Shown piece after piece: positions 1-42,894 of a stretch of DNA of 42,894 bases. The notes beneath the pieces are model-generated. The model did not search any database. It was not told the origin of the DNA and worked only from the letters and a program-made list of their open reading frames with translations. How positions within the stretch are numbered: the first letter of the stretch is position 1; each line of letters starts with the position of its first letter. The position numbers and the translations under genes were made by a program. The stretch is from an uncultured Spartobacteria bacterium (GTDB lineage: Bacteria > Verrucomicrobiota > Verrucomicrobiia > Chthoniobacterales > Chthoniobacteraceae): contig CAIRYQ010000050.1 in the NCBI GenBank assembly GCA_903882875.1, positions 1 through 42,894 on the forward strand, written 5' to 3'.

Positions 1-15
1 AGGTTCCAGAAAAAC

Positions 16-107
16 AAAGTCCCGGCAGGGACGGAAGGAGCGTTCTGCCGTCCCTGGCGGGACTTTGCTCGTTTTCACCATCTTTTACCCAGCACTGAAG
101 TGCTGGG
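16..107. repeat. REP-like pair of palindromes
   Basis: Two adjacent inverted repeats. The first pairs 16-34 with 48-66 (19 bp, one mismatch, 13-nt loop; arms built on AAAGTCCC and GGGACTTT). The second pairs 88-96 (CCCAGCACT) with 99-107 (AGTGCTGGG) around a 2-nt loop. As I recall, similar 'AGCACTGAAGTGCT' and 'GTCCC...GGGAC' palindromes are scattered between genes in Verrucomicrobia and Planctomycetes as REP-type repeats mobilised by RAYT transposases. No RAYT gene is in the window. The element is intergenic, with no gene to its left visible. Confidence 0.6.
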
Positions 108-244
108 CTATTCTCGAAGCCCTCGCCGAGCCTGTCTGTGTCAAGCAACCGGATAAGCAGGGTAAAAAGGCGGACTTATCCCGTTCGCAACGGAAACCTC
201 TGACGGACTGAGTTGAAGCCTGCCGCCCTCTTTTTGAGTGGCGG

Positions 245-394
245 CTATGGCTTCTTCTTCGCTGGTTTGCTGCGCTTCTTGGCCTTCTGGGGCGGCACCG
301 CGATGGCCGCACGCATGATCGCATCGAATGATGCGCCAGTGACGGCCTTGGGCGCGAAGCGTTCCGCTGTGGGTTTCGGTTTCACGGGTTGCAT
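245..394 (-). CDS. small basic hypothetical protein (49 aa)
   Basis: An ATG at 394 opens a 49-codon frame ending at TAG (247-245). The product starts MQPVKPKPTAERF, has a short amphipathic stretch (SFDAIMRAAIAVPP) and ends in a lysine-rich tail (KKRSKPAKKKP). That layout looks like a genuine short protein, for example an antitoxin-like or nucleic-acid-binding peptide, but I do not recognise the family. The plus-strand reading of the same DNA (213-485) gives a less protein-like sequence. No Shine-Dalgarno sequence is obvious and no partner toxin gene is recognisable nearby. Confidence 0.35.
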   Translation of the reverse strand: MQPVKPKPTAERFAPKAVTGASFDAIMRAAIAVPPQKAKKRSKPAKKKP

Positions 395-481
395 GGTAGC
401 AGATCGCCGGGACGTGGCGAGTGCGGAGTTGCGGCAGCCAATGGTTGACCGCGCCGGATCAATCAGCGTTCACTGCTCGAA

Positions 482-760
482 ATGAAGATTCCGAGCCATC
501 TGAGCGTTTCAGTACGCGTCTGCTATCAGGGAAAAATTCATCGCAAGATTGCCTCTCTCGGAGAGGATGTGAACGGTAGGAGTGCTATCTATCTGTTCGA
601 TCTTCCGCGCGGATATGCCGAGGAACACGACATACAGCAGATCGATTATCTGTTCCGAACCAAGTGCATCGTGCCTGACGTATCTGGTGAATCGCAGTGG
701 GTTGCGCAGGAAATCATGGACTTGGATGCGTTTGCCGGAGATGACAGCGTTATAGAGTGA
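482..760 (+). CDS. hypothetical protein (92 aa)
   Basis: This 92-codon frame starts MKIPSHLSVSVRV and is acidic towards its end. It alternates hydrophobic and charged residues like a folded alpha/beta protein (VCYQGKIHRKIASLGED, AIYLFDLPRGY, WVAQEIMDLDAF). No family is recognised. There is no clear ribosome binding site, and a minus-strand ORF (646-900) overlaps its 3' half, so at most one of the two is likely real over that stretch. This frame is more coherent across its whole length. It lies in the accessory left end of the window. Confidence 0.35.
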   Translation: MKIPSHLSVSVRVCYQGKIHRKIASLGEDVNGRSAIYLFDLPRGYAEEHDIQQIDYLFRTKCIVPDVSGESQWVAQEIMDLDAFAGDDSVIE

Positions 761-900
761 CCGTGGCCTGCCGGATATTTCGCGCGTAGCATCGCCATCG
801 CCTCCGCTTCCGTTTTCGCGCTGATCCAGCCGTAAATCGCGGCTCCTTCGTTCTTCACAAACGAGCGGTATTGATTCGCAGTCGCAATTCGGTCGTTCAT
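646..900 (-). CDS. possible hypothetical protein (84 aa), competing with the plus-strand ORF
   Basis: The first 50 or so residues (MNDRIATANQYRSF, then KTEAEAMAMLRAKYPAG) look protein-like. The C-terminal third, antisense to the ORF at 482-760, is serine-rich and looks like shadow sequence. It may be a truncated or decaying gene. No family is recognised and there is no good ribosome binding site. Confidence 0.2.
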   Translation of the reverse strand: MNDRIATANQYRSFVKNEGAAIYGWISAKTEAEAMAMLRAKYPAGHGHSITLSSPANASKSMISCATHCDSPDTSGTMHLVRNR

Positions 901-1138
901 GCTGCTTGATTCGCTTATGCCATTTAAGGTGTCAAGCGCCGTTTCTTATGCCGAATTGGCATCACAGGACTTTCATTGCCAAGCGGCACACGACACGGCG
1001 CTCTTTCTGGTCAGGATAGGTCATTAGCCAGGGCTGAAAGATTTTCTTCAAATTGTCTTGTCAAATGAGAGGCCGATGAAGCAGGCGACAAATTACTGCC
1101 CTGACAGGCTGTGACAAAATGAGTTTTTCAATTTCCAA

Positions 1139-1218
1139 CACGCACCCAAGTATCCTACGCCATTCGGCGTCGGACCTGTTTACTCGCAGGCTGTCAGACT
1201 TGGGTGCGTGCCTTTTTC
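1139..1218 (+). other. three-way-junction RNA structure with T-run (possible terminator or ncRNA)
   Basis: A perfect 13-bp helix (1139-1151 with 1198-1210) encloses two smaller hairpins: 1157-1161 with 1166-1170 (ACGCC/GGCGT, 4-nt loop) and 1175-1178 with 1187-1190 (CCTG/CAGG). The outer helix is followed by CC and five Ts (1213-1217), as in an intrinsic terminator. It lies upstream of the 37-codon ORF and could terminate or attenuate transcription entering the passenger segment. No known RNA family is recognised. Confidence 0.5.
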
Positions 1219-1256
1219 AACCAGCCGCAAGCCAGCGGCGCAACACAGGAGGCACC

Positions 1257-1370
1257 ATGAGCAACGCTCTCTATCGTCAGAAGACGGATGAGAACGGCGG
1301 CACACCGCCGCCCCAGACCCCGATGCGCAGAACGGGCGCGTGTCGGGAAAGGAACAGCCGTCAGACCTAA
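1257..1370 (+). CDS. small ORF with strong ribosome binding site (37 aa)
   Basis: The ATG at 1257 is preceded by a perfect AGGAGG (1247-1252) with a 4-nt spacer, the best Shine-Dalgarno sequence I noticed in the window. The 37-residue product is basic, rich in Arg, Thr and Pro, begins MSNALYRQK and has no recognised family. Its last codons and stop (TAA 1368-1370) run into a 13-bp inverted repeat at 1355-1403, a leader-peptide-like arrangement. It sits between the three-way-junction structure and the tRNA, so it may be a passenger peptide or a regulatory leader. Translation rests only on the ribosome binding site. Confidence 0.4.
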   Translation: MSNALYRQKTDENGGTPPPQTPMRRTGACRERNSRQT

Positions 1371-1432
1371 TGCAACTTGAAGGGCGCAATGGTCTGACGG
1401 CTGGATAAAAGCCCCGGCGGTGAAAACCGCCG
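1355..1432 (+). other. two stable hairpins between the small ORF and the tRNA
   Basis: A perfect 13-bp inverted repeat (1355-1367 with 1391-1403, 23-nt loop) overlaps the stop of the 37-codon ORF. It is followed by a 7-bp hairpin capped by a GAAA tetraloop (1415-1421 with 1426-1432), 13 nt before the tRNA. No T-run follows either, so they are probably not simple terminators. They could belong to the tRNA precursor leader or to a structured RNA. Confidence 0.45.
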
Positions 1433-1445
1433 AAACCTTTCTAAT

Positions 1446-1529
1446 GCTCGCGTGGCGAAACTGGAAAACGCAACGGTCTTGGGGACCGTCATCTTCACGG
1501 ATTTGCGGGTTCAAATCCCGCCGCGAGCA
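1446..1529 (+). tRNA. class II tRNA with anticodon UGG (isotype mismatch)
   Basis: A complete cloverleaf can be drawn. Acceptor stem GCTCGCG (1446-1452) pairs with CGCGAGC (1522-1528); T8; D arm 1455-1471 with A14 and G18G19; anticodon stem ACGGT/ACCGT (1473-1477, 1485-1489) around a 7-nt loop CTTGGGG with anticodon TGG at 1480-1482. A 15-nt variable region follows (1490-1504) that can form a short ATC/GAT stem, then a T arm GCGGG/CCCGC with loop TTCAAAT. The discriminator is A1529 and CCA is not encoded. Anticodon UGG reads proline codons, but the long variable arm, D arm pattern and A73 resemble tRNA-Leu. It may be a mobile-element or suppressor-like tRNA. It lies 55 bp from the 3' end of the IS1595 transposase gene. 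Confidence 0.75.
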
Positions 1530-1584
1530 TTTCCTTTCTACGCTTGCGCCGTTTTGCGGTCAAGGTGTTTCCGACTGCTGCGGT

Positions 1585-2565
1585 TTATTTCCGCGTCAGT
1601 GGCTTGTACGTGAGCCGCTTTCCACCCGTCTTGCGCAGCCCTTTGACCATGCGTTCGCCGTCTGAAATCTTGCGGTGGTTCCACTTGAAATCCGCCTCTA
1701 CCAAGTATCGGCCAAGATGCTTTTTCGAGACGTGGTGAAACGCCCCTACGATGCTGCGCTTGATGAGAGCGAAGCTGCTTTCGACGGTGTTGGTGGAGAT
1801 CAGGACGCCGTTCTTCCTGAGCGCGTACTGCTTCTTGCTGTGATTCACTGGATGATGCTCGCGCACTTCGTTGAGGCGAGAGTAGAGCCGGGAATCATCG
1901 GTCATCGTGCGGGCATCCTCGGCGGTATGCTCGACGATTGCGGCGCGCAGGTTCGCGCTGTTCACGCGCTCCATCACCATTGACCGCTTCGTGCCGTCCC
2001 GCTCGACGAGCGACACCACGGGCGTCTTGTTGTCCATCGCCTTTGTCATCCGCCCGTCCTTGTATTCGATGCGCGTCTTGCCGCCCACGTAGGTCTCGTC
2101 AATCTCCACGGTGCCGGACAGCTTCGCGATGAACGCTGGATCGGCCATCGCGTGCCGGATTCGGTGCGCCATGAACCACGCGGATTTGTAGCTCCCCTTG
2201 TCGCCCCACAGATGGCGCTTGAGTTGCATCGCGCTGATTCCTTTTTTCGCCCCGCAGATGAGATACCAAGCGATGAGCCACTTGTTCATCGGAATGTGCG
2301 AGTCCTCGAAAATCGTGCCGATGGTGGAGCGGAACTGTTTGCCGCACGCGCCGCACTCCCACAGCCCAGCGCGCACCTTTGCCTCAGCGTTGTGCGTGCG
2401 CTTGCCGAGCCGTGAGGCATCCGCATTCCCGCAATGAACGCACTGCACGCCATCCGGCCACCGGAGCGTTTCAAAGTAAGCCAACGCGGTTGCCTCGTCG
2501 GGAAATCTGCGGGCCAATTCAAGCAGCGTGAACTCGTCTGGCGTGCCGTGATTCGTCGTCTTCAT
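1585..2565 (-). CDS. IS1595-family (ISXO2-like) transposase
   Basis: This DDE-superfamily transposase has 326 aa and appears intact. It has an N-terminal zinc ribbon (Cys42/Cys45 and Cys71/Cys74), then a typical ISXO2-like catalytic domain. The first catalytic Asp is in EIDETYVGG (D156), the second is around TDDS (223-224), and the third motif is TNTVESSFALIKR followed by HHVSKKHLGRYL. Length and motif order match the family, so the element could still be active. The ATG at 2565 is the natural start, and the coding end is convergent with the tRNA. Proteins of this family excise and insert the surrounding IS, usually with 8-bp target duplications. Confidence 0.95.
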   Translation of the reverse strand: MKTTNHGTPDEFTLLELARRFPDEATALAYFETLRWPDGVQCVHCGNADASRLGKRTHNAEAKVRAGLWECGACGKQFRSTIGTIFEDSHIPMNKWLIAWYLICGAKKGISAMQLKRHLWGDKGSYKSAWFMAHRIRHAMADPAFIAKLSGTVEIDETYVGGKTRIEYKDGRMTKAMDNKTPVVSLVERDGTKRSMVMERVNSANLRAAIVEHTAEDARTMTDDSRLYSRLNEVREHHPVNHSKKQYALRKNGVLISTNTVESSFALIKRSIVGAFHHVSKKHLGRYLVEADFKWNHRKISDGERMVKGLRKTGGKRLTYKPLTRK

Positions 2566-2669
2566 GCGCAGAGAATACGCGCTCTGATTCCGTTGTCAAC
2601 GGGATAATTCCGTAAAAAGGCCGTAAAATGGCCTGTTCTTACATTATCCCCTCCATCCGACACCGCATA

Positions 2670-2921
2670 TCCGATCGGAAACGCGGCATACCCGATCGGA
2701 AACGTGGCATACCCGATCGGAAACGTGGCATACCCGATCGGAAACGCGGCATACCCGATCGGAAACGTGGCATACCCGATCGGAAACGTGGCATATCCGA
2801 TCGGAAACGCGGCATATCCGATCGGAAACGCGGCATATCCGATCGGAAACGCGGCATATCCGATCGGAAACGTGGCATACCCGATCGGAAATGCGGCATA
2901 TCCGATCGGAGATGCGGCTGA
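2670..2921. repeat. 12-copy 21-bp tandem repeat with CCGATCGG palindrome
   Basis: Twelve head-to-tail 21-bp units, consensus roughly TCCGATCGGAAACGCGGCATA, vary mainly as C/T at two positions; the last two copies are degenerate. Each unit holds the 8-bp palindrome CCGATCGG. Because 21 is a multiple of 3, all six frames stay open and give spurious repeat ORFs (for example PDRKRGI repeated), which I do not call genes. A 21-bp period is two helical turns, so every palindrome faces the same side of the DNA. The following stretch up to 3220 has no gene or motif I can support. Confidence 0.97.
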
Positions 2922-3220
2922 CCTACGGAGAGACGCGGCAGACTTTTAGTCGGATGCGGCAAAGGAATGGTCTGATGAGCCAAAGGAACGGACGGATTCC
3001 CCTAATCCACCGGCTGCGTGGGTGAAGCTTCCTGCCGCCAGCGGCGACTCATGGTCGGGCCGCGCAATTCCCGGTTTCCCGTTCGTGTGCGATGCTGTCA
3101 CGGCTCCAGGCGCGAATGGAGACTCGTGAAGATTGATTCCTGACCGGGCGGGGAGGGCGGACAAATGCGCGTGGCTTTGTGCGATGAATGCGGTAGTCTT
3201 CGCGCAACCTCCGTTTTCCT

Positions 3221-4471
3221 ATGCGCCGCTTCGTTCTCCCACTGCTCCTGTGTTTCATCGCCTTTGCCGGCATCCGAGTCCGGGCGGCGGAGGCGAAGGA
3301 CGACATCATCGCGGGCTATCTCGAGGATGGGAAACTGCACGAGGGCGTGAAGGCGCTGGAGGCTGCGCTCGCCGGCGATGCGAAGAATGACGCGCTGCGT
3401 TTCCAGCTCGGCCTCGCGCAGTTTTTCTCCGCGCTGGAAAAGCTGGAGCAGGACTGGCACCGGCTCGGGCTGCACCAGTCGGTCTTCGGCGAACTGATTC
3501 CCTTCCTGCGCCTGCCCGTGGCGCCGAATCCGCACCCGGAGCGCGTGACGAACGAATCGGGGCGCAAGGCCATCGCGGATTTTGTCGCGGGGCTGGGCGT
3601 GGCGTCGGAGACGCTCGCGAAGGTCGCGGACAATGCGGAGATGAAAGTCACGCTGCGGCCGGGGCTCGTGCGGCTGGATTTCGATGGTGACGGCAAGGCC
3701 GATGAGGACGAGGTGCTGTGGAAGGTGATGCAGCGGCTCATGCCCGGCGCGCGTTTCAGCGGCGAGGATGCGAAGGGTTTCCTCGTGAGGCTCGATCTCG
3801 GCGACGTGCGCTGGCTGCAGGGCTACTGCCACCTGCTCTCGGCAATCGGCGAGGCGGTGCTCGCGCACGATACGGAGAAGCTCTTCCAGTACACGGCCCC
3901 GGTGTTCTTCGCGGACGCGGACACGCCGTTCGATTTTCTGAAGCGCGGGAAGCGCGGCGACAACCTCATGCGGAGCACGGCGGAGGACATCATGGATGCG
4001 ATCACGTTCATTCACCTGCTGAATTTCCCGGTGAAGGAGCCGCAGCGCATGGCGTCGGCGCTGCATCATCTGGAGGAGGTGACAAAACTGAGCCGGCAGT
4101 CGTGGAAGGCGATCCTCGCGGAGACGGACGACGACCACGAGTGGATCCCGAATCCGAAACAGACGAGCGTCCTCGGCGGCGGAAAGGTCTCCGAGGAGAT
4201 GGTGCAGGGCTGGCTCGCATTCCTCGACGAAGCGGACGCGATCCTCGCTGGGAAGAAGCTGCTGCCGTTCTGGCGCGATGCGGGCGGACGCGGCGTGAAT
4301 CTCCGCCGCGTGTTCACCGAGCCGGCCACGCTGGATTTCATCCTCTGGATTCAGGGCACCGGCGCGGCACCGTATTTGGAGAAGGGCACAGTCACCTCGC
4401 CGGATTTCTGGAAGACGACGGACCGTGTATTCCGCGGGGATTTCCTCGGCTTCGCGCTTTGGTTCAACTGA
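3221..4471 (+). CDS. secreted TPR-like hypothetical protein
   Basis: The 416-aa product has a clear signal peptide (MRRFVLPLLLCFIAFAG, cleavage near RAAEA). It continues with helical, TPR-like sequence (LEDGKLHEGVKALEAALAGDAKNDALRFQLGLAQF). Around residue 155 is an EF-hand-like or dockerin-like calcium loop (DFDGDGKADEDE). The rest is mostly helical with no catalytic motif I recognise. It is probably periplasmic. The ATG at 3221 is chosen because it directly opens the signal peptide; no strong ribosome binding site is seen. It is convergent with the PIG-L gene and is not in an operon. The function is unknown. Confidence 0.85.
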   Translation: MRRFVLPLLLCFIAFAGIRVRAAEAKDDIIAGYLEDGKLHEGVKALEAALAGDAKNDALRFQLGLAQFFSALEKLEQDWHRLGLHQSVFGELIPFLRLPVAPNPHPERVTNESGRKAIADFVAGLGVASETLAKVADNAEMKVTLRPGLVRLDFDGDGKADEDEVLWKVMQRLMPGARFSGEDAKGFLVRLDLGDVRWLQGYCHLLSAIGEAVLAHDTEKLFQYTAPVFFADADTPFDFLKRGKRGDNLMRSTAEDIMDAITFIHLLNFPVKEPQRMASALHHLEEVTKLSRQSWKAILAETDDDHEWIPNPKQTSVLGGGKVSEEMVQGWLAFLDEADAILAGKKLLPFWRDAGGRGVNLRRVFTEPATLDFILWIQGTGAAPYLEKGTVTSPDFWKTTDRVFRGDFLGFALWFN

Positions 4472-4475
4472 GCGG

Positions 4476-4565
4476 CGCGCAGAACGTCCGCGTCCGCCAG
4501 CGTCCGCCAGCGAAATTCGCGGATGCCGCGGATGCCTTCGCTTTTGTCCGCAGCCGTTCTGCGCG
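4476..4565. terminator. long-loop inverted repeat between convergent genes
   Basis: CGCGCAGAACG (4476-4486) pairs with CGTTCTGCGCG (4555-4565), followed by GCTTTT on the plus strand. The 68-nt loop contains two short direct repeats (GCGTCCGCCAG twice, GCGGATGCC twice). It could end transcription of the gene at 3221-4471, although the loop is unusually long. Confidence 0.3.
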
Positions 4566-4570
4566 GCTTT

Positions 4571-5425
4571 TCACCCCCCGATCCTCCTCTGCAATTTCGC
4601 GACCACATCCGCGCGAAAGCGATCAATCGCGCCGGTCACATAGGCGATGATGTCGAGCGAGTCGTCGTGTGCGAGCGGCGTGAGATCCATCGCGAAGGCG
4701 AGCGCGTCGCTGCCGTCCACGCCGTGGCTTTGGAAGAAGGTGGCGTTCGCGCGGCGGCGGCCCATCACGGCAAGGTCGTAGCGTTTGCCGCCGGCGATCT
4801 GGCTGTCGAAGATTCCGTTGAGGGCGGCGGCGAGGCTGTCATTGCCGCTCAGATCGTGGACGATTTTTTCCGCATCACCGAGCCAGTCGAGGTCGCGCCA
4901 CACCTCGCAGCCATGGACGGCCTGCGGGCGTTTGTCGCGCGGCAGATCGCGGATGGCTTGGATGACCGGCACGACGACGGCGATGTGCGTCTCGTGCTTG
5001 TCCGCCGGATTGTGCGTATAGACGACGCGCGGCTGTGCGGCGGCGAGGATCGCGCGCAGGTCTTCGCGAAGGCGCGTGTCCGTTGCGTCTCTCGCGATCT
5101 CGCTGGAGTAATCGAGCTGCACCATCGCGCCGAAGCGCCCGACGATCGCCGCCTGCCGCTGCTCCTCTCGGCGCACAGCCATCATGTCTGCGTCGGTGAA
5201 ATTGGCATACGGCCCCGTGCGCGCGCTGCCGCTGCCATTCGTGCATGTCACGCCGCCGAACCATTCCGTGTCGCTGTGGAAGCACTGGAGGATTCCGTGG
5301 AACGCCATGAATTCGAGATCGTCCTGATGCGCGCCGATGCCGAGGTGAGTAATGTGCGCGAACGCTTCGGCAACCGGCTTGCCGTCGGGAACGAAGATTT
5401 CCGTAGAGGGAAGATGGAACTTCAT
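4571..5425 (-). CDS. PIG-L family deacetylase (LmbE-like)
   Basis: The start at 5425 (MKFHLPSTEIFVPDG) is preferred over the longer open frame, whose first 58 codons are arginine/serine-rich shadow sequence lying inside the upstream gene. The product is 284 aa. The family metal-binding motif is present as GAHQDDLEF (usual form AHPDDE), and YTHNPADKHETH supplies the later histidines. Members hydrolyse N-acetyl groups of GlcNAc-type sugars or related glycoconjugates with zinc. It starts 17 bp after the ROK kinase stop on the same strand, suggesting a two-gene operon for uptake or remodelling of acetylated amino sugars. The exact substrate cannot be read from the sequence. Confidence 0.88.
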   Translation of the reverse strand: MKFHLPSTEIFVPDGKPVAEAFAHITHLGIGAHQDDLEFMAFHGILQCFHSDTEWFGGVTCTNGSGSARTGPYANFTDADMMAVRREEQRQAAIVGRFGAMVQLDYSSEIARDATDTRLREDLRAILAAAQPRVVYTHNPADKHETHIAVVVPVIQAIRDLPRDKRPQAVHGCEVWRDLDWLGDAEKIVHDLSGNDSLAAALNGIFDSQIAGGKRYDLAVMGRRRANATFFQSHGVDGSDALAFAMDLTPLAHDDSLDIIAYVTGAIDRFRADVVAKLQRRIGG

Positions 5426-5441
5426 GTGCGGTGTTCGTCGG

Positions 5442-6824
5442 CTATTTGCGCAGCGCGGGCAAGCTCGCGGCGGCGACGGCCTGCCCGTGGCGCTTGTCCT
5501 TCTCGTCGGGCGTGCGGAGCTTGATGCACTCGGCGAGCGCGGGGAATTCCGCACGAAGCACTTCGCCGGCCTTTTGCAAAATGATCGAGCCGCCTTCACC
5601 GCTCGTCACGCGGCCGAGGATGAGCAGCGTGCCGATGTCGTAAAATTCCGCGTAGTGCGCGACGGCGTAGCCGAAGCAGACGCCGATGGTCTCGTAGATT
5701 TGCCGCGCGCGTGCGTCGCCCGCGCTCATCAGGTGCTGCACCTCGACGAGCTGCTCGGCAAATTTCATCTCTTTCGGAAACGTGAGGCCCGCGAGCGGTG
5801 CGAGGCGCACGACGCCCTGCTGGCAGAAATACTGCACCGCGCAGCCGCGGTCGCCGCTCCATTCGTCCACGGGCGCATCGTTGCGATAGTCCACGGGCGC
5901 GAATGCGAGTTCGTTCAGCCACGGCGTGATTGCGCCGCTCGCAGTCACATAGCCCGCGGCGACGCTCGTGCCCATGCTGATGCCGAGCACGCGATTTTCG
6001 CCGAAGCTCATCGAGGCCGCGAGCGCGGTGACCTCGCCGTCGTTCGCGACCTCGAACGGCACGCCGCCCCACTCGCGCTGGAGGTCGAAAAAGATGCGGC
6101 GGATGTGTTGTTCGAAAGCATCCTGCGGCACGCCGCGGAAGAGCGACGCCGCGCGCACTTCGTTGTTCACATACACGCCCGCCGCGCTGCCGCCGATTGC
6201 GTCCACGTGCGGCAGATGCGCGGCGGCGCGCTTCAGCGTGTCGTTGATGCCGTCGTAGTGATACTGCGGGTCGCTCTGAAAATATGGGTCCCACGCGATC
6301 TCCTCGGAGAAGACGACCTTGCCATCCATCACCGCTGCGCATTTCCGATCCGAGCCGCCGAGGTCGAAGCCGATGCGGCAGCCGTCGAGATGCCGCCCGA
6401 GCGGGATCGCCGTTTCGCGTGACGCGGGCGCGTCGTCGAACGCACAGCTTACGATTTCGAGCGAGCCGTAGATTTTCGGGAAAAACTCCGCGTCAAATTT
6501 TCGCGCGCCATCCTCAGAGTAGATCGCGCGCAGTTCCGCGGCGAGTGCCGGTTCGCCGCCGATGGTCACGCGCGATGCGCCGCGCGACCAGAGCAGGAAT
6601 TTCACGAGCCGCTCGATGTGGCGGAGGTTCAGCGCGGCGTTGGCACCCGCGTGCGGCAGTGTCGTGAAATCAAAGCGCGACACGGTGCCGTCGGGCCGTT
6701 CGAGGGCGATGGCGAGAGGTTCCGAACCGGTGGCGCAGCGGCTGCGGAACTCGCGGTTCCACAGCGCGGGATGGACGACGCCGGAATCGAGCGGCGGGAT
6801 GATTGTGGGGGAGACGCTGAGCAC
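5442..6824 (-). CDS. ROK-family sugar kinase-like protein
   Basis: The 460-aa protein uses a GTG start. A roughly 145-residue N-terminal extension precedes the ROK core, which begins at GFDLGGSDRKCAAVMDGKV (phosphate-1 motif) and continues with IGGSAAGVYVNNEVR and ISMGTSVAAGYV. ROK proteins are ATP-dependent hexose or N-acetylhexosamine kinases or sugar-sensing repressors. No helix-turn-helix is evident at the N-terminus, so a kinase is more likely. The typical ROK CxCGxxGC zinc motif is not seen. The protein is longer than usual ROK kinases (about 300 aa), and the role of the extension is unknown. It is followed after 16 bp by the PIG-L deacetylase gene. Confidence 0.8.
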   Translation of the reverse strand: MLSVSPTIIPPLDSGVVHPALWNREFRSRCATGSEPLAIALERPDGTVSRFDFTTLPHAGANAALNLRHIERLVKFLLWSRGASRVTIGGEPALAAELRAIYSEDGARKFDAEFFPKIYGSLEIVSCAFDDAPASRETAIPLGRHLDGCRIGFDLGGSDRKCAAVMDGKVVFSEEIAWDPYFQSDPQYHYDGINDTLKRAAAHLPHVDAIGGSAAGVYVNNEVRAASLFRGVPQDAFEQHIRRIFFDLQREWGGVPFEVANDGEVTALAASMSFGENRVLGISMGTSVAAGYVTASGAITPWLNELAFAPVDYRNDAPVDEWSGDRGCAVQYFCQQGVVRLAPLAGLTFPKEMKFAEQLVEVQHLMSAGDARARQIYETIGVCFGYAVAHYAEFYDIGTLLILGRVTSGEGGSIILQKAGEVLRAEFPALAECIKLRTPDEKDKRHGQAVAAASLPALRK

Positions 6825-6901
6825 GCCGCATGGGATTCCGCGGCGTTTGTTTTTTGGCGAGCAGATTTTTCCCCGCGGGAATTTTCCTCATTCGCCATTT
6901 C

Positions 6902-6950
6902 AAAAAAGCGCCCCGCGCCGGACGATGCCGGCGCGGGGCGTGATTTTTTT
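6902..6950. terminator. bidirectional intrinsic terminator
   Basis: A 13-bp GC-rich stem (6909-6921 with 6928-6940, 6-nt loop) is flanked by six As on the left (6902-6907, a T-run on the minus strand) and TGA plus seven Ts on the right. It is correctly placed to end the leftward Gfo/Idh gene that stops at 6968. Confidence 0.9.
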
Positions 6951-6967
6951 GGACTGAAAACGCTCCG

Positions 6968-8323
6968 TCAGATCACCACGGTCTTGCCGGGGATTGCGCG
7001 CGGATACATGCCGTCGGGGCCGGGTTTCACAGGCATGTCGGCGTCCCATGCGAGATTTTTCGGGAAGATGGTCACTTCGCTCTTCAGAGCCTTTTCCATC
7101 TCGATTTCCTTGCCGCCGTAGGTGGCGAGGCGGCCGAGGATCGCGGTCATCGAACTCATCGCGCCGTATTCGGCCTCGTTGTAAGGCGTGTTGTTGCGGA
7201 TCGCGGCGAAGAGGTCGTCGTGCTCCTGCTGGTAGGGATCCTTGTCGCCCTCGTTCTTGTAGCGCCAGCCATCGCCGCCCGCGGTGGAGATGGTGTGGCG
7301 CGACACGTCGCACTTGCCCTTCGTGCCCTGCACGTGCTCGCTCACGGAGTTCCAGCAGCCGACGATGTGGCGGCAGTAGCTGGAGAGGCGGGAGCCGTCT
7401 TCGTATTCAAACTCGACGGCGTGATGGTCGAAGATTTCGCCGTAGTCCTCGCCTTTGCGGACTTCGCATCCACCGAGACCCTGCGCCTTTACAGGCCAGC
7501 CTTTTTTCACCCAGTTGATCACGTCGAGATTGTGGATGTGCTGCTCGACGATGTGGTCGCCGCAGATCCAGGTGAAGTAGTACCAGTTGCGCATCTGGTA
7601 TTCCATTTCGGTGAGCTTGCGGCCGTACTGCTTCTCGAGATCCGCACGTTTCTTGAGCCACGGCGTGTTGCCGTTCCAGTAGGCGCGCATCGAGGTCACG
7701 TCGCCGATCTCGCCGTCGTGAATGCGCTTGATGGTCTCGATGTAGCCCTTCTGGTGATGGCGCTGCAGGCCCACGCCGACCTTCAGTCCTTTTTCCTTCG
7801 CGAGTTTTGCTGCGGCGAGGACTTTGCGCACGCCGGCGGGTTCGGTTGCGACGGGCTTTTCCATGAAGACGTGTTTGCCCTGGTTGATCGCCTCCTCGAA
7901 CATCATCGGGCGGAAGCCGGGAGGCGTGGAAAGGATGACGACATCGGCCTGCGCGATCGCCTTCTTGTAGGCATCGAAGCCGAGAAACCGGTTCTCCTTC
8001 GCGACCTGCGCGCGCTCGCCGAACTTGGCCTCGAAATTCTTCAGCGCGGAATCCATGCGATCCTCGTGAACGTCCGCCGCGGCGACGAGCTTGATGGGGC
8101 CGATGTTCGATGTGGAAAGCGCCTGGCTGCACGCGCCGGAGCCGCGTCCGCCGCAGCCGACGATGGCGAGCTTGATCTCGTCGCCGCCGCCTGCGCCGAG
8201 CGCAAAACGGGCCGGGGCAAGCGTGCTCGCGAGCGCCGCGCCGCCGAGGACCGTGCTGCCGCGCTTGAGGAAGCTGCGGCGGGAAAATTGATCCGGGGTG
8301 ATGATTCTGGGTTCCTGATTCAT
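6968..8323 (-). CDS. Tat-exported Gfo/Idh/MocA family oxidoreductase
   Basis: This is a 451-aa NAD(P)-dependent sugar or inositol-type dehydrogenase. The start at 8323 (MNQEPRIITPDQF) places a twin-arginine signal SRRSFLKRGS near the N-terminus; the frame is open further upstream to 8722 but that part belongs to another gene. The Rossmann motif is AIVGCGGRGSG, the family EKP motif is MEKPVATEP, and the C-terminal domain carries WICGDHIVEQHIHNLDVINW. Exported members of this kind are numerous in Verrucomicrobia and Planctomycetes and are thought to oxidise sugars or 3-keto-sugars in the periplasm. The DUF1080 and PVC cytochrome genes nearby fit that role. Strong terminator downstream. Confidence 0.93.
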   Translation of the reverse strand: MNQEPRIITPDQFSRRSFLKRGSTVLGGAALASTLAPARFALGAGGGDEIKLAIVGCGGRGSGACSQALSTSNIGPIKLVAAADVHEDRMDSALKNFEAKFGERAQVAKENRFLGFDAYKKAIAQADVVILSTPPGFRPMMFEEAINQGKHVFMEKPVATEPAGVRKVLAAAKLAKEKGLKVGVGLQRHHQKGYIETIKRIHDGEIGDVTSMRAYWNGNTPWLKKRADLEKQYGRKLTEMEYQMRNWYYFTWICGDHIVEQHIHNLDVINWVKKGWPVKAQGLGGCEVRKGEDYGEIFDHHAVEFEYEDGSRLSSYCRHIVGCWNSVSEHVQGTKGKCDVSRHTISTAGGDGWRYKNEGDKDPYQQEHDDLFAAIRNNTPYNEAEYGAMSSMTAILGRLATYGGKEIEMEKALKSEVTIFPKNLAWDADMPVKPGPDGMYPRAIPGKTVVI

Positions 8324-8495
8324 GGGTTGGTTATGGTTTTGCAATGGAGTGAAGGAGCGCAAGCCTATGGCACGGGCCGTCGGCTTGGCTATGCCCGAAT
8401 GACCGGCGTGCGCGGAAATTCTTTGCGCCTTCGGTCCGGCGTGCGATGAAGAATGCGCAAGGCGTGCATCCCCCGGCATCTCGCATTGCTGCAAC

Positions 8496-8722
8496 TTAGT
8501 TACCGGTTTTTTTTCCCCTGCGCGATACGTCAGCCCCGTCATGGTCAGCAGCGGAAGCACATGCACCGTGCCGTCGTCCTCATACACCACGGCGACACTC
8601 GCGTTTTTTGGAGGGAGCGAGACGTAATCGGGATGCGGCACGGCATACGAGCGTCCATCGGCGAGCCTGATGGTGAATGGTCGCCCTTCCTCGATCACGG
8701 TTTCCAATTGCTTGCGCGTCAT
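8496..8722 (-). CDS. small conserved-looking hypothetical protein with A8 frameshift site
   Basis: It starts MTRKQLETVIEEGRPF and contains DGRSYAVPHPDYV and LPLLTMTGLTY. I recall very similar 70-80 aa hypothetical proteins in Verrucomicrobia and Planctomycetes, so the first 72 codons look real. The ATG overlaps the stop of the preceding gene as ATGA (8719-8722). At 8514-8507 the coding strand has eight As. In frame zero the ORF runs on through non-protein-like sequence into the next gene; a -1 shift at the A run reaches TAA at 8498-8496, giving 75 aa. Either the A run is miscounted or slippage occurs. The function is unknown. Confidence 0.65.
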
Positions 8723-9081
8723 GCCGCACGGTTCTTTTCGCGCGCCCCAATGTCAAGCGGTGCGGAGCAGTCAGGCTCCTCGATGCTCTGCAGCCACCAG
8801 CGCGCAGCCGCCCGCGAGCGGCCGAACGATCGCTGGAAATAGACGCGCATCACATGCCCGTCGGACGTTCGCAGCCGGAAGCAATGCCTCCGCACGTACC
8901 GCTCGCCGCTGCCGTGCTTGCAGTCGCCGTATTCCTTCGAGGTTTCCAGCACCTCGGCCACGATCCAGTCGCGACTGCGCCAGCGGAATTTCCCCGGCAG
9001 TCCCGGCTCACCTCGCGCCATCGCGAGCGGATCGAAACTCGCGTCGGGCGTGATTGGTTCGCTGATGAATGTCGCGGGCAT
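8719..9081 (-). CDS. hypothetical protein, possibly DUF6504-like
   Basis: The 120-aa frame starts at 9081 (MPATFISEPITPDASF); the longer open frame to 9210 adds non-protein-like sequence. The body (FRWRSRDWIVAEVLETSKEYG, RHCFRLRTSDGHVMRVYFQ, RWWLQSIEE) has the tryptophan/arginine-rich beta pattern of small cytoplasmic proteins in which a 'W-R-...-Y-R-V' sheet ends in 'W.L..I'. DUF6504 is the closest family I can name, from memory only. It shares a 4-bp ATGA overlap with the next small gene, implying translational coupling. It is transcribed divergently from the Gfo/Idh gene at 9260. Confidence 0.65.
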   Translation of the reverse strand: MPATFISEPITPDASFDPLAMARGEPGLPGKFRWRSRDWIVAEVLETSKEYGDCKHGSGERYVRRHCFRLRTSDGHVMRVYFQRSFGRSRAAARWWLQSIEEPDCSAPLDIGAREKNRAA

Positions 9082-9259
9082 CACTGCAAACTGCCGCCGA
9101 TTTTCGCCATTGTCCAAGTCGTCCTGCGCAACATGCGACTCGTGATCTGGACGAGGCGCACAGTCGAAATGCGCAGGGCTGACAAACGCACTCGTTCCGC
9201 AGCCGCGCATTTCTGCTATTCAAATTCCGGGTCTGCGTGCTATCCCGAACACCCAACCC

Positions 9260-10588
9260 ATGAATCCTCCATCGAACCCCACCCGTCGTGATTTTCTGAA
9301 AACCTCCGGCGCGCTCGCGCTCGCCTCGACGATCATCATCCCTGAGCATGTGCGCGCGGCCGACCTCGCGAAGGACAAGATCAAGGTCGGCTTCATCGGC
9401 TGCGGCGGGCGCGGAACCGGCGCGGCATCGCAGACGCTCCAGGCGGACAGCAACGTGGAACTGTGGGCGATGGGCGATGTGTTCCGCGACAAGATTGACT
9501 CGTCGCTGCAGGTGCTGAAAGCGCAGTTCGAGCAGCAGCCGGACAAGCTCAACGTGGCCGAGGAGCGGAAATTCGACGGCCTCGACGCGTACCAGAAGGT
9601 GATCAACAGCGGCGTGGACGTGGTGCTTCTCACGACCTCGCCCGGCTTCCGCCCGCTGCACATCAAGGCCGCGGTGGATGCGGGCAAGCACGTCTTTTGC
9701 GAAAAGCCGATGGCCACGGATGCGACAGGTGTCCGCTCCGTGATCGAGAGCGCGAAGAAGGCGAAGGAAAAAAATCTCGCGCTCGTGGACGGCTTCGTGT
9801 GGCGCTGGACGAAGGCGAACCAGGAAGCGTACCGGCGCATTCACGCCGGCGAGATCGGCGACATTCTCGCGATCTATTCGAGCTACTACACGGGTGCGGT
9901 GGACCGCTACCCGAAGTGGAACCGCACGAATACGAAGACCGATCTCGAGTGGATGATCCGCCGCTGGTATTACCACACTTGGCTTGGCGGCGATCACATC
10001 GTGGAGCAGGCCGTGCACAGCCTCGACAAGATGCTCTGGACGATGAAGGACGTGCCGCCGGAGCGCGTCGTCTGCACGGGTGGCCGTCAGACGCGCCCGA
10101 ACGATCCTCCCGGCGAATACGGCAACATTTACGATCACTTCAGCGCCGAATTCCACTGGGAGAGTGGCGTGAAGGGCTACCATTTCACGCGGCAGATGGG
10201 GAGCTGCTACAATGCAAATACGGACACCGTGATCGGCTCGAAGGGCACCTACGAGGGCGAGAGCGGCAGCAAGCGCCACGTCTTCCTGCGCACGGAAAAT
10301 CCGTGGCGATACAAGGCGCCCGAGGGCTTGAAGGACGACGGCTACCTCACCGAGCATCAGGAAATGTACGCCTCGATTCGATCCGGCCGACCGATCAACA
10401 CGGGCGACCGTTTTACGAAGACCACGATGATGGCGATCATGGCGCGCATGTCCGCCTACTCGGGCAAGGAGGTCACATGGGACCGCGCGATGAACTCGAA
10501 GGAGGACCTCTTCCCGAAGAACATGACGTGGGACATGAAGCTCCCCGTCGCGCCCGTGGCGATGCCCGGTTCGACTGAACTGATCTGA
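9260..10588 (+). CDS. Tat-exported Gfo/Idh/MocA family oxidoreductase
   Basis: The 442-aa protein opens with a twin-arginine signal (TRRDFLKTSGALALAST), then the Rossmann motif VGFIGCGGRGTG, the EKP motif CEKPMATDA, and a C-terminal domain with WLGGDHIVEQAVHSLDKMLW. It is a paralogue of the oxidoreductase at 6968-8323 with the same domain order. It probably oxidises a sugar or polyol in the periplasm using a tightly bound nicotinamide cofactor. It is a single gene facing the PAP2/PlsC pair and reading away from the small genes on its left. The start at 9260 directly opens the Tat signal. Confidence 0.93.
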   Translation: MNPPSNPTRRDFLKTSGALALASTIIIPEHVRAADLAKDKIKVGFIGCGGRGTGAASQTLQADSNVELWAMGDVFRDKIDSSLQVLKAQFEQQPDKLNVAEERKFDGLDAYQKVINSGVDVVLLTTSPGFRPLHIKAAVDAGKHVFCEKPMATDATGVRSVIESAKKAKEKNLALVDGFVWRWTKANQEAYRRIHAGEIGDILAIYSSYYTGAVDRYPKWNRTNTKTDLEWMIRRWYYHTWLGGDHIVEQAVHSLDKMLWTMKDVPPERVVCTGGRQTRPNDPPGEYGNIYDHFSAEFHWESGVKGYHFTRQMGSCYNANTDTVIGSKGTYEGESGSKRHVFLRTENPWRYKAPEGLKDDGYLTEHQEMYASIRSGRPINTGDRFTKTTMMAIMARMSAYSGKEVTWDRAMNSKEDLFPKNMTWDMKLPVAPVAMPGSTELI

Positions 10589-10594
10589 CCGCGC

Positions 10595-11251
10595 TCACCG
10601 CAGCAACGCATCGAGCGACGGCGACACCGCCAGCGCAATGTCGTACGCCACAAACGCGGCGAACGCGCCCGCGATGACATCCAGCGTATAGTGCGCGCGC
10701 AGGACGAGCACGACCAGCGCCTCGCCGAACGCGATGATCCCTGCGGCAATCGCGAGCCAGAGTGGGCCTGCGTGCGCCGCGTGGATCGCGCCGAGCGCCG
10801 CGAGCGCCGTGTGGCCGGAAAAAAACAGATCATTCCCGACATCGTACGTCACGAGCAGTGTCGGAAAGCCGGGGTTCCGCCAGATGAATCCGCGCGGCGG
10901 CGGCAGCGTGCAGATGCTCATGCAGATCTGCCGCATGGAAAATGCGGCGATGACCGCGACGAACGGCGTGAACGTGTGTCCGAAAATCGCCGCGCCGATC
11001 AGCGCAAGGCCGAACAAGTCAATGAAAAGCGAGCTGACGATCAGTGCGGCATTTGCGGTGCGGGGATTTGCAGTGAGGTGTGCGTGCCAGCGCGCGGTGA
11101 GATCATGGATGACGTCGCCGATGCCGTCCTTCGCGGCGGCCTTTTTTCCGATCAGCGACTGTGTCCAAAACCAAATGACGAGCGCAACCGCGACGACCGC
11201 GGCGCGGATGCCGATGGCAGACCATGCGAGCGCGGCGAAAACGGGGATCAT
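10595..11251 (-). CDS. PAP2_C-like membrane lipid phosphatase or phosphotransferase
   Basis: The 218-aa polytopic membrane protein has about five to six hydrophobic segments. Conserved pieces resemble the C-terminal PAP2 (sphingomyelin synthase-like) family: GNDLFFSGHTA (histidine in SGHT) and RAHYTLDVIAG (second histidine and aspartate). These residues normally form the phospho-histidine active site for lipid phosphate transfer or hydrolysis. Its ATG overlaps the TGA stop of the upstream PlsC-like acyltransferase (ATGA, 11248-11251), so the two are translationally coupled and likely act together in membrane lipid synthesis or remodelling. The substrate is unknown. Confidence 0.8.
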   Translation of the reverse strand: MIPVFAALAWSAIGIRAAVVAVALVIWFWTQSLIGKKAAAKDGIGDVIHDLTARWHAHLTANPRTANAALIVSSLFIDLFGLALIGAAIFGHTFTPFVAVIAAFSMRQICMSICTLPPPRGFIWRNPGFPTLLVTYDVGNDLFFSGHTALAALGAIHAAHAGPLWLAIAAGIIAFGEALVVLVLRAHYTLDVIAGAFAAFVAYDIALAVSPSLDALLR

Positions 11252-12474
11252 AACTTTTCATCCGCCGGTCGCGGGACGCGGCGGCACGTCTTTGTCTCAT
11301 CGAGGAGGATACCGAGTTGCCGCCGGACCTCGTCGGCGAGCGGATCATTTTCCGCGCCGCGCTCGCGTGTCGGTGTGGCTACGATGGCTTCGCCGATCGA
11401 GATGACCGAGTGCAGCGGCGGATGCGCGGTGGTCTTGTCGGTGAGATCCTCCTCGTAGCGTTCGACGGTTTCGAGCAGGCGTTCGGGAGCCGGCGTGCCG
11501 TCGAGGTAATCCGCGGAGTAGCAGTACATCTGCTGTGCAAAATAGAGATCGGTGAACTGCCGCCAGCGGCGCGCGACCTCCGCCTCCGAGAGTCCGCCGC
11601 GGATCATGTCCGGCAGGATCGCGCTGCGCAGGCGCTTCACGCGCGACATCGTGTCCTGCGCGCCGCGTCCGGTGTTCCACTCGCGTTCGAGCGGTTCGAG
11701 CACGCGCTCCAGCAGGCGCGGCAGCCGCTCGTGGAGCGTACCCGGCTGCGCTGCGCTGAGATATTCGCCTTCCTTCACTGCGAGCAATGTGTGCCCGATT
11801 TTTCGGATGCGTTCGCCCAGTGCGAGCTGGCTTTGCGGCTGCCATGACAGGCGGGCCTCGATTTTTTCCAGCACCGGCGTGAGTGTCTCAGCGAGATCGC
11901 CCTCGAAAAAATACCGGATGAAGACCGGATGCACGACGACCTTGCTCGGCTTCGCGGCGGATGCGCGTTGTTTCGCCGCCGAGCGGGCGATGAACGACAC
12001 GCCGTCCATGAGATCCAGCAGCCGGTCGTTGTTCCGCGTGACGATGCCCTCGGGGAAAATCACGAGCGGCGACTGCGTCTCGGCGAGGACGCGGATCGCG
12101 CACTTCAGCGATTCGCGATCCATTCCCTCGCGGTACACGCTGAACGCGCCGACACGCTGGAGCAGGAACCGCTGCACGCGGCCCTGCATGAAGAGGTGCC
12201 AGCTCGCCATCGCGCGAAATGGCCGGCCGATTTCCTTCGAGAGCACACCGAACATCGTGGGATCGCACGGGCGCGAATGGTTCGAGGCGAGCATCACGCC
12301 GGCACCCGCATCAAGCGAGGCACGGAGCCGCTCGGCGCCGCGAATTTCCCACGAGGTGACGCCGTCCGATTTCCGAAGCTGCCTCAGCATCAACCAGACG
12401 GTGAGCCTCCACCAAAACACATTCGGACGCGGCGGCACGAAGCGGTAGGGCTGGGTGGAGATGAGGTTTTGCAC
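11248..12474 (-). CDS. PlsC-like 1-acylglycerol-3-phosphate acyltransferase
   Basis: The 408-aa protein has a GTG start and an upstream AAGGAT. The acyltransferase HX4D motif is NHSRPCD (His66, Asp71) and the substrate motif is FPEG (140-143), in the usual spacing. The N-terminal half is a PlsC domain and the C-terminal half (about residues 220-408) is a helical extension of unknown role, making it longer than classic PlsC (about 245 aa). It should transfer an acyl chain to a lysophospholipid at the membrane. It overlaps the PAP2-like gene and is divergent from the PVC cytochrome gene. Confidence 0.85.
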   Translation of the reverse strand: MQNLISTQPYRFVPPRPNVFWWRLTVWLMLRQLRKSDGVTSWEIRGAERLRASLDAGAGVMLASNHSRPCDPTMFGVLSKEIGRPFRAMASWHLFMQGRVQRFLLQRVGAFSVYREGMDRESLKCAIRVLAETQSPLVIFPEGIVTRNNDRLLDLMDGVSFIARSAAKQRASAAKPSKVVVHPVFIRYFFEGDLAETLTPVLEKIEARLSWQPQSQLALGERIRKIGHTLLAVKEGEYLSAAQPGTLHERLPRLLERVLEPLEREWNTGRGAQDTMSRVKRLRSAILPDMIRGGLSEAEVARRWRQFTDLYFAQQMYCYSADYLDGTPAPERLLETVERYEEDLTDKTTAHPPLHSVISIGEAIVATPTRERGAENDPLADEVRRQLGILLDETKTCRRVPRPADEKL

Positions 12475-12599
12475 GGCGATCCTTTGCGGCGTTTGCGTGT
12501 CGGAAATATGGCGCGTTGTCCCGGAGGGAAAGCAAAAGCGGCGGCAGCCGAGAAGTCTTGCACAACCAGCCGCCGCTGGTGGTGAATGCTCACCCTCCC

Positions 12600-15131
12600 A
12601 TGTCCTTCACACGTCCCGCATTTTTCCGCCCTCATGTCGTCAGTGTCCTGCTGCTCACGAGCACCGCACTTTCACCCGCGCAGGAGAAGCTCACTGAAGT
12701 CACGCGACAGGCAGACGCCTACAACATGTGGAAGCTCGCGCTCACGCCGGGCACGGCGACGGATGCGGCGGCGATCACCGTGCCGGAGAATTTCAAAATC
12801 GAGCGGTTGCGGTCCGCGTTGCCCGATGAGGATTCGTGGGTCTCGATGGCGTTCGACCCGCAGAGCCGGCTCACGATCGCGCGGGAAAAAAGGGGGCTGC
12901 TGCGCATGACGCTGAGCCCCGGCGCCGGCGTGGAAAAGGTCGAGGTGATCAACGACACGCTGCTCGAATGCCGCGGCCTGCTCTACGCGAACGGCGCGCT
13001 CTACGCGAACGCGAACAACAGCAAGATGCTCGTGCGACTGCGCGACACGCGCGGCGACGGGACGTTCGATGCGATGGACGAACTGCTGCGCACCGAGGGC
13101 GGCGTGGGCCACGGGCGCAACCACATCAAGCTCGGGCCGGACGGCATGATTTACGTCGTGCATGGCAACAATGTCTCGGCAATGCCGAGCGTCGCACCCG
13201 ACTCGCCGATGCGGAATTTTCACGACGACCGGCTCATCCCGTGTCCGTGGGATCCGCAGATGTTTGACGGCGACGTGAAGCTGCCCGCCGGCCACGTCCT
13301 TCGCGGTGACCTCGACGGGAAGAAATGGACGCTGCTCGCCGGCGGCCTGCGCAATCCGCTCGATGTCGCGTGGAATGAGGACGGCGAGATGTTCACCTTC
13401 GATGCGGATATGGAATGGGACACCGGTACGCCGTGGTATCGCCCGACGCGCGTGAACCATATCGTGAGCGGCGCGGACTACGGCTGGCGTCGCGGCACGA
13501 GCAAGTGGCCCGAGTATTTCCCCGACTGCGGGCCGACGACACTGAACATCGGCCTCGCGTCGCCGACGGGGATCGAGTTCGGCACGCGCAGTAATTTTCC
13601 GCCGGAAATGCGGCGCGCGCTGTTTCTCAGCGACTGGGCCTACGGGCGGATCATTGCCGTGCATCTCACGCCGCATGGATCGAGCTACACGGCGACGGCG
13701 GAAAATTTCGTCGTGGGAAAACCGCTGAACGTGACCGACCTGGCGTTCGGGCCGGAGGGCGCGATGTATTTCATCACCGGAGGCAGACACACACAGTCCG
13801 GCCTCTATCGCGTGAGCTACACCGGGCCGCAGATCACGGAAAAGCCGCAGCCTGTGGACTCACGGGCCGCACAGACTCGCGGAGTGCGGCATGAACTCGA
13901 AGCTTTTCACGGCCATCCTACGCTCGGCGCGGTGGAAAAAATCTGGCCGCATCTCGGCAGCGATGATGCGGTGTTGCGCGAGGCCGCGCGCATCGCACTC
14001 GAATGGCAGGACGTGTCGCAGTGGCAGGCGCGCGCGCTTGCGGAGAGGGACACGCTTACGAGTCTCACTGCGCTGCTTGCGCTCGCACGCAACGCCACAG
14101 GCGACGTGCAGCGTGCAATCTTCGACAAGCTCGACAAGCTCGATTTTGCGAAGCTTCCCGAGGAGCAGCAGATCCTCGGGGCGCGCGATTACCAGCTTGC
14201 ACTGTTCCGCTTCGGCACGCCCTCCGATACGCGTGCGCTCACGCAGCGACTGGACATGCTTTACCCCGCGAAGAGCTGGCGCGTGAACCACCTGCTCTGC
14301 GAACTGCTTGCGCACCTCAGGGCGCCGTCGTTTCGCGATAAGACGGTCGCGCTGCTCGCAGACTCGAAGCGCAGCGAGGACATGCTTCACTATCTTTTTT
14401 ACCTCCGTCTCGTCACTGACGGTTGGACGATCGAGCAGCGCCGCGCGTGCTTCGCCGCGCTGAACCGCGCCGAGATGCTCGAAGGCGCGCGCGACTACCA
14501 GCGTTCGCTGAGAATGATCCGCGCCGAGATGCTCGAAAAGCTCACGCCCGCGGAGCGCGACGCCGTCACCTCGCTGCTCGCCGTCGCAGCCGATGCCGCG
14601 CTGCCGCGTTCCAGCGGGCCGCAGGAACTTGTGCGCGAGTGGAAGATGGAGGAGCTGGATCCGGTGCTCGAGCGGGTTGGTAGCAAGCGATCGTTTGACG
14701 CGGGCAAGCAGGCATTCGCCGGCGCGCAGTGCGTGCTCTGTCACCGCATGGGCAATGGCGGCGGACTCGTGGGCCCCGACCTCACCGCCGTCGCCAGCCG
14801 TTTCAACCGCCGCGACATCCTCGACTCAATCCTCAATCCTTCGCGGGTGATTGACGACAAATTTCGCAACACCGTGCTCAAGCTCAAGAGCGGCGCAGAG
14901 GTCATTGGCACTATCGAGCGTGAGGACGAAAAGACTATCGCAATCCGCACGCACCCGCTGGTGCCGCAGACGACGAGCATCGAAAAGGCCGACGTGAAAA
15001 GCCGCGAGCTGTCGAACATTTCCCCGATGCCGCCCGGCCTGCTGAACGTGCTCACGCGCGATCAAATCCTCGACCTGCTCGCCTACATCGAGAGCGGCGG
15101 CGATCCGAAGCACCGCGACTTCAGCCCGTAG
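12600..15131 (+). CDS. PVC-type membrane-bound dehydrogenase with C-terminal cytochrome c domain
   Basis: The start at 12600 (MSFTRPAFFRPHVVS) opens a signal peptide ending near LSPAQ; the longer frame upstream is not protein-like. The 843-aa product has an N-terminal beta-propeller of the Planctomycetes/Verrucomicrobia dehydrogenase type (GRNHIKLGPDGMIYVVHGNN, GLRNPLDVAWNEDGEMF, GADYGWRRGTS), a HEAT-like helical middle part, and a C-terminal haem domain with CVLCH (Cys711, Cys714, His715) followed by GPDLTAVASRF. Such proteins are periplasmic or membrane-associated and pass electrons from sugar or alcohol oxidation to the respiratory chain. It probably functions with the nearby exported oxidoreductases. 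Confidence 0.9.
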   Translation: MSFTRPAFFRPHVVSVLLLTSTALSPAQEKLTEVTRQADAYNMWKLALTPGTATDAAAITVPENFKIERLRSALPDEDSWVSMAFDPQSRLTIAREKRGLLRMTLSPGAGVEKVEVINDTLLECRGLLYANGALYANANNSKMLVRLRDTRGDGTFDAMDELLRTEGGVGHGRNHIKLGPDGMIYVVHGNNVSAMPSVAPDSPMRNFHDDRLIPCPWDPQMFDGDVKLPAGHVLRGDLDGKKWTLLAGGLRNPLDVAWNEDGEMFTFDADMEWDTGTPWYRPTRVNHIVSGADYGWRRGTSKWPEYFPDCGPTTLNIGLASPTGIEFGTRSNFPPEMRRALFLSDWAYGRIIAVHLTPHGSSYTATAENFVVGKPLNVTDLAFGPEGAMYFITGGRHTQSGLYRVSYTGPQITEKPQPVDSRAAQTRGVRHELEAFHGHPTLGAVEKIWPHLGSDDAVLREAARIALEWQDVSQWQARALAERDTLTSLTALLALARNATGDVQRAIFDKLDKLDFAKLPEEQQILGARDYQLALFRFGTPSDTRALTQRLDMLYPAKSWRVNHLLCELLAHLRAPSFRDKTVALLADSKRSEDMLHYLFYLRLVTDGWTIEQRRACFAALNRAEMLEGARDYQRSLRMIRAEMLEKLTPAERDAVTSLLAVAADAALPRSSGPQELVREWKMEELDPVLERVGSKRSFDAGKQAFAGAQCVLCHRMGNGGGLVGPDLTAVASRFNRRDILDSILNPSRVIDDKFRNTVLKLKSGAEVIGTIEREDEKTIAIRTHPLVPQTTSIEKADVKSRELSNISPMPPGLLNVLTRDQILDLLAYIESGGDPKHRDFSP

Positions 15132-15168
15132 CGGGCTGACAGAAACCGTCCTGCGCGGATCGCACGCA

Positions 15169-16383
15169 TCAGCGTTTTGCGATGCTGGCGAGCAGGGCGT
15201 TGGCGCACGCTTCGGCGAAAGCGGGATCGTTGATCGCCGCGTCCACTTCGATGAGCGGGATGCCGGTGCGCAGATGTTTTTTGATCGCGCCGAACAGCGC
15301 CGCGTCCGCCTCGGGCCAGTGGAACGCGCCGCCTTCCGCGCTGATGATGCTGATAGCCCGCAGCGGCAGCAGCACGGTTACGGGCCCGCGATACGCGTTC
15401 ACCTTTTCCGCGAGGATGCGGCCGAGATGCGCGCACTCCTCGGGCGTCGTGCGCATAAGTGTGACCTGCGGGTTGTGCTGGTAAAATTTGCGGTCGGAAA
15501 ATTTCGCAGGCACGGTTTCGCACGCGCCGAAGTTCACCATGTCGAGGCAGCCGGGCACGACGATGGCGGGCGTGCCGGTCTTTGCGGCGGCATCGAGCCG
15601 TGTCGGCCCTGCGCCGAGGGTGCCGCCGACAAGTTCGTCCGCCCATTCGGTCGTGGTGATGTCGAGCACGCCAGCGGCCATACCGCTCTCGATGAGCGAT
15701 TCCATCGTGCGTCCGCCCGTGCCGGTCGCGTGAAAAACAAGCACTTCGAAACCCGCGGCCTCGACGAGGAACTTTGCACGCTGCACGCAGTCGGTCGTAT
15801 TGCCAAACATGCTCGCGACGACGATCGGTTTTTCCGCGATGCCCGCGTCCGGCACGTTCGATTCCACCATCCCGCAAATTGCTCCCGCGGCGCGCGTGAG
15901 GATCGTGCGCGAGATGCGGTTGATGCCGGCGACATCCACGATGGAGGGGAACAGCACGATGTCCTTCACACCGACGTATTGAGCCGTATTGCCGCTCGCG
16001 AGCGTGGAGACCATGAGCTTTGGAAAGCCGAGCGGCAGCGCGCGCATTCCGGTCGTCGCGATCGCCGTCCCGCCGCCGCCGCCGAGCGAAATCACACCGT
16101 CCATTTTTCCTTCCGCGTGCAGCTTTGTGAGCACGACCGCCGCGGCGCCTGCCATCGCGGTGACGCATTCGCCGCGGTCGTGACGTGCGATGAGCGCCGC
16201 GAGATCGATCCCGGCGATGCGCGCGACTTCCTCGCGTGAAATGTCGGGCTTCAGCCGCGGCGGCTGATCGGTGCCGACATCAATGACGAGCGTGCCGTGC
16301 CCGCGCGCGCGGATGAGTTCGGCGACGAATCCGTGCTCGTCGCCTTTTGTGTCGAGTGTGCCGAGGATCGCGATGGTGGACAT
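15169..16383 (-). CDS. UPF0261 / Tm-1-like ATP-binding domain protein
   Basis: The 404-aa protein is read from ATG 16383 (MSTIAILGTLDTKGDE); the family characteristically begins at this LGTLDTKG motif, so the ATG five codons upstream is not preferred. Other family signatures are SLGGGGGTAIATTGMRALPLG, MVSTLASGNTAQYVGVKDI and ATGTGGRTMESLI. The N-terminal half binds ATP in the plant Tm-1 homologue, and the family often occurs beside a phosphoenolpyruvate-hydrolase-like TIM-barrel gene. That partner is absent here. The role in bacteria is not established; carbohydrate or secondary metabolism is suspected. It is convergent with the PVC cytochrome gene and downstream of the DUF1080 gene on the same strand. 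Confidence 0.88.
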   Translation of the reverse strand: MSTIAILGTLDTKGDEHGFVAELIRARGHGTLVIDVGTDQPPRLKPDISREEVARIAGIDLAALIARHDRGECVTAMAGAAAVVLTKLHAEGKMDGVISLGGGGGTAIATTGMRALPLGFPKLMVSTLASGNTAQYVGVKDIVLFPSIVDVAGINRISRTILTRAAGAICGMVESNVPDAGIAEKPIVVASMFGNTTDCVQRAKFLVEAAGFEVLVFHATGTGGRTMESLIESGMAAGVLDITTTEWADELVGGTLGAGPTRLDAAAKTGTPAIVVPGCLDMVNFGACETVPAKFSDRKFYQHNPQVTLMRTTPEECAHLGRILAEKVNAYRGPVTVLLPLRAISIISAEGGAFHWPEADAALFGAIKKHLRTGIPLIEVDAAINDPAFAEACANALLASIAKR

Positions 16384-16437
16384 TTTGGAATGACGCATGA
16401 CGCATGACGAACGGAAGCGGCATTCGAGGGTGCCCCG

Positions 16438-17061
16438 TTACGGCAGCTCCTCGATCGCGATGTCCTTGAAGAACACGACGGCTTTTGCTCCGCCGTGGAT
16501 TTGCAGGGCGATGAGGCCGTCTTCGGCGATGTCTTTTTCCGCCTCGGTATAGTCCACGGTTTTCACGCCGTTGAGCCAGATCTGGATGTGCTTTCCCTCG
16601 GCGCGGATGCGGTAGTCGTTCCAGTCGTTGCGATGGAGGACTTTGTTGACGGCTTCCATGTCGGATTGTGCGAGGATTTTTTTGCGGCGCGATTCGTCGT
16701 AGAGGCAGCCCCAGTAGCTCGGGTCGCCGATGTCGGCCTGGTAGCCGAACATTTCATGTGCGGGCTTTTCCATGCGGATGCTGCGGAACTGCACGCCGGA
16801 ATTCACGAAGCCCTCGGTGCCCGTGAGCTTGAATTTGAGCGTGAGGTCGAAATTTTTGTATGTCTTTTTCGCGGCGAGGAATTCGTTGCGCGGGACGCGC
16901 TCCGCGAGCGAGCCGCCGACGATGCAGCCGTCCTCGATGCGCCAGGTTTTCGCGGTGTCGCCATTCCAGCCGTCGAGTGTCTTGCCGTCGAAGAGGCTGA
17001 CGGGCGCGGCGTGTGCGTTGGTGAGGAATGCGGCGGCGAGGAGCAGGATGAGGTGTTTCAT
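16438..17061 (-). CDS. secreted DUF1080 protein (3-keto-disaccharide hydrolase family)
   Basis: The 207-aa protein has a signal peptide (MKHLILLLAAAFLTNAHA), then the family start VSLFDGKTLDGWNGD and a concanavalin-like beta-jellyroll (FDLTLKFKLTGTEGFVNSGVQFRS, MFGYQADIGD, WNDYRIRAEGKHIQIWLNG). The length is that of a single DUF1080 domain. Family members cleave 3-keto-glycosides made by sugar 3-dehydrogenases, so the exported Gfo/Idh proteins nearby are plausible partners. It reads away from the exopolysaccharide operon. Confidence 0.93.
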   Translation of the reverse strand: MKHLILLLAAAFLTNAHAAPVSLFDGKTLDGWNGDTAKTWRIEDGCIVGGSLAERVPRNEFLAAKKTYKNFDLTLKFKLTGTEGFVNSGVQFRSIRMEKPAHEMFGYQADIGDPSYWGCLYDESRRKKILAQSDMEAVNKVLHRNDWNDYRIRAEGKHIQIWLNGVKTVDYTEAEKDIAEDGLIALQIHGGAKAVVFFKDIAIEELP

Positions 17062-17402
17062 GAGCGGGGTTCAGAAAAAGGTGATGGCCGTCGTGCTTCC
17101 AAGTTCCAAGTCCAGAGTTCCATGTTGTGAGCCGGAGCGATGCAGTGGGAGTGCGGTGCGCGCCCGCCGCTGCCAAATACACCGTTGAGTGTACCGGACG
17201 TTTTGCCGGACATGCGGGCTGGAAGCCTGTGCTTTCATGTTTCGCGGAACGCCTGTGGAGAGGGAAGCAATGGATGTTCCGATGGCCTGATGGGTACGTG
17301 CGGGTGGTCACCACAGCATTCGGCCGTGCGTCACACAAAAGGTGCAAAATTGTTTTTCCTTCCCGCGAACTGCCGTGCAAGCCTGACCGGTTCAACGCCC
17401 CA
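17062..17402. other. intergenic region before the exopolysaccharide operon
   Basis: These 341 bp separate divergent genes and contain no convincing ORF. A stretch around 17200-17235 (GCCGGACATGCGGGCTGGAAGCC) has partial inverted symmetry and resembles a REP-type intergenic repeat, from memory only. The promoters of the DUF1080 gene and the export operon should lie here, but I could not assign -35/-10 boxes with confidence. Confidence 0.4.
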
Positions 17403-18785
17403 ATGAGCCGAAGGACATTCCTTGCAACACCCGCGATCCTGCGCCGCCGCGCCACAGATCATTTTTTCCGTGGCGTCGCCGGGGATCGCACTTGGGTTGC
17501 TGCAGCGATGCTGCTGGCAGGATGCTTTGCATCGCAGGCGGGTGCACAGGAGATTCCGCGCCCGTCGTATGCGCGGCAGGAGGCGAAGAAGACGCTGCCG
17601 ACGATTGCGAATTTCAAGGTCGGCGAGGTGCTGCTGCGAGTGGAGGCGACCGAAACAATCACGTTTTCGGACAATGTGGATCTCGCTCAACACGGGAAGT
17701 CCGACCTGATTTTTTCCCCCCAGGTAGGCATCAATGCGACGTGGGCGGTGACGAAGCTGAATACGCTCCAGTTCAAGATGGGGCTCGGTTACATGTTCTA
17801 TATGGATCATCCGACACTGAACCGGCAGACGACGACGATCACGCCGGACTCGGCGCTGGTCTTCAATGTCTATTCCGGGGATGTGAAAATCAGTTTCCAC
17901 GACCAGTTCGGGATACAGCAGGAGACGACGAGCCAGGGGGCGTTGAGCGGGGTGGCGGAAATCAACCGGTTCACCAACACTGCTGGATTCTCGGTGCTGT
18001 GGGATACGAATGACGTGATCTGGAACTTCGGGTATGACCACTTCAATTTCATCACACTCGGCGGAGCAAACTCGAGTTCGGGCGCAGCAGCAGCCTCATA
18101 CAGCCGGTTGGATCATTCCACGGATCAGGTCTCGGCGTCCATTGCGACGAAAATCGGTCCGACTGTGATCGCTGGCATTGAGGGGACGGCTTCCTATACA
18201 GATTATCCGAAGCAGACTGCCACCAATTACACCAGTGTCGCAGCCGGGGTGTTTGCCGAGATCCAGGTCACAACGTACACGCACATGTTCCTGAATGGGG
18301 GCGTCAAGGGATACCACTCAGGGGCGAATGCGCCGGGCTCCGTATCTGTGGGGTCGGTGGCAGCGCAGCCGGCAACCGGTGATCCGACTGGCTTCTACGC
18401 GAGTCTCACTTTTGCCCATCGCATGAATCGGTATTACTCCGACCAGCTCGTTCTTTCGCACAGCGACGATGTGGAGGGGCTGAGCGGCCACACGCAGGGC
18501 AACTCCGTTCGTTACCAGAGCACTTGGCAGTTCAACCGGAAGATGTCTCTGGCGACGAGCCTATTTTACGAGGATGTCCGCGTGCTCAGTGGCAGCGCGC
18601 TGGGCGGCACCGGGGCAGTCGCATCGAATTACAAGCGAGTCGGCGGATCATTGAGCACGAGCTACCCGATCACCAAACGCGTGGGCCTCTCGCTCGCATA
18701 TCAGTATTTGAAAAAACAGGCCGTGCGTGCGACGGAGGGCTACCAGCAAAACAGCGTCACATTCTCACTTGGATATCGGTTCTGA
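17403..18785 (+). CDS. outer-membrane beta-barrel protein of exopolysaccharide locus
   Basis: The start at 17403 (MSRRTFLATPAILRRR) is preferred because a hydrophobic signal follows (WVAAAMLLAGCFASQAGAQ); the frame open further upstream is not protein-like. The 460-aa product consists of alternating amphipathic beta strands with aromatic girdles (LQFKMGLGYMFYMDH, VIWNFGYDHFNFITLG) and ends in GYRF, with the terminal Phe typical of barrels assembled by BamA. It resembles putative beta-barrel porin 2 proteins (BBP2_2 type) that sit next to Wza/Wzz genes. It is the first gene of a three-gene operon, 6 bp before the Wza-like gene. Confidence 0.85.
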   Translation: MSRRTFLATPAILRRRATDHFFRGVAGDRTWVAAAMLLAGCFASQAGAQEIPRPSYARQEAKKTLPTIANFKVGEVLLRVEATETITFSDNVDLAQHGKSDLIFSPQVGINATWAVTKLNTLQFKMGLGYMFYMDHPTLNRQTTTITPDSALVFNVYSGDVKISFHDQFGIQQETTSQGALSGVAEINRFTNTAGFSVLWDTNDVIWNFGYDHFNFITLGGANSSSGAAAASYSRLDHSTDQVSASIATKIGPTVIAGIEGTASYTDYPKQTATNYTSVAAGVFAEIQVTTYTHMFLNGGVKGYHSGANAPGSVSVGSVAAQPATGDPTGFYASLTFAHRMNRYYSDQLVLSHSDDVEGLSGHTQGNSVRYQSTWQFNRKMSLATSLFYEDVRVLSGSALGGTGAVASNYKRVGGSLSTSYPITKRVGLSLAYQYLKKQAVRATEGYQQNSVTFSLGYRF

Positions 18786-18791
18786 CACACT

Positions 18792-19643
18792 ATGATTCCC
18801 GCCATGAAATCGCGTACCTGTCCTGCCCGCGTCCTGCTGCGCTTCGCGTGGATATTATGCGCTGCGCTCACCGCCATTCCATCCGCTGTCTTCGGCGTGC
18901 CACCTTCTGCAGCGCCGGGCACACCGCGCGCCGAGCCCCCGTCCATGCTGGACAGCGCGCTCGCGCCGAACCAGTCGCGCGGGATGAGCACCGTCGGGCT
19001 CACGACTTCGATGGAGGTTCTGAACGACAGCACGAAGCTCGGCATCGGCGACCATGTGAGCTTTCGCATCGTGGAAGATAAGCACGATCCAATCCGTCTT
19101 TTCGTCACCGATTCCGGTGAGATGGAGATCCCGCTCGTCGGACGTGTGGCGGCGCGCGGAAAGACATGCAAGCAGCTCGCCTACGAGATCAAGCCGCTGT
19201 TTGAAAAAGAATACTTCAAGACCGCGACCGTGATCATCGGCCTCGATCTTGTCAGCACAAAGCCGCTAGGAAAAGTGTTCATCACTGGCCAGGTGCGCAG
19301 CGGCGGTGTGATGGAGCTCATGCCCGGTGAGCCGGTGACCGTCAGCCAGGCGATCCTGCGAGCGGGTGGAACCGCCGATTTTGCCGACAAGAGGAAAGTT
19401 CGCCTCGTGCGAAAGAAGGATGGGGTGCCGGTCACCACGGCTGATGCATTGAAAGTGGTGCAGCCGAAAAAACCGGGCTTCCTCAAGAGCATCTTCAGCA
19501 GGAAGCAGCCAACGACCAACGATGCCACCGTGACCTACACCGTGGATCTCGTGGACATCCTCGAAAAGGGCCACCTCGAACGCGATCCCGAACTGAAGGT
19601 CGGCGATCTCATCTACGTCCCCGAACGACTCATCAATTACTAA
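18792..19643 (+). CDS. Wza-like polysaccharide export protein
   Basis: The 283-aa protein has an N-terminal signal peptide (LLRFAWILCAALTAIPSAVFG). A polysaccharide export (Poly_export) domain follows (LGIGDHVSFRIVEDKHDPIRLFVTDSGEMEIPLVGRV, then KTCKQLAYEIKPLFEKEYF), and then an SLBB-like domain (GKVFITGQVRSGGVMELMPG, VSQAILRAGGTADFA). Unlike E. coli Wza I see no lipobox cysteine at the cleavage site. It should form the periplasmic and outer-membrane part of the export channel with the barrel protein upstream and the Wzz/kinase downstream. Confidence 0.92.
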   Translation: MIPAMKSRTCPARVLLRFAWILCAALTAIPSAVFGVPPSAAPGTPRAEPPSMLDSALAPNQSRGMSTVGLTTSMEVLNDSTKLGIGDHVSFRIVEDKHDPIRLFVTDSGEMEIPLVGRVAARGKTCKQLAYEIKPLFEKEYFKTATVIIGLDLVSTKPLGKVFITGQVRSGGVMELMPGEPVTVSQAILRAGGTADFADKRKVRLVRKKDGVPVTTADALKVVQPKKPGFLKSIFSRKQPTTNDATVTYTVDLVDILEKGHLERDPELKVGDLIYVPERLINY

Positions 19644-19656
19644 CCGGTTGGAATCC

Positions 19657-21774
19657 ATGTCACTTCCCAAGTCGCAGCCGATCGGCACCACGTCGGCAAT
19701 CAACAGGGTCCGCGTCCAAGGCATCCGTTATCTCTACCTGCTGAAAAAGCGGTGGTGGGTGCTGGTCCTCCTCGTCAGCCTCGGTCTGTGCATCGGTGCG
19801 TGGACTGCGATGCAGCAGCCGCCGGCGTTCATGTCAACAGGGCGTATGATGGTCGCCGGGCAGCTCCGCCTCGGTGAAAATGCGGGCGCGTATTCCGAGG
19901 AACTCATGAATTTCTTCGGCACTCAGATCGAGCTGATGCAGAGCGACGAAGTCAAAAAGGGTGCTCACGCACGCGTGCAGGCACTGCACCCCGATCTGCC
20001 TCGCGAAGAAGTGAAAGTAGTGGTGGGCCAGGTCGCCAAGGCAGCGATTTTTCAGATCAATGTCTATGCCCAGTCGCCGACTTACGCGACGGCGTATGTG
20101 GATGCGTTGATGGACGAATACATGGCGAAGAAAAAGGAACTGCGCCAGAACAGCGGGGAGAGCGCAGCCGTGGCCATTCAGGATGAGCTTGTCCGCCTCG
20201 AAAAGGACATGAAAGCGGAGGAGGAGGAGATGCATGGATTCCAGCAGAAAAACAACATCGGCTTTCTCAAGGAAGACGGGAACAGCGCTGCGACCTATCT
20301 CTCCATTCTGAACCGTCGTCTGGACGAGCTGAAGACGGAGTCGAACCTTCTCCAGCGCCTCGATCTGGATCAGAATCTGGATCGCAACCCCGGAGTCGCG
20401 ACCGGTGCCGACGGGCAGATGAGCAGGATGGATTCCCTCGCTGCCTCACCCGGTCCGCTCGCAGAATATCTGAAGGTCAAGCAGGCCATCAATCAACTCA
20501 AGGCCGACCGGCAGGAGTTCCTGCTGACGCTCAAGCCAAGGCACCCGTCCGTCGTGGCGCTCGACGAACAGATCGCAAAGAACGAGGCAATGCTGGGCAC
20601 CTACAAGCAACTCGGCCAGGATGCGCTTGCGAGTCGGCGCAATGCAATCAAGACCCAGATCGAGGGCCTTGGCGAAAACATCAAAATCTGGGAGGCCAAG
20701 GCGCTTGATCTCGCCCAGCGGGTGGCTGACTTCGACAAGATCAGGTCGAAAATCGAGCGGACAAAAGTCCATTACGACCGCCTGAACAGCCAGCTTCGCA
20801 GCATGGATGTTTACAAGAACCTCGCGCAGGACACGGTGGCCATCCTCGAACATGCCAATCCCTCTGCCGTGAAAAAGCTCCAGATGGAGCTTTTCAAGCT
20901 TCTCCTCATCGGCGGATTCGGCGGCCTCGCGCTCGGGCTCATGATCCTCTTCATCCTCGACAAGATGGACGACCGCATCGGCTCCTTCTTCGAATACCGG
21001 GAGCGTTTCCCCGAGGTGCTGCTCGGCCAGGTTCCGCGTGAGATCACCAAGGCCGGCGTGGCTCTGCTCGCCTCCAACGATCCGCGCCACGCGCTCCTCG
21101 AATCATTCCGCACGCTGCGCTCCTCGATCATCTTTCTCCCCATCGAGGGAGCGCGTCCGAAGACCATCCTCGTCACCAGCGCCACGCCCGGCGAAGGCAA
21201 GACCACCATCGCCGCGAACCTCGCGATCACCTTTGCATTCTCGGGCGCGCGGACACTCCTTGTGGACGCCGATCTCCGCCTCGGCCGTATCGCGAAGGCG
21301 TTCAAGATCGAAAGCGAAGCTGGCCTCTCCGATGTCCTGCGCCAGCGCACCCACTGGCGCGAGGTCATCCTCCCCACCTCGACGCCGAACCTCTCGATCC
21401 TCCCGCGCGGAAAAACGCTCCCTCACCCGGCCGAGCACTTCCTCGGAAAAGTCACTGACCAGTTGTTGCAGGAGGTCTATTCCGAGTTCGACTACATCAT
21501 CTTCGATTCGCCGCCAGTCATGGCCGCCGACGACGTGCTCAGTCTCGCGCCGAAGATTGACGGCACCATTTTCGTCGTCCGTTTCTCGACATCTTCCGCG
21601 CGTCGCAGCCGCACCGCGATTAATCTCCTCGTCCAGCGGCAGGCCAACCTCCTCGGCATCGTCTGCAACGACGTGCGCCTTGCCGAATCCGAATACGGCT
21701 ACGGCAACTACTACCAGTATTCCGCCTACCGTGAAAACGCCGACGCCGAACCCGTCGAGCCGATCACCCGCTGA
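19657..21774 (+). CDS. Wzz chain-length regulator fused to BY-kinase
   Basis: The ATG at 19657 (MSLPKSQPIG) is chosen over a TTG three codons upstream. The 705-aa protein has a first membrane helix (VLVLLVSLGLCIGAW), a long periplasmic coiled-coil Wzz/GNVR region, and a second helix (LLLIGGFGGLALGLMILFI). A cytoplasmic tyrosine kinase follows with Walker A TPGEGKTTIAANLA, Walker A' LLVDADLRLG and Walker B YIIFDSPPV. The C-terminus has a tyrosine cluster (YGYGNYYQYSAY) for autophosphorylation. It controls polymer length and export by phosphorylation cycles. It is the last gene of the operon, and no glycosyltransferase or polymerase gene follows. Confidence 0.95.
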   Translation: MSLPKSQPIGTTSAINRVRVQGIRYLYLLKKRWWVLVLLVSLGLCIGAWTAMQQPPAFMSTGRMMVAGQLRLGENAGAYSEELMNFFGTQIELMQSDEVKKGAHARVQALHPDLPREEVKVVVGQVAKAAIFQINVYAQSPTYATAYVDALMDEYMAKKKELRQNSGESAAVAIQDELVRLEKDMKAEEEEMHGFQQKNNIGFLKEDGNSAATYLSILNRRLDELKTESNLLQRLDLDQNLDRNPGVATGADGQMSRMDSLAASPGPLAEYLKVKQAINQLKADRQEFLLTLKPRHPSVVALDEQIAKNEAMLGTYKQLGQDALASRRNAIKTQIEGLGENIKIWEAKALDLAQRVADFDKIRSKIERTKVHYDRLNSQLRSMDVYKNLAQDTVAILEHANPSAVKKLQMELFKLLLIGGFGGLALGLMILFILDKMDDRIGSFFEYRERFPEVLLGQVPREITKAGVALLASNDPRHALLESFRTLRSSIIFLPIEGARPKTILVTSATPGEGKTTIAANLAITFAFSGARTLLVDADLRLGRIAKAFKIESEAGLSDVLRQRTHWREVILPTSTPNLSILPRGKTLPHPAEHFLGKVTDQLLQEVYSEFDYIIFDSPPVMAADDVLSLAPKIDGTIFVVRFSTSSARRSRTAINLLVQRQANLLGIVCNDVRLAESEYGYGNYYQYSAYRENADAEPVEPITR

Positions 21775-21896
21775 ACCTGCCGGGTGTGCCGACCCAGTCG
21801 GCGCGCGCACCATCTTTCAGAAACAAGATGGCAGTCCTGATGGAGGCACGGAATTTCCGTGGCTCCTTCGCTCGGTGCAAGTGGATCAGTGACGGA

Positions 21897-23060
21897 TCAG
21901 ACCGCGAGCTTCGTCCAGCGGGCGTTCGCCTTTGACGACTTCACGACGGCTTCGATGAAGGCCATGCCGCGGACGCCGTCTTCAATCTTCGGGTAGTCGA
22001 GCGCGAAGTCGTCCTTCGCGAGCTTGCGGCCTTCGATGCGGGCGCGGATGTGGTTGGTGAAGTTCTTGTAGATGTTCGCGAAGGCTTCGAGGTAGCCCTC
22101 GGGGTGTGCGGGCGGCGTTCGGCCTGCGGCAAGCGCGGCTTTGCCGAGGTAGCCGTTCGCGGTGCGATAGACTTGCATGGGCGCGTCGAGCCATTTCACG
22201 AGCAGTGTGTTTGGCTCGTTCTGGTGCCATTCGAGTCCGCCCTTTTCGCCGTAGATGCGGATGTTGAGGTTGTTCTCCTCGCCGACGGAAATTTGCGACG
22301 CGTGCAGCACGCCTTTCGCGCCGCCTTTGAAACGGAGCAGCACGTTGCCGTCATCGTCGAGCGCGCGGCCTTTGACGAAAGAAGTGATGTCTGCGGCGAG
22401 TTCCTCGATCTGGAGGCCACTGATGTATTCCGCGAGATTCTCCGCGTGCGTGCCGATGTCGCCGATGCAGCCTGCAGCGCCGCTGCGCTTGGGATCGGTG
22501 CGCCATGCGGCCTGCTTTTGGCCGGAGGCTTCGAGGCGCGTGGCGAGCCAGCCTTGCGGATACTCGACGACGATCTTGCGGATTTTGCCGAGCTTGTCGT
22601 CGGCGACCATTTCGCGCGCCTGCTTCACGAGGGGGTAGCCGGTGTAGTTGTGCGTGAGGCCGTAGAGCTGGCCGGTCTTCTTCACGATGGCCGCGAGCTT
22701 TTTCGCCTCGGCGAGATTGAGCGTCGCGGGTTTGTCGCTCAGGACGTGGAAGCCGGCTTCGAGCGCAGCCTTCGCGGGCGGGAAGTGCATGTGGTTTGGC
22801 GTGACGATGGCGACGAAGTCCATGCGCTTGTCCGCAGGCAGCGCCTTCTCCTTCGCGATCATTTCCTCAAACGTGCCGTAGCAGCGGTCCGGCGGGAGGA
22901 AGAAGTCGCCGCCGCTCGCGCGCGAACGCTCGGGGTCGGACGAGAACGCGCCGCAGACGAGTTCGACCTGCTGATCGATGGCTGCTGCGATGCGATGGAC
23001 TGCGCCGATGAATGCGCCGCGTCCGCCGCCGACCATTCCGTAACGGATTTTTCTGCTCAT
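21897..23060 (-). CDS. cytoplasmic Gfo/Idh/MocA family oxidoreductase
   Basis: The 387-aa protein has no signal peptide, unlike the two Tat-exported paralogues in this window. The Rossmann motif is GMVGGGRGAFIG, the EKP-type motif is SDKPATLNL, and the C-terminal part has GDIGTHAENLAEYISG, a usual catalytic histidine region. This resembles the subgroup acting on inositol or glucose derivatives in the cytoplasm. It stands alone, separated from the mscL terminator by about 130 bp. Confidence 0.92.
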   Translation of the reverse strand: MSRKIRYGMVGGGRGAFIGAVHRIAAAIDQQVELVCGAFSSDPERSRASGGDFFLPPDRCYGTFEEMIAKEKALPADKRMDFVAIVTPNHMHFPPAKAALEAGFHVLSDKPATLNLAEAKKLAAIVKKTGQLYGLTHNYTGYPLVKQAREMVADDKLGKIRKIVVEYPQGWLATRLEASGQKQAAWRTDPKRSGAAGCIGDIGTHAENLAEYISGLQIEELAADITSFVKGRALDDDGNVLLRFKGGAKGVLHASQISVGEENNLNIRIYGEKGGLEWHQNEPNTLLVKWLDAPMQVYRTANGYLGKAALAAGRTPPAHPEGYLEAFANIYKNFTNHIRARIEGRKLAKDDFALDYPKIEDGVRGMAFIEAVVKSSKANARWTKLAV

Positions 23061-23190
23061 GATTTTTTGTGGGGTTGGAGTTTTGGAGCAAGGTGCGCCG
23101 GGCGCGGATGCGTTCGGAGCGGGCGAGCGTGTTAGTGGCGCGCCGCGAGTGCGGCAAGCGCGAAGCAGCGAGTCGTTGCCGGAAAAAGAA

Positions 23191-23222
23191 ACGGGCGGCG
23201 CACCGTTTGGAGCGCCGCCCGT
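23191..23222 (-). terminator. intrinsic terminator of mscL
   Basis: An 11-bp stem (23191-23201 with 23212-23222, 10-nt loop) is followed on the minus strand by TTCTTTTTCC. It starts 19 bp beyond the mscL stop. Confidence 0.88.
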
Positions 23223-23241
23223 CTTTGAAAAATGAAACGGA

Positions 23242-23619
23242 CTACTTCTTTAGTTCCTTCAGCGCGGCGACCACGTCGTCGAGTGTCGCCGGTGGCGGGC
23301 CGGGCGGTTTGTCATCAGCCTTTTCACCGGGCATAATCCCGAGCTTGGTGAGCGGCTTCACGAATATGAAAAAGACCACCGCGCCGGTGATGAGGAAATT
23401 CAGCACGGCCATCAAAAATGAACCAAGCTGGCAATACTTGAAGTCGAGGATTCCCATGCCCTTTCCTGCGAGGAGCATACCGAGGAGCGGGGAAATCAAA
23501 TACGCGGTGGCCGATTTCACCAACTCTGTGAATGCGGCGCCGATCACGAATGCAACCGCGAGTGAGATGACGTTTCCCTTCAGGATGAAGGCTTTGAATT
23601 CTGCGATGAGTTGTTTCAT
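23242..23619 (-). CDS. mscL: large-conductance mechanosensitive channel
   Basis: The 125-aa protein starts at 23619 (MKQLIAEFKAFILKGNV), inside a longer open frame whose upstream part is shadow of the divergent methyltransferase gene. The N-terminal amphipathic helix, TM1 (VISLAVAFVIGAAFTELVKS), the loop, TM2 (LGSFLMAVLNFLITGAVVFFIFV) and the charged C-terminal helix match MscL in order and length. It forms a homopentameric inner-membrane pore that opens under hypo-osmotic shock. It is monocistronic with its own terminator. Confidence 0.97.
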   Translation of the reverse strand: MKQLIAEFKAFILKGNVISLAVAFVIGAAFTELVKSATAYLISPLLGMLLAGKGMGILDFKYCQLGSFLMAVLNFLITGAVVFFIFVKPLTKLGIMPGEKADDKPPGPPPATLDDVVAALKELKK

Positions 23620-23637
23620 AAGTGGTGCGGATTCCAG

Positions 23638-23656
23638 ACTTCCCGTGACGGGAAGT
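23638..23656. promoter_or_regulatory. short perfect palindrome upstream of mscL
   Basis: ACTTCCCG (23638-23645) and CGGGAAGT (23649-23656) form an 8-bp inverted repeat with a TGA loop, 19 bp upstream of the mscL start and in the promoter region shared with the divergent methyltransferase. It could be an operator or a small leader hairpin. Confidence 0.3.
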
Positions 23657-23715
23657 AAAGCCGCGAGTCGCAGTTTGCGGATGCAATTTCCGGCTCTGCG
23701 CGGTGTGATGCGCGG

Positions 23716-24876
23716 ATGAACACCCTCGGGCGATTTATCGAAAAGCTGCGCGCGAGCGTGGAGGAGCAGACGTTTGTGAAAATCACGCTGAGCCGCGGGC
23801 GCGGCGAGAGCGGGCTGCGCAATGTGTATGGGCGCATCGTCGAGCTGAAGGCGGGCACGATGATGTCCTTCACGCTGCGTTACGCAAATCGCGACGTGAC
23901 GCGCAACGAGGTGCTGGCGGATGCGCCGAGCGCGATCGAGAAATGGCTGACGAATGACTTTGAAGAGGCGCACCTTTTCACAACGGCGGGCGACTGGAAG
24001 CTGCGCGCGGAACACGGCGGCGAGTGGAAGATGAAGGTTGCGCGTCCGACTTTCTCCGCCGCGCTGGCGACCTCGCACGACCGGCCAAAGGTGCGCGCGA
24101 TCGCGAATGCGCAGTTCCTCGTGAAGCTCGGCGTCACCGCGGCAGATGGCACGGCGCGACCGGGAATGGCGGACAAGCTGCGGCAGGTGGAGCGCTTCGT
24201 GGAAATCCTCGGGCATCTCACGGACGGCTGTGCGCTGCGTGACGCGAAGAGCGTGCGCGTGTGCGACATGGGCGCGGGGAAGGGGTATCTGACTTTCGCG
24301 ACGCACGAGTTTTTCCGCGCGCGCGGAGTCGCGGCGGAAGTGACCGGTATCGAGCAGCGGGTGGAGTTGGTGGAGCAGGTGAACCGCATTGCTACGGATC
24401 TGAAGCTCGAAGGGCTGGTTTTTTCACCGGGCGTTATCGGCGCGTTTGCACTGCCGGAAAAACTCGACGTGCTCATCGCGCTGCACGCGTGCGACACGGC
24501 GACGGATGATGCGCTCGCCGCCGGAGTGCGCGTGGGTGCGAGGCTGATCGTCGTCGCACCGTGCTGCCACAAAGAAGTGCGCCGAGAATTTTCCCCGCCG
24601 GAGATTCTGCGCGGAGTGCTGAAGCACGGCATCCTCGCGGAACGTCAGGCGGAACTGCTCACCGACGGAATCCGCGCGCTGGCGCTGGAGGCGGCGGGCT
24701 ATGACACGAGCGTGTTTGAATTCATCTCGAACGAACACACCGGCAAGAACGTGATGATCGCAGCGACGCTGCGGCAGTCGAAGCGGGACGTTGCGCCGGT
24801 GCTTGCGGAGCTGCACGCGCTGATGGATTTTTTCGGCCTGCGTTCGCAGCGGCTCGTCGAGCTGCTGGGGATGTGA
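23716..24876 (+). CDS. class I SAM-dependent methyltransferase (Methyltransf_32-like)
   Basis: The 386-aa protein has a roughly 170-residue N-terminal domain of unknown role, followed by a Rossmann methyltransferase fold. Motif I is VCDMGAGKGYLTF (about 182-194), later motifs are IALHACDTATDDAL and APCCHKE. The HACD...CCH pattern is that of the METTL25/GSTCD-type methyltransferase group, where substrates are poorly known (RNA is suspected). It is divergent from mscL and convergent with the metallophosphoesterase gene. Confidence 0.87.
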   Translation: MNTLGRFIEKLRASVEEQTFVKITLSRGRGESGLRNVYGRIVELKAGTMMSFTLRYANRDVTRNEVLADAPSAIEKWLTNDFEEAHLFTTAGDWKLRAEHGGEWKMKVARPTFSAALATSHDRPKVRAIANAQFLVKLGVTAADGTARPGMADKLRQVERFVEILGHLTDGCALRDAKSVRVCDMGAGKGYLTFATHEFFRARGVAAEVTGIEQRVELVEQVNRIATDLKLEGLVFSPGVIGAFALPEKLDVLIALHACDTATDDALAAGVRVGARLIVVAPCCHKEVRREFSPPEILRGVLKHGILAERQAELLTDGIRALALEAAGYDTSVFEFISNEHTGKNVMIAATLRQSKRDVAPVLAELHALMDFFGLRSQRLVELLGM

Positions 24877-24897
24877 GAAGCTGGCCCGGCACGCGCG

Positions 24898-25341
24898 TCA
24901 GCGGTGTGGCTGCTGCACGGGCATGACTTTCCACATGAGTTTGCCGTGGCCGAGCGTAAGCCATGCGTAGCTCGCTGGCGCACCTCTGTTCGGGCGCGTG
25001 ATGCAGCCGGGGTTCAGGAATCGGACGCCGCCCACGGTCTCGTCGCGCGGGACGTGTGTGTGGCCGTGCAGAAAAATGTCGCACACGGGCGGCTTCCGCG
25101 AGGGGATGTGCTCAAGGTGGAACCGCAGGCCGTGGAGCGTGAAGTCGAGCGTGAGCGGCCAGTCGGTTTCCGAATCGCAGTTGCCGCGGACGACGCGCAC
25201 CGGCGCGATCCGTTCGAGCGTGACGAGGATCACAGGCGAGCACACGTCGCCGAGGTGCCAGATTTCATCCGCGCCGCGGACGGCGGCGCACACGCTCTCC
25301 GGCAAGCGGTCGTGCGTGTCGGCTACGACTGCGATGCGCAT
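24898..25341 (-). CDS. YfcE-type metallophosphoesterase
   Basis: The 147-aa calcineurin-like phosphodiesterase carries the metal motifs in order: ADTHD (D-x-H), HLGDV (GD), GNCD (GNxD type, with Cys in place of the usual His/Asp neighbour) and HGHTH. The length is close to YfcE (about 180 aa), slightly short. It is likely a cytoplasmic phosphodiesterase on small substrates. It lies 3 bp after the stop of the thioredoxin-fold gene, at the end of a leftward run with frr and pyrH. Confidence 0.9.
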   Translation of the reverse strand: MRIAVVADTHDRLPESVCAAVRGADEIWHLGDVCSPVILVTLERIAPVRVVRGNCDSETDWPLTLDFTLHGLRFHLEHIPSRKPPVCDIFLHGHTHVPRDETVGGVRFLNPGCITRPNRGAPASYAWLTLGHGKLMWKVMPVQQPHR

Positions 25342-25344
25342 CGG

Positions 25345-25863
25345 CTATTGCGGCGGCGGGCCCTTCGGCAATTCGCGCCGCGCCTTTTCTTGGACGTCGA
25401 AATTGTTCTTGATGACCTCGAACACGCGCGCGCCGGGGATCGGCTTGTCGGTGACGAGGTCGAGGTTGCCGTCGCGTCCGATGACTGCGATGAGGAAATC
25501 GCCGCGCATCCCGTACGCCGCAGCGACGGCAGCGGGGTTCGCCGCGATGGCAAAAGGGATGTCACTCGGCACGGTGCCGCCGTCGGCCAGTGCGGCGATG
25601 AAGACTGCACCGCGGCTCGCGCAGTCGTGATAGACGTTCCTGAGACTGCCCAACTGCGAACGGAACGCCTTTGCTTTTGCCTTCTGCGCGATGACGAGCA
25701 CGACGGGCTGCCCGCGCAGGCTGGCGAGCGAGTTTTTCCCGCCCGCTCCGCCAAATGTGAAAGCCGGCGCGGGACGCACGACGCCTGCGGGCGCAGAAAA
25801 AACCGGCCTGGCGCAAAGCACGAGCGCGGCGAGCATGATGGAGAAAATGCGGCGTGCGCGCAT
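25345..25863 (-). CDS. exported thioredoxin/redoxin-fold protein lacking the CxxC site
   Basis: The start at 25863 (MRARRIFSIMLAALVLCARPVFSAPAG) gives a clear signal peptide; the product is 172 aa. The mature part has the redoxin pattern APAFTFGGAGGKNSLASLRGQPVVLVIAQ, but where a peroxiredoxin or TlpA protein has its reactive cysteine pair there is none. The only mature cysteine is in YHDCASRG. The strand order (FIAALAD, FAIAANPAAVAAAYGM, LIAVIGRDGNL) supports a thioredoxin fold. It may be a chaperone-like or degenerate member. It begins 2 bp after the frr stop and is probably cotranscribed. Confidence 0.75.
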   Translation of the reverse strand: MRARRIFSIMLAALVLCARPVFSAPAGVVRPAPAFTFGGAGGKNSLASLRGQPVVLVIAQKAKAKAFRSQLGSLRNVYHDCASRGAVFIAALADGGTVPSDIPFAIAANPAAVAAAYGMRGDFLIAVIGRDGNLDLVTDKPIPGARVFEVIKNNFDVQEKARRELPKGPPPQ

Positions 25864-25865
25864 CG

Positions 25866-26426
25866 TTACACCTTCATGATGTCCGCTTCTTTCAGCGCGA
25901 AGGCATCGTCCACTTTCTTCACGTAATCGTCCGTGAGCTTCTGCACTTCCTTCTCGCACGACTTGAGCACGTCCTCGGTGATCGCGCCTTCCTTCTGGCC
26001 TTTCTTGAGCTGGTCCATGCCTTCGCGGCGCGCGGAACGAATTCGCACGCGCGTCTCTTCAGCAATGGTCTTCACCGTCTTCACGAGGTCGCGGCGGCGC
26101 TCCTCGCTGAGCGCGGGAATCGGCAGGCGGATGATTTTTCCATCCACGATCGGCTGGATGCCGAGCTTGGATTCCTTGATCGCCTTTTCGATGAGCTGCG
26201 TCGTCGAGGCGTCGAACGGACTGATGACCAACATGCGTGGCTCGGGTGTAGAAATGAGCGCGAGCTGCTTGAGCTTCATCATCGAGCCGTAGGCTTCCAC
26301 ATCAATGTTGTCCACGAGTGCGGGCGAAGCCTTGCCGGTGCGCACGGCGGCGAATTCGTGCGACATGTACTCGGCGGCCTTCTCCATGCCTTCCTCGGTG
26401 TTCATCAGGATTTCATCGGGATCCAT
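25866..26426 (-). CDS. frr: ribosome recycling factor
   Basis: The 186-aa protein has full family length. The N-terminus EEGMEKAAEYMSHEFAAVRTGKASPALVDNI matches the RRF helix with the conserved RTG(K/R)ASP motif. LPIPALSEERRRDLVK and VRIRSARREGMDQLKK are also diagnostic. It splits post-termination ribosomes with EF-G. It lies 18 bp downstream of pyrH, the conserved pyrH-frr order. Confidence 0.98.
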   Translation of the reverse strand: MDPDEILMNTEEGMEKAAEYMSHEFAAVRTGKASPALVDNIDVEAYGSMMKLKQLALISTPEPRMLVISPFDASTTQLIEKAIKESKLGIQPIVDGKIIRLPIPALSEERRRDLVKTVKTIAEETRVRIRSARREGMDQLKKGQKEGAITEDVLKSCEKEVQKLTDDYVKKVDDAFALKEADIMKV

Positions 26427-26444
26427 AAGCGGTGTGTGTTTGGG

Positions 26445-27188
26445 TTATTCGGGAGTGACGAGCGTGCCGACATGCTCGCCGAGCACGACCTGGCGCAGCG
26501 CGCCGGGGGTGAAAAAATTGAAGACCACGATGGGCATCCGGTTGTCCTGGCAGAGGCTGAACGCGGTGGAGTCCATCACATTCAGGCGACGTTGCAGCGC
26601 CTCGCCGTGCGTGATGCGATCGAATTTCTTTGCAGTCGGATCCTTCATCGGATCCGCAGTGTAGATGCCGTCCACTTTCGTCGCCTTCAAAATCACGTCG
26701 GCACCGATTTCGTTCGCGCGCAGGGCCGCGGCGGTGTCGGTGCTGAAGAACGGATTACCGGTGCCGGCGACGAAAATCACGATGCGTCCTTGTTCGAGAT
26801 GGCGCACCGCTTTTCTTCGGATGAAAGATTCAGCGACCGCATCCATGCGGATGGCCGTCTGCACGCGCGTCTGCAGGCCCAGCGCCTCAAGCGTGCTCTG
26901 GAGCGCGAGGCCGTTGATGACCGTTGCGAGCATGCCCATGTAGTCCGCCGTCGTGCGCTCCATGCCGCGGTGGCTCGCGCTCAGGCCGCGCCAGATGTTG
27001 CCGCCGCCGATGACAATCCCGATTTCCACACCGAGCGAATGCACCGACTGGATGTCCTCCGCCATCTGCTGCGCGATCTCGGGCGTGATCGTCTCGTGGC
27101 TGCCGGAGGCACGCAGCGCCTCGCCGCTCAGTTTCAAAAGGATCCTGCGGAATTTCGGCGTGGCGGGCTTGGCTGAGGACTTCGGCAT
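26445..27188 (-). CDS. pyrH: UMP kinase
   Basis: This 247-aa amino-acid-kinase fold enzyme phosphorylates UMP to UDP with ATP. Diagnostic pieces are [57 protein letters not shown] and [12 protein letters not shown]. It is upstream of frr as in most bacteria, but rpsB and tsf, the usual neighbours further upstream, are replaced by a DUF6421 gene. Confidence 0.98.
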
Positions 27189-27258
27189 CGGGGCGGAGAG
27201 GAAAGCGAAAGCGATTCCGCATGGGAAGGGGAAATGCGGACTGTCGTGAGGGACGCGC

Positions 27259-29331
27259 TCAGGCTTTCGTCTCCGCGAGCTTCCGCTGGAGCATCAGATG
27301 AAAATTTCCGAGAGGAAATTCATCGTCGAGCGTGAGCGCGAGCCACGCCTTTGGATCGCTTTCATCCGGCAGCGCACCGGGCTTCCAGCGCGAGCCGACA
27401 TTCGGGCGCACATGCCTGCTCACGAATTCGTGGGCTGCGAGCCACAGCGCGACGCGCGAGCATTCCGCGCCAGCCTTGTAGAGTGTGTGGATCTCCGCAT
27501 CGAGCGCGGACATCGCGTCCGGCAGCAAGTCCCAGCGGATTTCGAGATGGTTGTCGCGCCAGACCACGGCATCGCTTTGATGCAGCACTCCGAAAAGGAT
27601 CTGCCCGCCGAGTGCGTCGTAATTCCGCACGCGCGTCCCGGTGATTGGAAAGCGCAGGATGCGATCCATTACGATCGCCCAGCACACATGGCGCGCGAAC
27701 GGGAAGCCCTCGCGCGCGAGCCGGTCCGCTTCGCCGAACGCGCGCACATCCACGCGCAGCTCCTCGATCGCATACATCCAGAACGGCGCGCGCTGGCGGA
27801 TCATGAACGGATCGAACGGCAGTTCGCCGAGCGCGTGCGACTGGTCGTGGATGAGATCCCAGAGCGCGCACGTTTGCTCCACCACCGTGCTGCTCGCGAG
27901 CATGCACTCGAGTTCCGGGAAAAGTTGCAACCCGACGGCTTGCGAGGCGCGCAGCGCGGTGGACTGGAGCCGCCGCGCCTCGCGGTCGCAGAAAATCCCA
28001 CCGAAGTGATTCGTCGGACGGCCAGCGACGGACACCGTCTCGGGAAAAAGCACTGCGCACTCGCTCGCGTAGCCGTCCGTGAAATCCACGAGGCTGAGCG
28101 GGACGAATTTCGCATTCGGGTAGCGCCCGCGTTCCAGCGCGGCGAGCCAGTCCGGCCACGCCGTCCGCACGAGCAGCGCCTCGAAGCGCGCGGAGGACGA
28201 CGCGTTCGGTGTGTACATCGGAAACACGGCGAGATGCGCGAGTCCGTCGCGGCGGTTTCGCTCGGGCCGGAACGCCGCGAGCGAGGCCGCGAAATCCGGA
28301 CGGTCGAATCCGTCGCGCTGCCATGCCGAAAAGTCTTCGACTGCTAGTGCGAGATATTCCGCCTCGTGCGGGAAATGCCGTGCGAGCGTGCGGATTTCAC
28401 CGGTCGCCGCCGCGACGAGCTTCGCGGCGTTGTCGTGATTCGCGAACCCCACGCTCGCGTCCGGCTCCTGAAGTGCGCGCAGCGTGTTGATGATTCCGCG
28501 CAGCCGCACCCACTCGTCCGACGATGCGATGGGAACGGGATTTTCCACGCGTAGCGCCGCCTCGTCCACGCGGCGATACGCCGGGACGGCGAGCCAGTGG
28601 ACGATATTCAACCACAACTGCCGGTGATCGTGTTCGCCGATGTGCTCGTCGCCGAAGAGCAGCGAATCGGTGACGACGACGATGCGCCCGCTGCCGAATT
28701 CCGCGCAGCCGATCACGCAGGCATCCGCAGGGTGCGCCTGCGACGAGGCACGCCACGCCGCGCGTGCGCCATTCCTCACCGTGCAGGATCCCGCCCGGAA
28801 AAAGCACGCGCTCGCCGCGAGATGGCCGAGCGGTGAGCCGGGTGCGGGCTTGGCGAAAAGCCACTCTGGATTTCCCGGCGCGCACGCGCTGCGGTCGAAG
28901 ACGCGCGTGTTCTCGATGTGCAGCCCGGCGGGCGCGAGAAGTTCGTTCAGGTTGTCGCCGTATTTGTCGTGTTCGTATTCCGTCACCACGAGCAGCCCGC
29001 CGCCGGCGCGCACCCACGCGAGCACGTCGGAAATTTCCTCCGGTGCGAGCGCGGGCGGATCGTTGGAGGTCGTGCGCTCCCAGCGCGGGTCGCACGGGTG
29101 CAGCAGCGCGAGCACGTCCGCGCCCGCGAGGAGCTTTTCCGTGAGCGGCGTGTCGCGGTTGCGCAGGACTTCAAAATCACGGCTGGCGAGAAGGTCCGCC
29201 GCGTACGAATACGACGAGCTTTGCGGATCCTCGTGCGCAAACTCCGCGGCCCGCTGCGCGCAAAGCGACCAGCTCTCGCTGTGAAATTCGTCAGCGAGAA
29301 AGCGGACAAACTTTTGTGGAGCGGGGTTCAT
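27259..29331 (-). CDS. DUF6421-type protein with N-terminal DUF4350/GATase-like domain
   Basis: The start at 29331 ([19 protein letters not shown]) is preferred over 29376. The 690-aa product has an N-terminal alpha/beta domain ([68 protein letters not shown]) of the DUF4350/ThuA kind. A large C-terminal domain contains [33 protein letters not shown] and [18 protein letters not shown]. The C-terminal half matches, from memory, DUF6421 proteins that are mainly known from Actinobacteria. The HDxxH and EE(L)R patterns suggest a metal-binding active site. No function is known. It lies 70 bp upstream of pyrH on the same strand and downstream of manA. Confidence 0.75.
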
Positions 29332-29504
29332 CGTTGGCCTCCGGCACGAAGATACGCGATGTGCGTGTTTGCGCAATGTGTGCCGACGCCGGGCATCGCC
29401 GTGTTTTGTCGCTCGATGCTTGGCGTTGAGTCGAAATTTGGCGGCGCAGGTGGGACGACGAAATCACTGCCGAACTCCCAACGGGGCTGGGCGTGCCGTT
29501 CACC

Positions 29505-30449
29505 TCACCGCTCTGGAATCGTCGTGCGCAGGACCGAAGTGTCCGGCGCGACGGGGGTGAGTGTGCGGTCGCTTGCGGAGGCGGGGAGGATGAAGAATTC
29601 GCCGCGCAAAAATTTTTCACCTCTGCATTCCACCGCGCCGCCGAGCACGGTGAATATCACGCCGTCGCCGTTTGTGTCCGTGCGCGGTGCGGCGAGCGGC
29701 CAGCGCGCGACATGGAAGAGCGGACATGAGACGACGGTCTCGCCCGTGGGCTGCGCAAGGGCGGGCTCGTGGTCGGTGAAGTCAATTGAGGCGAGCGATT
29801 CGGCGATGTGGAGCGCGCGCGGCTTTCCGTCGAGGCCCGTGCGGTTCCAGTCGAAGACGCGGTAGGTCGTGTCGCTGTTCTGCTGGATCTCGACAATGAG
29901 GCAGCCTGCGCCGATCGCGTGGCAGCGTCCGCTCGGGATGAACATCGCGTCGCCCGCACGCACGGGCATGCGGTGGAGCAATTCGGCGGCGTGACCGTCG
30001 CCGAGCGCGCGCTCAAAGTCCGCGCGCGTCGTCCCGCGCCGGAAGCCTGCGTAGAGTGCTGCGTCCTTCGTCGCATCGAGCAGGTACCACATTTCCGTCT
30101 TCGGATCGCCGCGAAGTTCCGCAGCCATGCGCGCGGGGGGATGCACCTGCACGGAGAGCGTGTCCTGTGCGTCGAGGATTTTTGCGAGAAGCGGGAAGCG
30201 CGGCGAATCGGGCACGTTCGCACCGAAGACCTCTGCGCGAAATTTTGTCCAAAGCTCATGCAGTGTCGTTCCCGCGTGCGGGCCCCGCGCGACGACACTC
30301 TGGGCGTCCTCACGATCCACCAGCTCCCAACTTTCGCCGATCGGCGTACCGGCGGGCGCACCTTTGCCGGGCATCTTAGCTAGGAGGCCACCGCCCCATA
30401 CGCGCTCCATGAAGAGCGGGCGGAAGGAGAGGGGAGTTTGGAAGGGCAT
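29505..30449 (-). CDS. manA: class I mannose-6-phosphate isomerase
   Basis: The 314-aa protein interconverts fructose-6-P and mannose-6-P with zinc. Metal ligands are visible in SVQVHPP (Gln101, His103), EMWYLL (Glu119) and SGRCHAIGAG (His177), followed by EIQQNSDTTYRVFDWNR. It is the short bacterial form. The product feeds mannose-containing polysaccharide synthesis, which fits the export operon at 17403-21774, although the genes are not adjacent. The start at 30449 gives MPFQTPLSFRPLFMERVWGG, as in homologues. Confidence 0.96.
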   Translation of the reverse strand: MPFQTPLSFRPLFMERVWGGGLLAKMPGKGAPAGTPIGESWELVDREDAQSVVARGPHAGTTLHELWTKFRAEVFGANVPDSPRFPLLAKILDAQDTLSVQVHPPARMAAELRGDPKTEMWYLLDATKDAALYAGFRRGTTRADFERALGDGHAAELLHRMPVRAGDAMFIPSGRCHAIGAGCLIVEIQQNSDTTYRVFDWNRTGLDGKPRALHIAESLASIDFTDHEPALAQPTGETVVSCPLFHVARWPLAAPRTDTNGDGVIFTVLGGAVECRGEKFLRGEFFILPASASDRTLTPVAPDTSVLRTTIPER

Positions 30450-30572
30450 GGTCAGCTATGGAAATCAGCGGACGTTGTGAGGAGTGTTCTTGGTTTTCCG
30501 TTTTCTGCATCCTCGTCGTTCCGCAACGGCCGGACTCCAAGACGAAGAACTAAGAATGAAAAACGGCCCTCC

Positions 30573-31946
30573 TCACTTCGCCTTCGCCGTCTTCGCCTCG
30601 ATCTTCCGGTAGAGCGTGGCCATGCTGATGCCGAGCACCTTCGCGGCCTTCTCGCGGTTGCCGTTGCTGTGCTTGATGGTTTCCTCAATGAAGCGGCGCT
30701 CCTGGTCGCGGATGAAGTCGTCGAGCTTTTTGCCCACGGGCATCGCGCCGTTGCCGGATTTGGAAGCGTCGGAAGTGCTGTTGAGCAACTGAGGCGGGAG
30801 ATCCTTCACGCGAATGAGGTCGTCGTCGCAGAGCGCGGTGGCGCGTTCGATTGCGTTCTCGAGTTCGCGGACGTTGCCGGGCCAGTCGTAGCCTTGGAGT
30901 GATTCGATGGATTTCGCCTCGATTTTCAGCGTGCGCGGATTTGGGCCGCCGGCGGATTTTTTCAGGAAATGTTGGACGAGCAGCGGGATGTCCTCGGGCC
31001 TGTCGCGCAGCGGCGGCAGCTCGATCGGGATCACGGCGAGGCGGTAATAAAGATCCTCGCGGAATTTTCCCTCCTTCACTTTTTCGAGCAGCCCTTCGTT
31101 CGTCGCGCCGAGCACGCGCACGTTGATGGGCACGGTCTTCGTGTCGCCCACGCGGCGGAGCTGGCGCTCCTGGAGTACGCGCAGGAGTTTCGTCTGCAAC
31201 GGCAGAGCCATCGAGTTCACCTCGTCGAGGAAGATGGTGCCTTTTTCCGCCTCCTCAAAGAGACCCGCCTTGTCCGCGACTGCTCCGGTGAAGCTGCCTT
31301 TCTTGTGCCCGAAAAGCTCGCTCTCGAGCAGGTTCTCCGGCAGGGCGGAACAGTTGATCGCGACGAAGGGGTGGTGCTGCCGGCTGCTGTTGAAATGCAG
31401 TGCGCGTGCGACGAGTTCCTTGCCGGTGCCGCTCTCGCCTTGGATGAGAATCGTTGAGTCCGTGTCCGCGATTTTGCGGATGAGGTGATACACCTCGTCC
31501 ATCTTCGGCGAGGTGCCGATGATGTTCTCCGGATTCGCCGAGCGCTTCACGACTTTCTTCAGCGTGTCGCGCTCCTTCGCGGTGTCGGAGAATTCGATGA
31601 CGTGCCTCACGCGCGCCTGCATTTCGGAAATTTTGAACGGCTTGCGGATGTAGTAGCGCGCGCCCTCGGCGATGGCCTTCTCGGCGATCTCCTCGTTGCC
31701 CTGGCCGGTCATGAGGATCACCTCGCAGCTTTCAAGCGCGGACTTCACCTGGCGGAGCACCTCAAAGCCGTCAATCTTGCCCATCTTGATGTCGCTGATC
31801 ACGAGTTGGGGCGAGATGTCCTCGAGTTTTTCGAGGGCCTTCGCGCTGTTCACGAAGGGGAATGTCTCGTGCCCCATTTCCTTGCAGGCTGTGACGACGA
31901 GTTCGACGATGTTTGGTTCATCGTCCACGATGAGGATTTTGGCCAT
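30573..31946 (-). CDS. sigma-54-dependent response regulator (NtrC family)
   Basis: The start at 31946 (MAKILIVDDEPN) is the true receiver N-terminus, preferred over a longer frame. The 457-aa protein has a receiver domain (phospho-acceptor Asp52 in VISDIKMG, Lys102 in YIRKPF), a AAA+ domain (Walker A GESGTGKE 170-177; the sigma-54 contact loop reads GSFTGA at 217-222 instead of GAFTGA; Walker B GTIFLDEV) and a C-terminal Fis-type helix-turn-helix (NREKAAKVLGISMATLYRKI). It activates promoters of RNA polymerase with RpoN. No cognate histidine kinase is adjacent. Confidence 0.96.
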   Translation of the reverse strand: MAKILIVDDEPNIVELVVTACKEMGHETFPFVNSAKALEKLEDISPQLVISDIKMGKIDGFEVLRQVKSALESCEVILMTGQGNEEIAEKAIAEGARYYIRKPFKISEMQARVRHVIEFSDTAKERDTLKKVVKRSANPENIIGTSPKMDEVYHLIRKIADTDSTILIQGESGTGKELVARALHFNSSRQHHPFVAINCSALPENLLESELFGHKKGSFTGAVADKAGLFEEAEKGTIFLDEVNSMALPLQTKLLRVLQERQLRRVGDTKTVPINVRVLGATNEGLLEKVKEGKFREDLYYRLAVIPIELPPLRDRPEDIPLLVQHFLKKSAGGPNPRTLKIEAKSIESLQGYDWPGNVRELENAIERATALCDDDLIRVKDLPPQLLNSTSDASKSGNGAMPVGKKLDDFIRDQERRFIEETIKHSNGNREKAAKVLGISMATLYRKIEAKTAKAK

Positions 31947-32119
31947 AGTGTTGGTTGGGTAGGGCTCGGAACGGGCCGTTCTCGCAAATGAGACTATTGC
32001 ACCGATGAGAGATGGCAAATCAAATCCGCGTGGCGGAATTGAGAAAAGCGATGGAGTGAGGGATGAGAATTGAAACGAGGGAACACCCGCCGCGCACGAT
32101 TCATCCTCTCCACTTTTCC

Positions 32120-32779
32120 CTACGCCGTCGTCTCCATCCCGAGACGCTTGCGCACGCTGTTCTCAAACTGGAAGAGCGGGTGCATGAGCGATGCGACGGG
32201 ATCGGGAAGAAGGTTGGGGCCGTCGGGTCCGTCGGGCGCGGTCTTTTCGAGGAAAAGCAGCGAGCCCGCGAGTTCGAGACGGTGATAGTTGCGGTTGTTC
32301 GCGAGGAAATAATCGGCGGCCCATTTCACGGAGCGGAGGCGCGGCGTGTAGTCGTGCAGCGCGAGGATGCCGTTCGGGTTCAGCAGCCCGGCCCAGTGCA
32401 GATCCTGCATCACGTAGCGGAACTTGTGGGTGCCATCAATGAGGATGAAATCGAACGACTCGCGCGTCTGGATCGAATCTTGGAATGCTTCCCAGCTCCG
32501 CATCACGCGGAACTCCACCTGTTCGAGCGGCAGCCCGTGCGAGGTGATGTTTTGTTCCACGATCTCGCGCTGGTTGGCGAAATAGTTCATCGTGTCAATG
32601 ACCACGAAGGGCGGGCGGTGCGTGGCGGCGCGCATCATTTCGCAGAGCGTGCCGCCGGCCGCGGTGCCGATCTCCAGATGCCGTCCGGGGCGCTGGCGTG
32701 TCGTCAGGATGTCACGGAGCCCGTCCAGCTCCTGCTGGGTCATTTCCGAATTGTGTAGCTTCGCGCAGGGGCGTTCCAT
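32120..32779 (-). CDS. class I SAM methyltransferase (Methyltransf_24 / CmcI-like)
   Basis: The 219-aa protein has motif I RHLEIGTAAGGTLCEM, then FVVIDTMNYF, FDFILIDGTHKFRYVMQDL and GILALHDYTP. The IDGTH...HDY pattern is typical of Methyltransf_24 and cephalosporin-hydroxylase-like methyltransferases found in polysaccharide and natural-product loci. The substrate is unknown. It is leftward, upstream of the sigma-54 regulator gene but separated by 173 bp, so probably an independent unit. It is divergent from the pseudopilin gene. Confidence 0.85.
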   Translation of the reverse strand: MERPCAKLHNSEMTQQELDGLRDILTTRQRPGRHLEIGTAAGGTLCEMMRAATHRPPFVVIDTMNYFANQREIVEQNITSHGLPLEQVEFRVMRSWEAFQDSIQTRESFDFILIDGTHKFRYVMQDLHWAGLLNPNGILALHDYTPRLRSVKWAADYFLANNRNYHRLELAGSLLFLEKTAPDGPDGPNLLPDPVASLMHPLFQFENSVRKRLGMETTA

Positions 32780-32939
32780 CCGGTGCTGATGCTCGGCAGT
32801 CTGGGCGGAGTCGGCAAGGAAAAGTCTGCGCCAGTCGTGGAAAGCTGCACGCGATTTTTTCGCGTGAAAAATCGCCGCCCCCGGCTTTGCTCACGCAAAA
32901 TTCATCTCCCGGCGCACAAATCACCAACAGCGAACTTGG

Positions 32940-32973
32940 CGGTAACATTTCGGTAACATGTGTGCGTATTCTT
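32940..32973 (+). promoter_or_regulatory. Pho-box-like direct repeat and -10-like element
   Basis: CGGTAACAT occurs at 32940-32948 and again at 32951-32959, an exact 11-bp period, with a weaker third copy (AGCGAACTT) one period upstream. TATTCT at 32968-32973 can serve as a -10 box. Two or more 7-bp direct repeats at 11-bp spacing in the -35 region are the hallmark of PhoB/PhoP binding sites; the GTAACA-N5-GTAACA core resembles the TTAACA repeat of Bacillus PhoP. The pseudopilin gene starts 64 bp downstream. The OmpR-family pair at 33920-35808 and ppk1 are close by. Confidence 0.5.
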
Positions 32974-33036
32974 TCGCTTGCAGGTGAACGCGATCCCGCG
33001 GGCACCCACATCAAACCAAAAGACAAAATCACTCCC

Positions 33037-33756
33037 ATGAAAACTCCACATCCCCGGATGACCAGTCGCACGCAGGGCTTCACGCTCATCGAGCTTCTCG
33101 TCGTCATCTCCATCATCGCCATCCTCGCCGGCCTCGGGCTGAAGGCATTCCCCGCCGCGATCAAAAAGGCCCGCCTCTCCGAGTCGCTGAGCAACGCCAA
33201 GCAGATACTCACCACGCTGAAGCTGTTTGCGACTGACAACGACGGCAGTTACCCCTCGAGCGCCATTGATCCCGCCACCGGGACACCCACCGGAACGGCT
33301 TTTGCCAGTGGTGATTTCTCGAACAAGGCGTTTGAAAACATCATCTCGAAATACCAGATCGGAAAGACGTTCTTCATCAACAAGAATTCCGCCTATTGCA
33401 AAGGCGCAAAGGTGGACACCAGCCTGGCTGATTCGAAGGTGCTCAGCCAAGGCCAGAACGACTGGCTCTATGTCTCCGGCATGTCTGACACGACCAATGG
33501 CAACTGGCCCCTCATCGCCACGGCCACGGCGGCCGGCTACACCTACACGTCCGACAAGACGGCGAAGGGCGGAGTATGGGAGGGAACCGACGCGATCGTC
33601 GGCTACTGCGACGCAAGTGCAAAGCCGGCCGGCTCGAACATGAACATGACCTCGACAACCGCGACCTTTGTGAAGAGCCCGATTGACGGCAACAACATCT
33701 TTACCGGTACCGCCGACTGGCTCGGGGCAAACGTGGTGATCCTCCTGCCGCAATAG
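33037..33756 (+). CDS. type II secretion pseudopilin-like protein
   Basis: The start at 33037 is chosen because it places the prepilin cleavage motif (RTQG before FTLIELLVVISIIAILAGLGL) near the N-terminus; the longer frame upstream is shadow. The 239-aa product has the N-terminal methylated hydrophobic helix and then a globular domain (LSNAKQILTTLKLFATDNDGSYPSS) typical of GspG/H-like pseudopilins, which are abundant in Verrucomicrobia and Lentisphaerae. It stands alone, with a Pho-box-like promoter and a strong terminator. It is probably a surface or periplasmic pseudopilin-derived protein and not a core secretion component. Confidence 0.9.
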   Translation: MKTPHPRMTSRTQGFTLIELLVVISIIAILAGLGLKAFPAAIKKARLSESLSNAKQILTTLKLFATDNDGSYPSSAIDPATGTPTGTAFASGDFSNKAFENIISKYQIGKTFFINKNSAYCKGAKVDTSLADSKVLSQGQNDWLYVSGMSDTTNGNWPLIATATAAGYTYTSDKTAKGGVWEGTDAIVGYCDASAKPAGSNMNMTSTTATFVKSPIDGNNIFTGTADWLGANVVILLPQ

Positions 33757-33819
33757 GCTGCTCGAAAGCCTTCATCCGCCTGTGCGTGCCACGACGCGTG
33801 CGCAGAGTTGAAATCCCAC

Positions 33820-33855
33820 AGCAGGCTCCCGGAAGCGGGAGCCTGCTTCGTTTTG
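33820..33855 (+). terminator. intrinsic terminator of the pseudopilin gene
   Basis: A 12-bp stem (33820-33831 with 33836-33847, GAAG tetraloop) is followed by CGTTTT, 63 bp after the pseudopilin stop. Confidence 0.9.
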
Positions 33856-33919
33856 CAATGATCGTTGCGGATGAAGTGCGTTGGCATTTCGCCATTGCAC
33901 ACAGTATCTAAGGCCGACG

Positions 33920-35125
33920 ATGCCCGCGTACGATATCCGCCCCAAGCAGCTCCGCGCCCTGCTGCTCCTGCTCGTGCTCGTTCCGCTCATTCCTGTCGCG
34001 CTCATGGCGCGTTTCATGTCGGACATGCTGAAAGGGGATCGCGTGGAAGCTGTCGCGAGGGCGCAGGAGTTTCAGGCCGAAGTGCTCTCCGGCGCGCTGC
34101 GTTCCGCGCCGCCGCTCGAGGGCTCGCAGGCCGAGCGAGCCGCGCGGCTGTACCCGCACGTCCGCAATTATGCGCAGCCGTCCATCACCGTCCGGATCGT
34201 GGACGACTCCGGCCGCCTGCTTGCGGGTGATGACTCACAGAAAGGCCAGCTCATGGCACAGGAGCGCGCGCCCGCCGGGCTGGAGGCCCTCGTCCAGCTT
34301 TTCCTCGTGAAGCCGGAGGTGATTGACGAAGCAGTGGCCGGCCAACGGCAGGTGTATCTCACCACGGGGGCGTTCACGACGCTGCTCGTGCTCGGGATCG
34401 CAGTGCTCGCTGCGATGGCCGTGAGCCGGCAGATCCGCCTGCAGGAGCTGAAGAGCACCTCCGTCGCCATCGTCGCGCACGAGCTGCGCACGCCGCTCGC
34501 CTCCATGCGCATGCTCGTGGACACGCTGCGCGAGGGCCGCTACCGCGACGAGAAACAGCTCCGCGAATACCTCGACCTCATCGCCGGGGAAAACGAACGG
34601 CTGCGGCGCATCGCGGAAAATTTTCTCATCTTCTCGCGGCTCGAACGCGGGCGGCAGGCGCTCGATCTCGAGCCCGTCGCACCGCACGCCGTCGCCGCGC
34701 AGGCCGTCGTGCCGTTTTCCGCGAGGCTCGCTGCGCCCGGCTGCATCTTCACATTGGACGTGCCTGAGACGCTGCCCGAAATCCGCGCGGACCGCGAGGC
34801 GCTCGCGCAGGTGCTTGCAAACCTCCTGGACAACGCGCTGAAATACACCGGCGAGGAAAAGCGCATCGCACTCCGGGCGCGTGCCGAGGCGGGCGCGCTC
34901 GCATTCACCGTGGAGGACAACGGCATCGGCATCGCACCCGATCAGCGCCGCGAAATTTTCGAGCCCTTCCACCAGGTGGACCAGCGGCTCTCCCGCACCC
35001 GCGAGGGCGCGGGCCTCGGCCTCGCCATCGTGCAGCGCATCGTGAAGGCGCACGGCGGCGAAATCACCGTTGCAGGCGAGCCGGGAAAAGGCAGCGTGTT
35101 CAGCGTGAAAATCCTCCTCGCGTGA
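33920..35125 (+). CDS. sensor histidine kinase (PhoR-like context)
   Basis: The start at 33920 (MPAYDIRPKQLRALLLLL) directly precedes TM1 (LLLLLVLVPLIPVALMARF); the 401-aa product has a roughly 110-residue periplasmic domain, TM2 (LLVLGIAVLAAMAVS), a HisKA domain with His187 in VAHELRTPLASM, and a HATPase domain (NLLDNALKYT, VEDNGIGIAPD, IFEPFHQVDQ, GAGLGLAIVQ). No HAMP domain is obvious between TM2 and HisKA. It overlaps its response regulator gene (GTGA, 35122-35125). Proximity to ppk1 and the Pho-box-like site suggests phosphate sensing; this is inference. Confidence 0.93.
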   Translation: MPAYDIRPKQLRALLLLLVLVPLIPVALMARFMSDMLKGDRVEAVARAQEFQAEVLSGALRSAPPLEGSQAERAARLYPHVRNYAQPSITVRIVDDSGRLLAGDDSQKGQLMAQERAPAGLEALVQLFLVKPEVIDEAVAGQRQVYLTTGAFTTLLVLGIAVLAAMAVSRQIRLQELKSTSVAIVAHELRTPLASMRMLVDTLREGRYRDEKQLREYLDLIAGENERLRRIAENFLIFSRLERGRQALDLEPVAPHAVAAQAVVPFSARLAAPGCIFTLDVPETLPEIRADREALAQVLANLLDNALKYTGEEKRIALRARAEAGALAFTVEDNGIGIAPDQRREIFEPFHQVDQRLSRTREGAGLGLAIVQRIVKAHGGEITVAGEPGKGSVFSVKILLA

Positions 35126-35808
35126 ACACTCCGGCCACCGTCCTCATCGTCGAAGACGATCCCGCGATGCTCCGCGGGCTGAAGGACAATTTTGAATTCG
35201 AGGGCTACAAGGTGATCACCGCTGCCGATGGCGATGCGGGAATCAAGGCCGCACTCGACGGGCAGCCCGACCTCGTCGTGCTCGACGTGATGCTGCCGAA
35301 GGTGAACGGCTACGAAGTCTGCCGCTTCATCCGCTCGGAAAAACTCACGATGCCGATCCTGATGCTCACCGCGAAGGATCAGGAAAGTGACATCATCCTC
35401 GGCCTCAAGCTGGGCGCGGACGACTACGTGACGAAGCCATTTTCGATCAAGGAAGTGCTCGCGCGCGCCGAGGTGCTGCTGCGCCGGCAGAAGCGGGGAA
35501 GCGCCTCCGAGGTGTACGAATTTGGCGACTGCCGCCTCGACTGCGACGCACGTACCTTCACGCGCGGCGGAAAGGAGCTGCCACTTTCGCCGAAGGAATT
35601 CGAGCTGCTACGCTTTCTCGCGAGCCGCCCCGGCCAGGCGCTCAGCCGCGACCTCATCATGAACACGGTTTGGGGCTACGACGCGGCCGTCACGCCGCGC
35701 TCGATCGATCGCTTCGTGAACGCGCTGCGCAACAAGATCGAAAAGGATCCCGCGAAGCCGCGCCACATCCGCACCGTGCGCGAATTCGGCTACAAGTTCG
35801 AGTCGTGA
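35122..35808 (+). CDS. OmpR/PhoB-family response regulator
   Basis: The 228-aa protein uses a GTG start that overlaps the TGA of the kinase gene. The receiver has Asp55 (LVVLDVMLP) as phospho-acceptor and Lys105 (VTKPF). The C-terminal winged helix has PLSPKEFELLRFLASRPGQALSR, RSIDRFVNALRNKIE and IRTVREFGYKF, as in PhoB/OmpR. Members of this group bind direct repeats with 11-bp spacing, matching the repeat at 32940-32959. It ends 112 bp before ppk1, probably on the same transcript or under a promoter in that gap. Confidence 0.95.
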   Translation: MNTPATVLIVEDDPAMLRGLKDNFEFEGYKVITAADGDAGIKAALDGQPDLVVLDVMLPKVNGYEVCRFIRSEKLTMPILMLTAKDQESDIILGLKLGADDYVTKPFSIKEVLARAEVLLRRQKRGSASEVYEFGDCRLDCDARTFTRGGKELPLSPKEFELLRFLASRPGQALSRDLIMNTVWGYDAAVTPRSIDRFVNALRNKIEKDPAKPRHIRTVREFGYKFES

Positions 35809-35920
35809 TTTGCGGGCCGCGAAGTGTCACATTGCCGGGCTTTACCTCGGCGGAGCGTCCTGCCAGCGTGCCGGGCCGTGGTCGCGCCCCGACGTGCCGC
35901 GGGCATTCAGCACACGAGCC

Positions 35921-38047
35921 ATGACCGACTTTTCTCCCGACATTTTCCTGAACCGCGAACTGAGCTGGCTCGAATTCAACCAGCGCGTGCTCGCCGAGGC
36001 CGCGCATCCCGCGAACCCGCTGCTCGAGCGTGTGAAGTTTTTCTGCATCGTCAGCTCGAACCTGGATGAATTTTTCGAAGTGCGTGTGGCCGGGCTCAAG
36101 CAGCAGATGGAAAGCGACGTCGCGCAGCGCAGCATGGACGGGCGTACCGCCGCGGAAATCCTCCGGCTCGTGACGAAACGAGTGCGCCGCATGGTCGAGG
36201 ATCAATACCGCCTTTGGCGCGGCGAACTCCGCCCCATGCTCGCGAAATCACGCATCCGCTTCCTCGAATACAACGAACTCAAGGAGTCCGATCGCAAGTG
36301 GCTCGACGACTACTACCGCTCGCAAGTGCGCCCGGTGCTCACGCCGCTCGCGGTGGATCCGGCGCATCCCTTTCCGCACATCCTGAACAAGTCGCTGAAC
36401 ATCGGTGTGAGCCTCGACATCGAGCAGGACGGCGACACCGTCTCGCGCCTCGCGCTCGTGCAGGTGCCGCGCGTGCTGCCCCGCCTCGTGCGACTGCCGC
36501 GCGAGGACGGCGCGATGGACTTCATCTTTCTCGCCACGCTCATCGGCCACTATCTCGGCGACATTTTCCCCGGCACAAAAATCCGCGGCCAGTGGTGCTT
36601 CCGCGTCACGCGCAACAGCGAGCTGTACGTGGACGAAATTGACGCGGGCAATCTGCTCAAGGCCGTCGAGGAGGAATTGCGCAACCGCCGCCGCGGCGAG
36701 GCCGTGCGGCTCGAGGTGGACGAGGATTGCCCGCAGCAGACGTGGCAGTTGCTGCTGGAAAATTTCGGCCTCACCGAGGACGACCTCTACATCATTGACG
36801 GCCCGCTGAATCCCACGCGCCTCATGGCGATCTGCGAAGGCACGCATTCGTCCGAACTGCGCGATGCGCCGTTCCTCGCGCCCTCCGCGCCCGCGGTGCG
36901 CGACCGTGCCTCGCTCTTCGCCACGATCCGTCGCCGTGACGTGCTCATCCACAGCCCGTACGAGAGCTTCGGCACCGTCGTGGATTTTCTCGAACAGGCC
37001 GCGCGCGATCCAAACGTCCTCGCGATCAAGCAGACGCTCTACCGCACCGGCGGCGACGCGCGCATCGTCGGCGCGCTCATGCAGGCCGCGGAAAGCGGCA
37101 AGCAGGTCACGGCCGTCACCGAGCTGAAGGCGCGCTTCGACGAGGCCAATAACATCGAGTGGGCGAAGCGCCTCGAAGCCGCGGGCGTCCACGTCGTGTA
37201 CGGCCTCGTCGGCCACAAGGTTCACGGAAAAATCACGCTCGTCGTGCGCAAGGACGACGATCGCCTGCGCCGCTACATCCACATCGCGACGGGCAATTAC
37301 AACCCGACCACCGCGCGCCTTTACACCGACCTCAGCTTGCTCACCGCCTCGCCCGACATCGGCGAGGACGCGACGAATCTCTTCAACATCCTCACGGGCT
37401 ACGGTCGCTTCCAGCCGATGCGCAAGCTGCTCGTCGCGCCGTTCGACCTCGTGCAGCGCGTGAAGGCGCTCATCCAGCGCGAGGAGGAAAACGCGCAGAA
37501 GAAGAAGCCCGCGCGCATCGTCGCGAAAATGAATTCGCTCAGCGATGCGAACACCATCGAGGCGCTCTACCGCGCGTCGCAGGCCGGCGTGAAGATTGAT
37601 CTGATCGTCCGTGGCATCTGCTGCCTGCGCCCCGGCGTGCCGGGCCTCAGCGAGAACATCACCGTGCGCAGCATCGTCGGGCGCTTCCTCGAGCACTCGC
37701 GCGTCTTTTATTTTGAAAATGCCGGCAAGCCCGAAGTCTTCATCGGCAGCGGCGACTGGATGTCGCGGAACTTCTACAACCGCGTCGAACTCGTCGTGCC
37801 GGTCGAGGATGAGGCGCTGCGCAATCGTATCGTGAGCCAGATTCTCGGCGCACAGCTCTCCGACAACACGAAGGCATGGCAGCTCGATTCCGAGGGCGGC
37901 TACACGCAGATCCCGCGCGCCGAGGGCGAGGTGAAACGCGACAGCCAGTCGGAATTCATGGCGCTCGCGCTCGGCGAGATGCGCGCGACCAAGCGCAAGC
38001 CGCGCATCGTCCGCCCGAAGGTGAAGCCGCGGGCGAAGGCGCGATAG
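35921..38047 (+). CDS. ppk1: polyphosphate kinase
   Basis: The start at 35921 gives MTDFSPDIFLNRELSWLEFNQRVL, the normal PPK1 N-terminus, and a 708-aa protein of family length. The catalytic histidines fall exactly at E. coli numbering: His435 in HKVHGKITL and His592 in FLEHSRVFYF. Around them are YIHIATGNYNPTTARLYTD and GSGDWMSRNFYNRVELVVP. It reversibly polymerises the terminal phosphate of ATP into polyphosphate. It is downstream of the two-component pair and convergent with the CHAD gene. Confidence 0.98.
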   Translation: MTDFSPDIFLNRELSWLEFNQRVLAEAAHPANPLLERVKFFCIVSSNLDEFFEVRVAGLKQQMESDVAQRSMDGRTAAEILRLVTKRVRRMVEDQYRLWRGELRPMLAKSRIRFLEYNELKESDRKWLDDYYRSQVRPVLTPLAVDPAHPFPHILNKSLNIGVSLDIEQDGDTVSRLALVQVPRVLPRLVRLPREDGAMDFIFLATLIGHYLGDIFPGTKIRGQWCFRVTRNSELYVDEIDAGNLLKAVEEELRNRRRGEAVRLEVDEDCPQQTWQLLLENFGLTEDDLYIIDGPLNPTRLMAICEGTHSSELRDAPFLAPSAPAVRDRASLFATIRRRDVLIHSPYESFGTVVDFLEQAARDPNVLAIKQTLYRTGGDARIVGALMQAAESGKQVTAVTELKARFDEANNIEWAKRLEAAGVHVVYGLVGHKVHGKITLVVRKDDDRLRRYIHIATGNYNPTTARLYTDLSLLTASPDIGEDATNLFNILTGYGRFQPMRKLLVAPFDLVQRVKALIQREEENAQKKKPARIVAKMNSLSDANTIEALYRASQAGVKIDLIVRGICCLRPGVPGLSENITVRSIVGRFLEHSRVFYFENAGKPEVFIGSGDWMSRNFYNRVELVVPVEDEALRNRIVSQILGAQLSDNTKAWQLDSEGGYTQIPRAEGEVKRDSQSEFMALALGEMRATKRKPRIVRPKVKPRAKAR

Positions 38048-38065
38048 CCGGTGTCAGCGTGATCG

Positions 38066-38920
38066 CTACGCCTGCCGCACCGCCTGCTCCGTGAGCGCCG
38101 GATGGAATTTCACGCAGCGCGCCAGTTCCCGTTCGATCTCGCGCGGACGTTCGCTGAAGAGTTTTGACGCGGCCTTGAAGATCGCCGGCTTCAGTGCGCG
38201 CTGCTGTTTCGCGATTTCCTTCAGTGCGTCTTTCGCACGGGATTTTTTCGCCGCCACATGCAGCAGGTCGAGATCGTGCATCTTGCCGAGCCGGTCGCTG
38301 AGTCGCTCCGCTGCGCCGCGGCGGTGCTTCATCCCGTCGAGCGGCTGGAGCACCTGCGACTGGTAGAACATCTCCTTCACGGGCCGCCGCCATTTGTGGA
38401 ACGACTTCGCCGTCTGTTCGCGTTCGCACGCCTTCATCGCCTTCCGTCCGGCGCGGTAGCTTCTCACGTATCCTTCAAAGACGTCGGCCCATGTGAGACC
38501 GTCGAGCCCGAGCTTCGACACCATCTGGATCAGCCTGCTGGCGTCGGCCTTTGCGGACGTGTTCGTGCCGCTGTTCTGCGGTGCGGCATTCCGGGGGACG
38601 GCGGAATCGCCGAGGCCGGGAAATTTTGCACGCAGCACGGCGATCACATGCGCGTCGCGTCGCTCGGAAAATGAATCTTTCAGCCTTCCGGCCAGTACGG
38701 CGACGGCCTTCCGCGCCGGTTTGGGGATGCGCGGTTTCACGAGGAGCAAAAGCGATCGCAGATTTTTCATCCGCGTCCGCAGTGCGTGGATGGTGCGCTC
38801 GGGGCGTGCCGCCACCGCATTGAGATCGCGCCGCGCCTCTTCCGCCAAGTGCAGCAGCACGAGGTGGAATCGCCGGGACAGCAGGTGGCCGCTGTGGGTG
38901 CGCTCCGTCATGGTCCGCAT
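38066..38920 (-). CDS. CHAD-domain protein
   Basis: The 284-aa helical protein is rich in Lys, Arg and His. The CHAD signature is TIHALRTRMKNLRSLLLL near the N-terminus, with further basic helices (KSFHKWRRPVKEMFYQ, LGKMHDLDLLHVAAKK). CHAD domains bind inorganic polyphosphate and often lie beside ppk, as here (ends 18 bp apart, convergent). The start at 38920 is preferred; a longer frame begins inside the autotransporter 3' end, and an alternative ATG is at 38911. No CYTH triphosphatase domain is fused. Confidence 0.88.
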   Translation of the reverse strand: MRTMTERTHSGHLLSRRFHLVLLHLAEEARRDLNAVAARPERTIHALRTRMKNLRSLLLLVKPRIPKPARKAVAVLAGRLKDSFSERRDAHVIAVLRAKFPGLGDSAVPRNAAPQNSGTNTSAKADASRLIQMVSKLGLDGLTWADVFEGYVRSYRAGRKAMKACEREQTAKSFHKWRRPVKEMFYQSQVLQPLDGMKHRRGAAERLSDRLGKMHDLDLLHVAAKKSRAKDALKEIAKQQRALKPAIFKAASKLFSERPREIERELARCVKFHPALTEQAVRQA

Positions 38921-38961
38921 CGTTGCGGGTCCCGCGAGCCCGTCAACTTCCAACCGCGTCG

Positions 38962-41900
38962 CTAGAATTCGCAACGGAATCCCACCGACACGTTGTTCGA
39001 CGAGTAGTTCGTGCGGAACAGTTCGCCGTCATAGTACGCATAGGTGGAGAAGCGCGGGCTCCACCGGATGCTGAAACCCGCGCCGACGAGCAGGCTGTCG
39101 CGCCCCGTCGCGGGACCGATCACCGTGAAGGGCCTGCCGCCGAGCGTGGCAAAGCTCGATGTGAGCGAATAGCTCGTGTCGCCGAATTCGTGCTGCCATG
39201 CGGCGCGCACTTCGGGGCGGAAAATGGCGCGGCCGATTTTCACATCGTACGTCGCGTGAAATCCGAGTGCCGTCCGTAGCGATTCGGCGTTCTTCGTCTG
39301 CACGTTCAGCGGTGCGAGGGCGCCGGTCTCCGTGAAGCCGTTGAGCTGCATGTTCGTGTATTGGAAGCTCGCTGTCGGGCCGAGCGTGACTCCCTTCCAT
39401 TTCCGGCGAAGCCGCCGGACACCGCGATGTCCGGCACATCCGTGCCGCGGAGATCCTCCAGTCGGCGATGGACGTTCGCGGTCTGGATGTCTGCGAGCGA
39501 TTTGATGAGATGGAAAACCGCGGTCAAATCGGCGGGGCCGAGCCGGTTGAGATCGCCGGAGATGTTGCCGAGCGGTTCAGCATTGAGAAAGGCCAGCACT
39601 TGTGCGGCCCTTGGATCGGACGCGATCTGGTCGATCGTATGTGCAACGGCGGTCTGGTTGGGCGTGAGGCCCGCGACGGCTGCGAACTGCGCAAAGGAAT
39701 TCTGCGTGAACGTGAGCAGCACGTCGTTGGCCTCGTAGAGGCACGGTCATCCTGAGCATCGAGCCGGACGCGAAGGGATTGATAGCCGTGCTGAAGATCC
39801 CGTTCACGCCGCCGACCGCCGTGAGAATCTTCAGCGTGTCGCCCGATTTCAGCGTGGCCGCGCCGTATTTCACCACCTGCACCGCGCCGGCGAGGCTCGC
39901 GTGTCCGCCCACCGCGAGCACGCTGAACTGCTCCGGCAGTGCGCCAGCGACGGCGATTTGCAGCGTGCCGGTGGCGAGCTGCGTGTAGTTGCCGCCGACG
40001 GTCAGCGTGCCGGGCGAATTGCCGGGGCTCACGTATCCGTAGTTCGTCACCTGACCCAGCACGGTGCCTGTGCCGCGGAGCGTGGCATCGGGATGGACGA
40101 CAGTGCCCGGACTGGCAATCGAGCCATTCACGGCCAGCGTGCCGTCTTGGATGTCCGTAAAGCCCGAATAGGTGTTCGTGCCAGCAAGCGTGAGCGTCCC
40201 GGTGCCGATCTTAATGAGCGAACCACCGTGCCTCCCCGGATCCCGCCGTCCTGGATTGCGCCGGAAAAGGTGGTGCTCGCGTTGTTGATTCCCACGATCA
40301 GGGTGTTGATTCCAAGGGAGGCATTTCCGGTGCCTTCAATCGAACCAATGATAACCGGATCAGAGTCGTGGCTGCTGATGTCCATGCTGCCATTGCCGAA
40401 AACCTTCACGGCTGCCGTGCCACCCGTGGCCGTGCCTTGAAACTGAATGGAACCGCCACCGCCTCCGTTCGTGCCGCCATTGGCGATAAGCGTCGCGCTG
40501 CCCGCAGTGGAATCGTTTGAAACTGCCAGACTGCCGAACAAAGTGACGCCACCGGATGCGCCGCTGACCGTGGCACCGTTGGCGGTAAGGGTGCTGCTGC
40601 CCGCAGTCGAGGTTCCATTGAATGCAACGAGTCCTCCCGTCGCACCAGCGACCGTTCCGCCATTCGTCGTGATCGTCGCATTCGCCGCAGTCGTGGTTGC
40701 GTAGAAATTCGCGATGCCTCCGCCCGCGCCGCTCGCGGTGCGTCCATTCAGCGTGAACTTTCCGTTCCCGGCCGTCGCGGTGGAGTCGAACTCGATCGAG
40801 CCGCCGACGCCGTTTGCGACGGTGCCGCCGTTCGCCGTGAAGGTGCCGCTGCCCGCGCTCGTGGTGTTGTTGAAATTCGTGCTGCCGCCATTCGTCGTGA
40901 ACGTGCCAGTGCCCGCGGTCGCGCTGTTCAAAAACGATGTCAGTCCACCACTCGCGCCGCTTGCAGCGCCGCCGTTGTTCGTGAAGGTCGCGCTGCCCGC
41001 GGTCGAGTTGCCGAAGAACTCCGTGAAGCCGGGGTATGCACCGCTCACGGTGCCGCCGTTGTTCGTGAATGTGCCGTTCGCAGCAGTCGCGCTGTCCTGA
41101 AAAACGATCCGCCCTTCGCCCGAGATGATCGCGCCGCCGTCCGTCGTGACGAACGTGCCGCTGCCCGCAGACGACGTGTTGTAAAACTGAATGAGCCCGC
41201 CGCTCAGTCCGTTGGTCGTCGAGCCGTTGACCGTGTAGTTCGTCATGCTTCCCGCCGACGCACCATTCGTGAATGGCGATGCCCACCGTCGCGCCCGTCG
41301 CGACGGTGTATGCGCCGGAGCCGGAGGTGAATTGCAATTCCGCGGCGGCGATGTTGTCGGTCAGCGTCGCCGTTCCCGAACCCGCGCTGAAGACCGCCAC
41401 GCCCTGCTGCCAGTTCGTGACCGCCGAGTCGGTCGCGTTCGTCCAGTTCGTTACGACGTTATCCCATGTGCCCGTGCCGCCGAGCACGCCCGCGGTCGGC
41501 ACTATGTCCGCCCCATTCCAATACTGGAGCGGCGTGGCGGTGCCGCCCACGATGAGGTTGATCTGGTTGGCGACCGAAGTTTGCAGCGTGAAATTCGACA
41601 CGGTGAAACCCGAGGGCACCGTGCCGAAGTTTAGCGAACTCCCGTGAGCGTGCCGGTGTAATTGATGAGGCGGTATGTGCCCGTGCCAAAGCCGGTGAGG
41701 CCGGCGATGTTCAGCGTGCCGCCCGCGAGCGTGAGGTTTCCATTCACGATCGTGAGGTCGTTCACGCCGCCACCCACGGTGCCCGGCGTGCCGAGCTGGT
41801 AGTTGAGGATTGAGCTGCTGTTGAGCGTCAGCCCGCCGACGGTGATCGTGCCGGAGCTGTTGCCGGGCGCGAGGATACCGCCCGAGTTCACCGTCACCGC

Positions 41901-42757
41901 GCCGCCGATGACGCCCGCACCTCCCAGCGTGCCGCCGCTGTTCACCGCCACCACGCCGTTCGCGAGCGAGCCGTTCACAAAAAGCGTGCCGGCATTGATC
42001 GCCGTGGTTCCGGTGAAGGTGTTCGCGCCGGTGAGCGTGAGGCTGCCGGTGCCGGTCTCCGTGAGCGAGCCGCCGGTGCCACCAAACAAACCGCCGTCGG
42101 CCACGATGCCGCTGATGGGGTCGTTTTGGTTGAGTGCGCCGAGACCGAGATTTCTGTTACCGAGGAAAATATTGCCCGCACCGGAAAGTGAGCCGACTCC
42201 GACGCTGGGAGTGGTCGCAGAGAGGAAATCGGAAATATCCACGTGAGCTCCCGATTCGTTCACGATGGTGAGATCGTCCGCCGTGGCCGCCCATCTCAGA
42301 TGCACCAAACCGCCGATTTTGTTGTCCACAGAGGCGCTGCCACCGCTGGCCGAACCAGTGAATGTGACGGTGCCAAATTTTTGATTGGTGATGACCGCAT
42401 TTCCCGCGGTGGAATTGCTGCTGAATGAGATTGCTCCGTTGTTCGGGATCGTGGCGTTGCCAGCGGTGCTTTGCTCATAGAAATCGAGAGCCCCTCCCGA
42501 GAATCCGGCGTTGTTGAAGTTGTTTATGAACGCATGATCCGCAGTGCTGGTCCCGCCAAACAACACATACGTCACAGAGTTGGTATTATTGAGCGTCGCG
42601 TGGCTCGCAGTGCTGCTGTCCGTAAAGCCAATTTGCGATCCGAGGACTACGTTGGTTAGGGTCGCGGTGGCCGCAGTGCTGCTGTTAAGAAACAAAACGG
42701 ACGATAGAGCGTTATTGGTTACCACGGCGTTCGCGGCGGTGCTGGAATCGTAAAAAC
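38962..42757 (-). pseudogene. degraded autotransporter (barrel-domain surface protein)
   Basis: On the minus strand a single protein can be followed through several frames. A glycine/threonine/asparagine-rich passenger with repeats such as STAGSATFTNNGG and SGASGGL spans 42757 to about 40130. A PEP-like linker follows (GNSPGTLTVGGNYTQ), then the pre-barrel helix (VLLTFTQNSFAQFAAVAGLTPNQTAVAH), then beta-barrel end strands finishing GFRCEF. Frame changes occur near 41640, 41265, 40235, 39750 and 39400, each apparently one missing or extra base. At the last one, sequence jumps from the pre-barrel helix directly to VTLGPTASFQYTNM, so roughly 150 residues of barrel seem deleted. The 5' end is cut by an IS630-type insertion. 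A functional product is unlikely. Confidence 0.8.
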
Positions 42758-42894
42758 TAGTGCAACGTAACACATGAATCAGCTACGGTTTGATTCTTTG
42801 TTTGGGATTGGAGTAAGTCCATTTGATTGGGGTTGCCGTTTTATTGTATTGGCGGATGTAGCGCATGAGCTTGGAGCGCAGGTCGGCGAGAGAG
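42758..42894 (-). mobile_element. IS630-family element, 3' end only
   Basis: The end of the element abuts the autotransporter passenger at TA (42758-42759), the typical IS630/Tc1-mariner target dinucleotide. It is followed by GTGCAACGTAACAC, which reads like a terminal repeat. The rest runs past the window edge. Confidence 0.65.
42783..42894 (-). CDS. IS630-family transposase, C-terminal fragment
   Basis: The last 36 codons of a leftward gene enter from the window's right edge: LADLRSKLMRYIRQYNKTA, then IKWTYSNPKQRIKP and TAG at 42785-42783. The DLR.KL...I..YN.TA.P..WTY pattern is the conserved C-terminus of IS630-family DDE transposases. The catalytic part lies outside the window, so intactness cannot be judged. 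Confidence 0.8.
   Translation of the reverse strand, partial: SLADLRSKLMRYIRQYNKTATPIKWTYSNPKQRIKP

Follow-up and report, generated by a model that had tools for sequence, protein, structure and literature searches.

Insertion sequences of the IS1595 (ISXO2-like) family encode a zinc-ribbon DDE transposase, are bounded by terminal inverted repeats (TIRs) and produce a target-site duplication (TSD) of typically 8 bp, and some members carry passenger genes. Among rare bacterial tRNAs with odd anticodons, the allo-tRNAs possess a long variable arm. Their acceptor/T-stem geometry is described as 8/4 or 9/3 (PMC7609411). In tRNA-ProX of Streptomyces and Kitasatospora, the body and the anticodon belong to different amino acids: this tRNA is described as a proline body bearing the anticodon of Ala, Asn or Thr together with A33 and A34, and as paired with a special ProRS, and its function in its hosts is given as still unknown (PMC11415595). 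The nematode nev-tRNAs, which have a variable arm and a Gly or Ile anticodon, are described as being charged with leucine in vitro (PMC4300185).

Here, a 42,894-nt stretch of DNA (the window) was analysed, in which a class II tRNA gene with a leucine-type body and the proline anticodon UGG lies inside an IS1595-family transposon. In contrast to the IS1595 elements known to us, the passenger is an identity-mismatched tRNA gene, and the codons of the transposase track its anticodon. IS1595 elements with passenger genes and bacterial dual-identity and allo-tRNAs are already known. A transposon-borne mismatched tRNA tied to the codons of the transposase was not found in the open-licence literature among the matches listed. 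We know of no IS1595 case of a mismatched tRNA passenger with anticodon-tracking transposase codons, nor of a transposase link for the nev-tRNAs, which share with the window tRNA a variable arm and a non-leucine anticodon but are nematode genes.

A leucine-type tRNA gene inside an IS1595 transposon

An earlier note, made from the sequence alone, had proposed a class II tRNA with an intact cloverleaf, a 15-nt variable arm, a leucine-like body and a proline anticodon. ARAGORN made a single tRNA call in the window, tRNA-Pro(tgg) at 1445-1530, and the Rfam family RF00005 matched exactly 1446-1529 with 54.6 bits (E 3.7e-9), well above the gathering threshold of 29. Together with parsing of the gene, these results confirmed the class II form; the anticodon UGG was given by both ARAGORN and parsing, the latter placing it at 1480-1482, and A73, A15:U48, A20a and a leucine-type D arm bore out the leucine-like body. 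The gene is 84 nt long, with 7/7 acceptor pairs, 5/5 T-stem pairs, the D stem GCG/CGC, the anticodon stem ACGGT/ACCGT and the loop CTTGGGG. T8, A14, G18G19, A15:T48, A20a, U33, U34 and A73 are present, and the CCA end is not encoded after A73. When 25 such tRNAs were aligned (the window tRNA and locus L104 included), 98.2% of the stem cells were paired, and 146 stem cells carried double changes against a shuffled mean of 40, a value that none of 500 shuffles attained. Given this pairing and these double changes, this type of tRNA is not a product of chance or decay.

The suggestion that the gene recalls the allo-tRNAs did not hold as class membership. Rarity, a long variable arm and an odd anticodon are shared, but the geometry of the window tRNA is the normal 7/5 and its core is of the leucine type, and identity with the allo-tRNAs was rejected. 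Like tRNA-ProX, it combines in one bacterial tRNA a body and an anticodon of different amino-acid identity. However, tRNAs of the present kind have a leucine body, mostly a proline anticodon, and U33, and are transposon-borne with no synthetase seen; the proline body, A33/A34 and neighbouring ProRSx gene of tRNA-ProX are absent from the window case.

The mobile context evoked by the earlier note proved to be real: a TIR and TSD finder, whose scores are raw values without random-sequence calibration, delimited a complete IS1595-family transposon at 171-2612, with TIRs matching at 19/22 positions and a perfect 8/8 TSD, and the tRNA is its cargo. The features are as follows.

163-170, no strand: left TSD, TAAAAAGG, 8/8 identical to 2613-2620
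171-192, plus strand: left TIR, 19/22 positions matching the right repeat
482-760, plus strand: candidate cargo ORF of 92 aa without Pfam match, of unsure gene status
1446-1529, plus strand: class II tRNA with leucine-type body (ARAGORN, Rfam, parsing); anticodon UGG 1480-1482, variable arm 1490-1504, A73 at 1529
1585-2565, minus strand: IS1595/ISXO2-type transposase of 326 aa (PF12762, E 4.5e-32; PF12760, E 7e-12)
1600-1602, minus strand: site 3, CCA codon 322, C-terminal tail, in low-confidence model segment 310-326
1849-1851, minus strand: fourth CCA, codon 239, inside the DDE domain in a confident part of the model; not a recurrent site
2137-2139, minus strand: site 2, CCA codon 143, linker before the DDE domain, in low-confidence segment 142-144
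2539-2541, minus strand: site 1, CCA codon 9, N-terminal tail, in low-confidence segment 1-10
2591-2612, minus strand: right TIR (TIR and TSD finder)
2599-2572, minus strand: sigma-70-like match TTGACA, 16 nt, TATTCT (1 found against 1.0 expected by chance)
2613-2620, no strand: right TSD, TAAAAAGG (TIR and TSD finder)

By Pfam, the transposase comprises a zinc ribbon at residues 22-77 and a DDE domain at 148-296, which, with the TIRs and the 8-bp TSD, places the element in the IS1595 family. The sigma-70-like match at 2599-2572 on the minus strand could drive the transposase. Further small ORFs are present on both strands within 171-1370. An ORF survey of the element revealed no synthetase-sized ORF besides the transposase, and no gene for a DNA-binding regulator was seen beside the tRNA in the window element.

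The transposon is single-copy in its host, where the remaining two IS1595 matches show 36 and 37% identity. One of them, a transposase at C23:49466-50383 (36% identical), lies 272 bp from an odd tRNA at 50653-50725 (L056 / L158). This tRNA reaches only 38.4 bits with RF00005, is enclosed by matched repeats without a target duplication, and has an anticodon loop readable as UCU with A33 or as CUA in a 9-nt loop. At the IS1595 copy on host contig C56 (L159), a tRNA was not found.

Distribution of the tRNA and of tRNA-bearing elements

The host, probably a member of the Verrucomicrobiota judging by gene content and relatives, has an assembly of 5.78 Mb in 129 contigs that gave 43 RF00005 matches. 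When ARAGORN was applied to these 43 loci, it showed an ordinary class I tRNA-Pro(UGG), the presence of which the earlier note had proposed to check, along with tRNA-Pro(CGG) and all five tRNA-Leu (UAA, UAG, CAA, CAG, GAG). Since the host owns an ordinary tRNA-Pro(UGG) and the full leucine set, the window tRNA is an extra. When 57 genomes (its own included) were searched, 12 had a match, and the full gene was present solely in its own genome; the other 11 had fragments of 22-34 bases only.

A pattern of leucine body plus UGG anticodon was found in 2 viral contigs and in 13 stretches of a collection of 84,980 species, 11 of which were real tRNAs; L067 and L072 matched the pattern by chance and were removed. 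The assembly titles of the pattern-found tRNAs, mostly metagenome assemblies where named, include Acetobacteraceae, Chloroflexi, Acidobacteriaceae, Phycisphaerales, Verrucomicrobiia and others. The sole match in the phage collection was the tRNA-Leu(UAA) of the huge phage LR756511.1 (82.7% over 75 nt). It differs in bearing a leucine anticodon, and a phage-tRNA origin was rejected on that ground. In a control scan for tRNAs with a leucine D arm and a base 35 other than A, 84 viral stretches were reported. Among the 80 viral control loci read, 68 had at least 4 anticodon-stem pairs, with the anticodons GTT (24), TTA (6), GCT (6), TGG (5) and others. Viral GTT, GCT and GTG tRNAs were inspected by eye, and their acceptor ends, as we judge them, seem matched to Asn, Ser and His. 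These tRNAs (L079, L085, L089, L092 and others within L073-L150) thus resemble genuine Asn, Ser and His tRNAs that have a class II body, and, with acceptor ends apparently fitting the anticodons, they were rejected as the same case as the transposon-borne tRNAs.

An IS1595 transposase lies within 1.4 kb of the tRNA in 8/12 genomic loci (window included), and was not found in the stretch examined at the UGG loci L058, L059, L061, L062, L066 and L069. TIRs with an 8/8 TSD enclose both tRNA and transposase in the window and in L068, L070, L071, L109, L167, L179, L190, L199 and L228; later additions were L277 and, with an 8/8 TSD, L294, L367, L369, L371, L374, L375, L376, L397, L399 and L423. The TSD of L060 matches at 7/8 positions, and L064, L065, L084 and L194 have terminal repeats without a matching duplication. 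Within the sequence examined, 15/32 UGG elements have a TIR of at least 16/22 and a TSD of 8/8. At L203 the neighbouring tRNAs are outside the element, and L104, which lacks a TIR, was taken off the transposon-borne list. A transposase-first search, with tRNAs called by ARAGORN and the covariance model, gave the same picture as the tRNA-first search; its profiles were built from tRNA-linked transposases, and its counts do not give the share of tRNA carriers among all IS1595 elements.

Such tRNAs recur in IS1595 elements from several phyla. Among the leucine-core tRNAs in or beside the elements, the anticodon UGG was the commonest, followed by UGC (L084, L228, L281, L374, L375, L376; the tRNAs of L375 and L376 are identical), AGG (L088, L279), GGA (L179) and UUA (L414). 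The UGC, GGA and UUA elements have the same leucine-type core and A73 as the UGG elements. No leucine anticodon was found among the class II tRNAs inside the elements read; a tRNA-Leu(CAA) at L288 lies 2.7 kb from the transposase, beyond its repeats and within a phage tRNA array, and the AGG tRNA of L324 lies outside the repeats found. Because captured host tRNA-Leu genes would show mainly leucine anticodons, it is the mismatch itself that is retained. The variable arm ranges from 5-6 nt (L387, L396) to 27-35 nt (L386, L403, L367, L401, L404), and is thus not the conserved point, which lies in the core, A73 and the anticodon.

The tRNA is preceded on the same strand by an HTH_3 gene in L071, L179 and L228 (one ORF between), by HTH_3 and M78 peptidase gene(s) in L190 (1934-3130), and by an ORF judged by eye to be coiled-coil and winged-helix-like in L060, L064, L065, L068 and L199; in L167 the latter is downstream. 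Since a gene for a DNA-binding protein precedes the tRNA in many elements, this arrangement suggests that expression of the tRNA is under control. HTH_3 and M78 gene(s) also directly precede the UGG tRNA at L062:2299-3478, where an IS1595 transposase was not found in 6.2 kb. A common cargo protein was sought, and the alignment of small ORFs was weak (mean column identity 25%). L065, L071 and L275 each have two tRNA genes of differing odd type within one TIR pair, and other odd tRNAs in or near elements are the second tRNA of L275 (CGC, serine-like core) and those of L388 (TAT) and L389 (TTA and TAT).

Aminoacyl identity and codon choice in the transposase

In bacteria, A73 is a leucine determinant. 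For E. coli, the source describes A15-U48, G18G19 and A20a as essential to the leucine set, and the proline set as including G72 and G15-C48 (PMC9976931). The window tRNA has all of the leucine determinants A73, A15-U48, G18G19 and A20a, and lacks the leucine anticodon base A35, its anticodon being UGG. Of the proline set G72, G35, G36, A73 and G15-C48, it has G35, G36 and A73, but C72 and A15:U48 instead of the remainder. Across 27 class II tRNAs tabulated (L104 among them), A73 occurs in 26 and A15:U48 and A20a in 25 each. The pattern-found tRNAs were partly selected for the D arm; in the nine transposase-found tRNAs free of that selection (L167, L179, L190, L194, L199, L228, L275, L277, L281), A73 and A15:U48 occur together in 8/9, with A20a as well in 7. 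Because the LeuRS determinants are kept, including in the transposase-found tRNAs, the window tRNA is likely charged with leucine by the host LeuRS. The earlier note had envisaged a missense-type decoder charged with Leu or Ser; the leucine half of that proposal stands, and serine charging is unlikely given A73 and the non-Ser core.

In the window transposase, 4/8 proline codons are CCA, and prolines 22, 37, 92 and 182 are encoded by CCC or CCG. An AlphaFold2 model of moderate quality (8 sequences, mean pLDDT 72) has low-confidence segments at 1-10, 56-63, 83-88, 142-144, 301-304 and 310-326, the first, fourth and last of which contain sites 1, 2 and 3. In the first 18 UGG elements, CCA recurs at four alignment columns: 67 in the N-terminal tail, 257 and 261 in the linker preceding the DDE domain, and 582 in the C-terminal tail. 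There it accounts for 31/33 proline codons against 5/90 at ten control proline columns. This discovery result is no test, because the four columns were picked on these same elements. The test proper used 12 UGG elements that came to light once the columns had been fixed; in these, CCA made up 23/25 proline codons against 3/63 at structural prolines (p = 8e-16). In 35 new transposases without detected tRNA, CCA accounted for 10/21 at the special columns and 17/137 at the controls; the former figure is due in part to short flanks, as L398 and L400 of that group proved to be UGG tRNA carriers. With these two relabelled and column 260 added, the 32 UGG elements had CCA at 61/67, against 2/22 in 69 complete elements, bounded by TIRs and TSDs, in which no class II tRNA was detected (p = 1e-12). 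At least one site was CCA in 30/32 UGG elements and in 4/69 of the latter, counts that, like the tree pairs below, also use the neighbouring columns 58, 581, 583 (and 258). At the control proline columns, the CCA share was 8/164 in UGG elements against 30/299 (p = 0.075). "Without detected tRNA" refers to ARAGORN and, for most but not all loci, also to the covariance model; L104 is counted in the tRNA-bearing codon group and never in the UGG counts.

The codon cells are non-independent, and the sole correction for kinship is a tree built without the special columns, in which 18 independent pairs of UGG and non-UGG elements gave 10 discordant as expected, 0 against and 8 ties. Close kin of UGG elements, L420 (complete, without such a tRNA) and L421 (none in 12.5 kb), have non-CCA proline at sites 1 and 2, as do L434, L435 and L438 at site 2. 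Exceptions occur on both sides: CCA is found at a site despite no detected tRNA in L195, L273, L163, L169, L178, L301 and L436 (site 2), L433 (without detected tRNA) is CCA-rich throughout its transposase, and site CCA is lacking in L060 (disrupted transposase) and L063 (cut off).

Elements with other anticodons were also compared. In the AGG element L088, sites 2 and 3 are both CCT, and 5/6 UGC elements have GCA at column 210, a codon never used by the 13 UGG elements with alanine at that column. GCA at column 210 is also present in L290, L370, L372, L373 and L413 (without detected tRNA) and in the AGG element L279. Misfits are L279, without CCT at sites 2 and 3; L179 (GGA), without any TCC codon; L084 (UGC), without GCA at column 210; and L414 (UUA), without an inner TAA. 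Stop read-through by the UUA tRNAs is unsupported, since L104, which has a TAG stop, lacks a TIR and no inner TAA occurs in L414.

In eight ORFs of the host contig, CCA accounts for 17/259 proline codons, so few host codons would be touched by a leucine-charged UGG tRNA. In the cargo ORFs of ten UGG elements the share is 26/147. At the CCA positions, the relatives' mean leucine share is 0.088 against 0.030 at other proline codons (p = 0.007), and their mean proline share 0.140 against 0.364 (p = 3e-7). A plain reading of CCA as leucine holds only by half: the leucine share is raised, yet close kin bear proline at site 2, and leucine is not the ancestral residue there, since close kin without detected tRNA have proline.

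A proposed role for the tRNA and its alternatives

Considering the codon link and the leucine-type core, we favour with moderate confidence the proposal that the transposon-borne missense tRNA places leucine at chosen proline codons, in hinges and tails, of its own transposase, so that the supply of tRNA tunes the enzyme. The host LeuRS, which does not depend on the anticodon, would charge the element tRNA with leucine; the charged tRNA would compete with the host tRNA-Pro(UGG) at CCA, and the transposase would emerge as a Pro/Leu mixture at the CCA sites in a ratio set by the amount of element tRNA. A newly arrived element would make all-proline transposase, and leucine forms would build up with more copies, or where a neighbouring DNA-binding regulator permits expression of the tRNA. 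The leucine forms would alter transposase activity, most likely lowering it; a brake is favoured over activation, and this direction is a guess. Leucine is not simply required, because close kin in which no tRNA was detected retain proline at sites 1 and 2, encoded by codons other than CCA. Given that these kin use plain proline and that leucine is directly encodable, the gain must lie in the supply-dependent mix. The pattern points to an element that re-reads part of its own message, and dose-dependent control appears the likeliest purpose of the tRNA. More tentatively, the family may represent a private change of the code, possible but not quite probable in our estimate: each element would bring a leucine tRNA that reads one foreign codon (CCA, GCA or CCU), this codon would be set at transposase hinges, and the composition of the enzyme would report element dose and limit or license jumping.

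Alternatively, the gene might be a disguised proline tRNA, accepted by ProRS through G35, G36 and A73 and supplying CCA decoding where this codon is rare. The anticodon, G37 and A73 suit ProRS, as does C1:G72 in L059, L061 and L063; CCA is indeed rare in the host contig, and proline is found at sites 1 and 2 in the kin without detected tRNA. We nevertheless consider a proline tRNA unlikely. The window tRNA has neither G72 nor G15-C48, and among the 27 tRNAs C1:G72 is confined to L059, L061, L063 and L281 and G15:C48 to L275. The same leucine-type core and A73 recur under UGC, GGA and UUA anticodons, the host owns a tRNA-Pro(UGG), and a supply role would favour CCA at every proline, which is at odds with 8/164 in the conserved columns. 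It is also improbable that the codon pattern is a mere side effect of leucine insertion at CCA, with selection purging CCA from important prolines and sparing tolerant joints. The location of the three recurrent sites in low-confidence model segments and the lower CCA share at control columns (p = 0.075) agree with such purging, but purging alone would leave a background CCA share at the joints, not 61/67, and would not explain the 2/22 of elements without detected tRNA.

Phage tRNAs are described as evading tRNA-targeting defences (PMC11555353), and the gene could act as an anti-defence or decoy RNA that replaces or titrates host tRNA cut by an anticodon nuclease, with no leucine insertion intended. 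Related tRNAs in viral contigs and a Schlafen/AlbA_2 gene in one element (L109) are in keeping with this idea; it predicts neither the anticodon-codon link in the transposase nor the occurrence of a leucine body with Pro, Ala, Ser and stop anticodons, and we regard it as rather unlikely. That an IS happened to land beside a decayed or accidental leucine tRNA is extremely improbable: UGG is one base (35) from the leucine anticodon UAG and the CCA end of the window tRNA is not encoded, but the stems covary strongly, the tRNA lies within TIRs and TSDs in many diverged elements, and no leucine anticodons occur among the tRNAs inside elements.

Missense-decoding bacterial tRNAs are known and their purpose is not; in the present case a target can be named from the sequence, namely three codons of the adjacent transposase. 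If the favoured proposal of leucine insertion is true, a transposon would be controlled via ambiguous decoding that depends on a tRNA, and several phyla would harbour a mobile portion of altered genetic code. A single tRNA gene and a single transposase gene in a laboratory strain would suffice for a direct test.

Two minor observations were made. In five genomes of one genus (G076, G079, G088, G164, G271), transposase relatives each contain one in-frame TAG; at the two of these relatives examined as loci, L252 and L253, ARAGORN did not find a tRNA. In the window, just beyond the right end of the transposon, 2663-2917 contains dense, overlapping imperfect inverted repeats with arms of up to 122 nt that are 71% complementary.
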